A stretch of DNA of 64,000 nucleotides, from the NCBI RefSeq assembly GCF_003944755.1, contig NZ_RWGU01000047.1, positions 124,001-188,000 on the forward strand, in the 5' to 3' direction. The position numbers and the translations under genes are program-made. Positions 1 to 64,000 of this stretch are shown here, one piece after another. Every line of letters starts with the position of its first letter. Within the stretch, counting starts at the first letter, position 1. Source of the stretch: Rhodovulum robiginosum. GTDB taxonomy: Bacteria > Pseudomonadota > Alphaproteobacteria > Rhodobacterales > Rhodobacteraceae. The notes under the pieces are model-generated. The model was not told the DNA's origin. It saw only the letters and a program-made list of their open reading frames with translations, and did not search any database.

Positions 1-1
1 C

Positions 2-760
2 CCCGAGACCGAGCGCTACGAGGTGACCATAGAGTACGATCCGGGCGCGGAGGCCGCCCCCGAGGGCTATGCGGAGCTGGCCGCGCGCGCGGATCTGCGC
101 TACCGCGTGACGCTGGCCGAGGGGGTGACCAGCTGGCAGGTGGTCGAAGAGCTGAAATCGGCCGAGTTCCTTGAGGGCGCGGTGGCCGAGCTGCCCGCCG
201 AGGGCAGCCTTGCCCCCGACAGCTACGAGGTGACGCGGGGCGCGGAACGCGAAGAGCTGATCGCGCGGATGCAGCAGCGACAGGCCGCGATCCTGGACGA
301 GCTGTGGGCCGAGCGCGAAGAAGGTCTGCCGCTGGACAGCCGCGAGGAGGCGCTGATCCTGGCCTCGATCGTGGAAAAGGAGACCGGTGTGCCGCAAGAG
401 CGCGGTCAGGTCGCCAGCGTGTTCATAAACCGCCTGAACCAGGGCATCCGCCTGCAGACGGACCCAACGGTGATCTACGGGCTGACCGAGGGCCGCGCGC
501 CGCTTGGCCGGGGCTTGCGCCAAAGCGAGCTGCGCTCGAACACGCGGTGGAACACCTATGTCATCGACGGGCTGCCGCCCACGCCGATCGCCAACCCCGG
601 CAGGGCCTCGATCGCGGCGGCGCTGAACCCGGACGAGACCGATTTCCTCTACTTCGTGGCCGACGGGACCGGGGGGCACGCCTTTGCCGAGACCCTGGCC
701 GAGCATAACGAGAACGTCGCCCGCTGGCGCGAGATCGAGGCCGAGCGCGGGGGAAACTAG
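2..760 (+). CDS. mltG: Endolytic murein transglycosylase MltG (5'-truncated by window edge)
   Basis: C-terminal part of the YceG/MltG lytic transglycosylase, a membrane-anchored periplasmic enzyme that cleaves nascent peptidoglycan strands and helps set glycan length. The reading frame is open from base 2, so the N-terminal cytoplasmic and membrane part lies outside the window. The family catalytic signature ASIVEKETG is present, followed by VFINRLNQGIRLQTDPTVIYG and the late ANPGRAS segment. The gene ends 15 bp before the stop of the convergent DUF1992 gene. Family assignment is firm; the true start cannot be seen. Confidence 0.95.
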   Translation, partial: PETERYEVTIEYDPGAEAAPEGYAELAARADLRYRVTLAEGVTSWQVVEELKSAEFLEGAVAELPAEGSLAPDSYEVTRGAEREELIARMQQRQAAILDELWAEREEGLPLDSREEALILASIVEKETGVPQERGQVASVFINRLNQGIRLQTDPTVIYGLTEGRAPLGRGLRQSELRSNTRWNTYVIDGLPPTPIANPGRASIAAALNPDETDFLYFVADGTGGHAFAETLAEHNENVARWREIEAERGGN

Positions 761-775
761 GGCGAGGGGCGCGCG

Positions 776-1110
776 CTACGGCGCCATGAACCTGCGCCGC
801 GCGTCCACGGCGATGTTGTAGCGTTGGTCCAGTTTTGCGATCAGCGCCATGGCGAGGCGCTTTTCTTCCGTGGTCTCGGCGCTTCTGTACGCCAGTTTCG
901 CCCCCGCGAGGAGTTTCTTGAACTCGAACGCCTCGGGCAGCGCGCCCGCGTCGGCCATGATCCGAACCGCCACCTGGGTGGCCATGTCGGTGAAGGCCGC
1001 GCCGGACCTGTCCGGGAGCGATGGCCGACCCCCTTTAGATGATCGAGCTTGCCCTCGGCGATTGCCTTGGCGATCTGGCGTTCGACGAGCCCTTGCAGGG
1101 ATCGGGGCAT
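776..1110 (-). pseudogene. DUF1992 (DnaJ-C28-like) gene with a frameshift
   Basis: A small DUF1992 protein split over two frames. The N-terminal part starts at the ATG at 1110 and reads MPRSLQGLVERQIAKAIAEG through KLDHLKGVG. The C-terminal part (PSLPDRSGAAFTDMATQVAV through RRRFMAP, stop at 776) is in another frame. The break is at the five-C run at about 1030-1034 (GGGGG on the coding strand); one extra base there would restore a continuous protein of about 111 residues. Either the gene is recently inactivated or the read has a homopolymer error. DUF1992 function is unknown. Both halves match the family well, which argues for a very recent change or an error. Confidence 0.75.
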
Positions 1111-1252
1111 GTGGTGTCCAACTCTTTTCGGGCGGGGGCCGCGGGGCCAGTGGCAGGCGCCCGCCAGGCTGTGCTGACTGGCCGATCTTATCATTCTTTT
1201 GGCCGGGTCTGGCGGTCAAGCCCGGTGCCCTGACATGGCCGCTCATTTTCCA

Positions 1253-1267
1253 TTAACCCTTTGTTAA
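1253..1267. promoter_or_regulatory. Perfect CtrA box (TTAA-N7-TTAA)
   Basis: TTAA CCCTTTG TTAA matches the full CtrA binding consensus TTAA-N7-TTAA exactly. It lies 11 bp upstream of a -35 element (1279) and about 54 bp upstream of the predicted transcription start, a usual place for an activator. The first downstream ORF is the GTA small terminase at 1412. CtrA is known to be required for GTA production in Rhodobacterales; direct binding here is inferred. Confidence 0.65.
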
Positions 1268-1278
1268 TAATAAACTTC

Positions 1279-1307
1279 TTGACTCTGCGGGCGGTCCCGG
1301 GTATACC
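1279..1307 (+). promoter_or_regulatory. Sigma70-like promoter before the GTA cluster
   Basis: TTGACT, a 17-bp spacer and TATACC form the best-looking housekeeping promoter I found in the window. Predicted start is near 1314. It follows the CtrA box and precedes a terminator at 1333-1366 and the first GTA ORF at 1412. Confidence 0.6.
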
Positions 1308-1332
1308 TTTGGGCAAGCTGGAAGAAGTGGGC

Positions 1333-1366
1333 AAGCGGCCAGGGGGCAACCCCCGGGCCGCTTTTT
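1333..1366 (+). terminator. Strong intrinsic terminator in the GTA leader
   Basis: Arms AAGCGGCC (1333-1340) and GGCCGCTT (1356-1363) flank an A/G mismatch and a GGGGG/CCCCC inner stem with a CAA loop, followed by TTTTT (1362-1366). It lies between the promoter (1279-1307) and the first GTA ORF, on the coding strand. It would therefore end a transcript of about 53 nt unless bypassed. Confidence 0.75.
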
Positions 1367-1411
1367 CATTTCTCTCGTGCGGCGGGGCATGAGAAGCGGA
1401 TCGAAACAGGA

Positions 1412-1753
1412 ATGACAGTTATTACGGCCCTCCGGGGCGAGGCGGCGGCCCAGGCGGTGCTTGAAGAGGCCGAGGCCCATTACCGCCGTACGATTCACGC
1501 GCTCGACGCGATTATCGGCGAGATCGAGGCCGGCCATTCACAGCGCGCGAAGGCGTTGAAGGGCGCATTGAGCGACCTTGGCAAGGCGGCCCAGACCGCG
1601 TTCGACGAAAGGGAACGAGTTGAAAAGCGTCTCAGAACCGAAACCGGGGGCGAGTGCGGATACGCGCTCGACCTTGCCGAAGCGCGCGCCGAGATCGGGC
1701 GCCGACTGGATCGCCTCCGCGCCGCCCAAGCAGCGCGAGGCGTTCCTGAATGA
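1412..1753 (+). CDS. GTA gp1, small terminase subunit-like
   Basis: 113 residues, mostly charged and helical, at the position and length of orfg1 of the R. capsulatus GTA (RcGTA), whose product is now regarded as the small terminase that helps TerL engage DNA. The sequence has a long coiled-coil-like stretch (about residues 15-95, rich in Ala, Glu and Arg). The ATG at 1412 has only a weak ribosome site. The 3' end overlaps the 5' end of the large terminase gene by more than 100 bp in another frame. Assignment rests on position, size and character rather than a motif. Confidence 0.8.
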   Translation: MTVITALRGEAAAQAVLEEAEAHYRRTIHALDAIIGEIEAGHSQRAKALKGALSDLGKAAQTAFDERERVEKRLRTETGGECGYALDLAEARAEIGRRLDRLRAAQAARGVPE

Positions 1754-3032
1754 GTTGAGCGAGGGGGCGCTGCTGGCGCTGCCCTACCTTTTCGAGTTCT
1801 GGGCGATGCCGCACCAGCTGCCGCCCGAGGGGCCGTGGCGGACCTGGGTGATCCTGGGCGGGCGCGGCGCGGGCAAGACGCGGGCGGGTGCGGAATGGGT
1901 GCGCGCGCAGGTCGAGGGTGCGCGGCCGCTGGACCAGGGGCGGGCGCGGCGGGTGGCGCTGGTGGGCGAGACCATCGAACAGGCGCGCGAGGTGATGGTG
2001 TTCGGGGAGAGCGGCATCCTGGCCTGCTCTCCCCCCGACCGCCGCCCGACATGGGAGGCGACGCGGCGGCGGCTGGTCTGGCCCAACGGGGCGGTGGCGC
2101 AGCTTTATTCGGCGCATGACCCCGAGCGGTTGCGGGGCCCGCAATTCGATGCCGCCTGGGCCGACGAACTGGCCAAGTGGCCCAAGGCCGAGGCGACCTG
2201 GGACATGCTGCAATTCGGGCTGCGGCTGGGCCCGTATCCACGGCAATGCGTGACGACAACGCCGCGCAACGTGGCGGTGCTGAGGGACATCCTCGCGCAG
2301 CCCTCGACGGTGGCGCGCCATGCCGCGACCGAGGCGAACCGGGCGCACCTGGCGGCGAGCTTCCTGGCCGAGGTGCGGGCGCGCTATGCGGGCACGCGGC
2401 TGGGCCGGCAGGAGTTGGACGGGGTGCTGCTGGACCAGGCCGAGGGGGCGCTCTGGTCGCTCTCGGGGCTCGACGCGGCGCGGGTGGCCGAGGCCGGGCC
2501 GCTGGACCGGGTCGTGGTGGCGGTGGACCCGCCGGTGACCGGAAACAAGACCTCGGACGAATGCGGGATTGTCGTCGTCGGAGCAACGGTCGAGGGGCCG
2601 CCGCAGGACTGGCGCGCGGTGGTGCTGGAGGATGCCAGCGTCGCGGGCGCGGCGCCTGCCGCCTGGGCCGAGGCGGCCATCGCGGCGATGGAGCGCCACG
2701 GGGCGGAGCGGCTGGTGGCCGAGGTCAACCAGGGCGGCGACCTGGTGGAAAGCGTGATCCGGCAGATCGACCCGCTGGTGCCGTTCCGCGCGGTCAGGGC
2801 CGCGCGGGGCAAGGCGGCGCGGGCCGAGCCGGTGGCGGCGCTCTACGAGCAGGGGCGGGTGAAGCACCTGCAAGGGCTCGACGCGCTGGAGGACCAGATG
2901 TGCCGGATGACGGCGCAGGGTTTCGAGGGGCGGGGCAGCCCGGACCGGGTGGACGCGCTGGTCTGGGCGATTCACGAGCTGATGATCGCGCCGGCCGCCC
3001 GTTGGCGGCGGCCGCGGCTGCGCGAGCTTTAG
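1620..3032 (+). CDS. terL: GTA gp2, large terminase (DNA-packaging ATPase)
   Basis: Packaging motor ATPase/nuclease of the GTA, orfg2 of RcGTA. Counting from the start chosen here, Walker A GGRGAGKT is at about residues 80-87 and a Walker B-like AAWADELAKW lies further on. The C-terminal half carries nuclease-fold Asp residues (VVAVDPP, DECGIVVVG). I chose TTG at 1620 because AAAGGGA sits just upstream; a longer TTG start at 1578 lacks a ribosome site. The product is about 470 residues, near the family size. GTA terminases package random host DNA by headful; that behaviour is known for the family, not visible here. A short intergenic repeat follows at 3064. Confidence 0.93.
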   Translation: MKSVSEPKPGASADTRSTLPKRAPRSGADWIASAPPKQREAFLNELSEGALLALPYLFEFWAMPHQLPPEGPWRTWVILGGRGAGKTRAGAEWVRAQVEGARPLDQGRARRVALVGETIEQAREVMVFGESGILACSPPDRRPTWEATRRRLVWPNGAVAQLYSAHDPERLRGPQFDAAWADELAKWPKAEATWDMLQFGLRLGPYPRQCVTTTPRNVAVLRDILAQPSTVARHAATEANRAHLAASFLAEVRARYAGTRLGRQELDGVLLDQAEGALWSLSGLDAARVAEAGPLDRVVVAVDPPVTGNKTSDECGIVVVGATVEGPPQDWRAVVLEDASVAGAAPAAWAEAAIAAMERHGAERLVAEVNQGGDLVESVIRQIDPLVPFRAVRAARGKAARAEPVAALYEQGRVKHLQGLDALEDQMCRMTAQGFEGRGSPDRVDALVWAIHELMIAPAARWRRPRLREL

Positions 3033-3063
3033 CCAGCGCCGCGCAGGCCGAGGGGGCGGGGCC

Positions 3064-3095
3064 GCCTCCGGCGGGGATATTTCAGGCCAGAAGAA
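3064..3095 (+). repeat. Short intergenic repeat, copy 1 (inside the GTA operon)
   Basis: Type I copy: GCCTCCGGC then GGGGATATTTC-AG-GCCAGAAGAA. It sits in the 124-bp gap between the large terminase and portal genes, the only sizeable gap in an otherwise tightly packed GTA operon. The 3064-3082 part is shared with the copy at 27221. Confidence 0.75.
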
Positions 3096-3156
3096 CTGGG
3101 GGCGGCGGGTCCGGGCGGCGGGCGCGCGCGATGGGTCATGCGAGGAGCGTAGCGAG

Positions 3157-4329
3157 ATGAAGATCAATCCTTTCCGGCGGGCGGCGGCGCGGGCGCCCGA
3201 GGCCAAGGCCAGCGCGACCGGCGCGGTGATCGCCTGGGCTGGTGCGGGCCGGGCGGCCTGGACGCCGCGCGATACGGTGTCGCTGACCAAGACCGGGTTT
3301 TCCGGCAACCCGGTGGGGTTTCGCGCGATCAAGCTGATTGCCGAGGCGGCGGCGGCGCTGCCGCTGACCTGCCAGGACGCGGCGCGGCGCTACGACACCC
3401 ACCCGGTGCTGGCGCTGTTGGCGCGGCCGAACCCGGGCCAGGGGCGGGCCGAGCTGTTCGAGGCGCTTTACGGGCAGCTTCTGCTGTCGGGCAACGCCTA
3501 TCTGGAGGCGGTGGGCGGCGAGATCGGGATGCCCCTGGAGCTGCATGTGCTGCGCTCGGACCGGATGCGGCTGGTGCCCGGGGCGGACGGCTGGCCGGTG
3601 GCCTATGACTACGCGGTCGGGGGACGCAAGCACCGGTTCGACATGACCGGCGCGGCGCCGCCCGTTTGCCATATCAAGAGCTTTCATCCGCAGGACGACC
3701 ATTACGGGCTGTCGCCGATGCAGGCCGCGGCGGCGGCGCTGGACGTGCACAACGCGGCCTCGCGCTGGTCGAAGGCGCTGCTGGACAATGCCGCGCGGCC
3801 CTCGGGCGCCATCGTCTATCGCGGGGCCGACGGGCAGGGGACGCTGAGCGAAGAGCAATACGCACGGCTGCAGGACGAGATGTTGAGCTATCACCAGGGG
3901 GCGGCCAATGCCGGGCGGCCGATGTTGCTGGAAGGCGGGCTCGACTGGAAGCCGATGGGCTTTTCCCCCTCGGACATGGAGTTTCAGGAGACCAAGGCGG
4001 CGGCAGCGCGCGAGATCGCGGTGGCCTTCGGGGTGCCGCCGATGCTGCTCGGCATTCCGGGCGACGCGACCTACGCCAATTACCAGGAGGCCAACCGGGC
4101 CTTTTACCGGCTGACGGTGCTGCCGCTGGCGGCCAAGGTTGCCGGCGCGATGGCCGCATTCCTGGCCCGCTTCGGGGCGGGCGAGGTGGAACTGGCGCCC
4201 GATCTCGACCGGGTGCCGGCGCTGGCGGCCGAGCGCGAGGCGCACTGGCGACGCATCGCGGCGGCCGATTTCCTGAGCGAGGACGAAAAGCGCACGCTGC
4301 TGGGCCTGCCGAAACGGGTGGGTGCATGA
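3157..4329 (+). CDS. GTA gp3, HK97-family portal protein
   Basis: 390-residue portal protein, orfg3 of RcGTA: a dodecameric ring at the capsid vertex through which DNA is packaged and released. Family features include the N-terminal SLTKTGFSGNPVGFRAIKLI, the central HIKSFHPQDDHYGLSPM and the late segment PPMLLGIPGDATYANYQEAN. A GAGGAG lies about 11 bp upstream of the ATG. The stop overlaps the next start (ATGA). Confidence 0.95.
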   Translation: MKINPFRRAAARAPEAKASATGAVIAWAGAGRAAWTPRDTVSLTKTGFSGNPVGFRAIKLIAEAAAALPLTCQDAARRYDTHPVLALLARPNPGQGRAELFEALYGQLLLSGNAYLEAVGGEIGMPLELHVLRSDRMRLVPGADGWPVAYDYAVGGRKHRFDMTGAAPPVCHIKSFHPQDDHYGLSPMQAAAAALDVHNAASRWSKALLDNAARPSGAIVYRGADGQGTLSEEQYARLQDEMLSYHQGAANAGRPMLLEGGLDWKPMGFSPSDMEFQETKAAAAREIAVAFGVPPMLLGIPGDATYANYQEANRAFYRLTVLPLAAKVAGAMAAFLARFGAGEVELAPDLDRVPALAAEREAHWRRIAAADFLSEDEKRTLLGLPKRVGA

Positions 4330-4568
4330 GCGGGACGCCGGAGCGATCGGGCTCGCGCTTTCTCTACGCGCCGTTCGAGGTGGCGAATGCCCGGATCGAC
4401 GCGAACGAACGGGTCGCCGACGAGCGTTGGGCGGCGCTGGAATTCCGGCTGGGGCGGATCGAGACGGCGCTGGAGCGGCTGGAGCGGCGGCTGTGGCTGG
4501 CCGTCTATGGCGTGGTGGCCGTGGTGTTGGCGGAAGGCGCGGCCTCGGTGGTGGCGCGGCTGCCGTGA
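4326..4568 (+). CDS. GTA gp3.5-like small membrane protein
   Basis: 80 residues, overlapping the portal stop by 4 bp. The N-terminal two thirds is charged and helical (ANARIDANERVADERWAALE, then an RIETALERLERR amphipathic stretch). The C-terminus is a predicted membrane helix (LWLAVYGVVAVVLAEGAAS). It matches the position and size of orfg3.5 of RcGTA. Its role is not established to my knowledge. Confidence 0.8.
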   Translation: MSGTPERSGSRFLYAPFEVANARIDANERVADERWAALEFRLGRIETALERLERRLWLAVYGVVAVVLAEGAASVVARLP

Positions 4569-4582
4569 GAAAGGGGACGGGG

Positions 4583-5167
4583 ATGAACGAGACCGACATG
4601 GGGCTGGAACGCAAGTTCTGCGCCCCCGAGGCACCGCTCGCCATCGGCGAGGGCGCGGTGATCGAGGGCTATGCATCGCTCTTTGGCGCGGCCGACCAGG
4701 GCGGGGACGTGGTGCAGGCGGGGGCCTACGGGGCCTCGCTGGCAGCGCTGGCGTCCGCTGGACGGCGGGTGAAGATGCTGTGGCAGCACGATCCGGGTGA
4801 GCCCATCGGCGTGTGGGACGAGGTGCGCGAGGACGGGCGGGGCCTGTTCGTGAAGGGCCGCCTGCTGACCGAGTTGGCCCGCGGGCGCGAGGCGGCGGCG
4901 CTGATCGGGGCGGGGGCCATCGACGGGCTGTCGATCGGCTATCGCACCCGGCGCGCGGCACGCGACGGCGCCGGGCGGCGCCTGCTCAGCGAGCTGGAGC
5001 TTTGGGAGGTGTCGCTGGTGACCTTCCCGATGTTGTCGCAGGCCCGGGTGGGGAGCAAGGCCAAGCCGGTCCCCGATGCCTGGGCGGGCGACATTGCGGC
5101 GGCCTTTGACGAGGCGCGGCGCGCGTTGGGCCGGGGCGTTGAGCCCCGCAATCAGACGGGAAGGTGA
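4583..5167 (+). CDS. GTA gp4, HK97-family prohead protease
   Basis: 194-residue capsid maturation protease, orfg4 of RcGTA. Family elements are GYASLFGAADQGGDVVQAGA, a putative catalytic His in MLWQHDPGEPIG, and a putative catalytic Ser in GLSIGYR. It would trim the N-terminal scaffold-like part of the capsid protein encoded 1 bp downstream. The ATG at 4583 is preceded by AAGGGGACGGGG. An in-frame ATG at 4322 is rejected because it runs through orfg3.5. Confidence 0.92.
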   Translation: MNETDMGLERKFCAPEAPLAIGEGAVIEGYASLFGAADQGGDVVQAGAYGASLAALASAGRRVKMLWQHDPGEPIGVWDEVREDGRGLFVKGRLLTELARGREAAALIGAGAIDGLSIGYRTRRAARDGAGRRLLSELELWEVSLVTFPMLSQARVGSKAKPVPDAWAGDIAAAFDEARRALGRGVEPRNQTGR

Positions 5168-5168
5168 G

Positions 5169-6356
5169 ATGAGCGAGACCGAGAGGAACGAGGCACCGGG
5201 CCACGATGGGCCGGCGCTGGAAGTGAAACGGGCGCTGAACGGGTTCCTGAGCGATTTCAGGACGTTTCAGGGCGACATCGAAACACGGCTTGAAAAACAG
5301 GAAGAGCGACTGACCATGCTGGATCGGAAAACCCAAATCGCCGGGCGCCCGGCGCTGTCGAGCGCGGCTGCGGCAGAGGCGCCCCACAAGAAGGCCTTTG
5401 CGGCCTATCTGCGCTCGGGCGACGACGAGGGCCTGCGCGGGCTGGAGCTGGAGGGCAAGGCGCTGTCCAGCGGCGTGGGGTCCGATGGCGGCTATCTGGT
5501 CGATCCCGAGACCGCCGAGACGATCAAGGGCGTGCTGCATTCCACCGCCTCGATCCGCTCGATCGCGCAAGTGGTGAGCGTCGAGGCGACCTCGTTCGAC
5601 GTGCTGGTGGACCATTCCGATATCGGGTCGGGCTGGGCCAGCGAGACCGCCAACCAGGTGGAGACCGACACGCCGCAGATCGAGCGGGTGACGATCCCGC
5701 TGCACGAGCTGTCGGCGATGCCGAAGGCCAGCCAGCGCCTGCTGGACGACAGTGCCTTCGACATCGAGGGATGGCTTGCCGCGCGGATTGCCGACAAGTT
5801 TTCCCGCGCCGAGGCGGCGGCGTTCCTGACCGGTGACGGGGTGGACAAGCCCAAGGGGTTGCTGGGCCATCCGCAGGTGGCCGACGGGTCCTGGTCTTGG
5901 GGCAATCTCGGCTATATCGCCACCGGCAGCGACGGCGATTTCGACGCGATCTCGCCGGCCGACGCGATCCTCGATCTGGTCTATGCGCTGGGGGCGGAAT
6001 ACCGCGCCAATGCGAGCTTCGTGATGAATTCGAAGACCGCGGGCGCGGTGCGCAAGATGAAGGATGCCGACGGGCGCTTCCTGTGGACCGACGGCATGGC
6101 CGCGGGCGAGCCCGCGCGGCTGATGGGCTATCCGGTGCTGATCGCCGAGGACATGCCCGACATCGCCGCGGGCGCGGTGGCCGTCGCCTTCGGCGATTTC
6201 CGCGCCGGCTACACCATCGCCGAGCGGCCCGACCTGCGGGTGCTGCGCGACCCGTTCTCGGCCAAGCCGCACGTTCTGTTCTACGCGACCAAGCGCGTGG
6301 GCGGGGATGTGAGCGATTTCGCCGCGATCAAGCTGCTGAAATTCGCCGCGGTCTGA
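5169..6356 (+). CDS. GTA gp5, HK97-family major capsid protein
   Basis: 395-residue major capsid protein, orfg5 of RcGTA. The first 100 or so residues are charged and helical (a delta-domain-like coiled coil with DIETRLEKQEERLTMLDRKT) and would be removed by the gp4 protease. The HK97 fold region begins near SSGVGSDGGYLVDPETAETI and ends in VGGDVSDFAAIKLLKFAA. It starts 1 bp after the protease stop. Confidence 0.95.
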   Translation: MSETERNEAPGHDGPALEVKRALNGFLSDFRTFQGDIETRLEKQEERLTMLDRKTQIAGRPALSSAAAAEAPHKKAFAAYLRSGDDEGLRGLELEGKALSSGVGSDGGYLVDPETAETIKGVLHSTASIRSIAQVVSVEATSFDVLVDHSDIGSGWASETANQVETDTPQIERVTIPLHELSAMPKASQRLLDDSAFDIEGWLAARIADKFSRAEAAAFLTGDGVDKPKGLLGHPQVADGSWSWGNLGYIATGSDGDFDAISPADAILDLVYALGAEYRANASFVMNSKTAGAVRKMKDADGRFLWTDGMAAGEPARLMGYPVLIAEDMPDIAAGAVAVAFGDFRAGYTIAERPDLRVLRDPFSAKPHVLFYATKRVGGDVSDFAAIKLLKFAAV

Positions 6357-6497
6357 CCGGCCGCCGCGATGGCCGCGCCCGTCGGGGTGCGGTCTGGCGC
6401 GCGCCGGGGTTTGCCGCCCCGGTCCAGTTGCTGCCTCCGCCCGGGCGGGGCGGGCCGGCGCGCGCTCTTGATGTGTTCCGGAGGTGCTCGGAGAGCG

Positions 6498-7103
6498 ATG
6501 ATGATAGTGATGGAGCAAGGCCCGGTGCCCGACGCGGCGCTGCCGGTGGACCGGTTTCGGGAGCATTTGCGCCTGGGGACGGGGTTTGCCGACGACGGCG
6601 CGCAGGACGCGGTGCTCAAGGCGCTGCTGAGGGCTGCGCTGGCTGCGGTGGAGGCGCGCACGGGCAAGGCGTTGCTGGCCCGCAGCTTTACCTTTGCGGT
6701 CGACGCCTGGCGCGAGGCGGATCGGCAGGCGCTGCCGGTGGCCCCTGTCACGGCGATCCTGTCGGTGGTCCTGCTGGACCGGGCCGGCGAGGTGCATCCG
6801 GTCGATGCCGACACGTATGTGCTCAGGCGCGACACGCATCGGCCGCAGCTGGCCGCGGTCAGCGGGGCCTTGCCGGTGGTGCCGCTGGGCGGCTCGGCCG
6901 AGATCGCCTTCGAGGCCGGGTTCGGCGCCGACTGGGCGCAGGTGCCGGCCGATCTGGCGCAAGCGGTGATGCTGTTGGCGGCGCATTACCACGAGCATCG
7001 CCACGAAGCGGCGCTGGGCGATGGCGGCATGCCGTTTGGGGTGATGGAACTGGTCGAGCGCTGGCGCACGGTGCGCATCCTGGCGGGGGGGGGTGTGCGA
7101 TGA
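6498..7103 (+). CDS. GTA gp6, head-tail connector (adaptor) protein
   Basis: 201-residue connector of the phage gp6/phiE125 gp8 type, orfg6 of RcGTA, forming a ring between portal and tail. The helical repeats (LLRAALAAVEARTGKALLAR, DLAQAVMLLAAHYHEHRHEA) fit that family. I chose ATG 6498 because a GGAG lies at 6488-6493; the longer frame from 6369 reads through an unconserved leader. The stop overlaps the next start (ATGA). Confidence 0.88.
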   Translation: MMIVMEQGPVPDAALPVDRFREHLRLGTGFADDGAQDAVLKALLRAALAAVEARTGKALLARSFTFAVDAWREADRQALPVAPVTAILSVVLLDRAGEVHPVDADTYVLRRDTHRPQLAAVSGALPVVPLGGSAEIAFEAGFGADWAQVPADLAQAVMLLAAHYHEHRHEAALGDGGMPFGVMELVERWRTVRILAGGGVR

Positions 7104-7438
7104 GCCCCCCGGTACTGGGCCGCAAGCTGGTACTGGAGGCGCCCGAGCGGGTGGCCGACGGGGCCGGCGGCTATGCCGAGACCTGGGTGGCGCGCGGCAC
7201 GCTCTGGGCCGAGGTGACGCCGCGGACGGGGGGCGAGCGGTCGGGCGAGGAGACTGCGCTGGCCCGCGTGCCCCACCGCATCGTGGTACGCGGGGCGCCC
7301 GAGGGGGCGCCGTCGCGCCCTGTGGCCGGGCAGCGGTTTCGCGAGGGCGGGCGGCTGTTTTTCATCCGCGCGGTCGCCGAGGCCGACAGGCGCGGCCGTT
7401 ACCTGACCTGTTTCGCCGAAGAGGAGGTGGCGTCATGA
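7100..7438 (+). CDS. GTA gp7, phage head closure protein
   Basis: 112 residues, starting within the stop of gp6. The sequence resembles SPP1 gp16-like head closure proteins (GGYAETWVARGTLWAEVTPR, then RPVAGQRFREGGRLFFIRAV). It corresponds to orfg7 of RcGTA and would join the connector to the tail. The stop overlaps the gp8 start by 4 bp, showing tight translational coupling through gp6-gp7-gp8. Confidence 0.87.
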   Translation: MSPPVLGRKLVLEAPERVADGAGGYAETWVARGTLWAEVTPRTGGERSGEETALARVPHRIVVRGAPEGAPSRPVAGQRFREGGRLFFIRAVAEADRRGRYLTCFAEEEVAS

Positions 7439-7845
7439 GCTATGGCCAGGCGTCGGCCTTGCAGAGGGCCGTTTACGCGCGGCTGGCCGGCGATCCGGCG
7501 CTGGCGGCGCTGGTGGGGGGCGCGATCTATGACGCGCTGCCGCCCGGGCCTGTGCCGGGCACCTATGTCAGCCTGGGCGCCGAGGACGTGCGCGACGCAT
7601 CGGACATGACGGGCGCGGGCGCGCTGCACCGGTTCACGGTCAGCGTGATCAGCGATGCGGCGGGGTTTCAGGCGCCCAAAGCGGCGGCGGAGGCCGTGGC
7701 CGACGCACTGACCGGTGCGGCGCTGAGCCTCGACCGGGGGCACCTTGTTGGGCTGTGGTTCGACCGGGCGCGGGCGAAGCGCGTGGGCGCGGGCGACGGG
7801 CGCCGGATCGACCTGCGCTTTGCCGCGCGGGTTTCGGACGACTGA
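7435..7845 (+). CDS. GTA gp8, DUF3168 tail completion protein
   Basis: 136 residues of the DUF3168 tail-terminator family, orfg8 of RcGTA. Diagnostic parts are LQRAVYARLAGDPALAALVG, GTYVSLGAEDVRDASDMTGA and HRFTVSVISD. It is expected to cap the tail tube at the head side. A 19-bp gap separates it from the tail tube gene. Confidence 0.88.
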   Translation: MSYGQASALQRAVYARLAGDPALAALVGGAIYDALPPGPVPGTYVSLGAEDVRDASDMTGAGALHRFTVSVISDAAGFQAPKAAAEAVADALTGAALSLDRGHLVGLWFDRARAKRVGAGDGRRIDLRFAARVSDD

Positions 7846-7864
7846 TTTAGCGGAGAATGGAACA

Positions 7865-8278
7865 ATGACGGCGCAGAACGGCAAGGATCTGTTGATCAAG
7901 CTCGACATGACCGGCGACGGTCAGTTCGAGACCATCGCGGGGCTGCGGGCCACGCGCATCGGCTTCAACGCCGAGACGGTGGACGTGACCAGCCTGGAAT
8001 CGGCGGGGGGCTGGCGCGAATTGCTGGCTGGCGCGGGCGTGAAAACGGCCTCGATCAGCGGATCGGGCGTATTCAAGGACGCGGGCACCGACGAGCGGGC
8101 GCGGCAGATATTCTTCGACGGGGAGACGCCTGATTTTCAGGTCATCATTCCCGATTTCGGGGTGGTGCAGGGGCCGTTCCAACTGTCTTCGATCGAGTAT
8201 GCCGGCAGCCATAACGGCGAGGCCAGCTATGAGTTGAGCCTCGCCTCGGCCGGCGCGCTGAGCTTTACCGCGCTGTGA
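7865..8278 (+). CDS. GTA gp9, major tail (tube) protein
   Basis: 137-residue tail tube subunit, orfg9 of RcGTA, of the TP901-1 major tail protein type. The family's TVDVTSLESAGGWRELLAGA and SISGSGVFKDAGTDERARQI segments are present, as is the late EYAGSHNGEASYELSLASAG. The upstream GGAGAATGGAACA gives a good ribosome site. The stop codon TGA shares its last base with the ATG of the next gene. Confidence 0.93.
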   Translation: MTAQNGKDLLIKLDMTGDGQFETIAGLRATRIGFNAETVDVTSLESAGGWRELLAGAGVKTASISGSGVFKDAGTDERARQIFFDGETPDFQVIIPDFGVVQGPFQLSSIEYAGSHNGEASYELSLASAGALSFTAL

Positions 8279-8610
8279 TGGCGAACCCATACGCGGGCGA
8301 GGTGGTGCTGGTGCTGGACGGCCGGCGCCACGTGCTGAAGCTGACTCTGGGCGCGCTGGCCGAGCTGGAGGCGGCGCTGGAGGCAGACACGCTGGTCGCG
8401 CTGATCGAGCGGTTCGAGGAGGGGCGGTTTTCGGTGCGCGATGTGCTGGCGCTGCTGCTTGCGGGGCTCAGGGGCGGCGGCTGGCAGGGCAGTGCGGCCG
8501 AGCTGTCCGCGGCCGAGATCGGCGGCGGGCCGGGGGCGGCGGCGCGGGCGGCGGCGATGCTGCTGGCCCGCGCCTTCGCCACGCCGGGGGCGGGCGATGA
8601 CGCGCTTTGA
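8278..8610 (+). CDS. GTA gp10, GTA tail-tube gene transfer agent family protein
   Basis: 110 residues, orfg10 of RcGTA. It begins MANPYAGEVVLVLDGRRHVL and has the family's LTLGALAELEAALEA. Together with the next short gene it holds the position of tail assembly chaperones that precede tape-measure genes in siphophages. It overlaps the next ATG (8597) by 14 bp, which resembles the G/GT chaperone layout but with a separate start instead of an obvious slippery site. Confidence 0.88.
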   Translation: MANPYAGEVVLVLDGRRHVLKLTLGALAELEAALEADTLVALIERFEEGRFSVRDVLALLLAGLRGGGWQGSAAELSAAEIGGGPGAAARAAAMLLARAFATPGAGDDAL

Positions 8611-8791
8611 CTGGCCGGCGCTGATGCGCGCCGGGATCGCGGGGCTGGGGCTGAGACCGGCCGAGTTCTGGGCGCTGACGCCGGTGGAATTGATGCTGAT
8701 GCTGGGGGTCGGGGCGGGGCCGCCGCCGATCAGCCGGGCGCGGCTGGACGAACTGGCGCGCGCCTTCCCGGATATTTCCGAAAAGGGCTGA
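8597..8791 (+). CDS. GTA gp10.1, small phage tail assembly chaperone
   Basis: 64 residues (MTRFDWPALMRAGIAGLGLR, then PAEFWALTPVELMLML), typical of the short rcc01693-like tail assembly chaperone. ATG at 8597 lies inside the end of gp10. The aromatic FWALTPVEL segment is the recognisable part of the family. It ends 3 bp before the tape measure gene. Confidence 0.85.
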   Translation: MTRFDWPALMRAGIAGLGLRPAEFWALTPVELMLMLGVGAGPPPISRARLDELARAFPDISEKG

Positions 8792-8794
8792 GAA

Positions 8795-9448
8795 ATGACG
8801 GATATCGACGACCTGGAGGCGCAGATCGACGCGCTGGAGGACACGATGGGCGGCGCGCGGGGCGTGGCTGCGGCCTTTGCGGCGGAACTGGCAGGGATGC
8901 GCGAAAGCCTGACGCTGACCAACCGCGAGGTAGGAACGCTGTCGCGCTCGATCGGTCGGGGGCTGCGGGGGGCCTTCGACGGGCTGGTTTTTGACGGGGT
9001 GAAGGCGTCGGAGGCGATGCGCGGGCTGGCGCGGTCGATCCTCGACGCGACCTATTCGGCGGCAGTGAGGCCGGTGCAGAACCACCTGGGCGGTTTGATC
9101 GCGGGTGGCATCGAGGGGCTGGTGAGCGCCGCGGTGCCGTTTGCAAAGGGGGCGGCCTTTACCCAAGGGCGCGTGGTGCCCTTTGCCAGCGGCGGCGTGG
9201 TGCGCGAGGCACGCACCTTTCCGATGCGGGGCGCGACCGGGCTGATGGGCGAGGCGGGGCCCGAGGCCATTTTGCCGCTGGCACGCGGGGCCGACGGGCG
9301 GCTGGGGGTGGCCAGCGCGGGCGCGGGGCGGCAGGTGCATGTGACGATGAACGTCACCACGCCCGACGTGCAGGGCTTTCGCCGCAGCCAGAGCCAGATC
9401 GCCGCCGAAATGGGCCGGGCGCTGGCGCGCGGCCAGCGAAACCGCTGA
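8795..9448 (+). CDS. GTA gp11, tape measure protein
   Basis: 217-residue tape measure, very short compared with siphophage tape measures and close to that of RcGTA, whose tail is about 50 nm. The first half is helical and coiled-coil-like (IDDLEAQIDALEDTMGGARG). The central part has Ala/Gly-rich hydrophobic segments (NHLGGLIAGGIEGLVSAAVP). The end has the GEAGPEAILPLARG motif common in phage tail tape measures. Confidence 0.92.
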   Translation: MTDIDDLEAQIDALEDTMGGARGVAAAFAAELAGMRESLTLTNREVGTLSRSIGRGLRGAFDGLVFDGVKASEAMRGLARSILDATYSAAVRPVQNHLGGLIAGGIEGLVSAAVPFAKGAAFTQGRVVPFASGGVVREARTFPMRGATGLMGEAGPEAILPLARGADGRLGVASAGAGRQVHVTMNVTTPDVQGFRRSQSQIAAEMGRALARGQRNR

Positions 9449-9460
9449 GGGGAGAGAAAT

Positions 9461-10093
9461 ATGGCATTCCACGAGGTTAGGTTTCCGGCCAATCTGAGCT
9501 TTGGCTCGGTCGGCGGGCCCGAGCGGCGCACCGAGATCGTCACCCTGGCCAACGGGTTCGAGGAGCGCAACACGCCCTGGGCCGATGCGCGGCGGCGCTA
9601 TGACGCCGGGGTCGGGCTGCGTTCGCTCGACGATATCGAGACGCTGATCGCGTTTTTCGAGGCACGGCGGGGGCAGCTCTACGGATTTCGCTGGAAGGAC
9701 TGGTCGGACTACAAGTCGTGCCGCCCGTCGCGGGAGGTGGCGTTCGACGACCAGATCATCGCCCATGGCGACGGCGCGACGCGCGATTTTCAGCTCATCA
9801 AGACCTACCACTCGGGCGGGGTGCGCTATGCCCGGCCCATCGTCAAGCCGGTGGCGGGCAGCGTGCGGATCGGCCTCGACGGCGAGGCGCTGGTCGAAAC
9901 GGTGCATTTCACGGTGGATGCCGCGACCGGGTTGGTGAGCCTGGTCGACGCGCCCGATATCGGGGCCGAGGTGACGGCCGGGTTCGAGTTCGACGTGCCG
10001 GTGCGCTTCGATACGGACAGCATCCAGACCTCGGTGGCCAGCTTCCAGACCGGCGACGCGCCGCAGGTGCCGGTGGTGGAGGTGCGGGTATGA
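9461..10093 (+). CDS. GTA gp12, DUF2460 distal tail protein
   Basis: 210 residues of DUF2460, the distal tail protein that caps the tube and starts the baseplate. Diagnostic strings are MAFHEVRFPANLSFGSVGGP, the RRRYDAGVGLRSLDDIETLI segment, GFRWKDWSDYKSC and the late RFDTDSIQTSV. A GGGGAGAGAAAT ribosome site precedes it. The stop overlaps the gp13 start by 4 bp. Confidence 0.93.
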   Translation: MAFHEVRFPANLSFGSVGGPERRTEIVTLANGFEERNTPWADARRRYDAGVGLRSLDDIETLIAFFEARRGQLYGFRWKDWSDYKSCRPSREVAFDDQIIAHGDGATRDFQLIKTYHSGGVRYARPIVKPVAGSVRIGLDGEALVETVHFTVDAATGLVSLVDAPDIGAEVTAGFEFDVPVRFDTDSIQTSVASFQTGDAPQVPVVEVRV

Positions 10094-10977
10094 GTGTGCC
10101 GGAGGGCTTGCAGGCGCATCTTGAAACCGGGGCCACGACGCTGTGCCGGGCCTGGGCTGTGACGCGGCGCGACGGGGTGGTGCTGGGCTTTACCGATCAC
10201 GACCGGGATTTGCGCTTTGGCGGGGTGCTGTTCCGCGCCGAGAGCGGGCTGACGGCACGGGCGCTGAGCCAGACCACGGGGCTGTCGGTGGACAATACCG
10301 AGGCCGTGGGCGCGCTGACCGCCGAGGCCCTGCGCGAAGAAGAGATTGCAGCGGGGCGCTACGACGGCGCCGAGGTGCGTGCCTGGCTGGTGAACTGGGC
10401 CGATTCCGATCAGCGGGTGGAGCAGTTTCGCGGCACGCTGGGAGAGATCACCCGGCGGGGCGCGGCCTTTCAGGCCGAACTGCGCGGACTGGCCGAGGCG
10501 CTGAACCAGGTGCAGGGGCGGGCTTATCAGCGGCCCTGTTCGGCTGTGCTGGGCGATGGGCGCTGCCGGGTGGACCTGAGCGCGCCGGGGTATTCCTCGG
10601 AACGGATGGCGGAAGAGGTGGCGGGGGCGCAAGTGTTCCGTTTTGCCGGGTTCGCGGGGTTCTCGCCCCGGTTTTTCGAGGCCGGGCGGCTTAGGGTGCT
10701 GTCGGGCGCGGCTCAGGGGCTGGTCGGTTTGATCAAGAACGACCGGGTAGACGGCGCGGCCCGTGTTGTCGAGCTGTGGCAGGCGCTGGGGGCCGAGGTC
10801 GTGCCCGGAGACATGCTGCGGCTGGAGGCGGGGTGCGACAAGCGGGCAGAGACCTGCCGGGTGAAATTCTGCAATTTCATAAACTTCCAAGGCTTTCCGC
10901 ATCTGCCGGGCGAAGACTGGCTGATGGTCTACCCGGTGAGCGACGGGACCAACGACGGCGGGAGCCGACGGGCGTGA
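10090..10977 (+). CDS. GTA gp13, DUF2163/BR0599 tail hub protein
   Basis: 295 residues. The N-terminal DUF2163 part contains FTDHDRDLRFGGVLFRAESG. The C-terminal phage_BR0599 part contains GCDKRAETCRVKFCNFINFQ then GFPHLPGEDWL. Four Cys in the C-terminal region (RPCSAVLGDGRC and CDKRAETC/KFC) are the kind of residues that bind an Fe-S cluster in the related lambda tail-tip protein L; that role here is inference. The stop overlaps the gp14 GTG start. Confidence 0.92.
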   Translation: MSVPEGLQAHLETGATTLCRAWAVTRRDGVVLGFTDHDRDLRFGGVLFRAESGLTARALSQTTGLSVDNTEAVGALTAEALREEEIAAGRYDGAEVRAWLVNWADSDQRVEQFRGTLGEITRRGAAFQAELRGLAEALNQVQGRAYQRPCSAVLGDGRCRVDLSAPGYSSERMAEEVAGAQVFRFAGFAGFSPRFFEAGRLRVLSGAAQGLVGLIKNDRVDGAARVVELWQALGAEVVPGDMLRLEAGCDKRAETCRVKFCNFINFQGFPHLPGEDWLMVYPVSDGTNDGGSRRA

Positions 10978-11396
10978 GCCGGGCGTTGACCGAGGCGCGG
11001 GGCTGGATCGGCACGCCCTACCGCCACCAGGGCTCGGCCAGGGGCGCCGGGGCCGATTGTCTGGGGCTCTTGCGCGGCGTGTGGCGCGCGCTTTACGGGG
11101 CCGAGCCCGAGGCGGTGCCGGCCTACACGCCCGACTGGTCCGAGCCTGCGCGCGATGAACGGCTATGGTCCGCCGCCCGGCGGCATCTGATCGACAAACC
11201 TCTCGGCCAGGCCGCGCCCGGCGACGTGATCCTGTTCCGAATGCGCGCGGGCGGGGTGGCCAAGCATCTGGGCGTGCAGGGCGAGACCGGCCCGCACCCG
11301 ACATTCGTACATGCCTATTGGGGGCACGGCGTGGTGGAAAGCCCGCTGACCGGCCCCTGGGCGCGGCGCATCGTGGCGCGCTTCGCGTTTCCCTGA
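10974..11396 (+). CDS. GTA gp14, NlpC/P60-family cell wall peptidase
   Basis: 140 residues starting at GTG 10974 inside the stop of gp13. NlpC/P60 fold with the catalytic Cys in GADCLGLLRGVWR and a candidate catalytic His in GVAKHLGV. In RcGTA this protein is part of the tail tip and hydrolyses peptidoglycan peptides so that DNA can cross the recipient cell wall. The upstream frame from 10776 is a shadow of gp13. Confidence 0.92.
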   Translation: MSRALTEARGWIGTPYRHQGSARGAGADCLGLLRGVWRALYGAEPEAVPAYTPDWSEPARDERLWSAARRHLIDKPLGQAAPGDVILFRMRAGGVAKHLGVQGETGPHPTFVHAYWGHGVVESPLTGPWARRIVARFAFP

Positions 11397-11409
11397 GGAA
11401 GGACAGACC

Positions 11410-14400
11410 ATGGCGACAATCGTTCTTTCGGCCGTCGGCGCGGCGGCCGGTGCGGCTATGGGTGGCTCGGTGCTGGGGCTGTCCAGCGTCGTGGTGGGCC
11501 GCGCGATGGGCGCGACCCTGGGCCGGGTGATCGACCAGAAGCTTCTGGGCACGGGGTCCGAGGCGGTAAAGACCGGTCGTGTCGATCGCTTTCGCCTGAC
11601 CGGCGCGGGCGAGGGGGCGCCGGTGGGAAAGTGCTGGGGCCGGGTGCGGCTGGCCGGCCACGTGATCTGGGCCTCGCGCTTTCTGGAAACCGTCACCACC
11701 TCGGGGGGCGGCGGCAAGGGTGCGCCCTCGGCCCCGGAGGTGCGCGACTACAGCTACTCGGTGAGCCTGGCGATTGCGCTTTGCGAGGGCGAAATCCGGC
11801 GGGTGGGGCGGGTCTGGGCCGACGGCGGCGAGATCGCCCCGACCGGGCTGAACATGCGTGTCTATACGGGCTCTGTCGACCAGTTGCCCGATCCGAAGAT
11901 GGAAGCCGTCGAGGGGGCGGGGCAGGTGCCGGCCTATCGGGGACTTGCCTATGTGGTGATCGAGGATCTGGACCTTTCGCGTTTCGGCAACCGGGTACCG
12001 CAGTTTTCCTTCGAGGTGGTGCGTGCGGCCGACAGCGAGGTGCCCGATCTGGCGCGGCAGGTGCAGGGTGTGGCGCTGATCCCCGGCACGGGGGAATACG
12101 CGCTGGCCACGACGCCGGTGAACTATGCCGAGGGGCCGGGGGCCTATCGTGCGGCCAATCTGAACGCACCCTCGGGGCTGACCGATTTCCAGACGTCGCT
12201 GGAGCAGCTGCGCGCCGAGCTGCCCCGGTGCCGCTCGATCTCGCTGGTGGTGAGCTGGTTCGGCGATGACCTGCGCTGCGGGCAGTGCCGGGTGCGCCCC
12301 AAGGTGGAGCAGACCGAGGTCGATGGCGAGGAGATGCCCTGGCAGGTGTCGGGGCTGGCCCGCGGGGAGGCCGAGACGCTGGCCACGCTGGACGACCGCG
12401 TGGTCTATGGCGGCACGCCCACCGACCGCGCGGTGATGGAGGCGATTGCCGAGATCAATGCCGGTGGGCAGGAGGTGATGTTCTACCCCTTCATCCTGAT
12501 GGAGCAGATGGAGGGCAACGGATTGGCCGACCCATGGAGCGGGGCGGACGACCAGCCGCACTTGCCCTGGCGGGGGCGGATCACCCTGTCGGCAGCGCCG
12601 GGGCGGGAGGGCTCGCCCGATGGAACGGCAGAGGCGAATGCGCAGGTCGCGGTGTTTTTCGGCACCGCCGCCCCGGACGAGTTCGAGGCGGGGCCGGAGG
12701 GCGTATCCTATACCGGCAGCGACGGCTGGTCGTTCCGCCGCTTCATCCTGCATTATGCCCATCTCTGCGTGGCGGGCGGGGGCGTGTCGGCGTTTTGCAT
12801 CGGGTCCGAGATGCGCGGGTTGACGCAGATCCGCGGTGCGGGCGGCGGCTTTCCGACGGTGACGGAACTGGTGCGGCTGGCTGATGACGTGCGCTCGATC
12901 CTCGGGGACGAGACGAAGATCGGATATGCCGCCGACTGGTCGGAATATTTCGGCTATCACCCGCAGGACGGGTCGGGCGACCTTTACTTCCATCTCGATC
13001 CGCTTTGGGCCAGTCCGAACATCGATTTCATCGGCATCGACAATTACATGCCGCTCAGCGACTGGCGCGACGGGGACGAGCATGCCGACGCGTCGTGGGG
13101 CTCGATATATGCGCCAGGCTACCTGCGCGCCAATATCGAGGGCGGCGAGGGCTACGACTGGTTCTACCCCTCGGACGAGGCGGAGGTGGCGCAGCGGCGT
13201 GTGCCGATTACCGACGGGGCCTATGAAGAGCCGTGGGTCTGGCGCTACAAGGATATCCGCAACTGGTGGGGCAGCCACCATTACGAGCGGGTGGGCGGCG
13301 TGCGCAAGGCCACGCCCACGCCATGGGAGCCGCAGTCGAAACCGGTCTGGTTTACCGAGCTCGGTTGCGGCGCCATCGACAAGGGCACCAACCAGCCCAA
13401 CAAGTTTGTCGACCCGAAATCCTCGGAAAGCGCGTTGCCGAAATATTCCAGCGGGGCGCGAGACGATCTGATCCAGGCGCAATATCTGCGCGCGATGTTG
13501 GGCTATTGGGCCGAGCCCGGGGTGAACCCGGTGTCTGAGGTCTATGACGGGCCGATGATCGACCTCTCCCGCGCCCATGTCTGGGCCTGGGATTCGCGGC
13601 CCTATCCTCAATTTCCGGCGCTGGCCGATCTCTGGGCCGACGGCGAGAACTACGCCCGCGGGCACTGGATCAACGGGCGCGTGTCGGCCCAGAGCCTGGC
13701 CGCGGTGGTCGACGAAATCTGCCGCAGGGCGGGGGTGCCGGCGGTGGATGTCGCGCAGCTTTACGGGCTGGTTCGGGGCTATGCGCTGGAGGGGTTGAGC
13801 GAGGGCCGGGCGGATTTGCAGCCCTTGATGCTGGCCTATGGCGTGGAGGCGGCGGAGCGGGAGGGGAAGATCGTTTTCCGCAACCGGACAGGGCGGGCGG
13901 ACGGGGCGGTGGACCGGGCCCGGCTGGTCGAGTCCGAAGAAGGCGCCGATCTGGAGTTGGTGCGCAGCCCCGAGGCCGAGACCGCGGGGCGGGTGCGGCT
14001 GAGCTATGTCGAGGCCGAAGGCGATTTCCAGACGCGGGTGGCCGAGGCGGTGTTTCCCGACGAGGACAGCCTAACCGTGGCCGCCACCGAGTTTCCGCTG
14101 GCGCTGAGTGGCGGCGAGGGGCGGGCCATTGTCGAGCGCTGGCTGGCCGAGGCGCGGGTGGCGCGCGACACGGCGCGCTTTGCCCTTGCGCCTTCGGCGC
14201 TGGCGCTGGGGGCGGGCGACGTGCTGCGCCTGCCCTCGGAGGCGGGCGAGGCGCTTTACCGGGTCGACCGGGTGGAGCAGGGCACCGGGCGTGCGATCGA
14301 GGCGGTCCGGGTGGAACGCGGGGTCTATGTGCCCTCGGACGCCGTGGAAGATCGGGTGGCGCTGGCCCCCTTCGTGCCGCCCGTGCCGGTCTACCCGCTG

Positions 14401-15321
14401 TTTCTCGACCTGCCCTTGCTCAGGGGCGACGAGGTGCCCCATGCGCCGCATCTGGCGGTGGCCGCCGTGCCCTGGCCGGGCAGCGTGGCCGTTTACAGCG
14501 CCGTCAGCGATGCCGGCTATCGGCCGAACCTGACGCTGCGGGCGGGCGCGGTGATCGGGCGGACCGAGACGCCGCTTTACCGGGCCGAGCCGGGGCGCTG
14601 GGACCGGGGGCCGGCGCTGCGGGTGAAGGTCTTTTCCGGGGCGCTGAGCTCGGCCGAGATGGCCGAGGTGCTGGCGGGCGCAAACGCGGCGGCGATCGGG
14701 GACGGGACCTCGGAAAACTGGGAGGTGTTGCAGTTTTCCCAGGCCGAGCTGGTGGCGCCCTCGACCTACGAGTTGCGGCTCAGGCTCAGGGGGCAGGCGG
14801 GCAGCGAGGCGGTCATGCCCGATGCCTGGCCGGCGGGCAGCCTCTTTGCCCTGCTCGACGGCCGGCCCAGGCAGATCGACGTGCCGCTGTCGGCGCGGGG
14901 GTTGGAGCGGCATTACCGGATCGGCCCGGCGGGGAGGCCCTATGACGACCCGTCCTACCGGCACCGGAGCGAGGCATTTCGCGGCATCGGGCTGAGGCCC
15001 TACGCGCCCTGCCATCTGCGCGCGGCGCGACGGGCCGACGGGGCCATCGCGCTGGGCTGGGTGCGGCGCACGCGGATCGACGGCGATAGCTGGGAAGGGG
15101 TCGAGGTGCCGCTGGGCGAGGGGCGCGAGACCTATGCGGTGCGCGTGGTCTCGGGCGAGGGCGCGATCTTGCGCGAGGCGCAGGTGGGCGTGCCGGAATG
15201 GAGCTATGGCGCGGGGATGCAGGCCGCCGACGGCGCCGTGCCGCCCTTTTCCATCGAGGTGGCGCAGATATCGGACAGCTACGGGCCCGGGCCCTATCGG
15301 AGGATCGAGATCGATGAGTGA
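11410..15321 (+). CDS. GTA gp15, TIM-barrel host-specificity / tail tip protein
   Basis: 1303 residues, the largest gene of the cluster and close in size to RcGTA gp15. The N-terminus (about residues 1-60) is Gly/Ala-rich and may be membrane-seeking. A glycoside-hydrolase-like TIM barrel (GTA_TIM) covers roughly residues 430-750 (FIGIDNYMPLSDWRDGDEHA, KPVWFTELGCGAID). A phage tail_3 domain follows and a C-terminal receptor-contact region ends in SDSYGPGPYRRIEIDE. It forms the central fibre of the tail tip. The frame is intact. It overlaps the next gene by 8 bp. Confidence 0.95.
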   Translation: MATIVLSAVGAAAGAAMGGSVLGLSSVVVGRAMGATLGRVIDQKLLGTGSEAVKTGRVDRFRLTGAGEGAPVGKCWGRVRLAGHVIWASRFLETVTTSGGGGKGAPSAPEVRDYSYSVSLAIALCEGEIRRVGRVWADGGEIAPTGLNMRVYTGSVDQLPDPKMEAVEGAGQVPAYRGLAYVVIEDLDLSRFGNRVPQFSFEVVRAADSEVPDLARQVQGVALIPGTGEYALATTPVNYAEGPGAYRAANLNAPSGLTDFQTSLEQLRAELPRCRSISLVVSWFGDDLRCGQCRVRPKVEQTEVDGEEMPWQVSGLARGEAETLATLDDRVVYGGTPTDRAVMEAIAEINAGGQEVMFYPFILMEQMEGNGLADPWSGADDQPHLPWRGRITLSAAPGREGSPDGTAEANAQVAVFFGTAAPDEFEAGPEGVSYTGSDGWSFRRFILHYAHLCVAGGGVSAFCIGSEMRGLTQIRGAGGGFPTVTELVRLADDVRSILGDETKIGYAADWSEYFGYHPQDGSGDLYFHLDPLWASPNIDFIGIDNYMPLSDWRDGDEHADASWGSIYAPGYLRANIEGGEGYDWFYPSDEAEVAQRRVPITDGAYEEPWVWRYKDIRNWWGSHHYERVGGVRKATPTPWEPQSKPVWFTELGCGAIDKGTNQPNKFVDPKSSESALPKYSSGARDDLIQAQYLRAMLGYWAEPGVNPVSEVYDGPMIDLSRAHVWAWDSRPYPQFPALADLWADGENYARGHWINGRVSAQSLAAVVDEICRRAGVPAVDVAQLYGLVRGYALEGLSEGRADLQPLMLAYGVEAAEREGKIVFRNRTGRADGAVDRARLVESEEGADLELVRSPEAETAGRVRLSYVEAEGDFQTRVAEAVFPDEDSLTVAATEFPLALSGGEGRAIVERWLAEARVARDTARFALAPSALALGAGDVLRLPSEAGEALYRVDRVEQGTGRAIEAVRVERGVYVPSDAVEDRVALAPFVPPVPVYPLFLDLPLLRGDEVPHAPHLAVAAVPWPGSVAVYSAVSDAGYRPNLTLRAGAVIGRTETPLYRAEPGRWDRGPALRVKVFSGALSSAEMAEVLAGANAAAIGDGTSENWEVLQFSQAELVAPSTYELRLRLRGQAGSEAVMPDAWPAGSLFALLDGRPRQIDVPLSARGLERHYRIGPAGRPYDDPSYRHRSEAFRGIGLRPYAPCHLRAARRADGAIALGWVRRTRIDGDSWEGVEVPLGEGRETYAVRVVSGEGAILREAQVGVPEWSYGAGMQAADGAVPPFSIEVAQISDSYGPGPYRRIEIDE

Positions 15322-16024
15322 CACGGCGAATTTGCAATTGCCGCTGGTGCAGGCAGCGCAGGCGCAAAAACATGTGACGGTAAACGAGGCGCTGCTGCGG
15401 CTGGATGCGCTGGTGCAGTTGCGCCTGCAATCGGTGGAAGAGACGACGCCGCCGGTGGCGCCGGCGGACGGCGATGCCTGGGGCGTGCCGGCGGGTGCGG
15501 TGAACGATTGGGAGGGCCAGCAGGGCAGGGTGGCGATTGCCGACAACGGCGGCTGGGTGTTTGTGCAGCCCCTTGCAGGCTGGCGCGCCTGGGTCCTGGA
15601 CCGGGGCGGGCCGGCGGTGTTCGACGGGGCGCTTTGGGTGCGGGGGCTGACCGGTCACGGGGTGTTCGGGGCGGGACTGCGGTTCGAGACGCTGGATATC
15701 GAGCATGACATCGTGGCCGGCGGCGCGCAGGACACCGGGCCCGCGATCCCCAGCCATGCGATGGTGTTCGGGGTGACGGGCCGCGTGCGCGAGGAGATCA
15801 CCGGCACACTGACCTCGTGGCGGCTGGGGGCGGACGGGTCGGACAACCGCTTTGGCAGCGGCATGGGGCTGGCCGTGGGGTCCTACGCGATCGGGACGCT
15901 GTCCGCGCCGCTGACCCATTACGCGCCCTTGCCGCTGACGCTGACGCCGGAGGGCGGAGAATTCGCCGGCGGCAAGGTGCGGCTGGCGGTGCATTACTGC
16001 GCCTTGAGCCTGCCCGACCTGTGA
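15314..16024 (+). CDS. DUF2793 protein, probable GTA head-spike/fibre component
   Basis: 236 residues with the DUF2793 signature at the N-terminus (LQLPLVQAAQAQKHVTVNEA, then LLRLDALVQL). In R. capsulatus a DUF2793 protein (GhsA) builds the GTA head spikes from a separate locus. Here the gene is fused into the main cluster, overlapping gp15 by 8 bp. The C-terminal half looks like a receptor or carbohydrate-binding domain (GLRFETLDIEHDIVAGGAQD). Role as spike is inferred from the family and the position. Confidence 0.8.
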   Translation: MSDTANLQLPLVQAAQAQKHVTVNEALLRLDALVQLRLQSVEETTPPVAPADGDAWGVPAGAVNDWEGQQGRVAIADNGGWVFVQPLAGWRAWVLDRGGPAVFDGALWVRGLTGHGVFGAGLRFETLDIEHDIVAGGAQDTGPAIPSHAMVFGVTGRVREEITGTLTSWRLGADGSDNRFGSGMGLAVGSYAIGTLSAPLTHYAPLPLTLTPEGGEFAGGKVRLAVHYCALSLPDL

Positions 16025-16031
16025 GGCGCCG

Positions 16032-16340
16032 ATGCGGCCTGTTTTGCATGGCGACGCGGTGGCCGCGGCGCTGGCGTTGATGCCGTTGCCCGAGGCCGCG
16101 CGCGCGGGCGCGATCACCGCGATGCTGGCGCGGGCCGGGGCGGCGGATGCCTATCGCAAGCGGTTTGGCCGCTCCCATCCGCGCTGGGGCGACGGGTCGC
16201 TCATGGCGCTGGCGCGCGGCCGGCCGCTGCCGCCCGAGCCCGCGCTCGACGACGCGGGCTATTGCCGCTGCCTGTCGCTTGTGTTTGCGGCCATCGCCGA
16301 GTGGCGGGACCAGAAGGCGCGGCTTAGCGGGCGCAGCTGA
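16032..16340 (+). CDS. Small conserved GTA-end protein, unknown function
   Basis: 102 residues, Ala/Arg-rich and helical, starting 7 bp after the DUF2793 gene, so probably the last gene of the GTA operon. I do not recognise a functional domain. Visible pieces are MPLPEAARAGAITAMLARAG and a C-terminal YCRCLSLVFAAIAEWRDQ helix. Its last 17 bp overlap the 3' end of the convergent dksA-like gene, which supports both stops being real. Confidence 0.65.
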   Translation: MRPVLHGDAVAAALALMPLPEAARAGAITAMLARAGAADAYRKRFGRSHPRWGDGSLMALARGRPLPPEPALDDAGYCRCLSLVFAAIAEWRDQKARLSGRS

Positions 16341-16659
16341 TGCAGGTCGGGGTGGTCGGGTCGAGGTCGAGCCTGCCATGGGCGATTTCGTCGCCGCATT
16401 CGGTGCAATAGCCGAACTCGCCCTCCTCGATCCGGGCCAGCGCGGCGCGGATGCGCGTCGCCTGTCCGGCGCGGCGGGCCTGTGTGGCCTTGGCCATCGC
16501 CTGCTGCTGCAACGCATCCATCCGGCTGAGCCGGCCCACCGATTGCTGATCGAGTATCACCGTCTCGGTGCCCTCGGCGCCGCGAAGGCTATCCTGTTCC
16601 AGATCGCGCAGCATCTGCTCAAGCATGGCGCGAAAGGTGGCAATCTCTTCGTTTGTCAC
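16324..16659 (-). CDS. DksA/TraR-family C4 zinc-finger protein
   Basis: 111 residues, RNA-polymerase secondary-channel-binding family. A long helical part precedes a four-Cys zinc finger (CTECGDEIAHGRLDLDPT, then TPTCISC). It is shorter than E. coli DksA, like the DksA-like proteins of Rhodobacteraceae. I chose the GTG at 16659 because GAGG lies 8 bp upstream; another GTG is at 16665. It is divergent from cysE and convergent with the end of the GTA. Confidence 0.88.
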   Translation of the reverse strand: MTNEEIATFRAMLEQMLRDLEQDSLRGAEGTETVILDQQSVGRLSRMDALQQQAMAKATQARRAGQATRIRAALARIEEGEFGYCTECGDEIAHGRLDLDPTTPTCISCAR

Positions 16660-16743
16660 GGTCACAACCTCGCGCGTTGGGCGTAGATCTTGGCCTTTGA
16701 CTCCTATGTAGTGTAATCTCGCCATGCAATGAAAGGACGCGCC

Positions 16744-17568
16744 ATGGCCAAGACACAGCCCCGCCTGACCGAACTGGACCCGGTTTGGAAGCGCATCTGC
16801 GACGAGGCCGAAGCCGCCGTCGCACAGGAACCGCTTTTGGGCGGTCTGATGCATTCGAGCCTTTTGCACCACGAGGGCTTTGCCAGTGCCTTGGCCTATC
16901 GTTTTGCCTTGAAGCTGTCTTCGGGCGAGATGTCCGAGCAGTTGCTGCGCGAGATCGCCGATGCGGCCTATGCCGCCGAACCGGTGCTCGGCAAGGCCGC
17001 GCGCGCCGACTTGATGGCCGTCTACGACCGCGACCCGGCCTGCCACCGCTACATACAGCCGATCCTGTTCTTCAAGGGGTTCCAGGCGTTGCAGGCCTAT
17101 CGCGTCGCCCATCACCTGTGGATGCAGGGCCGGCGGGACATGGCCTATTTCGTGCAGATGCGCGTGTCGGAAATGTTCGGCGTCGACATCCACCCGGCTG
17201 CCAGGCTGGGGCAGGGAATCATGATCGACCATGCCCATTCCATCGTCATCGGCGAAACGGCGGTGGTGGGCGACAATGTCTCGATGCTGCATTCGGTGAC
17301 GCTGGGCGGCACCGGCAAAGAGGAAGAGGACCGCCACCCCAAGATCGGCCACGGCGTGCTGATCGGTGCCGGCGCCAAGGTGCTGGGCAACATCACCGTC
17401 GGCCGCTGCTCGCGGGTCGCGGCGGGGTCGGTGGTGCTGGCCGATGTGCCGCCCAACTCGACCGTGGCGGGCGTCCCGGCCAGGATCGTGGGCGAGGCGG
17501 GCTGCGCCCAACCCTCGGTCGAGATGGATCACCGGCTGGGACGCGATTGCGGCTGCACCGAGACCTGA
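16744..17568 (+). CDS. cysE: Serine O-acetyltransferase
   Basis: 274 residues. Transfers acetyl from acetyl-CoA to L-serine, first step of cysteine synthesis. The N-terminal helical domain is followed by left-handed beta-helix hexapeptide repeats (IGETAVVGDNVSMLHSVTLG, KIGHGVLIGAGAKVLG). The motif DIHPAARLGQGIMIDHAHSI with its catalytic His residues is clear. ATG 16744 is chosen because AAAGGA lies 6 bp upstream; an in-frame ATG at 16729 would give five extra residues. Confidence 0.96.
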   Translation: MAKTQPRLTELDPVWKRICDEAEAAVAQEPLLGGLMHSSLLHHEGFASALAYRFALKLSSGEMSEQLLREIADAAYAAEPVLGKAARADLMAVYDRDPACHRYIQPILFFKGFQALQAYRVAHHLWMQGRRDMAYFVQMRVSEMFGVDIHPAARLGQGIMIDHAHSIVIGETAVVGDNVSMLHSVTLGGTGKEEEDRHPKIGHGVLIGAGAKVLGNITVGRCSRVAAGSVVLADVPPNSTVAGVPARIVGEAGCAQPSVEMDHRLGRDCGCTET

Positions 17569-17675
17569 GTGCACCGCGGGGCTTTCGGCCCCGAACGATT
17601 GCCGCTGCAAAGCAATGGCCGGGGAACATTTAGAGGCCACGAACGTTCGCCTGAGAAACGCAACCAGGTAAAATC

Positions 17676-17700
17676 GGCGGGCTCCCGTGCGGGGCCCGCC
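17676..17700 (+). other. GC-rich hairpin in the leader of the permease gene
   Basis: Arms GGCGGGC and GCCCGCC with an inner CCC/GGG stem and a GTGC loop, ending 17 bp before the permease ATG. There is no T-tract, so it is not a typical terminator; it could affect translation or be the end of the cysE transcript. A weaker hairpin CGGGGC/GCCCCG lies at 17577-17593 just after cysE. Confidence 0.4.
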
Positions 17701-17717
17701 TGAGAAAGCAGCCTTTC

Positions 17718-18926
17718 ATGCGATTTCTCGAGCTTTGGGGCGACGCCGCCCTGACCACGGCAGGCTTCTTTTGGACGGCGTTCTGGGCCTTTGCACTGGG
17801 CTATGCCATCAGTGCGGCGATCCAGGTCTTCGTCAGCCGCGACGGGATGCGCCAGGCGATGGGCACCGGCGGGGCGCGTAGCGTCGCGCTGGGCACGGTT
17901 TTCGGCTTCATTTCTTCTTCATGCAGCTTCTCGGCGCTGGCCACCGCGCGAGCGCTGTTTGCCAAGGGCGCCGGTTTCGTGCCTGCGATGGCCTTCCTGC
18001 TGGCCTCGACCAACCTGGTGATCGAACTGGGGATCATCATCCTGGCATTTCTCAGCTGGCAGTTCGTGGTCGGCGAATATGTGGGCGGGTTGGTGCTGAT
18101 CCTGCTGATGTGGGGGGTGGTCCGGCTGACCCGGCCGCGGCGGCTGATCGAGGATGCGCGCCAACGGGTCGAGGCGGGCCACGAGGACACGCGGCACCGG
18201 CTGAACGAGCTGTTTCACGGTCTCGCCGTGTGGCGGCTGCTGGCGCGGCGCTATTTCGGTGAATGGCAGATGGTCTGGAAGGATGTCACGGTGGGCTTCA
18301 CCGTGGCGGGCATGATCGCCGTTTTCGTACCGCCCGCGTTTTTCGCCTGGCTCTTTCCGGGAACCGGTGCGGATGTGGATCCGACCGCGTGGCAGGCCGT
18401 GCAGCATGCGGTGATCGGGCCCGTGGCTGCCTTCATGACCTTCATCGGGTCAATGGGCAATATTCCACTGGCCGGTCTTCTCTATGCCAACGGGGTGAGC
18501 GTGGCCGGCGTGATGGCGTTCATCTTTTCCGACCTTGTGGTGTTGCCGGTTATCCGGGTCCATGCCCGGTTCTATGGTTGGAAGATGGCGCTTTATATCG
18601 CCGGCGTGTTTCTTGTGGCGCTGATCGCGGCGGCGCTGGTCATCCATTTCGGATTCCAGCTTTTCGGCCTTACCCCAACGCCGGAAGGCCACGGCTTGAT
18701 GCAGCCCGAAGAGCGGTTTTCACTCGACCATACGTTCTTTTTCAATCTCGGGTTCGGCCTTGTGACACTTGCCTTCGCGGCACTCGCCGCTGCGCCCGGC
18801 GCGAAGGGCGAGCATCAACACGATCACGACCACGGCGGTGCCATCGATCGGGTGCTTTACTGGCTGGCGCTCGCCGCTTTTGCCTGGCTCGGTGCCGGGC
18901 TGCTGCTGGCCGTTTTCATCACGTGA
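17718..18926 (+). CDS. ArsP/DUF318 (UPF0718)-type permease
   Basis: 402-residue membrane protein with about eight to ten helices. Diagnostic family segments are GFISSSCSFSALATARALFA near residue 70 and FIGSMGNIPLAGLLYANGVS later. A large central loop (RPRRLIEDARQRVEAG) is cytoplasmic-looking, and a His-rich loop HQHDHDH precedes the last helix. Related proteins export organoarsenicals or are of unknown substrate, so the substrate is not assigned. No arsR- or arsenic-related gene is nearby. Confidence 0.8.
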   Translation: MRFLELWGDAALTTAGFFWTAFWAFALGYAISAAIQVFVSRDGMRQAMGTGGARSVALGTVFGFISSSCSFSALATARALFAKGAGFVPAMAFLLASTNLVIELGIIILAFLSWQFVVGEYVGGLVLILLMWGVVRLTRPRRLIEDARQRVEAGHEDTRHRLNELFHGLAVWRLLARRYFGEWQMVWKDVTVGFTVAGMIAVFVPPAFFAWLFPGTGADVDPTAWQAVQHAVIGPVAAFMTFIGSMGNIPLAGLLYANGVSVAGVMAFIFSDLVVLPVIRVHARFYGWKMALYIAGVFLVALIAAALVIHFGFQLFGLTPTPEGHGLMQPEERFSLDHTFFFNLGFGLVTLAFAALAAAPGAKGEHQHDHDHGGAIDRVLYWLALAAFAWLGAGLLLAVFIT

Positions 18927-19160
18927 GCGGGGTCGGCCTTGGGGCGCCGGTGCCGGACATCAGCGCCCGGCGTGCGCGAGGTGTGATCGGGCCCCGAAAA
19001 GCGTTCGCACGCCGCTCTTTGCATCGCGCAGCACTCTTTCATGGGAGCGCGGCGCAGGGCGAGGTCGTTCGCCCCGTCCGTAGGGCGTCCCCGATGCCCG
19101 TTTTCCCCCGGCGCGCCGCGTGATCCGCGGGCGCCCTGCGGCAGTTCGCGCCGCGGCGGA

Positions 19161-20477
19161 TCAAACCAGCATGGAAAGCGGGTTTTCCAGGTTGTCCTTG
19201 ATCGCCTGCAACAGCTCGGCGCCGAGCGCGCCGTCGATCACGCGGTGATCGACGCTGAGAGTGACCGACATGACGGTTGCCGTCGCAAGCTGGCCGTCTT
19301 CGCCCACCACGGGTTTTCTGACACCAGCGCCGACCGCGAGGATCGCGCCGTGGGGCGGGTTGATGACGGCATCGAAATTGTCGATGCCGAACATCCCCAG
19401 GTTGGAAATCGCAAAGCTGCCGCCCTGGTATTCGTGGGGCGCGAGCTTGCGGTCGCGCGCGCGGGCGGCGAGGTCTTTCATCTCGGCGGACAGCGCCGAG
19501 AGGGTTTTCGCCTCGGCATCGCGGAGCACCGGCGTGAAGAGCCCGCCCTCGATGGCCACGGCCACGGCCACGTCCGAGGGATTGAGTTGCAGGATGCGGT
19601 CGCCGGCCCAGACCGCGTTGGCCTTGGGCACCTGTTGCAGGGCCAGCGCGCAGGCCTTGATGATGAAGTCGTTGACCGAGAGCTTCACGCCGCGCGACTC
19701 GAGCTGGCTGTTGAGGGTCTTGCGGAAGTCGAGCAGCGCGTCCAGGCGGATGTCGCGGCGCAGGTAGAAATGCGGGATCGTCTGCTTGGCCTCGGTCAGG
19801 CGCTGGGCGATGGTCTTGCGCATGCCGTCGAGCGCGATCTCCTGGTAGTCGCGGTCGGCATAGATCTTGGCGACGGCCGCGGCGTCGGGGCCGGCCGGCA
19901 TCGGCGCAGCAGCGCCGGACGCGGCCGGGGCCGCGGCGGAGGGCTGCGACGCCTCAGCGGGTTTGGCGGTCTCGACATCGGCCTTGACGATGCGGCCGCG
20001 GGGGCCGGAGCCTGCTATCTGCGCTAGATCGAGCCCCTTTTCCGCGGCAATCCGGCGGGCGAGCGGCGAGGCGAAGATGCGCGAGCCGTCGCTGGCCTCG
20101 GGTGCTGGCGGCGCGGCGGCCGGCGCGGAGCCCCCGTCGGGGGCCGCCTTGCCGCCCGCGTCGGCCTTTTCGGCCTCCGGCGCGGGTTTCGGGGCGGGGG
20201 CCGAGGCGTCGCTGTCGATATCGTCGGCGCTTTCGCCCTCTTCCAGAATCACGGCGATGGGGGTGTTGACCTTCACGCCCTCGGTGCCTGCCTCGACGAG
20301 GATCTTTCCCAGCGTGCCCTCGTCGACGGCCTCGAATTCCATCGTGGCCTTGTCGGTCTCGATCTCGGCCAGAAGGTCGCCGGCCGACACGGTGTCGCCC
20401 TCTTTCACCAGCCACTTGGCCAGCGTGCCTTCCTCCATCGTGGGGGAGAGGGCGGGCATCAGGATTTCGGTGGGCAT
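19161..20477 (-). CDS. pdhC: Pyruvate dehydrogenase E2 (dihydrolipoamide acetyltransferase)
   Basis: 438 residues. Lipoyl domain at 1-80 with lipoylated Lys43 in ETDKATMEF, Ala/Pro-rich linker (about 90-135), peripheral subunit-binding domain ([20 protein letters not shown]), second linker, then the catalytic acetyltransferase domain ending with the [14 protein letters not shown] active-site motif. It makes acetyl-CoA from the acetyl group passed by E1. It is 13 bp downstream of pdhB and clearly cotranscribed. A 47-bp stretch of its linker is shared with pdhB. Confidence 0.97.
20120..20166 (-). repeat. 47-bp linker repeat, pdhC copy
   Basis: Nearly identical to 21540-21586 in pdhB (one mismatch, at 20155). 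It contains the dyad GCCCCCGTCGGGGGC and encodes [11 protein letters not shown] in both linkers in the same frame. Confidence 0.8.
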
Positions 20478-20490
20478 GTCGCGCGCCTCC

Positions 20491-21876
20491 TCAGCGATAG
20501 GTCACTTGGCGGGCGGCCTCGATGACCTCCTTGGTGGTCACCAGCGCCAGCTTTTCGAGGTTGGCCGCATAGGGCATGGGCACGTCCTTGCCGGTGCAAT
20601 TGATCACCGGCGCGTCGAGCCAGTCGAAGGCCTCCTGCATCAGCACCGCCGAAATGTGGTTGCCGATCGAGCAGACCGGCCAGCCCTCTTCGACGGTTAC
20701 GCAGCGGTTGGTCTTTTTCACGCTTTCGATGACGGTCGCGGTGTCGAGGGGCCTGAGCGTGCGCAGGTCGATCACCTCGGCCTCGATGCCGTCCTTGGCC
20801 AGGGCCTCGGCGGCCTCCAGCGCGTAGGTCATGCCGATGCCGAAGCTGACGATGGTCACGTCGGACCCTTCGCGCCAGATCCGGGCCTTACCGAAGGGGA
20901 CGGTGAAATCGTCCAGCGCGGGCACGTCGAAGGACCGGCCGTAAAGGATCTCGTTTTCGAGGAAGATCACCGGGTTGGGGTCGCGGATGGCGGTTTTCAG
21001 CAGGCCCTTGGCATCGGCGGCCGAATAGGGCTGAACCACCCTGAGCCCCGGCACCTGCGCGTACCAGGCGGCGTAATCCTGGCTGTGCTGGGCGGCGACG
21101 CGGGCCGCCGCGCCGTTGGGGCCGCGGAACACCATCGGGCAGCCCATCTGACCGCCCGACATGTAGAGCGTCTTGGCCGCCGAGTTGATGATCTGGTCCA
21201 TCGCCTGCATCGCGAAGTTGAAGGTCATGAACTCGACGATCGGGCGCAGGCCGCCAAAGGCTGCGCCGACGCCGAGCCCGGCGAAGCCGTGTTCGGTGAT
21301 CGGCGTGTCGATCACGCGCTTGGCGCCGAACTCGTCCAACAGGCCCTGGCTGATCTTGTAGGCGCCCTGGTACTCGGCCACCTCCTCGCCCATCAGAAAG
21401 ACAGTGTCGTCGCGGCGCATCTCTTCGGCCATGGCGTCGCGCAGCGCCTCGCGCACGGTGGTGGATTTCATCTCGGTGCCCTCGGGCACCTCCGGCTCGG
21501 GCGCGGGGGCGGCGGCCTTGGGTTCGGCCGGGGGGGCGTCCGGCGCGGAGCCCCCGTCGGGGGCCGCCTTGCCGGCCGCGTCGGCCGCGGGCGCGGCCTC
21601 CTGCGCCTTCGCCGCGGCGGCCTCGGCATCCTCGCCTTCTTCGACCATCACGGCGATGGGGGTGTTGACCTTCACCCCCTCGGTGCCGGCGGGCACGAGG
21701 ATCTTGCCCAGCGTGCCCTCGTCGACGGCCTCGAATTCCATCGTGGCCTTGTCGGTTTCGATCTCGGCCAGGATATCTCCGGCCGATACGGTATCGCCCT
21801 CGTTCACCAGCCACTTGGCGAGCGTGCCCTCTTCCATGGTGGGCGAGAGGGCGGGCATCAGGATTTCGGTGGCCAT
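20491..21876 (-). CDS. pdhB: Pyruvate dehydrogenase E1 beta with N-terminal lipoyl domain
   Basis: 461 residues. An N-terminal lipoyl domain (Lys43 in ETDKATMEF) is fused by an Ala/Pro linker to the E1 beta transketolase domain ([60 protein letters not shown]). Such fusion is common in alphaproteobacteria. With PdhA it decarboxylates pyruvate with thiamine diphosphate. The lipoyl domain is about 90 per cent identical to that of PdhC. Position between pdhA and pdhC fits one operon. Confidence 0.97.
21540..21586 (-). repeat. 47-bp linker repeat, pdhB copy
   Basis: Partner of 20120-20166 with one mismatch (21575). It lies in the linker between the lipoyl domain and the E1 beta domain. Confidence 0.8.
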
Positions 21877-21890
21877 CTGCGTCTCCTCCC

Positions 21891-22901
21891 TCAGGCGTTC
21901 TGCGGCGCGACGTCGGCGTAGATGTCGGTATAAAGCTCTTCGAGCGCGGGCTCGGGGCTTTCCTTGGCGAATTCGGCGGCCTCGTTGACGACCGCCTTGA
22001 TGTCCTTGTCGATGGCCTTGAGATCGTCATCGCTGGCGTGCTTGCCCTGCAGGATCAGCTCGCGCACATGCTCGATCGCGTCGCGCTCTTCGCGGATCTT
22101 CTGCACCTCTTCGCGCGAGCGGTACTTTGCCGGGTCCGACATGGAATGGCCGCGGTAACGATAGGTCATGATCTCAAGGATATAGGGGCCCTTGCCGGCG
22201 CGGCAGTGGGCGACGGCCTTTTCGCCGGCGGCCTTGACCGCGAGCACGTCCATCCCGTCGACCGCCTCGCCCTCGATCCCGTAGGCGGCGCCGCGTTCCC
22301 AGAAATCGGGGCTTTTCGTTGCGCGCTTGACCGAGGTGCCCATGGCGTACTGGTTGTTCTCGATCACGAAGACCGCGGGCAGGTCCCAAAGCTCGGCCAT
22401 GTTGTAGGTTTCGGCCACCTGGCCCTGGTTCGCGGCACCGTCGCCGAAATAGATGAAGGTGACGCGATCGGTGCCCTTGTACATGTCCGAGAAGGCAAGG
22501 CCCGCGCCGATCGGCACCTGGGCCGCGACGATGCCGTGGCCGCCGTAGAAATGCTTCTCTTTCGAGAACATGTGCATCGAGCCGCCCTTGCCCTTGGAAT
22601 AGCCGCCGTCGCGTCCCGTCAGCTCGGCCATCACGCCCTTGGGGTCCATCCCGCAGGCCAGCATGTGGCCGTGGTCGCGGTAAGAGGTCACGCGCTTGTC
22701 GCCCTCGTCGGCCGAGGCCTCGAGCCCCACGACGACCGCCTCCTGGCCGATATAGAGGTGGCAGAAGCCGCCGATCAGACCCATGCCGTAAAGCTGGCCG
22801 GCCTTTTCCTCGAATCGCCGGATCAGCAGCATATCGCGGTAGTATTGAAGCAGCTCTTCTTTGGAAATGTTTGGTTTCGCGGTCGATTTTCGCGTGGCCA
22901 T
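21891..22901 (-). CDS. pdhA: Pyruvate dehydrogenase E1 alpha
   Basis: 336 residues. Thiamine-diphosphate binding motif GDGAANQGQ at 153-161 followed by the NN of [16 protein letters not shown]. The phosphorylation-loop-like [18 protein letters not shown] is present. First gene of pdhABC; 14 bp before pdhB. A perfect 14-bp palindrome lies 29 bp upstream of the ATG. Confidence 0.97.
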
Positions 22902-22929
22902 CGGGCAGCGCCTCCCTGCGCGGCAAATG

Positions 22930-22943
22930 GTTTAACGTTAAAC
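22930..22943. promoter_or_regulatory. Palindrome GTTTAACGTTAAAC upstream of pdhA
   Basis: Perfect 14-bp palindrome with a central CpG, within the 170-bp gap between the ftsB-like gene and pdhA. The even symmetry with central CG is typical of LacI-family operators. It lies 29 to 42 bp upstream of the pdhA start, where it would overlap a promoter. The factor is not identified. Confidence 0.5.
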
Positions 22944-23071
22944 AATCTGTATCAGACCTGTGGCGCGAATGCGAGGGGGTTTCTGGGCGTGGCGCGGCCG
23001 CCGAACGCGGCCGGGGATGCTGCAACCGCGTTCCACCAAGGATTTTGTGCACGACGCCGGGTTGCGGGGCC

Positions 23072-23374
23072 TCAGCGGATCACGATCTCGTCGGCGCGCA
23101 CCAGGCCCAGCACGCTGCGCGCCTGTTCGTCGAGAAGATCGAGATCGAGGTAGTCGTCCGACAGCCGGTGCGTCTTGTTGCGCATCACCTCGAGTTCGGC
23201 CGTCAGCGCCGCATGGCGGGCGCGCAGCGACTGCGCCTCGGCCTCGATCTGAACCCGGCGGAACAGGCCGAAATCACCCTGCACCGCGGCAAAGGTGAAA
23301 TACATCCCCAAAGAGAAGATGACGGCGACGTAAAGGACCGCGCCTAACGCGGGGTGCTTGCGGGTGCTGCTCAT
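23072..23374 (-). CDS. FtsB/DivIC-family septum formation initiator
   Basis: 100 residues. One N-terminal membrane helix (ALGAVLYVAVIFSLGMYFTF) followed by a periplasmic coiled coil (VQIEAEAQSLRARHAALTAE) and the short terminal VLGLVRADEIVI typical of FtsB-like divisome proteins. It would join FtsL/FtsQ at the septum. It lies between pgk and pdhA on the same strand, as in related genomes. Two operator-like dyads lie upstream at 23449-23481. Confidence 0.85.
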   Translation of the reverse strand: MSSTRKHPALGAVLYVAVIFSLGMYFTFAAVQGDFGLFRRVQIEAEAQSLRARHAALTAELEVMRNKTHRLSDDYLDLDLLDEQARSVLGLVRADEIVIR

Positions 23375-23448
23375 GCGATCTGCCTCGAAACGCCTCTGAC
23401 GGGCGCCTCCGCAAACCATCGCACAAGTGATTCGGGTTGTGAATCCCC

Positions 23449-23481
23449 TTTCGTCCGAAAGCCCTTATTTTTCGGACGAAA
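23449..23481. promoter_or_regulatory. Tandem TTTCGNNCGAAA dyads (operator pair)
   Basis: TTTCGTCCGAAA (23449-23460) and TTTCGGACGAAA (23470-23481) are each imperfect palindromes with a two-base core. Their centres are 21 bp apart, two helical turns. The two together also form a 13-bp inverted repeat. They lie 75 to 107 bp upstream of the ftsB-like ATG and 40 bp after the pgk stop. This looks like a pair of repressor or activator sites; the regulator is unknown. Confidence 0.5.
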
Positions 23482-23520
23482 GGTCGGGCACGGGCGCCGC
23501 GCGCCCGCGCCCCCAAGGGG

Positions 23521-24711
<1,191 letters not shown>

Positions 24712-24861
24712 TCCGTCCGTACTCCTCCGCGGGAAATCCATTCGCGCGCCACTTGACCCATTCGCCGCCCGCCCGTCAACTGCAGCCCCCGGCTTTGGGC
24801 TTCCCTTCAGCGATATGCCGCACTAGGTTGCCGCGCGAAACGCAGCCAAGGAGCGCCCGGA

Positions 24862-25368
24862 ATGGCCGAGATCAAGGACCCCGAAAACACCATCGTCATC
24901 GCGCTGAAGGACGGCCCGGTGACCATCGAGCTGTTGCCCGACGTGGCGCCCGCCCATTGCGCCCGGATGAAAGAGCTGGCCCGCGCCGGCGCCTATGACA
25001 ACGTGGTGTTCCACCGGGTGATCGACGGCTTCATGGCGCAGACGGGCGACGTGGCCAACGGCAATGCCGAACAGGGGTTCGATTTGCGCCGCGCTGGCAC
25101 CGGCGCGTCGGACCTGCCCGACCTGCCGGCCGAGTTCTCGCGCATCCCCCATGACCGCGGCACCCTGGGTGCGGCGCGGTCGTCGAACCCCAACTCGGCC
25201 AACTCGCAATTCTTCATCAATTTCGCCGACAACCATTTCCTCAACGGCCAGTACACCGTCTATGGCCGCGTGATCGAGGGGATGGAACATGTCGACGCCA
25301 TCACGCGGGGCGAGCCGCCCGCGACCCCCGACCGCATGCTCAGCGTCAAGGTGGCCGCCGATGCGTAA
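24862..25368 (+). CDS. ppiB: Cytoplasmic peptidyl-prolyl isomerase (cyclophilin)
   Basis: 168 residues. Cyclophilin fold with FHRVIDGFMAQTGDV and NSANSQFFINF, the active-site strings that hold the catalytic Arg and Phe. No signal peptide, so cytoplasmic. AAGGAG precedes the ATG. It overlaps the next cyclophilin gene by 8 bp; the two probably arose by tandem duplication. Confidence 0.95.
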   Translation: MAEIKDPENTIVIALKDGPVTIELLPDVAPAHCARMKELARAGAYDNVVFHRVIDGFMAQTGDVANGNAEQGFDLRRAGTGASDLPDLPAEFSRIPHDRGTLGAARSSNPNSANSQFFINFADNHFLNGQYTVYGRVIEGMEHVDAITRGEPPATPDRMLSVKVAADA

Positions 25369-25915
25369 GCTCGCCCTCGCCTTCGCCCTGACCTTGGCCG
25401 CGGGCCCGGCGCTGGCCACCGGCCTCGAGATCGAGGTCGCCGGCGAGGGGGCCAACGGCACCATCGTGGTCGACCTGCTGGAGGATGTCGCCCCCGCCCA
25501 TACCGCCCGTATCGTCGAGCTGGCCCAGGAGGGGGCCTATGACGGGGTGGTGTTCCACCGCGTCATCGACGGCTTCATGGCGCAAACCGGCGACGTGGAA
25601 TTCGGCACGTTCGGCGAAGACATGCGCCGCGCCGGCATGGGCGGGTCGGAAAAGCCCGACCTGGCCGCGGAGTTCTCGGATGAACCCTTCGCCCGCGGCA
25701 CCCTCGGCATGGCCCGCGCGGCGGACCCGAACTCGGCCAACAGCCAGTTCTTCATCATGTTCGCCCCGGCGCCGCATCTGAACGGTCAATATACCGTGGT
25801 CGGCCGCGTGACCGATGGGATGGACGTGGTCGATGCCATCAAGCGCGGCGAGGGCCGCAACGGCGCGGTCATGGGTCAGCCCGACCGTATGGTGACGGTC
25901 ACCGTCACCGAGTGA
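25361..25915 (+). CDS. Periplasmic peptidyl-prolyl isomerase (cyclophilin)
   Basis: 184 residues. An N-terminal signal peptide (MRKLALAFALTLAAGPALAT) is followed by a cyclophilin domain with FHRVIDGFMAQTGDVEFGTF and NSANSQFFIMF. Export to the periplasm follows from the signal peptide. Start at ATG 25361 inside the end of the previous gene gives a canonical signal sequence; a longer frame from 25289 does not. Confidence 0.93.
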   Translation: MRKLALAFALTLAAGPALATGLEIEVAGEGANGTIVVDLLEDVAPAHTARIVELAQEGAYDGVVFHRVIDGFMAQTGDVEFGTFGEDMRRAGMGGSEKPDLAAEFSDEPFARGTLGMARAADPNSANSQFFIMFAPAPHLNGQYTVVGRVTDGMDVVDAIKRGEGRNGAVMGQPDRMVTVTVTE

Positions 25916-26025
25916 CGCCCGCGCCCGGCGCGCCCGGCACACGCCGCGTCACCTTCCGGTGAGCCGGGCTCGGCAGGCGGGGCGGCATCTGCCATTCTTC
26001 GCTTTTTCGAAAGGGAGGACCGGCG

Positions 26026-26994
26026 ATGCCACCGACACGGCTTTTCGCGCTCTTTGCGCTCTGGCTCTGGGCCGGGTCCGCTGCGGCCGATCCGACCTTC
26101 TGGGCCAACGAGTTCCCGAAAACCGATTTCAGCCGCAGCGCCGTGGGCGGCTGGGGCGAGATCGTCTCGGGCGGGCCGGGGCGCGACGGCATCCCCGCGC
26201 TGTCCGCCCCGGCCTTCCGCCCGGCGGCGGGCGAGACCCGGCTCTCCGACCGCGAGCCCGTGATGGTGCTCGACCTCGGTGCCGGGCCGGCGCGCGCCTA
26301 CCCGATCCGCTACCTCACCTGGCACGAGATCGTGAACGACACCGTCGCGGGCCGGCCCGTCGCCGTCACCTTCTGCCCCTTGTGCAATTCCGGCCTCGTT
26401 TTCGACCGGCAGGTGGGCGGCGAGGTGCTCGATTTCGGCGTCACCGGCAAGCTGCGCAACTCCGACATGGTGATGTACGACCGCCAGAGCGAAAGCTGGT
26501 GGCAACAGGCCACCGGCGAGGGCATCGTCGGGCGCTACACCGGCACGCAGCTCACCCAACTCCCCGCCTGGATGCAAAGCTGGGCCGCCTTCCGCGCCGC
26601 TCATCCCGAGGGTCTGGTGATGGATCAGCCCGATTGGCCCCGCGCCTATGGCCGCAACCCCTATGTCGGCTACGACGGCGCGCGCCGGCCCTTTCTCTAC
26701 CGGGGCGAAGATCCGCCCCACGGCATCCCGCCGCTCGCCCGCGTGGTGCGGGTGGGTGCGCGCGCCTGGCCGCTTTCGCGGCTGCGCGACGCCGGCGAGA
26801 TCGCCGAGGCCGGCGTGGTGATCAGCTGGCGCGCGGGGCAGGCCTCGGCGCTCGACAGCGCGGCGATCGGGCAGGGCCGGGATGTCGGCAACATCCGGGT
26901 GCGCGACGGCGCGGGCCGCGACCTGCCCCATGACGTGCTGTTCGCGTTTGCCTTCCACGCCTTCTGGCCCGAAGGGACATGGATGGTCGACTGA
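26026..26994 (+). CDS. DUF3179 domain-containing secreted protein
   Basis: 322 residues with a signal peptide (MPPTRLFALFALWLWAGSAA). The DUF3179 domain is recognised by YPIRYLTWHEIVNDTVAGRP followed by VAVTFCPLCNSGLVFDRQV, with a CPLC motif, and LRNSDMVMYDRQSESWWQQ. Function of the family is unknown; the CxxC suggests metal or redox chemistry. No close partner gene is evident. Confidence 0.88.
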   Translation: MPPTRLFALFALWLWAGSAAADPTFWANEFPKTDFSRSAVGGWGEIVSGGPGRDGIPALSAPAFRPAAGETRLSDREPVMVLDLGAGPARAYPIRYLTWHEIVNDTVAGRPVAVTFCPLCNSGLVFDRQVGGEVLDFGVTGKLRNSDMVMYDRQSESWWQQATGEGIVGRYTGTQLTQLPAWMQSWAAFRAAHPEGLVMDQPDWPRAYGRNPYVGYDGARRPFLYRGEDPPHGIPPLARVVRVGARAWPLSRLRDAGEIAEAGVVISWRAGQASALDSAAIGQGRDVGNIRVRDGAGRDLPHDVLFAFAFHAFWPEGTWMVD

Positions 26995-27009
26995 CGGCCG
27001 CTCCGGGCT

Positions 27010-27180
27010 GGGCGGTCTGACCGACGGCGCGATCGCCACGGACAACGGGAACGTCGTCGAAGGGCCGGACCATCGATCCGACGATCACCTTCCCCGCCGA
27101 CGATATCCGCGATTTCACCGCGATCACGCTGCATGTGGACGCGTCCAACGGGGCGGCGGCGCGCCCTGGCCCGGCGCGCG
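27010..27180 (+). pseudogene. Possible frameshifted gene remnant
   Basis: The sequence has coding-like composition in two successive frames. First frame: GGLTDGAIATDNGNVVEG. Then, after a shift near 27065: TIDPTITFPADDIRDFTAI, TLHVDASNG. Codons end mainly in G or C, like real genes here. I do not recognise the family. It could be a degraded gene between the DUF3179 gene and tyrS, or chance. The rest of 26995-27341 holds two facing copies of the short intergenic repeat. Confidence 0.28.
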
Positions 27181-27220
27181 CGGCCTGGCCGATCCGTGCG
27201 GGAGGCGCCTTGCGGCGCCT

Positions 27221-27253
27221 GCCTCCGGCGGGGATATTTCTTGCCAGAAGAAG
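27221..27253 (+). repeat. Short intergenic repeat, copy 2
   Basis: Type I copy: GCCTCCGGC, GGGGATATTTC-TT-GCCAGAAGAAG. The 5' 19 bp are identical to copy 1. It faces copy 3 (27280-27301) 26 bp away, forming an inverted pair between the DUF3179 gene and tyrS. Confidence 0.75.
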
Positions 27254-27279
27254 CGCAGGGGTGGCGCGCCGCCCTTGCC

Positions 27280-27301
27280 CTTCTTCTTGGTGCAAATACC
27301 C
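27280..27301 (-). repeat. Short intergenic repeat, copy 3
   Basis: Type II copy on the minus strand: GGGTATTT-GCA-CCAAGAAGAAG. It lies 41 bp after the tyrS stop, with a GC-rich dyad (27304-27340) in between, which could serve as the tyrS terminator. Confidence 0.75.
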
Positions 27302-27341
27302 AAACGGCGCCACGCCGGCCCCGGGGCGCGGCGCCGGGGGC

Positions 27342-28595
27342 TCAGCCGTCCAGCGTCACCAGCGCGTGGCGCTTCTTGCCGGCGCTGAGCTTGATCGGCC
27401 GGGCCAGGTCGGCGGGTCCGATCATCAGCCCCGCATCGGTCAAGGGCGCGTCGTTCAGCCGTGCGCCCTGGTCGGCGATCAGCCGCTTGGCCTCCTTGCC
27501 GGACTTGGCGAGACCCGAGCGGGTAATCAACTGCACCACCGAAATGCCCTCGCCCAGCTCCGCCGCGCTGAGCGTCAGCGTCGGCAACTCGTCGCCGGCG
27601 CCGCCCTTTTCGAACACCTCGCGCGCGGTGGCTTCGGCGGCGGTCGCCGCCTCGGCCCCGTGGCAGAGCGCGGTGACCGCGTTGGCCAGCACGATCTTGG
27701 CGTCGTTGATCTCCGAGCCGGCGAGCGCACCCAGCCTTTCGCACTCCTCGATCTCCAACTCGGTGTAGAGCTTGAGAAACCGGCCCACATCGGCATCCGC
27801 CGTGTTGCGCCAGAACTGCCAGAACGCGTAAGGGCTCAGCATCTCGGCATTCAGCCAGATCGCGCCCTCGGCCGATTTGCCCATCTTCTTGCCGTCCGCC
27901 GTGGTCAACAGCGGCGAGGTCAGCCCGAATACCTCGTCGTCGAGGATGCGGCGGGTCAGGTCGATGCCGTTGACGATGTTGCCCCACTGGTCCGAGCCGC
28001 CCATCTGCAGCCGGCAGCCGTAGCGGCGGTTGAGTTCGAGGAAGTCATAGGCCTGCAGGATCATGTAGTTGAATTCGAGAAAGCTGAGGCTCTGCTCCCG
28101 GTCGAGCCTTGATTTCACGCTTTCGAAGCTGAGCATCCGGTTGACCGAGAAATGCCGCCCGACGTCGCGCAGGAAGTCGAGGTAGTTCAGCCCGTCCAGC
28201 CACTCTGCGTTGTTGAGCATCAGCGCATCGGCCGGCCCGTCTCCGAACGTCACGTAGCTGGAAAAAACCTCCTTGATGCCGGCGATGTTGGCGTCGATCT
28301 GATCGGGCGTCAGCAACGGCCGCTCGTCGGCGCGAAAGCTGGGATCGCCCACCTTGGTGGTGCCCCCGCCCATCAGCACCAGCGGCCTGTGCCCGGTCTT
28401 TTGCAGCCAGCGCAGCATCATGATCTGGATCAGGCTGCCCACGTGCAGCGACGGCGCCGTGGCGTCAAAGCCGATATAGGCCGGTACGACCCCCGCGATC
28501 AGCGCCTCGTCCAGCCCCTGATAATCGGTGCAGTCGGCCAGATAGCCGCGCTCGATCATCACGCGCAGGAAGTCTGATTTGGGGTGATAGGTCAT
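27342..28595 (-). CDS. tyrS: Tyrosyl-tRNA synthetase
   Basis: 417 residues, class I synthetase. The HIGH-equivalent is SLHVGS (49-54) and the KMSKS-equivalent is KKMGKS near residue 230. A C-terminal S4 RNA-binding domain ([20 protein letters not shown], then [10 protein letters not shown]) is present. The [17 protein letters not shown] motif recognises tyrosine. It is divergent from anmK. Confidence 0.97.
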
Positions 28596-28661
28596 CGGCC
28601 CTTGTCCCTTGGTGTGGATTTCGCCAGTGATATATCGGGGCTGGCTGGGAAGGGAAAGGCC

Positions 28662-29762
28662 ATGGGCGATGCGCGGCCGTTGCGGGCGCTGGGCACGATG
28701 TCGGGCACCTCGCTCGACGGGGTGGACGCCGCGCTGGTGGTCACCGATGGCGAAACCGTTCTCGAATTCGGCGAGACCGCGTACCGTCCCTATTCCGAGG
28801 CCGAGCGCGCGACCCTGGCCGCCGCCCTAGGCCGCTGGCCCGGCGAGGCCGGGGTCGAGGCCGCGGCAGAGGTCGTGGAGACCGCCCATGCGGAGCTTTT
28901 GTCCCGCTTCGACGGTGTCGAGCTGATCGGCTTTCACGGCCAGACACTGGCCCACGATCCCCGCGGGCGCGGCACGCATCAGGCCGGCGACGGGCGCGTG
29001 CTGGCCGAGGTGCTGGGCCTTCCGGTGGTGTGGGATTTCCGGTCGTCCGATGTCGAGATGGGCGGGCAGGGCGCGCCGCTTGCCCCGTTCTTCCATTTCG
29101 CCTGCGCGCGGTGGATCGGTGCCGAGGCGCCGCTGGCCTTCGTCAATCTCGGCGGGGTGGGCAACCTGACCTGGGTCGATCCCGCGTGCGCCCGACCCGA
29201 GGCGCCGGGCGCGCTGCTGGCCTTCGACACCGGCCCGGCCAACGCGCCGCTCAACGATCTGATGCAGGCGCGCCGCGGCCTGGCGCTGGACCGCGACGCC
29301 GCGCTGGCGGCGGAGGGCATTCCCGACGAGGGGGTGATCGCTGTGTTTCTGGACCATCCCTATTTCCTGCGCATGCCGCCCAAATCGCTGGACCGCAACG
29401 CCTTTGCGGGACTGGTCGACGCGGTGGCGCCGCTGCCCGATGCCCATGCCGCCGCGACGCTGACCGCTGCCGCGGCGGCGGCCGTGGCGCGCGGGCTGGA
29501 ACATTGCCCCGAGCCGCCCGAGCGTCTTCTGGTTGCGGGCGGCGGGCGGCTGAACCCGCTGATGATGGAAATGCTGATCGAACGGTCTCAGGTGCCGGCG
29601 CTGCAGGTCGAGGCGGTGGGGCTGAACGGCGACATGCTGGAGGCCCAGGCCTTTGCCCATCTCGCTGTCAGGGTGGCGCGCGGATTGCCCACATCCGGCC
29701 CGTCCACGACGGGGGTCGCCGCGGCGGTGGGCGGCGGGCAGGTCAGCGCGCCGCCCCGTTGA
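28662..29762 (+). CDS. anmK: Anhydro-N-acetylmuramic acid kinase
   Basis: 366 residues. Phosphorylates anhydroMurNAc during recycling of peptidoglycan fragments. Characteristic strings are [17 protein letters not shown] at the N-terminus, [42 protein letters not shown] and the final [18 protein letters not shown] 28662 is chosen because AAGGGAAAGG precedes it; the frame is open further upstream to 28584 over the tyrS 5' end. Confidence 0.95.
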
Positions 29763-29793
29763 CCTTGGACCCGGCTCGGGGCAACAGGGGGCC

Positions 29794-30579
29794 ATGGGCC
29801 ATAAACGCATAGACAAACTGCTGGAACCGGCGGCGCGCGCGCTCTCGGCGCGGCTGTTGCCGTTTTACCGCCGCTATCCCTATCGGGGCCGGTGCAGCCT
29901 TTTCAAGGTCGACCCGCGGGGCGCCTATTCGCCGGCCGACGGGTTTTTCTACAGCCGCGTGCCCAAGGCGGCGAACACCACCGTCACCTCGGCGCTGGCA
30001 GAGCGGTCCACCTACCGCCGCCGTTTTGCCAAGGCCGGCGACGTGAAGGACGCTTACCTGCGCCCGTCCTATCTTTCGGCCCGAAGCGTCCGCGCGCTGG
30101 AGGCGGGGGTCAAGTTCACCTTCGTGCGTGACCCCTATACCCGCACGCTTTCGGCCTTTTCCGACAAGATCCTGGGCCGCCGCCCGCAGGCGCGCCCCTT
30201 TACCGAATGGTTCGGCGACTGGCCGGATGACGCACCGCCCGGGTTTGCCGATTTCTGCCGCTTCCTCGATGCCGGCGGGCTGACGCTCGACCCGCATTGG
30301 GCGCCGCAGACCGATATCCTGCTGTTGCCGGTGGCGGCGTTCGATTTCATCGGCCGCACGGAGCGGCTGGAGGAGGATCTGGCCGAGGTGCTGACGCGCA
30401 TTTTCGGCCCCACCGACGCCAGGGCGATCGAAAGCCGGGGCCGGCGCACCGGCGCCAGCGACCGCGTCGCACAGGCCTACACGCCCGAGGCGCTGGACAT
30501 CGTCAACCGCCTCTACGCGCGCGATTTCCGGGAGCTGGACTATCCAGTGCGCCAGACGCTGCCCGCGACCGCGACCTAG
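29794..30579 (+). CDS. Sulfotransferase family 2 domain protein
   Basis: 261 residues. The PAPS-binding elements are FYSRVPKAANTTVTSAL (5' phosphosulfate loop, K-x-A-x-x-T) and FTFVRDPYTRTLSAFSDKIL (3' phosphate). It would transfer sulfate from PAPS to a hydroxyl or amine, most likely on a carbohydrate; the acceptor is unknown. No signal peptide. It starts 31 bp after anmK on the same strand, so possibly cotranscribed. Confidence 0.83.
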   Translation: MGHKRIDKLLEPAARALSARLLPFYRRYPYRGRCSLFKVDPRGAYSPADGFFYSRVPKAANTTVTSALAERSTYRRRFAKAGDVKDAYLRPSYLSARSVRALEAGVKFTFVRDPYTRTLSAFSDKILGRRPQARPFTEWFGDWPDDAPPGFADFCRFLDAGGLTLDPHWAPQTDILLLPVAAFDFIGRTERLEEDLAEVLTRIFGPTDARAIESRGRRTGASDRVAQAYTPEALDIVNRLYARDFRELDYPVRQTLPATAT

Positions 30580-30635
30580 GCCGCACCCGAAAGGCGCAGT
30601 GCCGGCCGGCGCGCTGAAGGCCGGTTCAGCACCCG

Positions 30636-31076
30636 TCAGCCCTCAGCCCGCGGAATGTCGAGGCCCGGCGGCGCCATCTCGAACCCGTCGAAGCGAAAGC
30701 CCGGGCTGACCGTGCAGCCCGCCAGCGTCCAGTCGCCCGTGCTCTCCGCCGCCTGCCAGTGATGCGCGGGCACGATCAGCTGCGGCAGGGCACCCGCGGC
30801 CAGGTCCGGCCCGAGGGTGAGGTCGCGCGCCGGGCCGGCCTGCGTTTCGGCCAGCGACAGGATCAGCGGCGCGCCGGCGTAGAAATGCCAGATCTCGGTG
30901 GCATCGACCCGGTGCCAGTGGCTCTTTTGCCCCGCCGCCAGCAGATAGTAGATCGCGGTGCCCGCCGGCCGGGCCGATCCCTCGGTCTCGGCCACCCAGG
31001 TTTCACGATACCAGCCGCCTTCGGGATGGGGCCGAAGGTCGAGATGGGCGATGATGGTTTCTGCATGCATGGGCAT
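30636..31076 (-). CDS. Cupin-5 (DUF985) family protein
   Basis: 146 residues. DUF985 cupin signature: DLRPHPEGGWYRETWVAE, TAIYYLLAAGQKSHWHRVDA and EIWHFYAGAPL. The conserved His residues are metal-ligand candidates. Reaction unknown for most members; some are epimerase-like. Divergent from the 65-residue ORF at 31254, with a PhaR-type palindrome between them. Confidence 0.85.
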   Translation of the reverse strand: MPMHAETIIAHLDLRPHPEGGWYRETWVAETEGSARPAGTAIYYLLAAGQKSHWHRVDATEIWHFYAGAPLILSLAETQAGPARDLTLGPDLAAGALPQLIVPAHHWQAAESTGDWTLAGCTVSPGFRFDGFEMAPPGLDIPRAEG

Positions 31077-31157
31077 ACCTTACCCCCGGATATTCGCGCC
31101 GGAAAGAGCCTCCCGCCCGGCGCAATGCTGCCTTGCGGAAATTGGGGCCGGGGCCGG

Positions 31158-31176
31158 ATTGCTGCAATGCAGCAAT
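31158..31176. promoter_or_regulatory. PhaR-type operator (CTGC-N3-GCAG palindrome)
   Basis: ATTGCTGCAATGCAGCAAT, 9-bp arms around one base, containing CTGC-AAT-GCAG, the known recognition pattern of the PHA regulator PhaR in Paracoccus/Rhodobacter. The same 19 bp occur at 63124-63142 before the granule protein gene. It lies 81 bp from the cupin start and 77 bp from the ORF at 31254. Identification is by similarity to the published consensus. Confidence 0.6.
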
Positions 31177-31253
31177 TCTGCTACCTGTCGCGCGAAACCA
31201 GCAAGGCGGCGCCCGGCCCGGCGCCGCAATCTGCGTAGCGGGAAACGCGACAC

Positions 31254-31451
31254 ATGAGCAACGACGACATTCTGACGCGCATCTTCGGGGTGACGCGCCA
31301 CTTCATGCACCCGGCCGAACGGCCGGATCAGGCCGCCCGTGGCCGTGGCTGGGTCGATGCCTGGGGCCGACCCACCGAAGACGGTCGCGACCTGATCGAT
31401 GCGATGCAGGATCAGGAATCGACGCGGGGTGTCTACCGCCTGCTGGGCTAG
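31254..31451 (+). CDS. Small hypothetical protein with a PhaR-type operator upstream
   Basis: 65 residues (MSNDDILTRIFGVTRHFMHP ... STRGVYRLLG). I do not recognise the family and see no membrane segment or signal peptide. The ribosome site is weak. The nearest regulatory sign is the PhaR-type palindrome at 31158. It stops 31 bp before repeat copy 4. Being real is supported by base usage and by room between eno and the cupin gene. Confidence 0.55.
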   Translation: MSNDDILTRIFGVTRHFMHPAERPDQAARGRGWVDAWGRPTEDGRDLIDAMQDQESTRGVYRLLG

Positions 31452-31482
31452 GCCCGCCGGCGCCGGTATCATCGGCCGCTGA

Positions 31483-31504
31483 CTTCTTCTTGGTCCAAAT
31501 ACCC
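31483..31504 (-). repeat. Short intergenic repeat, copy 4
   Basis: Type II on the minus strand: GGGTATTT-GGA-CCAAGAAGAAG. It lies between the 65-residue ORF and eno. Reading along the minus strand it follows the eno stop and a GC-rich hairpin. Confidence 0.75.
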
Positions 31505-31525
31505 AACTTGCGCGCGCAGCGCGCG

Positions 31526-31547
31526 GCGCCGCCCCTTGGGGCGGCGC
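31526..31547. terminator. GC hairpin between converging genes
   Basis: Perfect 10-bp arms GCGCCGCCCC and GGGGCGGCGC with a TT loop, followed on the plus strand by TTTC. It lies 8 bp from the eno stop, between genes pointing at each other. T-tract is short, so it may be a weak or Rho-assisted terminator. Confidence 0.5.
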
Positions 31548-31554
31548 TTTCGCA

Positions 31555-33751
<2,197 letters not shown>

Positions 33752-33818
33752 GAAGGCCGATCCCAAAGACGAGCGTTTGCCACCGCTTAGCCTGCGCCGC
33801 GGGGCGGGGGAAGGGGAC

Positions 33819-34232
33819 TCAGCCCTTTTTCAGGGGCACGCCGTAAAGCTCCAGCCGGTGGCCTTTCAGCCGATAGCCCAGCTTTTGCGCGATCCTTTCC
33901 TGCAGCGCCTCGATGTCGGGGTCGACGAATTCGATCACCTCGCCGGTGTTGAGGTCGATGAGGTGGTCGTGGTGGTCGCGCTCGGCATCCTCGTAGCGGG
34001 CGCGGCCGTCGCGGAATTCGAGCCTTTCGAGGATGCCGGCCTCCTCGAACAGCTTGACCGTGCGGTAAACCGTGGCGATCGAGATCTTCGGGTCAACGGC
34101 GCTGGCGCGGGAATAAAGCTCTTCCACGTCGGGGTGGTCGTCGCTCTCTTCCAGAACGCGGGCGATCACCCGGCGCTGGTCGGTCATGCGCAGGCCCTTT
34201 GCCTCGCAGCGGGCGATGATGGTTTCGGTCAT
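33819..34232 (-). CDS. Fur-family metalloregulator (Fur/Mur)
   Basis: 137 residues. Winged helix with the recognition region ISIATVYRTVKLFEEAGI and the metal motif DAERDHHDHLIDLNTGEVIE, but without the C-terminal CxxC pair of E. coli Fur. In Rhodobacteraceae this lineage acts as an iron or manganese regulator (Mur). GAGGAG lies upstream of the ATG. Choice between Fur and Mur cannot be made from sequence alone here. Confidence 0.9.
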   Translation of the reverse strand: MTETIIARCEAKGLRMTDQRRVIARVLEESDDHPDVEELYSRASAVDPKISIATVYRTVKLFEEAGILERLEFRDGRARYEDAERDHHDHLIDLNTGEVIEFVDPDIEALQERIAQKLGYRLKGHRLELYGVPLKKG

Positions 34233-34381
34233 GGCCGCTCCTCGCTTCGGAGCGTCGGTTTAGCGGCAGCGCCGCGGCGTTTCCAGCCCCCGCGGTGCGC
34301 TCAAAGCGGGGCCGGGCCAAGAAAAACCGAATTTCCGGGCAAAATTCCTTGCAGGGGTTTCGTGCCCGCGGCGCGCGGGGC

Positions 34382-35644
34382 TCAGACGAGGTCGGGTTCG
34401 CGTCCCAGCCGGCGCGCCAGCGGCGCCACCGTCAGCCCCTGCACGATGATCGAAAAGACCACGACGACATAGGTCGCCGTCAGGATCAGCGGCTTCCACT
34501 CGCTGTCGGGCAGGCTGAGCGCCAGCGCGACCGATATGCCGCCCTTTAGCCCGCCCCAGGTCATGATCGGGATCGTACCGGGCGAAAAGTCCCGGAACGG
34601 GCGCAGCAGCATGACCGGCACGGCGACGGCCACCAGCCGCGCCACCAGCGCCAGCCCGATCGCCGCCACCGCCGCGGGCAGGAAATCGGCGTCGAACACC
34701 ACGGCGAAAACCTCGACCCCGATCAGCAGGAACAAGACCGCGTTGAGGATCTCGTCGACCATCTTCCAGAAGGCGTCGACATAGTTGCGGGTTTCCTCGG
34801 ACATGCCGTATTTCATGCCCACATGCCCGATCATCAGCCCCGCGACCACGGCCATGATCGGCGCCGAGACATGGAGCGCGACGGCCAGCTCGTAGCCGCC
34901 GAAGGCCAGCGCCAGCGTGATCAGCACCTCCAGCGCGTAATCGTCGATCCGCTTCATCACCTGGAAGGTCAGCCAGCCCAGCACCGCGCCCAGCACCGCG
35001 CCGCCGCCGGCCTCCTGCACGAAGAGCCGGAGCGCGTCCAGCACCGGGCTGGCCTCGTCGCCGTGGCCGCCATGGCCGCCGCCCGGAAAGGCAAAGCCCA
35101 CGAGGACGAGGAACACGACATAGGCCACCCCGTCGTTGAACAGGCTCTCGCCGGCGATCTTGGTCTCCAGCGACCGGCGCAGGTTGGCCTCGCGCAGAAC
35201 GCCGAGCACCGCCACCGGGTCGGTCGGCGAGACGATGGCGCCAAACACCAGCGCCACGATGAGCGGCATACCGGTGAGCCAGGAAAACCCCGCGCCGACC
35301 ACGGCGACCGAAAGCGCCACGCCCATCGTCGCCATCAAGAGCACCGCCCAGGCCTGGACGCGCAGATCCTCCAGCTTTACATGCAGCGCCCCGGCGAAGA
35401 GCAGCAGGCCCAGCATCCCCTCCAGCAGCGCGTCGGAAAAGTCGATATCGAGCACCGCGGCGCGCAGGGTGTCGGCGATGCCGAGCCCCGGCACGGCCAG
35501 GTCGAGCGCCATCGCCGCGAGCGAGGCGCCGAGCGCGACGATCAGGATGCCGATCGCCTGGGGCAGGCGCAGCACGAAATAGTTGATCGCGCCGAAGGCG
35601 GCGGCGAGCACGATCAGGAGGGAGGCGATCTGAAGGATATTCAT
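34382..35644 (-). CDS. Cation/proton antiporter (CPA1, NhaP-type)
   Basis: 420 residues, about 11-12 membrane helices. Diagnostic strings are IVSPTDPVAVLGVLREANL, GESLFNDGVAYVVFLVLVG and GGLKGGISVALALSL. ND pair typical of Na+/H+ or K+/H+ antiporters is in ESLFNDGV. ATG 35644 (MNILQIAS) gives a normal first helix; the longer frame to 35683 is upstream leader. Confidence 0.9.
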   Translation of the reverse strand: MNILQIASLLIVLAAAFGAINYFVLRLPQAIGILIVALGASLAAMALDLAVPGLGIADTLRAAVLDIDFSDALLEGMLGLLLFAGALHVKLEDLRVQAWAVLLMATMGVALSVAVVGAGFSWLTGMPLIVALVFGAIVSPTDPVAVLGVLREANLRRSLETKIAGESLFNDGVAYVVFLVLVGFAFPGGGHGGHGDEASPVLDALRLFVQEAGGGAVLGAVLGWLTFQVMKRIDDYALEVLITLALAFGGYELAVALHVSAPIMAVVAGLMIGHVGMKYGMSEETRNYVDAFWKMVDEILNAVLFLLIGVEVFAVVFDADFLPAAVAAIGLALVARLVAVAVPVMLLRPFRDFSPGTIPIMTWGGLKGGISVALALSLPDSEWKPLILTATYVVVVFSIIVQGLTVAPLARRLGREPDLV

Positions 35645-35722
35645 GGGCCGGTCCGCTGGTGGGGTTCGGTCGGGCCATAACACGCCGGAACGGGCCGCGG
35701 CGAGGCGGCATGGCGGCGTTTC

Positions 35723-35786
35723 GGGGGCGCTGCCCCCGCCGCCCGTTGCCGGGCGGCCCCCCCGGGATATTTCGGGCCAGAAGAAG
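35723..35786 (+). repeat. Short intergenic repeat, copy 5, with hairpin arm
   Basis: GGGGGCGCTGCCCCC-type dyad (35723-35759) followed by type I core GGGATATTTC-GGG-CCAGAAGAAG (35764-35786). Same two-part architecture as copy 9. It lies between the antiporter start and the selO stop. Confidence 0.75.
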
Positions 35787-35809
35787 CCCGGGCCGTCCGC
35801 GGCGGGCGG

Positions 35810-37249
35810 TCAGGTGCCGCAGAAGGTCTGGCGCACCTCTTCGGCGGGCTCTGGCGGTGCGGCGAGGTCGGCAACGGCGGGGTCGTCGGCGAAGGGCTTG
35901 GCCAAGGCGCCGGTCAGCCGCTCGAACGGGGCGAGATCGCCCGCGAGCGCCGCGGCGATGGCCGCCTCGACCCGGTGGTTGCGCGGGATCAGGGCGGGGT
36001 TGGCCCGTTGCATCTGCGCGCGGCGGGCCTCGGGCGATTGCGGGTCGCGGGCGAGCCGGGCCTGCCAGTCGGCCGCCCAGGCGTCGAACCGGGCGCGGTC
36101 CTGCACCTGCGCGCGCGCCCGGCCCCCGGCGAGCGCGCGGAAGCTGTTGGTGAAATCGGCGCGCTCGGCGGCCATGAGGTCGAGCAGGCGGTGGATCAGC
36201 TCGGCATCGCCGTCTTCCGCGCTGGCGAGCCCGATCTTGGGGCGGAAGGTGGCCAGCCAGTCGGATTTGAACCGCTCGGGAAAGGCGTTCAGCGCGGCGG
36301 TGGCGGTTTCGACCGCGGCATCGCGGTCCGGGTCGATCAGCGGCAGCAGGGTGAGGGCGAATTGCGCGAGGTTCCACGCGGCGATATCGGCCTGGCGGGC
36401 ATAGGCATAGCGCCCCTGCACGTCGATCGAGCTGAACACCGTCTCGGGGTGGTAGCCATCGAGGAAGGCGCAAGGCCCGTAGTCGATGGTCTCGCCGGCG
36501 ACGGACATGTTGTCGGTGTTCATCACGCCGTGGATGAAGCCCACGCCCATCCATTGCGCGACCAGCCGCGACTGGGCGGCGATGACCGCCTCGAAGAGGC
36601 CAAGGGCGTTGCCGGCCTCGGGGTAATGGCGCGCGATGACGTGATCGGCGAGCGCCGTCAGCGCCTCGGTGTCACGCCGGGCGGCGAAGAACTGGAAGGT
36701 GCCGACGCGGATATGGCTGGCCGCGACCCGGGTCAGCACGGCGCCGGGCAGGCGGGCCTCGCGGAAGACGTCCTCGCCCGTGGTCACCGCGGCCAGCGCG
36801 CGTGTCGTGGGGATGCCAAGCGCGTGCATCGCCTCGGAGACGATGTATTCGCGCAGGACCGGGCCGAGCCAGGCCCGCCCGTCGCCCATGCGGCTGTAGG
36901 GCGTGCGCCCCGCCCCCTTGAGCTGGATGTCGCACCGCCGCCCGTCTCGGTCCACGACCTCGCCCAGAAGGATCGCGCGCCCGTCGCCCAGTTGCGGCAC
37001 GAAGCCGCCGAACTGGTGCCCGGCATAGGCCTGGGCCAGGGGCGCGGCGCCGTCGGGCACGCGGTTGCCCGCCAGCATGGCGATGCCCGCTTCGGTGGCC
37101 AGCGCCGCCGGGTCGAGGCCCAGCGCCTCGGCCAGCCCCGCGTTGAGCTTGATCAGCGCGGGCGCGCGTACCGGAACCGGATCCTGCCGGGTGAAAAAGC
37201 GGTCGGGCAGGCGGGCGTAGGAATTGTCGAAGGCGATTTGCAGGGTCAT
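35810..37249 (-). CDS. selO: SelO (YdiU) protein adenylyltransferase
   Basis: 479 residues, pseudokinase fold that AMPylates target proteins under redox stress. Family segments include [49 protein letters not shown]-like [15 protein letters not shown] and [11 protein letters not shown]. The C-terminus ends in FCGT, with Cys where eukaryotic SelO has selenocysteine. Divergent from the ABC-F gene (86 bp between the starts). Confidence 0.95.
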
Positions 37250-37335
37250 ACCCCTGATATAGGGCGGCGGGCCGCCCGGTGAAATCCCGCGCCTGCGCGG
37301 TTGACGGGGGCGCGGCAGCCCTCTACCTCGCCGCC

Positions 37336-39147
37336 ATGGCCCGTGCCCCCCTCTTGCAGCTGTCCGACATCGCCCTCACCTTCGGGGGCGATCCCGTCTT
37401 CGATGGGCTGGACCTGGTGATCCAGCCGGGCGACCGGGTGGCGCTGGTGGGCCGCAACGGGTCGGGCAAATCCACGCTGATGAAGGTGATGGCCGGGCTG
37501 GTCGAGGCCGATCGCGGCGCGCGCGTGCTCTCGCCGGGCACCACCGTGGGCTACATGGAGCAGGATCCCGACATTTCGGGCTTTGCCACGCTGGGCGATT
37601 TCGCCGCCTCCGCGCTGGCCCCCGGCGAGGAATATCGCGTCGACATGGTGTCGGAGGGTCTGAAACTCGACCCCGCCGCGCCGGTCGAGACCGCCTCGGG
37701 CGGCGAACGGCGGCGCGCGGCGCTGGCCAAGCTGCTGGCCGAGGCGCCCGGCTTGATGCTGCTCGACGAGCCCACCAACCATCTCGACATCGCGGCGATC
37801 GGCTGGCTGGAGACGCATCTGAGCGAAACCCGCACGGCCTATGTGCTGATCTCGCACGACCGGGCGTTTCTGCGCGCGCTGACCCGCGCCACGCTCTGGA
37901 TCGATCGCGGCCGGGTGCGCCGTCAGGAGGCGGGGTTCGGTGATTTCGAGGCCTGGCGCGACAAGGTCTGGGCGGAAGAGGATCTCGCCCGCCACAAGAT
38001 GGACCGCAAGATCAAGGCCGAGGCGCGCTGGGCGGTCGAGGGCATCTCGGCCCGGCGCAAGCGCAACCAGGGCAGGGTGCGCGCGCTGCAGGCGCTGCGC
38101 GAGGAACGCGCGGCGATGATCCGCCGCCAGGGCGCCGCGGCGATGGCGCTGGAGGCGGGGCCGAAATCGGGCAAGCGGGTGATCGAGGCGCGCGGCATCT
38201 CGAAGCGCTTTGGCGACCGCACGATCCTGCGCGAGTTTTCCCTGCGCATCCAGCGCGGCGAGCGGGTGGCGCTGGTGGGCCCCAACGGGGCGGGCAAGAC
38301 GACGCTGCTGGAAATGCTGATCGGCCGGCTGCCCCCCGATACCGGCGAGGTGATCCTCGGCACCAATATCGAAATGGCGGTCTTCGACCAGAACCGCGCC
38401 GCGCTCGACCCCGATCTCAGCCTTTGGGATAGCCTCACCGGCGCGCCCGGTATGCGCGTCTCGGGCCAGTCCGACCAGGTGATGGTGCGGGGCCAGCCGC
38501 GCCACGTGGTGGGCTACCTCAAGGAATTCCTCTTCGACGAGGCCCAGGCGCGCGCGCCGGTCTCGGCGCTGTCCGGCGGCGAGAAGGCGCGGCTCTTGCT
38601 GGCCCGCATCATGGCGCGGCAGAGCAACCTGCTGGTGCTTGACGAGCCGACCAACGATCTCGATGTCGAAACGCTCGATCTTCTGCAGGACTTGCTGGGC
38701 GAGTATGACGGCACGGTCCTGCTGGTCAGCCACGACCGCGATTTCCTCGACCGTGTGGCCTCGACCACCATCGCGATGGAGGGCGACGGGCGTGCCACCG
38801 TCTACGCCGGGGGCTGGTCCGACTACCGCGCCCAGCGGGGCGCCGTCGCCGCGCCCAGGGAAGACCGCAAGCCAAAGCCCTCCGCGCCCGCCGCCAGGTC
38901 CCGCGCGATGGCGCAAAAACCGGCGCTCAGCTTTACCGAAGAGCACCGCCTCGCCGAGCTTCCCGGCCTGATCGAGCGGCTGGAGGCCGAGATCGCAAAG
39001 CTCGAGGCATTCCTCTCCGACCCGGAGCTTTTCAGCCGCGAGCCCCTGAAATTCAAGAAGGCCAGCGAGGCTCTCGTCGCGCGGCAACAGGCGCTGGCGG
39101 CGGCCGAAGAGGAATGGCTGAGCCTGGAAGAGAAAGCCGCCGGATAA
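37336..39147 (+). CDS. ABC-F family ATPase (Uup-like)
   Basis: 603 residues with two ABC domains and no membrane domain, so a ribosome- or replication-linked ABC-F protein. Walker A motifs are GRNGSGKST and GPNGAGKTT. Signatures are [14 protein letters not shown] and [14 protein letters not shown]. An Arg/Lys-rich linker ([20 protein letters not shown]) lies between, and a C-terminal coiled coil ([20 protein letters not shown]) resembles that of Uup. ATG 37336 begins MARAPLLQL; the longer frame to 37279 is not needed. Confidence 0.93.
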
Positions 39148-39162
39148 CGCGCCGCGCTTCCG

Positions 39163-39184
39163 CTTCTTCTTGGCAAAAATACCC
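39163..39184 (-). repeat. Short intergenic repeat, copy 6
   Basis: Type II, minus strand: GGGTATTT-TTG-CCAAGAAGAAG. It begins 16 bp after the ABC-F stop, between converging genes. Confidence 0.75.
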
Positions 39185-39245
39185 ACGGCGCACGCTTGGC
39201 CACGGGCTGTGCGTCTTTATTGATGCAATGCCTGAGAAAAACGCC

Positions 39246-39863
39246 CTAAGACAAAGCAATAAAAACGGAAAGGTGGAGCTTTGGCCGATACCCTGCCGCC
39301 AGCACGCGCAGGCTCGGCTCCGGCGTCAGCACCGTGAGCGTCCCGCGCGGCCGCGGGCCGGCGGCGTCATAGCCGGAGGGGCTGTAGCGCAAGGCGCGCT
39401 GCCCCTCGATCAGCCAGGCCGTCGCGTCCTCGGGGTGCAGCACGAAGGCGCCGTCGGGCAGGTCTTCGGCGCGGGCCAGATGCCGGCGCTGGCGAAACAT
39501 GCGCGGCACCGCGCGGGCGGCGTGCAGCGCTGCGTCGATCTCGGCGGCCGCCGGGTCGCCGCCCCAGGCGGCGCGGTAGCGCCGGTAATCGGCGCGGCGG
39601 CATTCCGCGCAGGGCCGGTGCCCTGCGGCCAGCGCCACCGCCTCGTCGAGGAAGAAAAGCTCGGTATAGGCGCCCGGCGCCATCACTGCCCGCCTGCGCC
39701 CCTTGAACGACACTTGGCAACAGATCCAGGCCTTGTGCCGCCAGCGCCTGTGGGTCAGCCGCCCGGCGGCGTCGTGCAGGATGCCGCGGTTGCCCATCAG
39801 CGTGCCGCGCGCGGCGGTGGCCAGGAAGGTGCCATCCGGCGCGACGCGGTTGGGCCGGGGCAT
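39246..39863 (-). CDS. Conserved hypothetical with Ada-like Cys motif
   Basis: 205 residues. The recognisable part is GHRPCAECRRADYRRYRAAW, a CxxC setting like the metal-binding N-terminal domain of Ada proteins. A second conserved-looking stretch is ARGTLMGNRGILHDAAGRL and WICCQVSFKGRRR. No methyltransferase active site is visible, so a repair role is not claimed. It overlaps the SDR stop by 1 bp and is probably cotranscribed with it. The last ten codons run into AT-richer sequence. Confidence 0.7.
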   Translation of the reverse strand: MPRPNRVAPDGTFLATAARGTLMGNRGILHDAAGRLTHRRWRHKAWICCQVSFKGRRRAVMAPGAYTELFFLDEAVALAAGHRPCAECRRADYRRYRAAWGGDPAAAEIDAALHAARAVPRMFRQRRHLARAEDLPDGAFVLHPEDATAWLIEGQRALRYSPSGYDAAGPRPRGTLTVLTPEPSLRVLAAGYRPKLHLSVFIALS

Positions 39864-40618
39864 CAGCGCATCCTCAGCGCGCCGTCCAGCCGGATCACCT
39901 CGCCGTTGAGATAGCCGTTTTCGATGACGTGGCGCACCAGCCCGGCGAACTCTGCCGGGTCGCCCAGCCGTTTCGGGCAGGTCACCTCGGCGGCCAGCCC
40001 GTCCATCACCTCGGGGCCCAGCCCCTCCAGCATCGGCGTGCGGAACACGCCGGGCGCGATGGCGACCACCCGGATGCCCAGCGACGACAGGTCGCGCGCC
40101 ACCGGCAGGGTCAGCCCCGCGACGCCGGCCTTGGCGGCGGCATAGGCGGCCTGGCCCTTCTGCCCGTCATAGGCGGCGATCGAGGCGGTGTTGACGATCA
40201 CCCCGCGCTCGCCATCGGCATCGGGCGGGTTCTGCGCCATCTCGGCGGCGGCCAGCCGCATCACGTTGAACGTGCCGATCAGGTTGATCTCCACCGTGCG
40301 GCGAAAGCTGTCGAGGCCGTGGGCGCCGTCGCGGCCCAGCGTGCGCTGGGCGGTGGCGATGCCGGCGCAGTTGACGCAGACATTGATGCCGCCCATCTGG
40401 TCGGCCGCCCCCCCGATGGCCTGCTCGACCGAGGTTTCGTCGGTCACGTCGAGGGGCTGAAACCCGGCGCCGATCTCGGCGGCCAGCGCCGCGCCCGCCT
40501 GAGCATCGCGGTCGAGAATGGTGACCGCGGCATCGGCCGCGGTAAAGGCGCGGGCGGTGGCCGCGCCCAGCCCCGAGGCGGCGCCGGTGACGATCGCCTT
40601 GACTTCGGAAAACTGCAT
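39863..40618 (-). CDS. SDR-family dehydrogenase, 3-hydroxyacyl-CoA dehydrogenase type II-like
   Basis: 251 residues. NAD-binding GAASGLGAATAR near the N-terminus, NCAGIA strand, catalytic Ser-Tyr-Lys in TASIAAYDGQKGQAAYAAAK. The overall pattern (FNVMRLAAAEMAQNPPDADG, GERGVIVNTASIAAYDGQ) is that of type-II 3-hydroxyacyl-CoA dehydrogenases (HSD17B10-like) acting in branched-chain or fatty acid beta-oxidation. Substrate is inferred from resemblance. Confidence 0.88.
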   Translation of the reverse strand: MQFSEVKAIVTGAASGLGAATARAFTAADAAVTILDRDAQAGAALAAEIGAGFQPLDVTDETSVEQAIGGAADQMGGINVCVNCAGIATAQRTLGRDGAHGLDSFRRTVEINLIGTFNVMRLAAAEMAQNPPDADGERGVIVNTASIAAYDGQKGQAAYAAAKAGVAGLTLPVARDLSSLGIRVVAIAPGVFRTPMLEGLGPEVMDGLAAEVTCPKRLGDPAEFAGLVRHVIENGYLNGEVIRLDGALRMR

Positions 40619-40711
40619 GGGCGTCCCTCGTTATGCGTGGCCCGGGCAGTGCTAGCGCCCGGGTGGCGGCGCTGTCCAGCCCCTAGCGCCGGCGGCGGCG
40701 TCCCGCGCCGG

Positions 40712-42103
40712 TCATCCGCCGTGCCCGGCCAGATCGGCCAGGACGGCGGGAATGGTCGTCACGTCGTCGCGGGTGCAGTCGAACTGGCCGACCTGCACGC
40801 GGATGACGAATCGGCCCTCGTGCCGGGTCTGGGTCAGGTAGATGCGCCCGTCGTCGTTGATGCGCCGCAGCAGTGCCTCGGTCGCGGCGTCGTCGGTGCA
40901 GGCGAAGGTGAAGAGCGACAACCGCGGCGCGGTGACGATCTCCAGGCCGGGCAGGGCGGCGATGGCCGCCGCCGCCTCCTCGGCCCAGGCGACGTGGTTG
41001 CGGATGCGCGCGCGCAACCCCTCCAGACCGTAGGCGCGCAGCGTGAACCACAGCTTCAGCGCCCGGAACCGGCGGCCCAGGGGCAGCGTCCATTCGTTGA
41101 AGTCGGTCACATCGCTTTGACCGAGCGTTTCCAGGTAATCCGGACGCAGCCCGAGGGTTTTGACCTGCGGCGCCGGGTCGGCGAGGAATTGCAGCGAACA
41201 GTCGAACTGCACGCCGAGCCATTTATGCGGGTTCATCACGATCGAGTCGGCACCGTCGATGCCGGCCCAAAGCGGTCGGAACTCGGGGCATATCATCGCC
41301 GAGCCCGCCCAGGCGGCGTCGACATGGGTGTAAAGCCCGTGCGCCCTGGCCACCGCCAGGCTGTCGCCGATCCGGTCCGAGGCGCCGATGCCGGTGCCGC
41401 CGACGCAGAGGATGAGGCCGGCGGGGCGATACCCCGCCGCCAGGTCGGCCCGGATCGCGGTGTCGAGCGCGGCCGGGTCCATGGCGAAATCGGCGTCGGT
41501 GGCCACCTTGACGAGGTTGTCCTGCCCGATGCCCGCCACCCGCGCGGCCTTGTCGACCGAGGAATGGGCCTGGGCGCTGGCGTAAAGCCGCAGCCGCGGC
41601 TGCAAGGCCAGCCCGGCAGTATTGCCCGCCCAGCCCAGCGCGCGCTCGCGCATGGTCAATACCGCTGCCAGCGTGGCGGTGGTGGCGCTGTCGTGGATCG
41701 TGCCGGTGAAATGCGGGGCGAGCCCCAGCGCCCGGCGCATCCAGCCCAGCATGACCTCTTCGATCTCGGTCGCCGCCGGGGCGGTCTGCCAGAGCATCGC
41801 CTGGGCGGCGATGGCATTGGCCAACTGCTCGGCCAGCATCGAGGCGGGCGCGGCATTGGCGGGGAAATAGGCGAAGAAGCGGGGGTGCTGCCAATGGGTC
41901 ATCGCGCCGGGCACGAAAGCCTCGAAATCGGCGAAGATCGCCTCCATCGGCTCGGGGGTCTCGGGGGCGGCCACGGGCAGGCGGGCCGCGGTGTTGCCGG
42001 GGCGCGTCTGCGCCCGGACCGGGCGGTCGCGCAGCCCGGCGTGATAGGCCCGCGCCCAGTCGGCGGCGCGTTTCGACCAGTGGGCGAGGTCGTCGTGGTT
42101 CAT
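40712..42103 (-). CDS. PLP-dependent group II decarboxylase
   Basis: 463 residues. PLP-binding Lys in IVMNPHKWLGVQFDCS; the fold matches aromatic L-amino acid / diaminobutyrate-type decarboxylases (HFTGTIHDSATTATLAAVLT, YTHVDAAWAGSAMICPEFRP). Substrate cannot be fixed from sequence. ATG 42103 (MNHDDLAHW) chosen; the frame is open farther but reads through the repeat at 42153 and the MmcQ gene. Confidence 0.9.
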   Translation of the reverse strand: MNHDDLAHWSKRAADWARAYHAGLRDRPVRAQTRPGNTAARLPVAAPETPEPMEAIFADFEAFVPGAMTHWQHPRFFAYFPANAAPASMLAEQLANAIAAQAMLWQTAPAATEIEEVMLGWMRRALGLAPHFTGTIHDSATTATLAAVLTMRERALGWAGNTAGLALQPRLRLYASAQAHSSVDKAARVAGIGQDNLVKVATDADFAMDPAALDTAIRADLAAGYRPAGLILCVGGTGIGASDRIGDSLAVARAHGLYTHVDAAWAGSAMICPEFRPLWAGIDGADSIVMNPHKWLGVQFDCSLQFLADPAPQVKTLGLRPDYLETLGQSDVTDFNEWTLPLGRRFRALKLWFTLRAYGLEGLRARIRNHVAWAEEAAAAIAALPGLEIVTAPRLSLFTFACTDDAATEALLRRINDDGRIYLTQTRHEGRFVIRVQVGQFDCTRDDVTTIPAVLADLAGHGG

Positions 42104-42152
42104 CGGGGCCCTCCGCTCTGGCCGCCCGTCCTGTCGGCAAGCGGTGCGAAGT

Positions 42153-42174
42153 GGGTATTTCAGCCAAGAAGAAG
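42153..42174 (+). repeat. Short intergenic repeat, copy 7
   Basis: Type II, plus strand: GGGTATTT-CAG-CCAAGAAGAAG. It lies in the 86-bp gap between the decarboxylase start and the MmcQ stop, 15 bp from the latter. Confidence 0.75.
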
Positions 42175-42189
42175 GGGCAAGGGCGCGCC

Positions 42190-42531
42190 TCAGCGCAGGC
42201 CGTCGCGCACCTTCCGGGGCAGCGAATGGAGCACCGCCTCGTAGCTGGCCATGAGCCGTTCTTTCAGCTCGGTCTCGTCGGTGGTCGAGACCGGTACGGC
42301 GATCCAGCCGCCCCGGGGCAGGTAGGGCGCCTTGCCGGCGCGCCCGGTGGAGACCAGCATGTCGGCGATCTCGGCATCGGCGCATTTCAGCGACACCCGA
42401 TCGCTGCCATGGGCCATCATCGCGAAGATCTTGCCGCCGATCTTCCACACGTCGGTCTGTGGCCCGAAGGGCTGTTCGCGGGTGGCGCCCTTGCGGGCGT
42501 CGCAGAATGCGATGAGGTCGTCTTCCGTCAT
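42190..42531 (-). CDS. MmcQ/YjbR family protein
   Basis: 113 residues. MmcQ/YjbR fold: DARKGATREQPFGPQTDVWK and the DRVSLKCADAEIADMLVST stretch, then PYLPRGGWIAVPV. Function is not known for most members; the fold is a double-wing DNA-binding-like one. Divergent from cysS. Confidence 0.88.
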   Translation of the reverse strand: MTEDDLIAFCDARKGATREQPFGPQTDVWKIGGKIFAMMAHGSDRVSLKCADAEIADMLVSTGRAGKAPYLPRGGWIAVPVSTTDETELKERLMASYEAVLHSLPRKVRDGLR

Positions 42532-42693
42532 GCCTACCAGCCTAGCCCGATTCGCGCGCTGCCGATCCGTTCATTCGGCCGCAGGCTGACGGGGTTGCGT
42601 GACAGGCGCGTGACGCCGCGCGGCCGGTCGTATTTCCATCGCCGCCGATCTGTGCCAGAACCCGGGCCGAACCTGCGGTAGGGATACGTGCCG

Positions 42694-44097
42694 ATGACCG
42701 AGATCAGGCTTTACAACACGAAAACGCGGGCCAAGGAGCGGTTCGAGCCGCTCGATCCGGAGAATGTGCGGATCTATGTCTGCGGGCCCACGGTCTATGA
42801 CCGGGCGCATCTGGGCAACGCGCGGCCGGCGGTGGTGTTCGACATGCTCTACCGGCTGATGCGCCACGTCTACGGGGCCGGGCACGTGACCTATGTGCGC
42901 AACATCACCGATGTTGAGGACAAGATCATCGCGCGCGCCGAGGAGCGCGGGATTTCCATCGACGACCTGACCGAGACCACGACGCGCTGGTATCACGAGG
43001 ACATGGCCGCGCTGGGGGTGGATTATTCGGGCGACCCGCAGTTTCACGAACCCCACGCCACGGCGTTCATCGCCGAGATGGTGACGATGATCGAGGCGCT
43101 GATCGCCAAGGGCCACGCCTATGCGGCCGAGGGGCATGTGCTCTTCGACGTGAAGAGCTATGCCACCTACGGGGCGCTGTCGGGCCGGTCGGTGGACGAC
43201 ATGATCGCCGGCGCGCGGGTCGAGGTGGCACCCTACAAGCGCGACCCGATGGATTTCGTCCTGTGGAAGCCCTCGGAGCCCGATCAGCCCGGCTGGGACA
43301 GCCCCTGGGGCCGCGGGCGGCCGGGCTGGCATATCGAGTGCTCGGCGATGAGCCATGCGCTGTTGGGCGAGAGCTTCGACATTCACGGCGGCGGCAACGA
43401 CCTGACCTTCCCGCACCATGAGAACGAGATCGCCCAGAGCTGCTGCGCGCACCCGGAGGGGCAGTTTGCCCGGGTCTGGATGCATAACGAGATGCTGCAG
43501 GTGGAGGGGAAGAAGATGTCGAAATCGCTCGGCAATTTCTTCACCGTGCATGAGCTGTTGGAGCAGGGCATTCCGGGCGAGGTGATCCGGTTCGTGTTCC
43601 TCGGCACGCATTACCGCAAGCCGATGGACTGGACCGCCGAGAAGGCGCGCGAGGCCGAGGCGGTGTTGCGCAAGTGGCGGGGGCTCGTCGCGGGCATCGA
43701 ACCCGCGCCGGGCCCCGCGCCCGAGGTGGTGGCGGCGCTTTCCGACGACCTGAACACGCCGGGCGCGATCGCGGCGTTGCACGCCCTGGCGGGGGCGGGG
43801 GAGGCGGCTTTGCTGAAGGCGTCGGCCGGGCTGATGGGGCTCTTGGGCGACGACCTGGGGGAGTGGGCCGCGGCGCCGGAGGTGGATCTGAGCGGCTGGG
43901 AGGCGCGGCTGGCCGAGGCGCGGGCGACAGCGATGGAGAGCAAGGATTTCGCCGAGGTCGACCGTCTGAAGGCGGCCTTGGTGGCCGCGGGCGTCGAGGT
44001 GCGGATGAGCAAGGCGGGGGTCGAGCTGGTGCCGGGGGCTGGGTTCGACCCGGCGAAGCTGGCGGATCTGGAAATGGGTGCGATCGAATGGGAATGA
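42694..44097 (+). CDS. cysS: Cysteinyl-tRNA synthetase
   Basis: 467 residues, class [21 protein letters not shown] carries the first Zn Cys and the HIGH-equivalent; the other ligands are in HIECSAMS and the [15 protein letters not shown] is exact ([11 protein letters not shown]). DALR-type C-terminal helices finish the protein. ATG 42694 preferred over GTG 42688; both lie after GGTAGGGAT. Confidence 0.97.
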
Positions 44098-44108
44098 GCG
44101 CAACAGAG

Positions 44109-44191
44109 GGCCGCGCCCGGCCCGCGGGGAGGGCGCAATCGCGCCCGCCCCGGGGGGGCGGGTCGGGCGCGGCCCGGGCCGCTGGCCCGGG
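44109..44191. other. Two large GC hairpins between cysS and cimA
   Basis: Outer arms 44109-44125 and 44158-44174 pair over 17 bp with one mismatch around an inner GGGCG/CGCCC hairpin. A second hairpin CCCGGGCC-GCT-GGCCCGGG lies at 44173-44191. No T-tract follows. They fill most of the 142-bp gap between cysS and cimA and may act as a Rho-assisted terminator or block of mRNA decay. Confidence 0.5.
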
Positions 44192-44239
44192 CGGGGCAGG
44201 CGGTGAGGCTGGCGCTTCCAAACGACCCGGGAGCCACCC

Positions 44240-45859
44240 ATGACGCGCGAACGCCTTTACCTCTACGACACCACGCTCCGCGACGGGCAGCAGACGCAGG
44301 GCGTGCAGTTCTCCACCGACGAGAAGATCCGCATCGCCCAGGTGCTGGACGCGCTCGGCGTCGATTACATCGAGGGCGGCTGGCCTGGGGCCAACCCCAC
44401 CGACAGCGCGTTTTTCGAGGCCGCCCCCGACACCCGCGCGCGGCTGACCGCCTTTGGCATGACCAAGCGCGCCGGGCGCAGCGCCGAGAACGACGAGGTG
44501 CTGGCCGGCGTGATGAATGCCGGCACTCCGGCCATCTGCCTCGTCGGAAAGACCCACGATTTCCACGTCACCAAGGCGCTGGGCATCGCCCTTGAGGAAA
44601 ATGTCGAGAACATCGCCCGGTCCATCGCCCATGTGGTGGCCCAGGGCCGCGAGGCGCTGTTCGATGCCGAGCATTTCTTCGACGGCTACAAGGCCGACCC
44701 GGCCTATGCCATCGACTGCTGCAAGGCCGCGCACGAGGCCGGCGCGCGCTGGATCGTGCTCTGCGACACCAATGGCGGCACGTTGCCCGCCGAGATGGGC
44801 GAGATCACCGCGCGGGTGATCGCAGCGGGCATCCCCGGCAGCCATCTCGGCATCCACACCCATGACGACACCGGCAACGCGGTGGCCGGCAGCCTGGCCG
44901 CCATCGAGGCGGGCGTGCGGCAGGTGCAGGGCACGCTCAACGGGCTGGGCGAGCGGTGCGGCAACGCCAACCTGACCTCGCTGATCCCGACGCTGAAGCT
45001 GAAAGAGCCCTTCGCCGGCCGGCTCGAGACCGGGGTCAGCGACGAGGCGCTCGCAGGGCTGACCCGCGCCTCGCGCCTGCTTGACGAGATCCTCAACCGG
45101 GTGCCGCTGAAAAGCGCGCCTTACGTGGGCGCCTCGGCCTTTGCGCACAAGGCGGGGCTGCATGCCAGCGCCATCGCCAAGGACCCCTCGACCTACGAAC
45201 ATGTCGAGCCGGGCCGCGTGGGCAACGCGCGCATCATCCCGATGTCGAACCAGGCCGGGCAGTCGAACCTGCGCAAGCGCCTGGCCGAGGCGGGCATCGC
45301 GGTGGAAAAGGGCGACCCGCGCCTTTCCCGCATCCTCGAAGAGGTCAAGCTGCGCGAGGGGCAGGGCTATTCCTACGACACCGCCCAGGCGAGCTTTGAG
45401 CTGGTGGCGCGCCGGGTGCTGGGCGAATTGCCCGAGTTTTTCGAGGTCAAGCGCTACCGCGTGACGGTGGAACGCCGCCGCGACAAGCGCAACCGGGTGG
45501 TCAGCCTCTCCGAGGCGGTGGTGGTGGTCAAGATCGGCGGCGACAAGAAGCTTTCCGTCTCCGAAAGCCTCGACCCGCAGGGCAACGACCGCGGCCCGGT
45601 CAACGCGCTGTCGCGCGCGCTGGCCAAGGACCTGGGGCCGTACCAGAGCTATATCGACGATATGCGGCTGGTGGATTTCAAGGTGCGCATCACCAATGGC
45701 GGCACCGAGGCGGTGACCCGCGTCATCATCGACAGCCAGGACGGGCAGGGCAACCGCTGGTCGACCGTGGGCGTGTCGGCCAATATCGTCGATGCCAGCT
45801 TCGAGGCGCTGCTGGACGCGATCGTTTGGAAGCTGGTGCGCGACGGGGCGCCGGCCTGA
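44240..45859 (+). CDS. cimA: (R)-citramalate synthase
   Basis: 539 residues. Condenses acetyl-CoA with pyruvate to citramalate, giving 2-oxobutyrate for isoleucine without threonine deaminase. HMGL-like TIM barrel with catalytic LYDTTLRDGQQTQGVQF and metal-binding HTHDDTGNAVA, then the C-terminal LeuA dimer/regulatory domain (VSLSEAVVVVKIGGDKKLSV). It overlaps the methyltransferase start by 1 bp. Distinguished from LeuA by the GGWPGANPTDS and GQQTQGVQF strings. Confidence 0.93.
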   Translation: MTRERLYLYDTTLRDGQQTQGVQFSTDEKIRIAQVLDALGVDYIEGGWPGANPTDSAFFEAAPDTRARLTAFGMTKRAGRSAENDEVLAGVMNAGTPAICLVGKTHDFHVTKALGIALEENVENIARSIAHVVAQGREALFDAEHFFDGYKADPAYAIDCCKAAHEAGARWIVLCDTNGGTLPAEMGEITARVIAAGIPGSHLGIHTHDDTGNAVAGSLAAIEAGVRQVQGTLNGLGERCGNANLTSLIPTLKLKEPFAGRLETGVSDEALAGLTRASRLLDEILNRVPLKSAPYVGASAFAHKAGLHASAIAKDPSTYEHVEPGRVGNARIIPMSNQAGQSNLRKRLAEAGIAVEKGDPRLSRILEEVKLREGQGYSYDTAQASFELVARRVLGELPEFFEVKRYRVTVERRRDKRNRVVSLSEAVVVVKIGGDKKLSVSESLDPQGNDRGPVNALSRALAKDLGPYQSYIDDMRLVDFKVRITNGGTEAVTRVIIDSQDGQGNRWSTVGVSANIVDASFEALLDAIVWKLVRDGAPA

Positions 45860-46575
45860 TGGATTGGGCCGCGTTTTTCACCCTGCATCGGGGCCTGCCG
45901 CGCGAAGGCCCGGGCGACCGGGACAGCCTCGATTGGGCGCTTGGCCTCGCCTCGCCGCCACCCGATGGCGCGATCTGCGATGCCGGCTGCGGGCCCGGCG
46001 CCGATATCGCCGGGCTGCTGGCCCATGTGCCCGAGGGCCGGGTCGAGGCGGTGGACCTGCATGCGGGCTTCGTGGCCCAGGCCGCGGCGCGGTTTGCCGG
46101 GGAGCCCCGTGTGACCGTGCGCCAGGGCGACATGGGCGAGCTGACGGGCCCCTATGACCTGATCTGGTCGGCCGGTGCGCTCTATTTTCTCGGGGTGAGC
46201 GAGGGGCTGGGGCGCTGGCGCGCTGCGCTCGCCCCCGGCGGCGCCGTGGCCTTTTCCCAGGCATGCTGGTTCACCGATACGCCGTCAGAGAGGGCGCGCG
46301 CCTACTGGGCCGCCGAGTACCCGCAGATGACCGGCGTGGCAGGCGTTACAGCGCAGGTGCGCGCCGCGGGGTTTCAGGTGCTGGGGCAGCGCCCGGTGTC
46401 CGATGCGGCGTGGGAGGCCTATTTCTCCCCCATGGAACAGCGCGTCGCCACCCTGCGCCCGGGCGCCGACGCGGCCCTGGCGGCCGTTCTGGACGAGGCC
46501 GACGAGGAAATCGCCACCTGGCGCGCCTGCCGGGCCGAGTACGGCTATCTCGTGACCGTGGCGCGCCCGGCATGA
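45859..46575 (+). CDS. SAM-dependent methyltransferase, class I
   Basis: 238 residues. SAM motif I CDAGCGPGADIAGLLAHVPE then EAVDLHAGF and the RQGDMGEL loop. Substrate unknown; the aromatic acceptor-side WFTDTPSERARAYWAAEYPQ is typical of small-molecule methyltransferases. Overlaps cimA and the next gene by 1 and 4 bp, so translationally coupled. Confidence 0.85.
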   Translation: MDWAAFFTLHRGLPREGPGDRDSLDWALGLASPPPDGAICDAGCGPGADIAGLLAHVPEGRVEAVDLHAGFVAQAAARFAGEPRVTVRQGDMGELTGPYDLIWSAGALYFLGVSEGLGRWRAALAPGGAVAFSQACWFTDTPSERARAYWAAEYPQMTGVAGVTAQVRAAGFQVLGQRPVSDAAWEAYFSPMEQRVATLRPGADAALAAVLDEADEEIATWRACRAEYGYLVTVARPA

Positions 46576-47339
46576 GCATTGCGGCCTGCGCCGACCTGGT
46601 CCGCCGCGGCGACCCCGACCGCTTTCTCGCCGCCATGGCGGCGCCGCCGGGTGCGCGCGCGGTGCTGTTTCCGCTTTATGCCTTCAACCTCGAGGTCGCC
46701 CGCGCCCCCTGGGTCACGGCCGAACCGCTGATCGCCGAGATGCGCCTGCAATGGTGGCGCGACGCGCTGGCGGAAATCGCCGGCGGCGCGCCGGTGCGCC
46801 GCCACGAGGTGGCCACCCCGCTGGCCCAGGCGATCGGACCCGACGAGGCGCGCCTGCTCGACGCGCTGGTGGCCGCCCGCCGCCGCGACATCGCCGGCGC
46901 GCCCTTTCCCGATGCCGCCGCCCTCGAGGCGTATATCGACGCCACCTCGGGCCACCTGGTCTGGGCCGCGGCCCGCGCGCTGGGGGCCCGGACGGGCGAG
47001 GGGGCGGTGCGCGACCTGGCCCAGGCGGCGGGCATGGCCAACTGGCTGCTCGCCGTGCCCGAGCTTTCGGCGCGTGGCCACAGCCCGCTGCCCGACGACC
47101 GCGCGCCGGCGGTGGCGGCGCTGGCGCGGGGCGCCCTTGCGCGGCTCGCCCGTGCCAGGGCCGCCCGCGGCGAGATCCCTGCCGCGGCACAGCCCGCGCT
47201 GCTGGCCGGCTGGCGCGCCGGTGCGATCCTGAACCGGGCCGCCACGGCGCCTGGACGGGTCGCCGAGGGGCGCGTTGCCGAATCGGAATTTTCACGCCGT
47301 TTCAATATCCTGGCCCGCACTCTTTCGGGGCGGTGGTAA
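46572..47339 (+). CDS. Squalene/phytoene synthase-fold protein (NDUFAF6-like), degenerate motifs
   Basis: 255 residues. The fold signature RAVLFPLYAFNLEVARAPWV and AEMRLQWWRDALAEIAGGAP matches the family. The two Asp-rich substrate motifs (DxxxD) are absent: the sites read LYAFNLEVARAPW and WLLAVPELSARGHSPLP. That is the pattern of NDUFAF6, a complex I assembly factor of mitochondria, whose alphaproteobacterial homologues are common. Enzyme activity is unlikely; role inferred. Confidence 0.8.
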   Translation: MSIAACADLVRRGDPDRFLAAMAAPPGARAVLFPLYAFNLEVARAPWVTAEPLIAEMRLQWWRDALAEIAGGAPVRRHEVATPLAQAIGPDEARLLDALVAARRRDIAGAPFPDAAALEAYIDATSGHLVWAAARALGARTGEGAVRDLAQAAGMANWLLAVPELSARGHSPLPDDRAPAVAALARGALARLARARAARGEIPAAAQPALLAGWRAGAILNRAATAPGRVAEGRVAESEFSRRFNILARTLSGRW

Positions 47340-47345
47340 GCTGCG

Positions 47346-48569
47346 TCAGCGCTCATGGGGCCGCATCACCAGCCAGATCAGCGCGCCCCCCGCCAGCGCC
47401 AGGAACGGCACCATCGCCAGGTTGACGGACATCCAGCCCTCCTGCGCGCTGCCGCCGGAACAGTTCATCAGCCCGCCCGAGGCCAGCGAGGCCATGGTCA
47501 CCCCGCCGAACACCAGCAGGTCGTTCATCCCCTGCACCCGGCCGCGTTCCTCGGGCGCATGGGCCGCCGCCAGCATCGCCGTCGCCCCGATAAAGCCGAA
47601 ATTCCAGCCCACGCCCAGCAGGATCAGCGCGACGAAGAAATGGGTCAGGTCCACCCCCAGCAGCGCCGTGCCCCCGGCCGCGCCCAGGATCACCAGCCCC
47701 AGCGCGACCACCCGCTCGACCCCCAGCCGGGCGATCACATGGCCGGTAAAGAAACTCGGCAGATACATCGCCAGCACGTGGGCGGTCACCACGTCGGCCG
47801 CCGTGCCCGTGTCGAAGCCGCAGCCGACCACGGCCAGCGGCGTCGAGGTCATCACCAGGTTCATCAGCGCGTAAGAGACCATCGCGCAGATGATCGCCAC
47901 CGCCACGCGCGGCGTCTTCAACAGCTCCAGCCGCGTGCGGCCCCGCGGCGCATCGGCCGAGGGCACGGGCGGGCGCGGGATGTCGAGAAACAGAAACAGC
48001 GCCGCGCCGATCAGGTTGATCGCGATCACCGCCAGGTAGGTGCCGAGGAACGGGATCACCATCGCCTGCGCCGTGACCTTGACCAGTTGCGGGCCGATCA
48101 CCGCGGCGGCCAGCCCGCCGGCCAGGACGTAGGAAATCGCCTTGGGCCGAAACTCGTCCGAGGCCGTATCGGCGGCGGCGAACCGGTAAAAGCCATGCGC
48201 CGACATGTAGAGCCCGGTCAGGAACGCCCCGGCCAGGAACAGCGGAAAGGAGGCGTAAAACAGCCCCAACGCGCCGACGGTGGCCCCGGCCGTGCCGCCC
48301 GCCGCGCCCAGGAAAAACCCCGCGCGCCGTCCGAACCGCTGCATGAAGGCCGCCAGCGGCGTCGCCGCCAGCATCGAGCCCAGCACGATCAGCGAAATCG
48401 GCAGGGTCGCCCAGCACGGGTTGGGTGCCAGCGACTGCCCCGCCAGCCCGCCGATCGTGAAGATCATCGGCATCTGCGCGCCGAGAAACGCCTGCGCCAT
48501 CGCCAGGACGGTCACGTTGCGTCTGGCGCGCCTCTCGGGGGCGGCGGCTGGGGCGGTGACGTCTGTCAT
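47346..48569 (-). CDS. MFS transporter
   Basis: 407 residues, 12 predicted helices. Typical MFS pieces: LAMAQAFLGAQMPMIFTIGG, LAAFMQRFGRRAGFFLGAA and the second-half equivalent HVIARLGVERVVALGLVILG. Substrate not deducible; the family includes drug and metabolite exporters. Convergent with the synthase-like gene (6 bp apart). Confidence 0.9.
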   Translation of the reverse strand: MTDVTAPAAAPERRARRNVTVLAMAQAFLGAQMPMIFTIGGLAGQSLAPNPCWATLPISLIVLGSMLAATPLAAFMQRFGRRAGFFLGAAGGTAGATVGALGLFYASFPLFLAGAFLTGLYMSAHGFYRFAAADTASDEFRPKAISYVLAGGLAAAVIGPQLVKVTAQAMVIPFLGTYLAVIAINLIGAALFLFLDIPRPPVPSADAPRGRTRLELLKTPRVAVAIICAMVSYALMNLVMTSTPLAVVGCGFDTGTAADVVTAHVLAMYLPSFFTGHVIARLGVERVVALGLVILGAAGGTALLGVDLTHFFVALILLGVGWNFGFIGATAMLAAAHAPEERGRVQGMNDLLVFGGVTMASLASGGLMNCSGGSAQEGWMSVNLAMVPFLALAGGALIWLVMRPHER

Positions 48570-48636
48570 GGCGCAGACTTAGCGGCGCCGCGCGCCGGGG
48601 AAAAGGGCCAACCGCCAGCGTTCGCCGCGCCCCTCT

Positions 48637-48658
48637 CTTCTTCTTGGTCAAAATACCC
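48637..48658 (-). repeat. Short intergenic repeat, copy 8
   Basis: Type II, minus strand: GGGTATTT-TGA-CCAAGAAGAAG. It lies between the MFS start and the stop of the NlpD-like gene (48688), preceded on the minus strand by a GC-rich dyad. Confidence 0.75.
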
Positions 48659-48687
48659 AACTCGCGCCCGTGCGGCCGGGCGCGGCG

Positions 48688-49851
48688 TCAGTTCAGATAG
48701 GGCATCGGATCGGTGCTTTCGATCCCCCTGCGCAGCTCGAAATGCAGGAAGGAAGGGTCGCCCGCGCGCACCTCGGCAACCTTCTGTCCGCGCCTGACCG
48801 TGTCGCCCTTCTGCACCGCGATCGACTGGATATTGGCGTAGACGCTCAGCAGGTTGTCGGAATGGCGGATCACCAGGATCGGCACCTGCTCGGTGTCGCG
48901 GGTGATCGCGGCCACGGTGCCGTTATCGGCCGCCAGCACGGCCGCGCCCGGCGCGGCGGCGATGTCGATCCCCTCGTTCCTGCGCTTTTCGTAGCCGCGG
49001 ATGATGTTGCCCGTCACCGGCATCTGCATCCGTGCCGTCGTGGTTTTCTCGGTGTCGAGCGCGGGCGAGGCCGGGGCGGGGGCGGCCTCGGCGGCGGTCT
49101 CCTCGTCCTCGGGCAGGGGGGCGGCGGCCGAGGGCGGCGTGGGTGTCGGCGAGCCGGTGCCGGGCACGGTGGCCTGCGCCGGGGCGGCGGCGGGCATGTC
49201 GGCGGCGGGGACCGGGATCAGCAGGAACTGCCCCTCGCGCACGGTCAGGCTCTGGCCCAGCCCGTTCCAGTCGGCCAGCGCGCGGACCGAGACGTTGTAG
49301 AGCCGCGCGATGGAATAGGCGGTCTCGCCGCGCTCGACCTTGTGGCGCACCGGTTCCGGGCCGGTGGGCGCGGCGCGGGCGGGCGCCGCGGTGCTGCGGC
49401 CGCCATCGGCGCGCTCGATCGCGTCGCCGGCCAGCGTGGCGATGTCGACCTCTCCGGCGGGCCGGATCGCGCCGGTGGCGGGCGCGCCCGTCGCCGGCGA
49501 CGGCTCGGCCACCCGGCGCGGCAGCGCGATGATTTCGCCCGAGTTCAGCGGCACGTCGGGGGCGATGCCGTTATAGCGGCCCAGCTCGTTGGCGGGCAGC
49601 CCGACGCGGGCGGCCACGTCGGCCACCGTGTCGCCGCGGCGCGCCACCGCCACCTGGTAGGTGGGGTAGGAGATCACGCCGCGGTTGTCGGCCTCGGGCC
49701 GGGCGGCGCTGCGGAGCTGCACCGCCTCGGCGGTGCCGGCGCCGCCGGGGCGGAAATCGTAATCGAAGCCCTCGGAACAGCCGGCCAGAACGGCCAGGCT
49801 CAGCCCCAGGGCGGCGGTGCAAAGCGGCGTGATGCGCGTGCGGGCGGGCAT
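48688..49851 (-). CDS. LysM/LytM lipoprotein, NlpD-like amidase activator
   Basis: 387 residues. Lipoprotein signal with lipobox LAGC (Cys25). Two LysM repeats (YQVAVARRGDTVADVAARVG, HKVERGETAYSIARLYNVSV), a Pro/Ala linker, then a LytM (M23) domain with GIDIAAAPGAAVLAADNGTV. The zinc ligands are lost: RRNEG lacks the usual His, VYANIQ lacks another, and SFLHFELR lacks one His of HxH. So it should activate amidases, as NlpD and EnvC do, instead of cutting. It sits after pcm-surE, the usual surE-pcm-nlpD cluster. Confidence 0.88.
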   Translation of the reverse strand: MPARTRITPLCTAALGLSLAVLAGCSEGFDYDFRPGGAGTAEAVQLRSAARPEADNRGVISYPTYQVAVARRGDTVADVAARVGLPANELGRYNGIAPDVPLNSGEIIALPRRVAEPSPATGAPATGAIRPAGEVDIATLAGDAIERADGGRSTAAPARAAPTGPEPVRHKVERGETAYSIARLYNVSVRALADWNGLGQSLTVREGQFLLIPVPAADMPAAAPAQATVPGTGSPTPTPPSAAAPLPEDEETAAEAAPAPASPALDTEKTTTARMQMPVTGNIIRGYEKRRNEGIDIAAAPGAAVLAADNGTVAAITRDTEQVPILVIRHSDNLLSVYANIQSIAVQKGDTVRRGQKVAEVRAGDPSFLHFELRRGIESTDPMPYLN

Positions 49852-49899
49852 TGCTCGACTCCTCGTTCTCGGCCCGCGTTGCTCCGGGCCTTGCAGCAT

Positions 49900-50541
49900 C
49901 TAGTCCTGTCCGAGCCCCTCGACCAGCGGCACGAAGCGCACCGGCCTGAGCTCGTCGTAATCGAAACCCTCGACCGTGCGGCTGACCTTGATCAGCCGCT
50001 GCACAGCGTCGGACTGCCCCACGGGCAAAACCATGATACCGCCGATCCGCAACTGCGCCAAGAGCGGCCCGGGCGGGTCTTCGGCCGCGGCGGTGACCAG
50101 AATGCGGTCGAACGGCGCCTGTTCGGGCAACCCGTGCGAGCCGTCGGCGACGATCGCGGTCACGTTGGTCAGCCCCAGCGCGTCGAAGCGCCGTTGCGCC
50201 TCGCCCACCAGCCGGCGGTGGCGCTCTACGGTGTAGACCCGCCGCGCCAGCCGCGACAGGATCGCCGCCTGGTAGCCCGACCCGGTGCCCACCTCGAGCA
50301 CCTTGTCGCGGGGCTGCACGCCCAGCGCCTGGGTCATCAGCCCGACGACCGAGGGCTGGCTGATGGTCTGGCCGCAGGCGATCGGCAGCGGCATGTCCTC
50401 ATAGGCGCGGTCGGCGAAGGTGCCGCGCACGAAAAGGCCGCGGTCGACGTTTTCCATCGCCGTCAGCACGCGGCTGTCGGTGACGCCCTTCGAGCGCAGG
50501 GCAAACAGGAACTGCATCTTGCGCTCGGCCGCGTCGGTCAT
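49900..50541 (-). CDS. pcm: Protein-L-isoaspartate O-methyltransferase
   Basis: 213 residues. Repairs isoaspartyl residues in aged proteins using [43 protein letters not shown] and the [20 protein letters not shown] loop are typical. The start overlaps the surE stop by 4 bp; the surE-pcm-nlpD order is conserved in proteobacteria. ATG 50541 begins MTDAAERKM. Confidence 0.95.
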
Positions 50542-51323
50542 TCCAGCCTCGCCTTGAGATCGTCCAGGCAATCATGCGCGGTCAGGTCGGCGCGCATCGG
50601 CGTGACCGCGACATACCCGTCGAGGTTCAGCGCCACGTCGCTGCCCTGGGCGGTGGGCAAATGCTGGGCGCCGCCCCTGATCCACAAGAACCGCCGTCCG
50701 GCGGGCGAGATATGCGGCTCGACCCCGAACGAGGCGTCGCTGCGATAGCCCTGCGGGCCGACCCTGACGCCCTTGACGCGGTCGGCGGGCACCGGCGGGA
50801 AGTTGACGTTGTAGAAGATCCGGTAATCGGCGCTGTCCCAATGGCCGTGATCGACCAGCGCGCGCACGGTCTGAACCCCGTGTTCCGCCGCGGCCTGGAA
50901 CTGCAGCTCGGCGTCGAAATTCAGCGGCCCCAGATATTGCGACAACGCGATCGCCGGCAGGCCCTGAAGCGCAGCTTCGAGCGCGCCACCCAGCGTGCCG
51001 GAATAGAGCGCGTTCTCGGCCGCGTTGTTGCCGCGGTTGACGCCCGAGAGCACGAGGTCGGGTTTGGCATCGGCCATCACGTCGTGCAGCGCGGCCAGCA
51101 CGCAATCGGCGGGCGAGCCTTCGGCGGCGTAGCGGCGCGGGCCCAGCTCGGCGATCATGAAGGGATGGGTGAACGAGATCTTGTGCGCCACCCCCGACTG
51201 CTCGAAGGCCGGCGCGACGGTCCACACCTCGCCCTCGGGGCCGGCGATTTCCTCGGCGATGGCCGACAGCACCTTGAGCCCCGGTGCGTTGATGCCGTCG
51301 TCATTGGTGATCAGAATGCGCAT
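50538..51323 (-). CDS. surE: 5'/3'-nucleotidase SurE
   Basis: 261 residues. Metal-binding [12 protein letters not shown] near the N-terminus, [12 protein letters not shown], and the [20 protein letters not shown] stretch characteristic of SurE. Hydrolyses nucleoside monophosphates under stress. First gene of surE-pcm-nlpD. Confidence 0.95.
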
Positions 51324-51394
51324 GCCCGCCCCGCTGCCCGTTTCGACCTTGAATAGTGGAGCAGGGCGGGGCCGTAAAGCGCCCCCGCGGGGGC

Positions 51395-52057
51395 TCAGCC
51401 GAGGGCGCAGTCGCGGATCATGCGCGCGGCCTCGTCCATCGGCTGGGCCAGCCGGCTGCGGTCTTCGCCGGGGAACAGGCGGTGGCGGTGCGCGGTGGGC
51501 ATCGGCGCAGGCTCGAAACGCAGGACATGGACATCCTGCAACCGCGCCTGTTCGGCCTCCCACGCGGTGAAAAGCGCCCGCTGGGCCGCCTTGCAGGCCG
51601 CGTAGCCGCCCAGGAAGGGCCCCTCGGCGGTGTCGTCCACCAGGATCGCGGTGCCGCGGCCCGGCGCGGCGCGCAGCAGCGGCGCGACGAAGGCGACCAG
51701 CATCCCCAATGCGTAGACATCGGTGGTGACCGCCTTTTGCCAGAACGGGAGGTCGAGCTGCTCGGCCGGGCTGAAGGGAGGGGTCTGCACCGCGGCATGC
51801 ACCCACAGGTCGAGCCGCCCCCAGCGATCGAAGATCGCCCGGCAGAGATGGCGCATCGCGTCGGTATCGGAGATGTCCATCGGGGCCAGCGTGGCGTGGC
51901 CGCCGGCCTCCTTGATGCGGTCGTCCAGCTCTTCCAGCCCGCCCTGTGTGCGGGCCACGGCGATGACGTGATACCCGGCGCGCGCCAGCGTCTCGGCCGC
52001 GGCGGCGCCGAAACCGCGCGAAGCGCCGGTGACGAGTGCGATTTTCTGGTCTGTCAT
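51395..52057 (-). CDS. SDR-family oxidoreductase
   Basis: 220 residues. NAD(P)-binding [27 protein letters not shown] strand, and a Tyr/Lys in [20 protein letters not shown]. The Ser expected before this pair is not obvious (VDDTAEGPF), so catalysis may be altered. No specific substrate. ATG 52057 chosen. Confidence 0.85.
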
Positions 52058-52292
52058 GACGCGGGGTTTGCGCCCAATCCCCCGCAAGGTCAAGACCTTG
52101 GACGCGGCGGCATTGATGCAGGCCAAGGGGCGGGCACCGGAGCCGCAGCGGTGGTACGGGGCGCTGCGCGAGACGATCGGCGGGCATTGGGATGCGGTGC
52201 CTTGCCGGGTCCGTTTTTGCGGTGGTTTTTGGGGCCCTGCCGCGCTGCCTGCGTCGGACACCCCGCGCGAAACCCTCATCGACCTTCACGGC

Positions 52293-52526
52293 ATGGCGAA
52301 GGACTGGTTCGCGGTGACAATCGTCGGGGTCCAAGCGGGGCGCAGATATGCCGATACCTGCGTCAACGCGGCCGTGCCCGACCTGGACTACGATGGATTC
52401 CTGATGCAGCAGCGCCAGGGCGGGCAGCCCGGCCCGGCGCCCGCTGCGCCGCCGGCAGATCCCGCGCCGGCTGCGCCCGAGACGCTGAAGGACCTGCCCG
52501 ACTTACCGTACCTGCCCGAGTCTTGA
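52293..52526 (+). CDS. Possible small hypothetical protein convergent with purF
   Basis: Up to 77 residues from ATG 52293 ([20 protein letters not shown]) with a Pro/Ala-rich tail ending in DLPYLPES. It stops 1 bp before the purF stop. A longer frame reaches 52029. No good ribosome site and no family recognised. Codon use is partly coding-like; treat as uncertain. Confidence 0.35.
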
Positions 52527-52527
52527 C

Positions 52528-53994
52528 TCACTCGGCCGCCTTCAGCTTGAAGCCCTTTTCGATCATGTCCGCGGGCGCCACCGGGTAGTCGCCCGAGAAG
52601 CAGGCATCGCAATATTGCGGGCATCCGGGGGTGCGTCCGCCGGCTTCGCCCGCGGCGCGGTAAAGCCCGTCGAGGCTGACGAAGCGCAAACTGTCCACTC
52701 CCAGGTGGTCGCGCATCTCCTCCTCCGACATCCGGCTGGCCAGCAGTTTTTCCTTCTCGGGCGTGTCGACGCCGTAAAAGCAGGGCCAGGCGGTGGGCGG
52801 GCTGGCGATGCGGAAATGCACCTCGGCCGCGCCGGCGTCGAGGATCATTTCCTTGATCTTCTGGCTGGTGGTGCCGCGCACCACGCTGTCGTCGACCAGC
52901 ACCACCCGCTTGCCGGCGATCAGCGCGCGGTTGACGTTCAACTTGAGCCGCACGCCCATGTTGCGGATCTGCTCGGTCGGTTCGATGAAGGTGCGGCCGA
53001 CATACTGGTTGCGGATGATGCCCATGCCGTAGGGGATGCCGCTTTCGTGGGAAAACCCGATGGCCGCGGGGGTGCCGCTGTCGGGCACCGGGCAGACCAG
53101 GTCGGCCTCGACCGGCGCCTCGCGCGCCAGTTCCACCCCGATCTGGCGTCGGGTCTCGTAAACCGAACGCCCGCCCAGGATCGAGTCGGGGCGCGAGAAA
53201 TAGACATGCTCGAAAATGCAGAAGCGCGACGAGGCGTGCTGGAAGGGGCGAAAGCTCTCGACCCCGTTGCCGGCGGAAATCACCACCATCTCGCCCGGTT
53301 CGATCTCGCGCACGAAGGTGGCGCCGATGATGTCCAGCGCGCAGGTTTCCGAACTCAGCGCCCAGCCATCGCCGATCCGGCCCAGCACCAGCGGGCGCAC
53401 GCCCAGCGGGTCGCGCACGCCGATCAGCTTGGTCCGGGTCATGGCGACGATCGAAAACGCGCCCTCGACCCGGCGCAGCGCGTCCTTCATCCGTTCGGGG
53501 ATGGTCTTTTGGAACGAGCGCGCCATCAGGTGGATGATGCATTCGCTGTCGCTCGAGCTTTGAAAGATCGAGCCGTGGTCGATCAGCTCGCGCCGCAGCG
53601 CCTCGGCATTGACGATATTGCCGTTATGGGCAAGCGCCGCGCCGCCCATCGAGAACTCGCCGAAAAACGGCTGCACGTCGCGGATCGCCGTCTGGCCCTT
53701 GGACCCGGCGGTGGAATAGCGCACATGCCCGATGGCCAGATGCCCGGGCAGCGTTTCCATCAGGCTGGCCTTGGTGAAGTTGTCGCGGACATAGCCGAAA
53801 CGGCGGGCCGAGTTGAAGCCGGTCTCGGACTCGTAGCTGACGATGCCGCCCGCCTCCTGGCCGCGATGTTGCAGCGCGTGCAGGCCGAGGGCAACGAAAT
53901 TGGCGGCGTCGGCTACGCCGATCACGCCGTAGACGCCGCATTCCTCTTTCAGCTTGTCGTCGTCGAACGGGTGGGCCGGGGGCATCTCAGCCAT
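52528..53994 (-). CDS. purF: Amidophosphoribosyltransferase
   Basis: 488 residues. First committed step of purine synthesis. N-terminal propeptide of 18 residues before the catalytic Cys19 (EECGVYGV), class-II glutaminase domain, then PRTase with VLVDDSVVRGTTSQKI. The Cys residues in WPCFYGVDTP and CPQYCDACFSGDYPV fit the Fe-S-type enzyme of Bacillus subtilis. It follows cvpA, a common pairing. Confidence 0.96.
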   Translation of the reverse strand: MAEMPPAHPFDDDKLKEECGVYGVIGVADAANFVALGLHALQHRGQEAGGIVSYESETGFNSARRFGYVRDNFTKASLMETLPGHLAIGHVRYSTAGSKGQTAIRDVQPFFGEFSMGGAALAHNGNIVNAEALRRELIDHGSIFQSSSDSECIIHLMARSFQKTIPERMKDALRRVEGAFSIVAMTRTKLIGVRDPLGVRPLVLGRIGDGWALSSETCALDIIGATFVREIEPGEMVVISAGNGVESFRPFQHASSRFCIFEHVYFSRPDSILGGRSVYETRRQIGVELAREAPVEADLVCPVPDSGTPAAIGFSHESGIPYGMGIIRNQYVGRTFIEPTEQIRNMGVRLKLNVNRALIAGKRVVLVDDSVVRGTTSQKIKEMILDAGAAEVHFRIASPPTAWPCFYGVDTPEKEKLLASRMSEEEMRDHLGVDSLRFVSLDGLYRAAGEAGGRTPGCPQYCDACFSGDYPVAPADMIEKGFKLKAAE

Positions 53995-54087
53995 GGGCGG
54001 CGCAGCTCCGAATCCTTGTGGGCAGGGTCGGCCCCTCTCTAAGCCCTCGCGGCGGCGGTGTCACGAAAGGATCACAAATACCCGCGG

Positions 54088-54678
54088 CTATTCCGACGCG
54101 GCCGGTTCGGCCTGCGGCGCCGCCGGGGCCTCGCAGGCCGCCATGAGCTGTTCGTATTGCCCGGTCAGCCAGCCCAGCGCCTGTTCGGGGTCGCGGTCGG
54201 CGATGCGCTCGCTCAACTGGGCGAAGGCGGCTGCGGACCGCGACTGGTCGACGACCTCGATTTCCTGGCTCGGCATCACCGTCTGGTAGACGAAAAAGGC
54301 GACCGCGACCAGCACGATGCCCCGCAGCGCGCCGAAGATGAAGCCAAGGCCCTGGTCGATCCCGCCCAGCGCCGAGCGCTGGACCAGCGACGAGAAAAGC
54401 GGGGTGAAGATCGACACCACCACAAGCGACACCGCAAACACCCCGGCGAAGGCCGCCACCATGCTGATCTCGCAACTGTCGCCCAGGAAATCGCCGAGCA
54501 CGGGGATTTCGCGCACCAGCGGTTCGGCCTGCGGGGCGAATATGAAGGCAACGATGGCCGCCGCGATCCAGCCTGCAATCGCCATCGCTTCGCGCACGAA
54601 GCCGCGGGAAAAGGCGAGAATGGCCGAAACAACGATGATGACGGCCACGATGGCGTCGATGACGGTGAATGCTTCCAT
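54088..54678 (-). CDS. cvpA: CvpA family protein
   Basis: 196 residues. Four predicted N-terminal membrane helices (VIDAIVAVIIVVSAILAFSR, GIVLVAVAFFVYQTVMP) and a soluble acidic/Pro-rich tail. CvpA family, linked to colicin V export and envelope; usually next to purF, as here. Confidence 0.92.
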   Translation of the reverse strand: MEAFTVIDAIVAVIIVVSAILAFSRGFVREAMAIAGWIAAAIVAFIFAPQAEPLVREIPVLGDFLGDSCEISMVAAFAGVFAVSLVVVSIFTPLFSSLVQRSALGGIDQGLGFIFGALRGIVLVAVAFFVYQTVMPSQEIEVVDQSRSAAAFAQLSERIADRDPEQALGWLTGQYEQLMAACEAPAAPQAEPAASE

Positions 54679-54696
54679 GCCTCGCTCCCTGGCGGT

Positions 54697-56064
54697 TCAC
54701 CCCGCGCCGAATATTTCGCCCACGAAGGCGGTCAGGTCCGGCATCTGCCGCACCGTCAGCCCGGTGGGGCCCCCCAGCCTGCTCCGCGCCGGGGCGATCG
54801 CTTGTGAGAAACCAAGTTTCAGCGCTTCTTTCAACCTGTTTTCGGTCTGACCGACCGGGCGCAGCGCGCCGGAGAGCGATATTTCCCCGAAAAGCACGCA
54901 ATCTGCGGGAAGTGCGGCATCCTCGCGCGCACTCAACAATGCCGCGGCAACGGCCAGATCGGCCGCCGGTTCGGAAATCTTCAGCCCGCCGGCCACGTTG
55001 AGAAAGACGTCGAGCCCGGCGAAGGGGATGCCGCAGCGCGCCTCGAGCACCGCCAGCGTCGTGGCCAGCCGCCCGGCATCCAACCCCACCACCGTGCGGC
55101 GCGGCGTGCCCAGCGGCGAGGGCGCCACGAGGGCCTGGATCTCGGTCAGCACGGGCCGGGTGCCCTCGATCCCGGCAAAGACCGCGGCGCCGGGGGCGGG
55201 CGTGCCGCGGTCCGACAGAAACAGCGCCGAGGGGTTGGCGACCTGGGCCAGCCCCTGGCCGGTCATCTCGAACACGCCGATCTCGTCGGCCGGGCCGAAG
55301 CGGTTCTTGACGCTGCGCAGGATGCGGAACGGGTGGCCGCGCTCGCCCTCGAAATAGAGCACCGTGTCGACCATGTGCTCGACCACCCGCGGCCCGGCGA
55401 TCTGGCCGTCCTTGGTGACGTGGCCCACCAGCATCACCGCGGTGCCGTGACGCTTGGCGAAGCTCACCAGCTCATGCGCCGCGGCGCGCACCTGCGCCAC
55501 CGAACCCGGCGCGCTGTCGACCCGGTCGGACCACAGCGTCTGGATGGAGTCGAGGATCGCGAGGTCGGGTTTCTCGGCCTCGAGCGTGGTCAGGATGTTG
55601 CGCAGGTTGGTGTCGGTGCCAAGCCGCAGGGGCGCGTCGGCCAGCCCCAGCCGCGCGGCGCGCATGCGCACCTGCGCGCCGGCCTCTTCGCCGGAGATGT
55701 AGATGCAGCCGAGCCCGTTGCGGGCAAACCGCGCGGCGGCCTGCAACAGCAGGGTGGACTTGCCGATCCCCGGATCGCCGCCCACCAGGATCGCCGAGGC
55801 CGGCACCAGCCCGCCGCCCAGCACCCGGTCGAACTCGGCCAGCCCGGCGGCGGCGCGCGGCGGCTCTGGCTCGATCGACGAAAGGCCCGACAGCGCGACC
55901 GGCCGGCCCCGCGCGGCGCCGAGGGATTTGGCCGCCGGCCCGGCCGTGAGCGGCGCCTCTTCGACCAGCGTGTTCCAGGCCCCGCAGGCGTCGCACCGGC
56001 CGGCCCATTTGCTGTGGGCCGCGCCACAGGCGGTGCAGGTGAACTGAAGGGCCGGTTTTGCCAT
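54697..56064 (-). CDS. radA: DNA repair protein RadA
   Basis: 455 residues. N-terminal zinc finger (Cys 10, 13, 24, 27), Walker A GGDPGIGKST at 95-104, RadA-specific KNRFG, and a C-terminal Lon-protease-like domain without protease activity. Helps branch migration in recombination. Convergent with nothing; upstream neighbour is the PqiA-like gene. Confidence 0.96.
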   Translation of the reverse strand: MAKPALQFTCTACGAAHSKWAGRCDACGAWNTLVEEAPLTAGPAAKSLGAARGRPVALSGLSSIEPEPPRAAAGLAEFDRVLGGGLVPASAILVGGDPGIGKSTLLLQAAARFARNGLGCIYISGEEAGAQVRMRAARLGLADAPLRLGTDTNLRNILTTLEAEKPDLAILDSIQTLWSDRVDSAPGSVAQVRAAAHELVSFAKRHGTAVMLVGHVTKDGQIAGPRVVEHMVDTVLYFEGERGHPFRILRSVKNRFGPADEIGVFEMTGQGLAQVANPSALFLSDRGTPAPGAAVFAGIEGTRPVLTEIQALVAPSPLGTPRRTVVGLDAGRLATTLAVLEARCGIPFAGLDVFLNVAGGLKISEPAADLAVAAALLSAREDAALPADCVLFGEISLSGALRPVGQTENRLKEALKLGFSQAIAPARSRLGGPTGLTVRQMPDLTAFVGEIFGAG

Positions 56065-56106
56065 GCCCCTTCCTGCCCGAGCGCCGCGCCCGGTTCAAGC
56101 GCGCTT

Positions 56107-56170
56107 GGGGGCGCTGCCCCCCGCGGCCCATCCGGGCCGCGCCCCCCGGGGTATTTGGACCAAGAAGAAG
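56107..56170 (+). repeat. Short intergenic repeat, copy 9, with hairpin arm
   Basis: GGGGGCGCTGCCCCCC dyad (from 56107) and GCGGCCC/GGGCCGC arms, then type II core GGGTATTT-GGA-CCAAGAAGAAG (56149-56170). Same architecture as copy 5. It lies between the radA start and the PqiA-like stop. Confidence 0.75.
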
Positions 56171-56177
56171 CGGCAGC

Positions 56178-56627
56178 TCAGGACGGGGAGGAGGGGCGGC
56201 GCGCCTCGACCATGGAGAGCGCGAGCGAGGCCAGGATGCAGAAGGTGAAGAGGTAAAGCCCCCAGGCGGTTTCGATATGGGCGCGGCCCACGCCCTTGGC
56301 GATGACGATGTAGATCGCGATCAGGAAGATGTCGGCCATGGCGAGCTTGCCCAGGATGTGCAGCGCGGGCAGCAGGCGGCGCGAGGCGAGGCCGAACTGG
56401 ATGAGCGCCAGGCCGATCGTTTTCAGGATCGGCGCGAAGAGGGCGAAGACGGTGACGAGAAGGGCGAGGAAGATGTCGGTGTCCCATAGCGACCGCAGGC
56501 CGGACAGGACGGAGATTTCGGAAAGCCCGAAGAGCGGCAGCAGCCCGGCGCGCATCAGCGGCGCGACCCAGGCGATGGGAAAGAGGACGAGGAGCGCGAG
56601 GTTGGCAAGGCGCAGCAGGCGGGTCAT
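56178..56627 (-). CDS. Paraquat-inducible protein A family membrane protein
   Basis: 149 residues, four membrane helices (LLVLFPIAWVAPLMRAGLL, DIFLALLVTVFALFAPILKT). PqiA-family segment: FAPILKTIGLALIQF. In other bacteria linked to lipid-transport (MCE) systems. It follows mlaF by 64 bp, which supports a role in outer membrane lipid transport. ATG 56627 chosen. Confidence 0.8.
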   Translation of the reverse strand: MTRLLRLANLALLVLFPIAWVAPLMRAGLLPLFGLSEISVLSGLRSLWDTDIFLALLVTVFALFAPILKTIGLALIQFGLASRRLLPALHILGKLAMADIFLIAIYIVIAKGVGRAHIETAWGLYLFTFCILASLALSMVEARRPSSPS

Positions 56628-56691
56628 GCGCAGGGCTCGTCGCGGGGTGGGTGCAGGCGTTCCGCATGACGCCTGCAGGCGTTCCGGCCCC

Positions 56692-57438
56692 TCACCGGAC
56701 CGCCTCGATCGGCCCCTCGGCGCGGCCGTGGATGAACTGGTCGAGATAGGGGTCGCCGCTGTCGTCCATCTCCGCCACGGGGCCGGCCCATTTGATGACC
56801 CCGTCATGCAGCATCGCCACGTCGTCGGCGATGGCGCGCACGGAGGTCATGTCGTGGGTGATGGTCATCGCGGTCGCGCCCATCTCGACCACGATCTCGC
56901 GGATCAGCTCGTTGATCACCCCGGCCATGATCGGGTCGAGCCCGGTGGTGGGTTCGTCGAAGAAGATGATCTCGGGGTCGGCGGCGATGGCGCGGGCGAG
57001 GCCGACGCGTTTTTGCATCCCGCCCGAGAGTTCTGCGGGGAAGAGGTCGGCGACCTCGGGCTTGAGCCCCACCCGGCGCAGTTTCTCGATGGCGATCTCG
57101 CGCGCCTCGGGGCGGGGGCGCTTTTTATGGCCGCGCAGCAGGCGGAAGGCCACGTTCTGCCAGACCGAGAGCGAATCGAAGAGCGCGGCCCCCTGGAAGA
57201 GCATGCCGAAGCGGGCGAGGAAGGCCTCGCGCTCGGCGCGGGCGGCATCCTGCCCCTCGATCAGGATATTGCCCCGGTCGGGACGCACGAGGCCGAGGAC
57301 GCATTTCAAAAGCACCGATTTGCCGGTGCCCGAGCCGCCGATGATGACCATGCTCTCGCCCTTGGGAACCGTCAGGTTGACCCCCCGCAGCACCCGGTTG
57401 GCGCCAAACGCCTTATGCACGTCTCGAAGGTCTATCAT
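56692..57438 (-). CDS. MlaF-type ABC transporter ATP-binding protein
   Basis: 248 residues. Walker A GGSGTGKS at 34-41, signature LSGGMQKRVGLARAIA, Walker B IIFFDEPTTGLDPI. Matches the lipid-asymmetry (Mla/MCE) ATPase. Overlaps the MlaE-type permease stop/start by 4 bp. The MCE (MlaD) and MlaA/C partners are not in the window. Confidence 0.92.
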   Translation of the reverse strand: MIDLRDVHKAFGANRVLRGVNLTVPKGESMVIIGGSGTGKSVLLKCVLGLVRPDRGNILIEGQDAARAEREAFLARFGMLFQGAALFDSLSVWQNVAFRLLRGHKKRPRPEAREIAIEKLRRVGLKPEVADLFPAELSGGMQKRVGLARAIAADPEIIFFDEPTTGLDPIMAGVINELIREIVVEMGATAMTITHDMTSVRAIADDVAMLHDGVIKWAGPVAEMDDSGDPYLDQFIHGRAEGPIEAVR

Positions 57439-58214
57439 CCGGTGAAGAAGAGCTCTGTCAGCAGGTAGTTGGCGGCGAGGATCAGGACCGAGGCGGAGAC
57501 CACGGCCGATTTGGTGGCCCGGCCCACGCCCTGCGCGCCGCGCCCCGAATTCATCCCGAAATAGCAGCCCACGAGCGCCACGAGAAAGCCGAAGACCGCG
57601 CCCTTGATCAACCCCGAGGTCACGTCCCAGACCTCGAGGAAATCGGCGGTGTTCTTGAGGTAGGCGGCGGGGTTGAAGCCCAGCCGCCCGGTGCCCACAA
57701 GGTAGCCGCCGAAGATGCCGATGGAATCGCCCACCGCGACCAGGATCGGCACGCTGATCGTGGCGGCCAGCACCCGCGGCACCGTGAGATAGCGCATCGG
57801 GTCGGTGGAGAGCGTCACCAGCGCGTCGATCTGTTCGGTCACCTTCATGGTGCCGATCTCGGCGGCGATGGAAGAGGCCACGCGGGCGGCGACCATCAGC
57901 CCGCCCAGCACCGGGCCCAGTTCGCGCGCCATGCCGATGGCGACGATCGAGGGCACCACCTCTTCGGCGTTGAAGCGCGAGCCGCCGGCATAGATCTGCA
58001 GCGCCAGCGCCGCGCCGGTGAAGAGCGCGGTCAGCCCCACCACCGGCAGGCTGTTATAGCCGATGGTCATCAGCGCGTGGCCGAATTCGCGGAAATAGAA
58101 GGGCGGGCGCAGCGCCGCGGCCAGGGTGGCGAGGAAGAACAGCCCCACCCGGCCGATTCCGGACAGAAGCGCCAGTGTCGAGCGCCCGATCCCCGCGATC
58201 GGGTCCAGCACCAT
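57435..58214 (-). CDS. MlaE-type ABC transporter permease
   Basis: 259 residues, MlaE/YrbE family, about five helices. Typical strings LPVVGLTALFTGAALALQIY, REFGHALMTIGYNSLP and MKVTEQIDALVTLSTDPMRY. It forms the inner-membrane part of a phospholipid transporter with the MlaF-type ATPase. Overlaps the alr stop by 1 bp. Confidence 0.92.
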   Translation of the reverse strand: MVLDPIAGIGRSTLALLSGIGRVGLFFLATLAAALRPPFYFREFGHALMTIGYNSLPVVGLTALFTGAALALQIYAGGSRFNAEEVVPSIVAIGMARELGPVLGGLMVAARVASSIAAEIGTMKVTEQIDALVTLSTDPMRYLTVPRVLAATISVPILVAVGDSIGIFGGYLVGTGRLGFNPAAYLKNTADFLEVWDVTSGLIKGAVFGFLVALVGCYFGMNSGRGAQGVGRATKSAVVSASVLILAANYLLTELFFTG

Positions 58215-59263
58215 CAGGCGCCCGCGCCGCTGTAGCGGCGCTTGTAGCGTGCGCCCAGCGAGGTGAGGATTTCATATCCGATGGTGCCCGCGGCGTCGGC
58301 CACGTCGTCGATGCTCTGGTCGGTGCCCAGCATCTGCAGCGTCCTGGGCTCTGATGTCAGGTGCGAGATGTCGACGCCGATCAGGTCCATCGAGACCCGG
58401 CCGACGATGGGGCAGGGCGCGCCGTCGTGGAACAGATGCCCCTTGTTGCTGAGATGGCGGGTCAGCCCGTCGGCATAGCCCGCGGCGACGGTGGCGATGC
58501 GGCACTGCGCGGGCGCGGTCCAGGTGCCGCCATAGCCCACAACCTCGCCCGGGTCGATATCGCGGGTCTGGATCACGGGGATGTCCAGATGGGCCACGGG
58601 GTCGGCCTCTTCGAAGGGCCGTCCGCCATAGAGGCCGATGCCGGGGCGGGTGACATCGAAATGGTAGTCCTTGCCCATGAGGATGCCGCCGGTGGATGCC
58701 AGCGAACGCGGCACGCCGCAGCCCTGGGTCATCTCGACGAAGGCCGCAAGCTGCTGGGCGTTCAGGGGGTCGGCCGGGTCGTCGGCCGAGGCCAGGTGGC
58801 TCATGATCAGCCGCGGGCCGGCGGTCAGCGCGATCTCGGCCACGGCCTGCCATTCGGCGCGCTCCATCCCCAGCCGGTTCATGCCGGTGTCGAGCTGGAT
58901 GCCGAAGGGCTGGGCGGGCAGCGCCTCCAGGTGGCGGGTGAGCTGGTCGACCGAATTCAGCATCGGGATCAGGTCGAGATCGTTGATCATGTCGGTGTCG
59001 CCGGCCATGTGGCCGGAGAAGACGTAGATGTCGGGGCCGCGGCCCAGCGTCTCGCGGATCGCGGCGCCTTCCTCGGCGACGGCGACGAAGAAGTGCCGCG
59101 CGCCGGCGCGGGCCAGCGTGCGGGCCACTGGGCCGATGCCGAGGCCGTAGCCCTCGGCCTTGACCACCGCCGCGGTTTGCACATCCGCGGCGCTTGCACG
59201 GTCGAGCGCCTTCCAGTTTCGCGCCAGCGCGTCGAGGTCGATTGTCAGAAATCCGGTAGCCAT
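58214..59263 (-). CDS. alr: Alanine racemase
   Basis: 349 residues. PLP-binding Lys35 in [13 protein letters not shown] (usual consensus KANAYGHG), and the second-half [12 protein letters not shown] with the catalytic Tyr. Makes D-alanine for peptidoglycan. Sits between dnaB and mlaE, a conserved order in Rhodobacteraceae. Confidence 0.95.
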
Positions 59264-59468
59264 GAGCTTGTAATGACAGGCGCGCAGGCGAGGTCAAGCC
59301 GGATTTGCGGCCTTCGGCGGTGCGCCGCGCCGACCGCGCGGTGGCGCGCGGAAGGACGCTGTGCCGCGCGCCCGTGCCGTGCGCTCTGCGGGTGCGTGCC
59401 GGAACGGCGCCCGGCCGCTGCCGCCGGCGCCGGGGCGCCCGGCGCCGTTGAACGCAGACGCGGGGGCG

Positions 59469-60965
59469 TCAGCCGAAATCGCCCGCGGCCCCCTGCTGCC
59501 AGGGTTTGACGAGGTTGCCGAAGCGGGTGAAGCGGCCGTCGAAGCTGAGCTCGACATTGCCGATGGGGCCGTGGCGCTGCTTGCCGATGATCACCTCGGC
59601 CTTGCCGTGCAGCGCCTCCATCCGTTCCTGCCACTTCGCCATCTCGTCGAGCTTGTCCTCCGAGGGCTTCTCGCGCTCGGCGTAGTATTCTTCGCGGAAG
59701 ACGAACATCACCACATCGGCGTCCTGCTCGATCGAGCCCGATTCGCGCAGGTCCGACAATTGCGGGCGCTTGTCCTCGCGGGCCTCGACCTGGCGCGACA
59801 ACTGGCTGAGCGCGACCACGGGGATGTCCAGCTCTTTCGCGATGGCCTTGAGGCCCTGGGTGATTTCCGACACCTCGTTGACCCGGCTGTCCTTGGCCGT
59901 GGCGGGGCGGACAAGCTGAAGATAGTCGACAAAAAGCGCATCCAGCCCATGGGTGCGTTTCAGCCGTCGCGCCCGCGCGGCCAGCTGGCTGATCGGCAGC
60001 GCCGGGGTGTCGTCGATGTAAAGCGGGCACGCCTCCAGCTCTTTCGCGGCCTCGACGAAACGGCGGAATTCCACCTCGGTCATCTGGCCCGATCGGATCT
60101 TTTCGCTGGGCACCTCGGCGGCCTCGGACAGGATCCGCGCGGCCAGCTGCTCGGCCGACATCTCGAGGCTGAAAAAGCCCACGACGCCGCCATCGACCGC
60201 GCCTTCGCCGCCGTCGGGCAGGGCGCCGCGGCGGTAGGTCCTGGCGATGTTGAAGGCCACGTTGGTGGCCAGCGAGGTCTTGCCCATCGAGGGCCGCCCG
60301 GCCAGGATCAGCAGGTCGGACCGGTGCAGCCCGCCCAGTTTCTTGTCCATGTCGGCAAGGCCGGTCGACAGCCCCGCCAGCCCGCCGTCGCGCTTGTAGG
60401 CGGCGTTGGCCACGCTGACGGCGTCGGTCACCGCCTTGAGGAAGGACTGGAAACCCTTGTCGACCTGTCCCTGTTCGCCGAGCATGTAAAGCGCCTGCTC
60501 GGCCTCGACGATCTGTTCGCGCGGCTCGGACCCGATCTCGACCTTGGTCGCCCGGTCCGAGATGTCGTTGCCCAGCCGGATCAGCTCGCGCCGGATCGCG
60601 AAATCATAGATCATCTGGGCGTAGTCGCGCGCCGCGTAGGTCGAGATCGCCGCACCGGCGAGGCGGGCCAGGTAGGCCGGGCCGCCCAGTTCCTTGAGCC
60701 CCTCGTCATCCTCCAGAAACGCCTTTAGCGTGACCGGCGAGGCCAGCGTGTTCTTCTGGATGCGCGTTGCGATCAGTTCGAAGATGCGCTGGTGGACGGG
60801 TTCGTAGAAATGCGGCGCCTGAACGATGGGCGAGATGCGTTCGTAAACGTCGTTGTTGGTCAGAAGCGCGCCCAGAAGCTGCTGCTCGGCGTCGATGGAA
60901 TGGGGCAGGGCGCCGGATTCGCCGGTCTTGTCCTGCCCCGGTGGGATCGGTGCGATCTCGTTCAT
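59469..60965 (-). CDS. dnaB: Replicative DNA helicase
   Basis: 498 residues. N-terminal DnaB domain (PHSIDAEQQLLGALL), linker, then RecA-like C-terminal domain with Walker A AGRPSMGKT (222-230) and the late DLRESGSIEQDADVVMFVFR. Unwinds the fork. No intein. A dyad and a possible promoter lie upstream at 60994-61063. Confidence 0.97.
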   Translation of the reverse strand: MNEIAPIPPGQDKTGESGALPHSIDAEQQLLGALLTNNDVYERISPIVQAPHFYEPVHQRIFELIATRIQKNTLASPVTLKAFLEDDEGLKELGGPAYLARLAGAAISTYAARDYAQMIYDFAIRRELIRLGNDISDRATKVEIGSEPREQIVEAEQALYMLGEQGQVDKGFQSFLKAVTDAVSVANAAYKRDGGLAGLSTGLADMDKKLGGLHRSDLLILAGRPSMGKTSLATNVAFNIARTYRRGALPDGGEGAVDGGVVGFFSLEMSAEQLAARILSEAAEVPSEKIRSGQMTEVEFRRFVEAAKELEACPLYIDDTPALPISQLAARARRLKRTHGLDALFVDYLQLVRPATAKDSRVNEVSEITQGLKAIAKELDIPVVALSQLSRQVEAREDKRPQLSDLRESGSIEQDADVVMFVFREEYYAEREKPSEDKLDEMAKWQERMEALHGKAEVIIGKQRHGPIGNVELSFDGRFTRFGNLVKPWQQGAAGDFG

Positions 60966-60993
60966 CTGGTCCCTCTGCTCCGGTGGTTCGAGC

Positions 60994-61023
60994 GTTGTAG
61001 GGTGTGCCGCACAGGCGGTTCAA
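60994..61023 (-). promoter_or_regulatory. Possible dnaB promoter
   Basis: On the minus strand TTGAAC, an 18-bp spacer and TACAAC lie 29 to 58 bp upstream of the dnaB ATG. Both boxes match at four of six positions. It is the only promoter-like pair I saw there. Confidence 0.35.
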
Positions 61024-61048
61024 TCTGGATATGCTGTGGATGGGCTGT

Positions 61049-61063
61049 GCGTAACTTTTACGC
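61049..61063. promoter_or_regulatory. Inverted repeat GCGTAA-CTT-TTACGC upstream of dnaB
   Basis: Perfect 6-bp arms with a 3-bp spacer, about 85 to 98 bp upstream of the dnaB start. A TGTGGATGG, close to a DnaA box, lies just next to it at about 61035-61043. Could be a regulatory site; no factor can be named. Confidence 0.35.
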
Positions 61064-61189
61064 TCCATCTTGGGGTCGGCAGGGGGTCGCCGTCAAGATG
61101 TTGAGGCGCTTGTGTCCGAACAGACACGGCCAAGGAATTCCGTGACCTCTTTTTTGCAAGGTCGCTGGCGTGGCGCGCGGGGCGACTCG

Positions 61190-61870
61190 TCAACTGCCCT
61201 TGCGCGCCTCTTGCCAGGCCCGCGGCGCGCTGAGGAAGGCCTCGACCTCTGCCAGCGTGGCGGGGTCGAAGGTTTCGGCGCGCCGGGCCTCTTCCAGCAC
61301 GTCCCACCAGGTGCAGAGGTGATGAAGCCGCACCCCGTGATCGCCGAGCGTTTTCTCGGTTTCCGGGAAGATGCCGTAATAAAAGATCACCGCCGTGTGG
61401 CCACAGCTGGCGCCCGTCTCGCGGATCGCGTCGACGAAGCTGAGTTTCGAGCCGCCGTCGGTGGTCAGGTCCTCGACCAGCAGCACCCGGTCGCCTTCGC
61501 CCATCACGCCCTCGATACGGGCGTTGCGGCCATAGCCCTTGGGCTTTTTCCGGACATAGGTCATCGGCAGGGCCAGCCGCTCGGCCATCAGCGCGGCGAA
61601 GGGGATGCCGGCGGTCTCGCCCCCGGCGATGTTGGTGAACGCCTCGAAGCCGGCCTCGCGCATCACCGTGACGGCGAGGAAATCCATCAGCGTGGCGCGC
61701 ACGCGGGGAAACGAGATCAGCTTGCGGCAATCTATATAGGTGGGCGAGGGCAGGCCCGAGGCCAGGGTAAAGGGTGTCTCGGCGTTGAAATGCACCGCAC
61801 CCACCTCCAGCAGCATCCGCGCCGAAAGCCGGGCGATCTCGGTCTTGTCGGGGGAGCCGGTGGGGATCAT
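61190..61870 (-). CDS. pyrE: Orotate phosphoribosyltransferase
   Basis: 226 residues. PRPP-binding [13 protein letters not shown] at 129-141, orotate-side [11 protein letters not shown], and [11 protein letters not shown]. Converts orotate to OMP. It lies 76 bp after pyrC on the same strand, so pyrC-pyrE is likely one operon. Confidence 0.95.
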
Positions 61871-61946
61871 GGCGCGGACCTCTCCTTCAGGCGCCGGGGC
61901 TTTCCGGGAAAAGCCCTGGCAAATTTGGTCACAAGAGATGTGCGTC

Positions 61947-62987
61947 TCACGGCTCCACCCGCCAGTGCAGCGGGAAGCCGGGGTCGAACACCGTCACCGG
62001 GCCGTCGCCGGTGTCGATCCGGGCCGGGTAGTCGACCGAATCACCCTTGGCCAGCGTCAGGGTCGCGGTGTTGGGGGCCAGCCCGTAAAACGCCGGCCCG
62101 TTCAGCGAGACGAAGGCCTCGAGCTTGTCCAGCGCATCCGCGCGTTCGAACACCTCGGCGAGACAGGACAGGGTGTTGGTGGCCGAGAACACGCCGGCGC
62201 AGCCGCAGGCCGATTCCTTGTTCGGGTCGGTATGCGGCGCGCTGTCGGTGCCGAGAAAGAACCGCGCGTCTCCGCTCGTCGCCGCGGCCACCAGCGCGTC
62301 ACGATGCCGGGCGCGCTTGGCCACGGGCAGGCAATAATAATGGGGCTTGATGCCGCCAACCAGGATGTGGTTGCGGGTGATGATCAGGTGATGGGTGGTG
62401 ATCGTCGCGCCGAGGCCGCTGTCGCTTGCCTTGACGTAATCCACGCCGTCGGCGGTGGTCAGATGTTCCATCACGACCTTCAGGCCGGGTGTGGCCAGCC
62501 GGATCGGGTCGAGCACCCGGTCGATGAACACGGCCTCGCGGTCGAAGATGTCGACCTCGGGGTCGGTCACCTCGCCATGGACGCAGAGCGGGCAGCCGAT
62601 CTCGGCCATTTTTTCCAGCACGCCGCGCACCTTGTCGAAATCGGTCACGCCCGAGTCGGAGTTGGTGGTCGCGCCCGCGGGGTAGAGCTTGACCGCGGTG
62701 ACAAGGCCGCGTGCATGGGCTGCCGCCACGTCCGCCGGGTCGGTCTTTTCGGTCAGGTAAAGCGTCATCAGCGGCGTGAAATCGGTGCCGGCGGGCATCG
62801 CGGCCAGGATGCGGTCTCGATAGGCCGCCGCGTCCTTGCCCGTCACGACCGGCGGCACCAGGTTGGGCATGACGATGGCCCGGGCGAAATGGCGTGCGGT
62901 TTCGGGCAGGACGCCTTGCAGCATCGCGCCGTCGCGCAGGTGCAGGTGCCAGTCGTCGGGGCGGCGGATCGTGAGGCGCTCGGTCAT
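61947..62987 (-). CDS. pyrC: Dihydroorotase (class II)
   Basis: 346 residues. Metal-binding [10 protein letters not shown] (His14, His16), carboxylated Lys100 in [18 protein letters not shown], and the later HGEVTD, EHLTT and FLGTDSAPH sites. Fits the E. coli-type dihydroorotase. Start ATG 62987; the frame stays open upstream as shadow. Confidence 0.96.
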
Positions 62988-63122
62988 GGGCTGTGCGGTT
63001 ACACAATCCGCGCCGCGCTTTCCAGCGGTTTCACGCCGCCGGCGCGTGGCCGCGGTGCGCACCATGCCGCCCGCCTCGGCGCGGCGGTCGGCTGGCAGGC
63101 TTTCGCGCGTGGGCAAAAGGCG

Positions 63123-63143
63123 CATTGCTGCAATGCAGCAATG
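63123..63143. promoter_or_regulatory. PhaR-type operator before the granule protein gene
   Basis: Contains the same 19 bp as at 31158-31176 (ATTGCTGCAATGCAGCAAT) plus one more paired base on each side. Holds CTGC-AAT-GCAG. TTGCTG inside it plus TAGACT 16 bp on could form the promoter, so bound PhaR would block RNA polymerase. It lies 103 bp before the ATG at 63246. Confidence 0.7.
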
Positions 63144-63245
63144 TGGTAGACTGCGCCCCGACGCCCGGCACCGCCGTCCGGCGGCCGTGCAGGGCTGGCC
63201 AATTGATCGGGGCCCCGTGCCCCAGAAACAGGAAAGGAAACCGCG

Positions 63246-63824
63246 ATGTCCGCTTTTGCCGCGCCGCTGGCCCTGACAAGCAGCTACATGAAGTTCTGGC
63301 AGACCACGTTCGAGACGCAGGTGCGTCTGACGGCGTCCTGGATGGAGATGGTCCAGCGCTACAATCCGCTTTTTTCCGCGATGACCACCGAAGAGCTGGC
63401 GCAAGCCTACGCGCCCGCCGCCCGCAAGACCGCCGCCACGCCGGCCAAGAAGCGCCCCGCGCCGGCGGCCAAGAGCGCGCCCGCTAAGGCGCCCGCCGCT
63501 GCGCCGAAGGCGCCGGCCAAGGCCGAGAGCCCGGCGCCCAAGCCCGCCGCGCAGACCGCCAAGCCGGCGGCAGAGAAGCCTGCGGCGCCCAAGACCGCGG
63601 CAGAGAAGCCTGCTGCGCCCAAGACCGCGGCAGAGACGCCTGCCGCGCCCAAGACCACCGCGGAGAAACCTGCGGCGTCCAAGGCCGCCGCCGAGAAGCC
63701 TGCGGCGCCCAAGGCCGCGGCCACGACCACGGCCACGCCGGACAAGACAAAGACGGCGTCCAAGCCCGCGCCGCGCCGCCGCCGCAAGAAGCCGGCCAAT
63801 CCCGAGCAGCCCTTCAAGAGTTGA
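63246..63824 (+). CDS. PHA granule-associated phasin-like protein with Ala/Lys/Pro repeat tail
   Basis: 192 residues. N-terminal 55 residues form an amphipathic helix set ([20 protein letters not shown]) as in granule-binding phasins. From residue 57 the chain is Lys/Ala/Pro-rich, like histone H1 or PhaM, with five decapeptide repeats [10 protein letters not shown] at 108-157 and a basic end RRRRKK (177-182). Such tails bind DNA; in Ralstonia, PhaM links PHA granules to the nucleoid. PhaM-like function here is inferred from layout and the PhaR-type site upstream. Confidence 0.7.
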
Positions 63825-63932
63825 GCCTATCCCGCAAGGCGGGGTTGCGCGCCGCACAATGGACAAGTCAGCCATGTTTCCCTATCTTGAGCGACAGGGA
63901 GGAAACAACTGTAACATAACAGGAGTTTCCGA

Positions 63933-64000
63933 ATGGCCTTTGCAGATACAACCCCCCAGGGCGCCGCCAGCCCCTCGGTCCGCGGCGCAGGATTGCTCGC
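63933..64000 (+). CDS. Start of a gene cut by the window end
   Basis: ATG 63933 preceded by AGGAG with 7-bp spacing; the visible start reads MAFADTTPQGAASPSVRGAG. Too short to identify. It follows the granule protein by 108 bp on the same strand. Confidence 0.6.
   Translation, partial: MAFADTTPQGAASPSVRGAGLL

Follow-up and report, generated by a model that had tools for sequence, protein, structure and literature searches.

A PhaR-linked phasin-like protein with a long Lys/Ala/Pro tail in Rhodovulum robiginosum and its relatives

The locus and its neighbourhood

The window, the whole 64,000-nucleotide stretch of Rhodovulum robiginosum DNA that was analysed, carries near its right end an intact open reading frame that starts with ATG and encodes 192 amino acids (Table 1). 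A short head joined to a long Lys/Ala/Pro tail with five decapeptide repeats and a basic end had been described in the initial annotation, and this arrangement is seen in the intact frame; the product and its relatives are termed KAP-tailed, or KAP, proteins here. The composition is dominated by Ala (57 residues), Pro (29) and Lys (25), with 8 Arg, which gives a pI of 10.4 and a net charge of +21. GC in the frame is 0.87 at the third codon position and 0.66 at the second. The five decapeptides begin at residue 108, and the array that encodes them has a period of 30, 5.4 copies, 86% matches and a score of 228 in Tandem Repeats Finder.

Table 1. Features of the window that are discussed in the text
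Feature	Position	Strand	Basis
Second exact PhaR-type operator of the window	31159..31175	.	Palindrome scan
65-aa ORF behind the second operator, no Pfam family	31254..31451	+	ORF
pyrC (dihydroorotase), divergent, locus marker	61947..62990	-	Named from sequence; in 16/16 congeners
PhaR-type operator TTGCTGCAATGCAGCAA, 104 bp before the ATG of the KAP gene	63125..63141	.	Exact palindrome; R. sphaeroides site
Possible promoter TTGCTG, 16 bases, TAGACT, overlapped by the operator	63125..63152	+	By eye
KAP-tailed phasin-like protein, 192 aa, stop codon included	63246..63824	+	ORF; family by head profile
Helical phasin-like head, residues 5-39 and 41-54	63258..63407	+	AlphaFold; hhalign to PhaP6-like proteins
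Tail, residues 55-192: disordered, Lys/Ala/Pro, basic end	63408..63821	+	AlphaFold, composition
30-bp tandem array coding five decapeptides	63559..63721	+	Tandem Repeats Finder
Conserved C-terminal motif, residues 175-190	63768..63815	+	Alignment of relatives
Start of a 70-aa DUF1127-like gene running beyond the window end (L021:1933-2145)	63933..64000	+	Pfam DUF1127, weak

The AlphaFold model, built with 4 sequences in the alignment, has a mean pLDDT of 56.9 and a pTM of 0.24, a low overall confidence that is expected for a chain that is mostly disordered. The two predicted helices both lie in the head, where residues 11-40 reach pLDDT values of 82-89 per 10-residue block; residues 55-192 form neither helix nor strand in the model.

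The surroundings of the gene were compared in 17 neighbourhoods, that of R. robiginosum itself and 16 others. A divergent pyrC lies upstream of the KAP gene in 12 of them, as far as the fetched stretch extends, and in 10 of the 17 the KAP gene stands between ureB and ureC, in some cases with one or two extra small genes ahead of ureC. A short PhaP6-like phasin gene follows directly downstream in 6/17, and a small DUF1127-like gene, assigned by eye, is present within about 2.5 kb downstream in 9/17. The 70-amino-acid DUF1127-like gene of R. robiginosum itself scores under the Pfam cut-off (E 0.058, 13.6 bits against a cut-off of 23.3). The gene order in one congener (G256) is pyrC, ureA, ureB, KAP, ureC, DUF1127-like. 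At five loci (L138, L140, L141, L145 and L148) the gap between ureB and ureC contains both a KAP-tailed and a PhaP6-like gene, which interrupt the urease operon.

Eleven Rhodovulum genomes have no clear KAP copy. Their pyrC-upstream region shows no KAP open reading frame, and a DUF1127-like frame is found there within 1 kb of pyrC; at one of these loci (L190) it stands behind a 185-amino-acid frame. The simplest reading of this gene order would be a single ancient locus, with separate lineages having lost urease, KAP or PhaP6-like genes from it. The ureB-ureC placement of the KAP gene, seen in 10 of the neighbourhoods, suggests a genetic link of nitrogen acquisition with carbon storage.

The head and its family

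The head is a member of no defined phasin family. For the KAP protein Pfam returned zero families up to an E of 10; the four that NCBIfam gave are weak and unrelated, at E 0.82 or worse. With the heads of 22 family members as queries, NCBIfam returned zero families, phasin_PhaP6 (NF045536) included, and Pfam yielded no phasin family and two irrelevant single hits. The Pfam Phasin family, that of PhaF and PhaI, is PF05597. Phasin_2 (PF09361) matched two other genes of the R. robiginosum genome and missed the KAP gene, and a search of the PDB with the head profile gave no match.

Profile comparison gives a different picture. The profile of 22 heads aligns with six PhaP6-like proteins at an hhalign probability of 90.7% (E 1.3e-6, 42 columns), and with a seventh, used as a single sequence, at 87.9% (E 3.2e-6). 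Single-sequence controls against the same profile reached 0.21% for the main PhaP, 0.26% for PhaR, 0.13% for a DUF1127-like protein and 0.08% for a Fur-type protein named by eye; an earlier and smaller comparison, 8 head rows with 2 PhaP6-like rows, had given 18.4%. In genome searches the head profile also retrieves PhaP6-like genes, in G322 (E 1.1e-4) and G048 (E 1.4e-5). Five of the six PhaP6-like downstream neighbours match NF045536, with a best E of 2.1e-8, all of them far under its 100-bit cut-off (22.5 bits for the first one), and the label PhaP6-like thus denotes the nearest model for sub-cut-off matches. The PhaP6-like proteins, whose head resembles that of the KAP proteins, have only a short basic end in place of the long tail. 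The amphipathic moment of the head helix is by itself weak evidence for a phasin; it exceeds that of shuffled sequences at p<0.05 in 6 of 22 heads.

Overall, the head looks phasin-like by descent while lying outside any defined phasin family, and this likeness, which Pfam and NCBIfam do not see, needs profile comparison to be detected. The phasin-like head of the initial annotation is borne out by the profile similarity to PhaP6-like phasins, together with the PhaP6-like gene that immediately follows at 6 of the 17 loci. Judged by these sequence relationships, the KAP protein probably associates with granules.

The spread of the family was followed with the head only as query, lest tail composition decide the matches; the possibility that KAP matches reflect mere composition was rejected for this reason. 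A single-sequence head search gave few clear relatives, and head profiles were therefore grown in two rounds, to 8 and then 22 heads. With E limited to 0.001, the 22-head profile found matches in 37 of the 394 Rhodobacteraceae genomes searched, a set with roughly one genome per genus. Members of the profile itself are counted among the matches, as are PhaP6-like genes and probable false hits. The last eight of the 38 match rows stand without new loci and unopened, with the exception of G215, which is locus L091. Twelve opened loci were absent from the profile, and nine of these encode a tail rich in K/A/P; at eight of the nine, urease genes or pyrC are no more than about 1.5 kb away. The remaining three are a PhaP6-like gene, a tail-less frame of 57 amino acids at a ureAB locus (L177) and a probable false match. 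Two groups of weakly matching frames were set aside as non-members: those of about 730-800 amino acids matched by the single-head search, which are fatty-acid-oxidation-like by eye, and those of about 140-260 amino acids that match positions 27-53 of the 8-head profile only, the opened ones of which look unrelated.

A class-wide sample beyond the family gave a match in 1 of 385 genomes, that of R. robiginosum itself, in a search of limited sensitivity that left at least four other same-family genomes of the sample unmatched. Within Rhodovulum a clear KAP copy is found in 5 of 16 genomes, and no head match better than E 0.029 in the other 11, so the function of the protein is dispensable. Co-occurrence with phaC was dropped as support: phaC is nearly everywhere (381 of 394 genomes, among them all 37 with head matches), which makes it uninformative. 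A plasmid search with a tailed member gave no match; a PhaP6-like neighbour matched five Paracoccus records, and on the two plasmids opened the PhaP6-like gene adjoins pyrC, with no KAP gene seen among the open reading frames listed. The open-access literature searched contains no description of a KAP-tailed protein. By their sequences, the KAP proteins are an uncatalogued Rhodobacteraceae family.

PhaR-type operators

Rhodobacter sphaeroides PhaR is reported to bind CTGCNNNGCAG (PMC12542648). A perfect operator of this type lies upstream of the KAP gene, overlapping a possible promoter that was recognized by eye and is not among the results of a consensus promoter scan. A scan of the window for the extended palindrome, with up to 3 mismatches, returned two places (four strand-wise rows) where 0.12 are expected; the short PhaR core occurs twice against 2.9 expected and is hence not unusual. 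The two palindrome places (Table 1), both exact, are also the sole exact matches to TTGCTGCNNTGCAGCAA in the whole genome. With up to 2 mismatches allowed, there are 13 forward and 15 reverse rows genome-wide, where the reversed control has 2 and 6. The phaZ-phaC-phaP-phaR cluster of the same genome has two similar palindromes ahead of phaP.

Among the relatives, the operator follows the genomic setting. Six of the seven KAP genes outside urease operons, that of R. robiginosum included, have an operator with 0-3 mismatches of 14 within 400 bp upstream; it is exact in G231 as well, and none was found within this distance of the gene in G330. Shuffled sequences equalled the six sites in 0, 0, 0, 0, 1 and 7 of 200 trials, with 0/200 for the R. 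robiginosum site. The copies embedded in urease operons have an operator within 400 bp in 0 of 10 cases, their best sites showing 4 or 5 mismatches, a level that shuffled sequences also reach in 20-146 of 200 trials. At one embedded locus (L138) an exact box lies between pyrC and ureA.

Control of the KAP gene by PhaR, which the initial annotation had put forward, is upheld by the perfect operator and is likely as read from the DNA. Together, head and operator make PhaR-linked phasin-like protein a well-supported label for the gene product. PhaR bound to the operator would repress the KAP gene, and accumulating polyhydroxybutyrate (PHB) would draw PhaR away and derepress it, as expected from the operator and published PhaR biology.

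Several other genes are found behind PhaR-type palindromes. The 65-amino-acid frame behind the second operator of the window may be an undescribed PHB-linked gene. In G248 and G249 its relatives immediately precede the KAP gene and have PhaR-type boxes (L150 and L149); another is located near pyrC in G248 (L191:150-341, read from the pyrC side). Two DUF1127-like genes of the R. robiginosum genome, of 75 and 77 amino acids, also lie behind such palindromes (L022:8543-8887 and L026:6443-6844); their assignment is weak, the first being under the Pfam cut-off and the second judged by eye. This arrangement suggests that PhaR governs several DUF1127-like genes, including the one downstream of the KAP gene. 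A further palindrome, with 1 mismatch on one strand (L023:8991; G000:C28:333988), stands shortly before the likely start of a gene recognized by eye as NADH-dehydrogenase-like.

The tail, its C-terminal motif and possible roles

The R. robiginosum tail has a net charge of +20 over 153 amino acids, with K+R at 20%. Statistics were obtained for 21 of the 22 members, those whose tail was delimited by the script. Length ranges from 48 to 298 amino acids, net charge from -5 to +39 and charge per residue from -0.02 to +0.22; 19 of the 21 tails carry +6 or more, and the other two have +1 (L064) and -5 (L091). Among the five Rhodovulum with a clear copy, tails of 69-153 amino acids have net charges of +1 to +20, the congener G249 standing at +1. 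Tail length thus differs several-fold between species, and none of the three congeners aligned has the decapeptide array.

It could be supposed that the product is a phasin-like granule protein whose repeats grew by neutral slippage in a GC-rich genome, the tail serving only for solubility or as a hydrophilic brush. The array, 86% identical in DNA and missing from the aligned congeners, speaks for this, as do the tail-less frame at the ureAB locus and tails as short as 48-56 amino acids. This explanation is improbable, however, as K/A/P tails recur in 9 of the 12 loci found by the head alone and the C-terminal motif is kept across genera.

The motif, RRRxxxPAxPxQPF, is the conserved part of the tail. 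Twelve of 22 members have PxxPF no more than 6 residues from their end, and L083 has a near variant; in the twelve, the tail between head and motif measures 29 to 179 residues. The last 16 residues up to PF have a mean identity of 58% in the 12 members and of 53% in the 8 that remain at one member per genus; random tail windows gave 17% in 2000 draws (sd 2%, maximum 24%). The best pair of windows inside the tails, with all offsets allowed, also reaches a mean identity of 56%, so that the argument for the motif rests on its fixed position.

The motif may be a docking site. Its fixed position, set against the variable charge of the tail, makes docking a serious rival to DNA binding, or a complement of it. 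The tail would then serve as a flexible spacer in place of a DNA tether, with the motif docking a partner (PhaC, PhaZ, another phasin or a nucleoid protein) away from the granule. The identity of the last 16 residues and the changing length and charge of the tail ahead of them point this way, and five members that lack PxxPF (L088, L093, L095, L170 and L173) share, by eye, an ending of the VSLPPDLPPSK kind after a basic patch. Yet 10 of 22 members are without the strict PxxPF end, free-offset windows reach nearly the same identity, and the basic character of the motif would also allow it to bind DNA. A spacer with a docking end is a possible but rather unlikely explanation.

Several known granule proteins have comparable tails. 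The KAP protein has the disordered, positive, Lys/Ala/Pro-rich tail that marks tailed linkers of the PhaF, PhaM and AlgP kind. Histone-like KPAA-type tails are described for PhaF and AlgP, and such peptides bind DNA (PMC5658603, PMC9239181). The architecture is closest to that of Pseudomonas PhaF with its tail-less partner PhaI. PhaF likewise has a helical granule-binding head and a histone-like repeat tail, and its gene adjoins that of PhaI much as some KAP genes adjoin a short tail-less phasin (PMC5658603). In contrast to PhaF, the KAP head is about 55 amino acids long and without a Pfam family, and the gene has a PhaR-type operator; the net charge of +21 compares with +35 quoted for PhaF (PMC9239181).

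Three PHB-nucleoid linkers, each from a different bacterium, are named in a recent review: PhaM, PhaF and PhaH (PMC13052382). PhaM of Ralstonia eutropha, as described there, is a proposed granule-nucleoid link with a histone-like domain, which the KAP protein may resemble in this, and also activates PhaC. PhaH of Caulobacter crescentus is described as a phasin with one end on granules and the other on DNA; it uses a helix-hairpin-helix domain, whereas the part of the KAP protein after the head is predicted to be disordered and has no such Pfam domain. In the initial annotation, a PhaR-controlled alphaproteobacterial counterpart of PhaM was said to be a convergent solution. This overstates the case, as an alphaproteobacterial tether is not new in kind: PhaH is already reported as a PHB-nucleoid tether in Caulobacter (PMC13052382).

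AlgP of Pseudomonas aeruginosa shares with the KAP protein a helical N-terminus and a disordered KPAA-type tail, and has a granule-spacing role on polyphosphate granules; its N-terminal part is of 124 amino acids, and the account consulted mentions no phasin or PhaR link (PMC9239181). The same account reports that AlgP repeat number changes in isolates, a precedent for the remark in the initial annotation that the decapeptides invite length variation. On the strength of the tail composition, which resembles that of the AlgP tail that spaces polyphosphate granules (PMC9239181), the KAP protein might act as an H1-like protein of the nucleoid or of polyphosphate granules, and play no part on PHB granules. 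The similarity of its head to PhaP6-like phasins, the PhaP6-like neighbour and the PhaR operator make this highly improbable.

The best explanation is an accessory PHB granule protein of the tailed-phasin type, repressed by PhaR, with a tail that holds DNA; taken as a whole, it has about an even chance of being correct. By homology, the short helical head would bind the granule surface or other phasins. By analogy with PhaF and PhaM, the disordered Lys/Arg-rich tail would project from the granule and hold DNA non-specifically, and granules would stay spread over the nucleoid and be shared at division, as has been proposed for those two proteins. The tethering of DNA by the tail, which rests on this analogy, is slightly less than an even prospect; it is weakened by a tail charge that varies among relatives, down to +1 in one congener, and by the 11 of 16 Rhodovulum genomes without a clear copy. 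A Rhodobacteraceae tailed-phasin family would make granule positioning testable in a further group. The variation within Rhodovulum, with a clear copy in 5 of 16 genomes and varied tails, represents a natural experiment on the tail.

A broader and more speculative proposal, which we hold to be doubtful, is that Rhodobacteraceae have an uncatalogued granule-handling module of their own at one locus, made up of pyrC, a PhaR box, the tailed phasin, a PhaP6-like phasin and a DUF1127-like protein, with urease often threaded through. The tailed phasin would be an arm of tunable length, consisting of a granule-binding head, a flexible K/A/P spacer and a conserved C-terminal docking motif; it would have arisen separately from PhaF, PhaM and PhaH and would tie granule handling to nitrogen supply via the urease operon.

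A repeat-rich open reading frame of another composition, Glu/Ala/Pro, is found elsewhere in the R. robiginosum genome (L024:3661-5569; G000:C28). It surfaced through composition only, is partly masked in the stored DNA and is followed by a frame that is cytochrome-c-like by eye.
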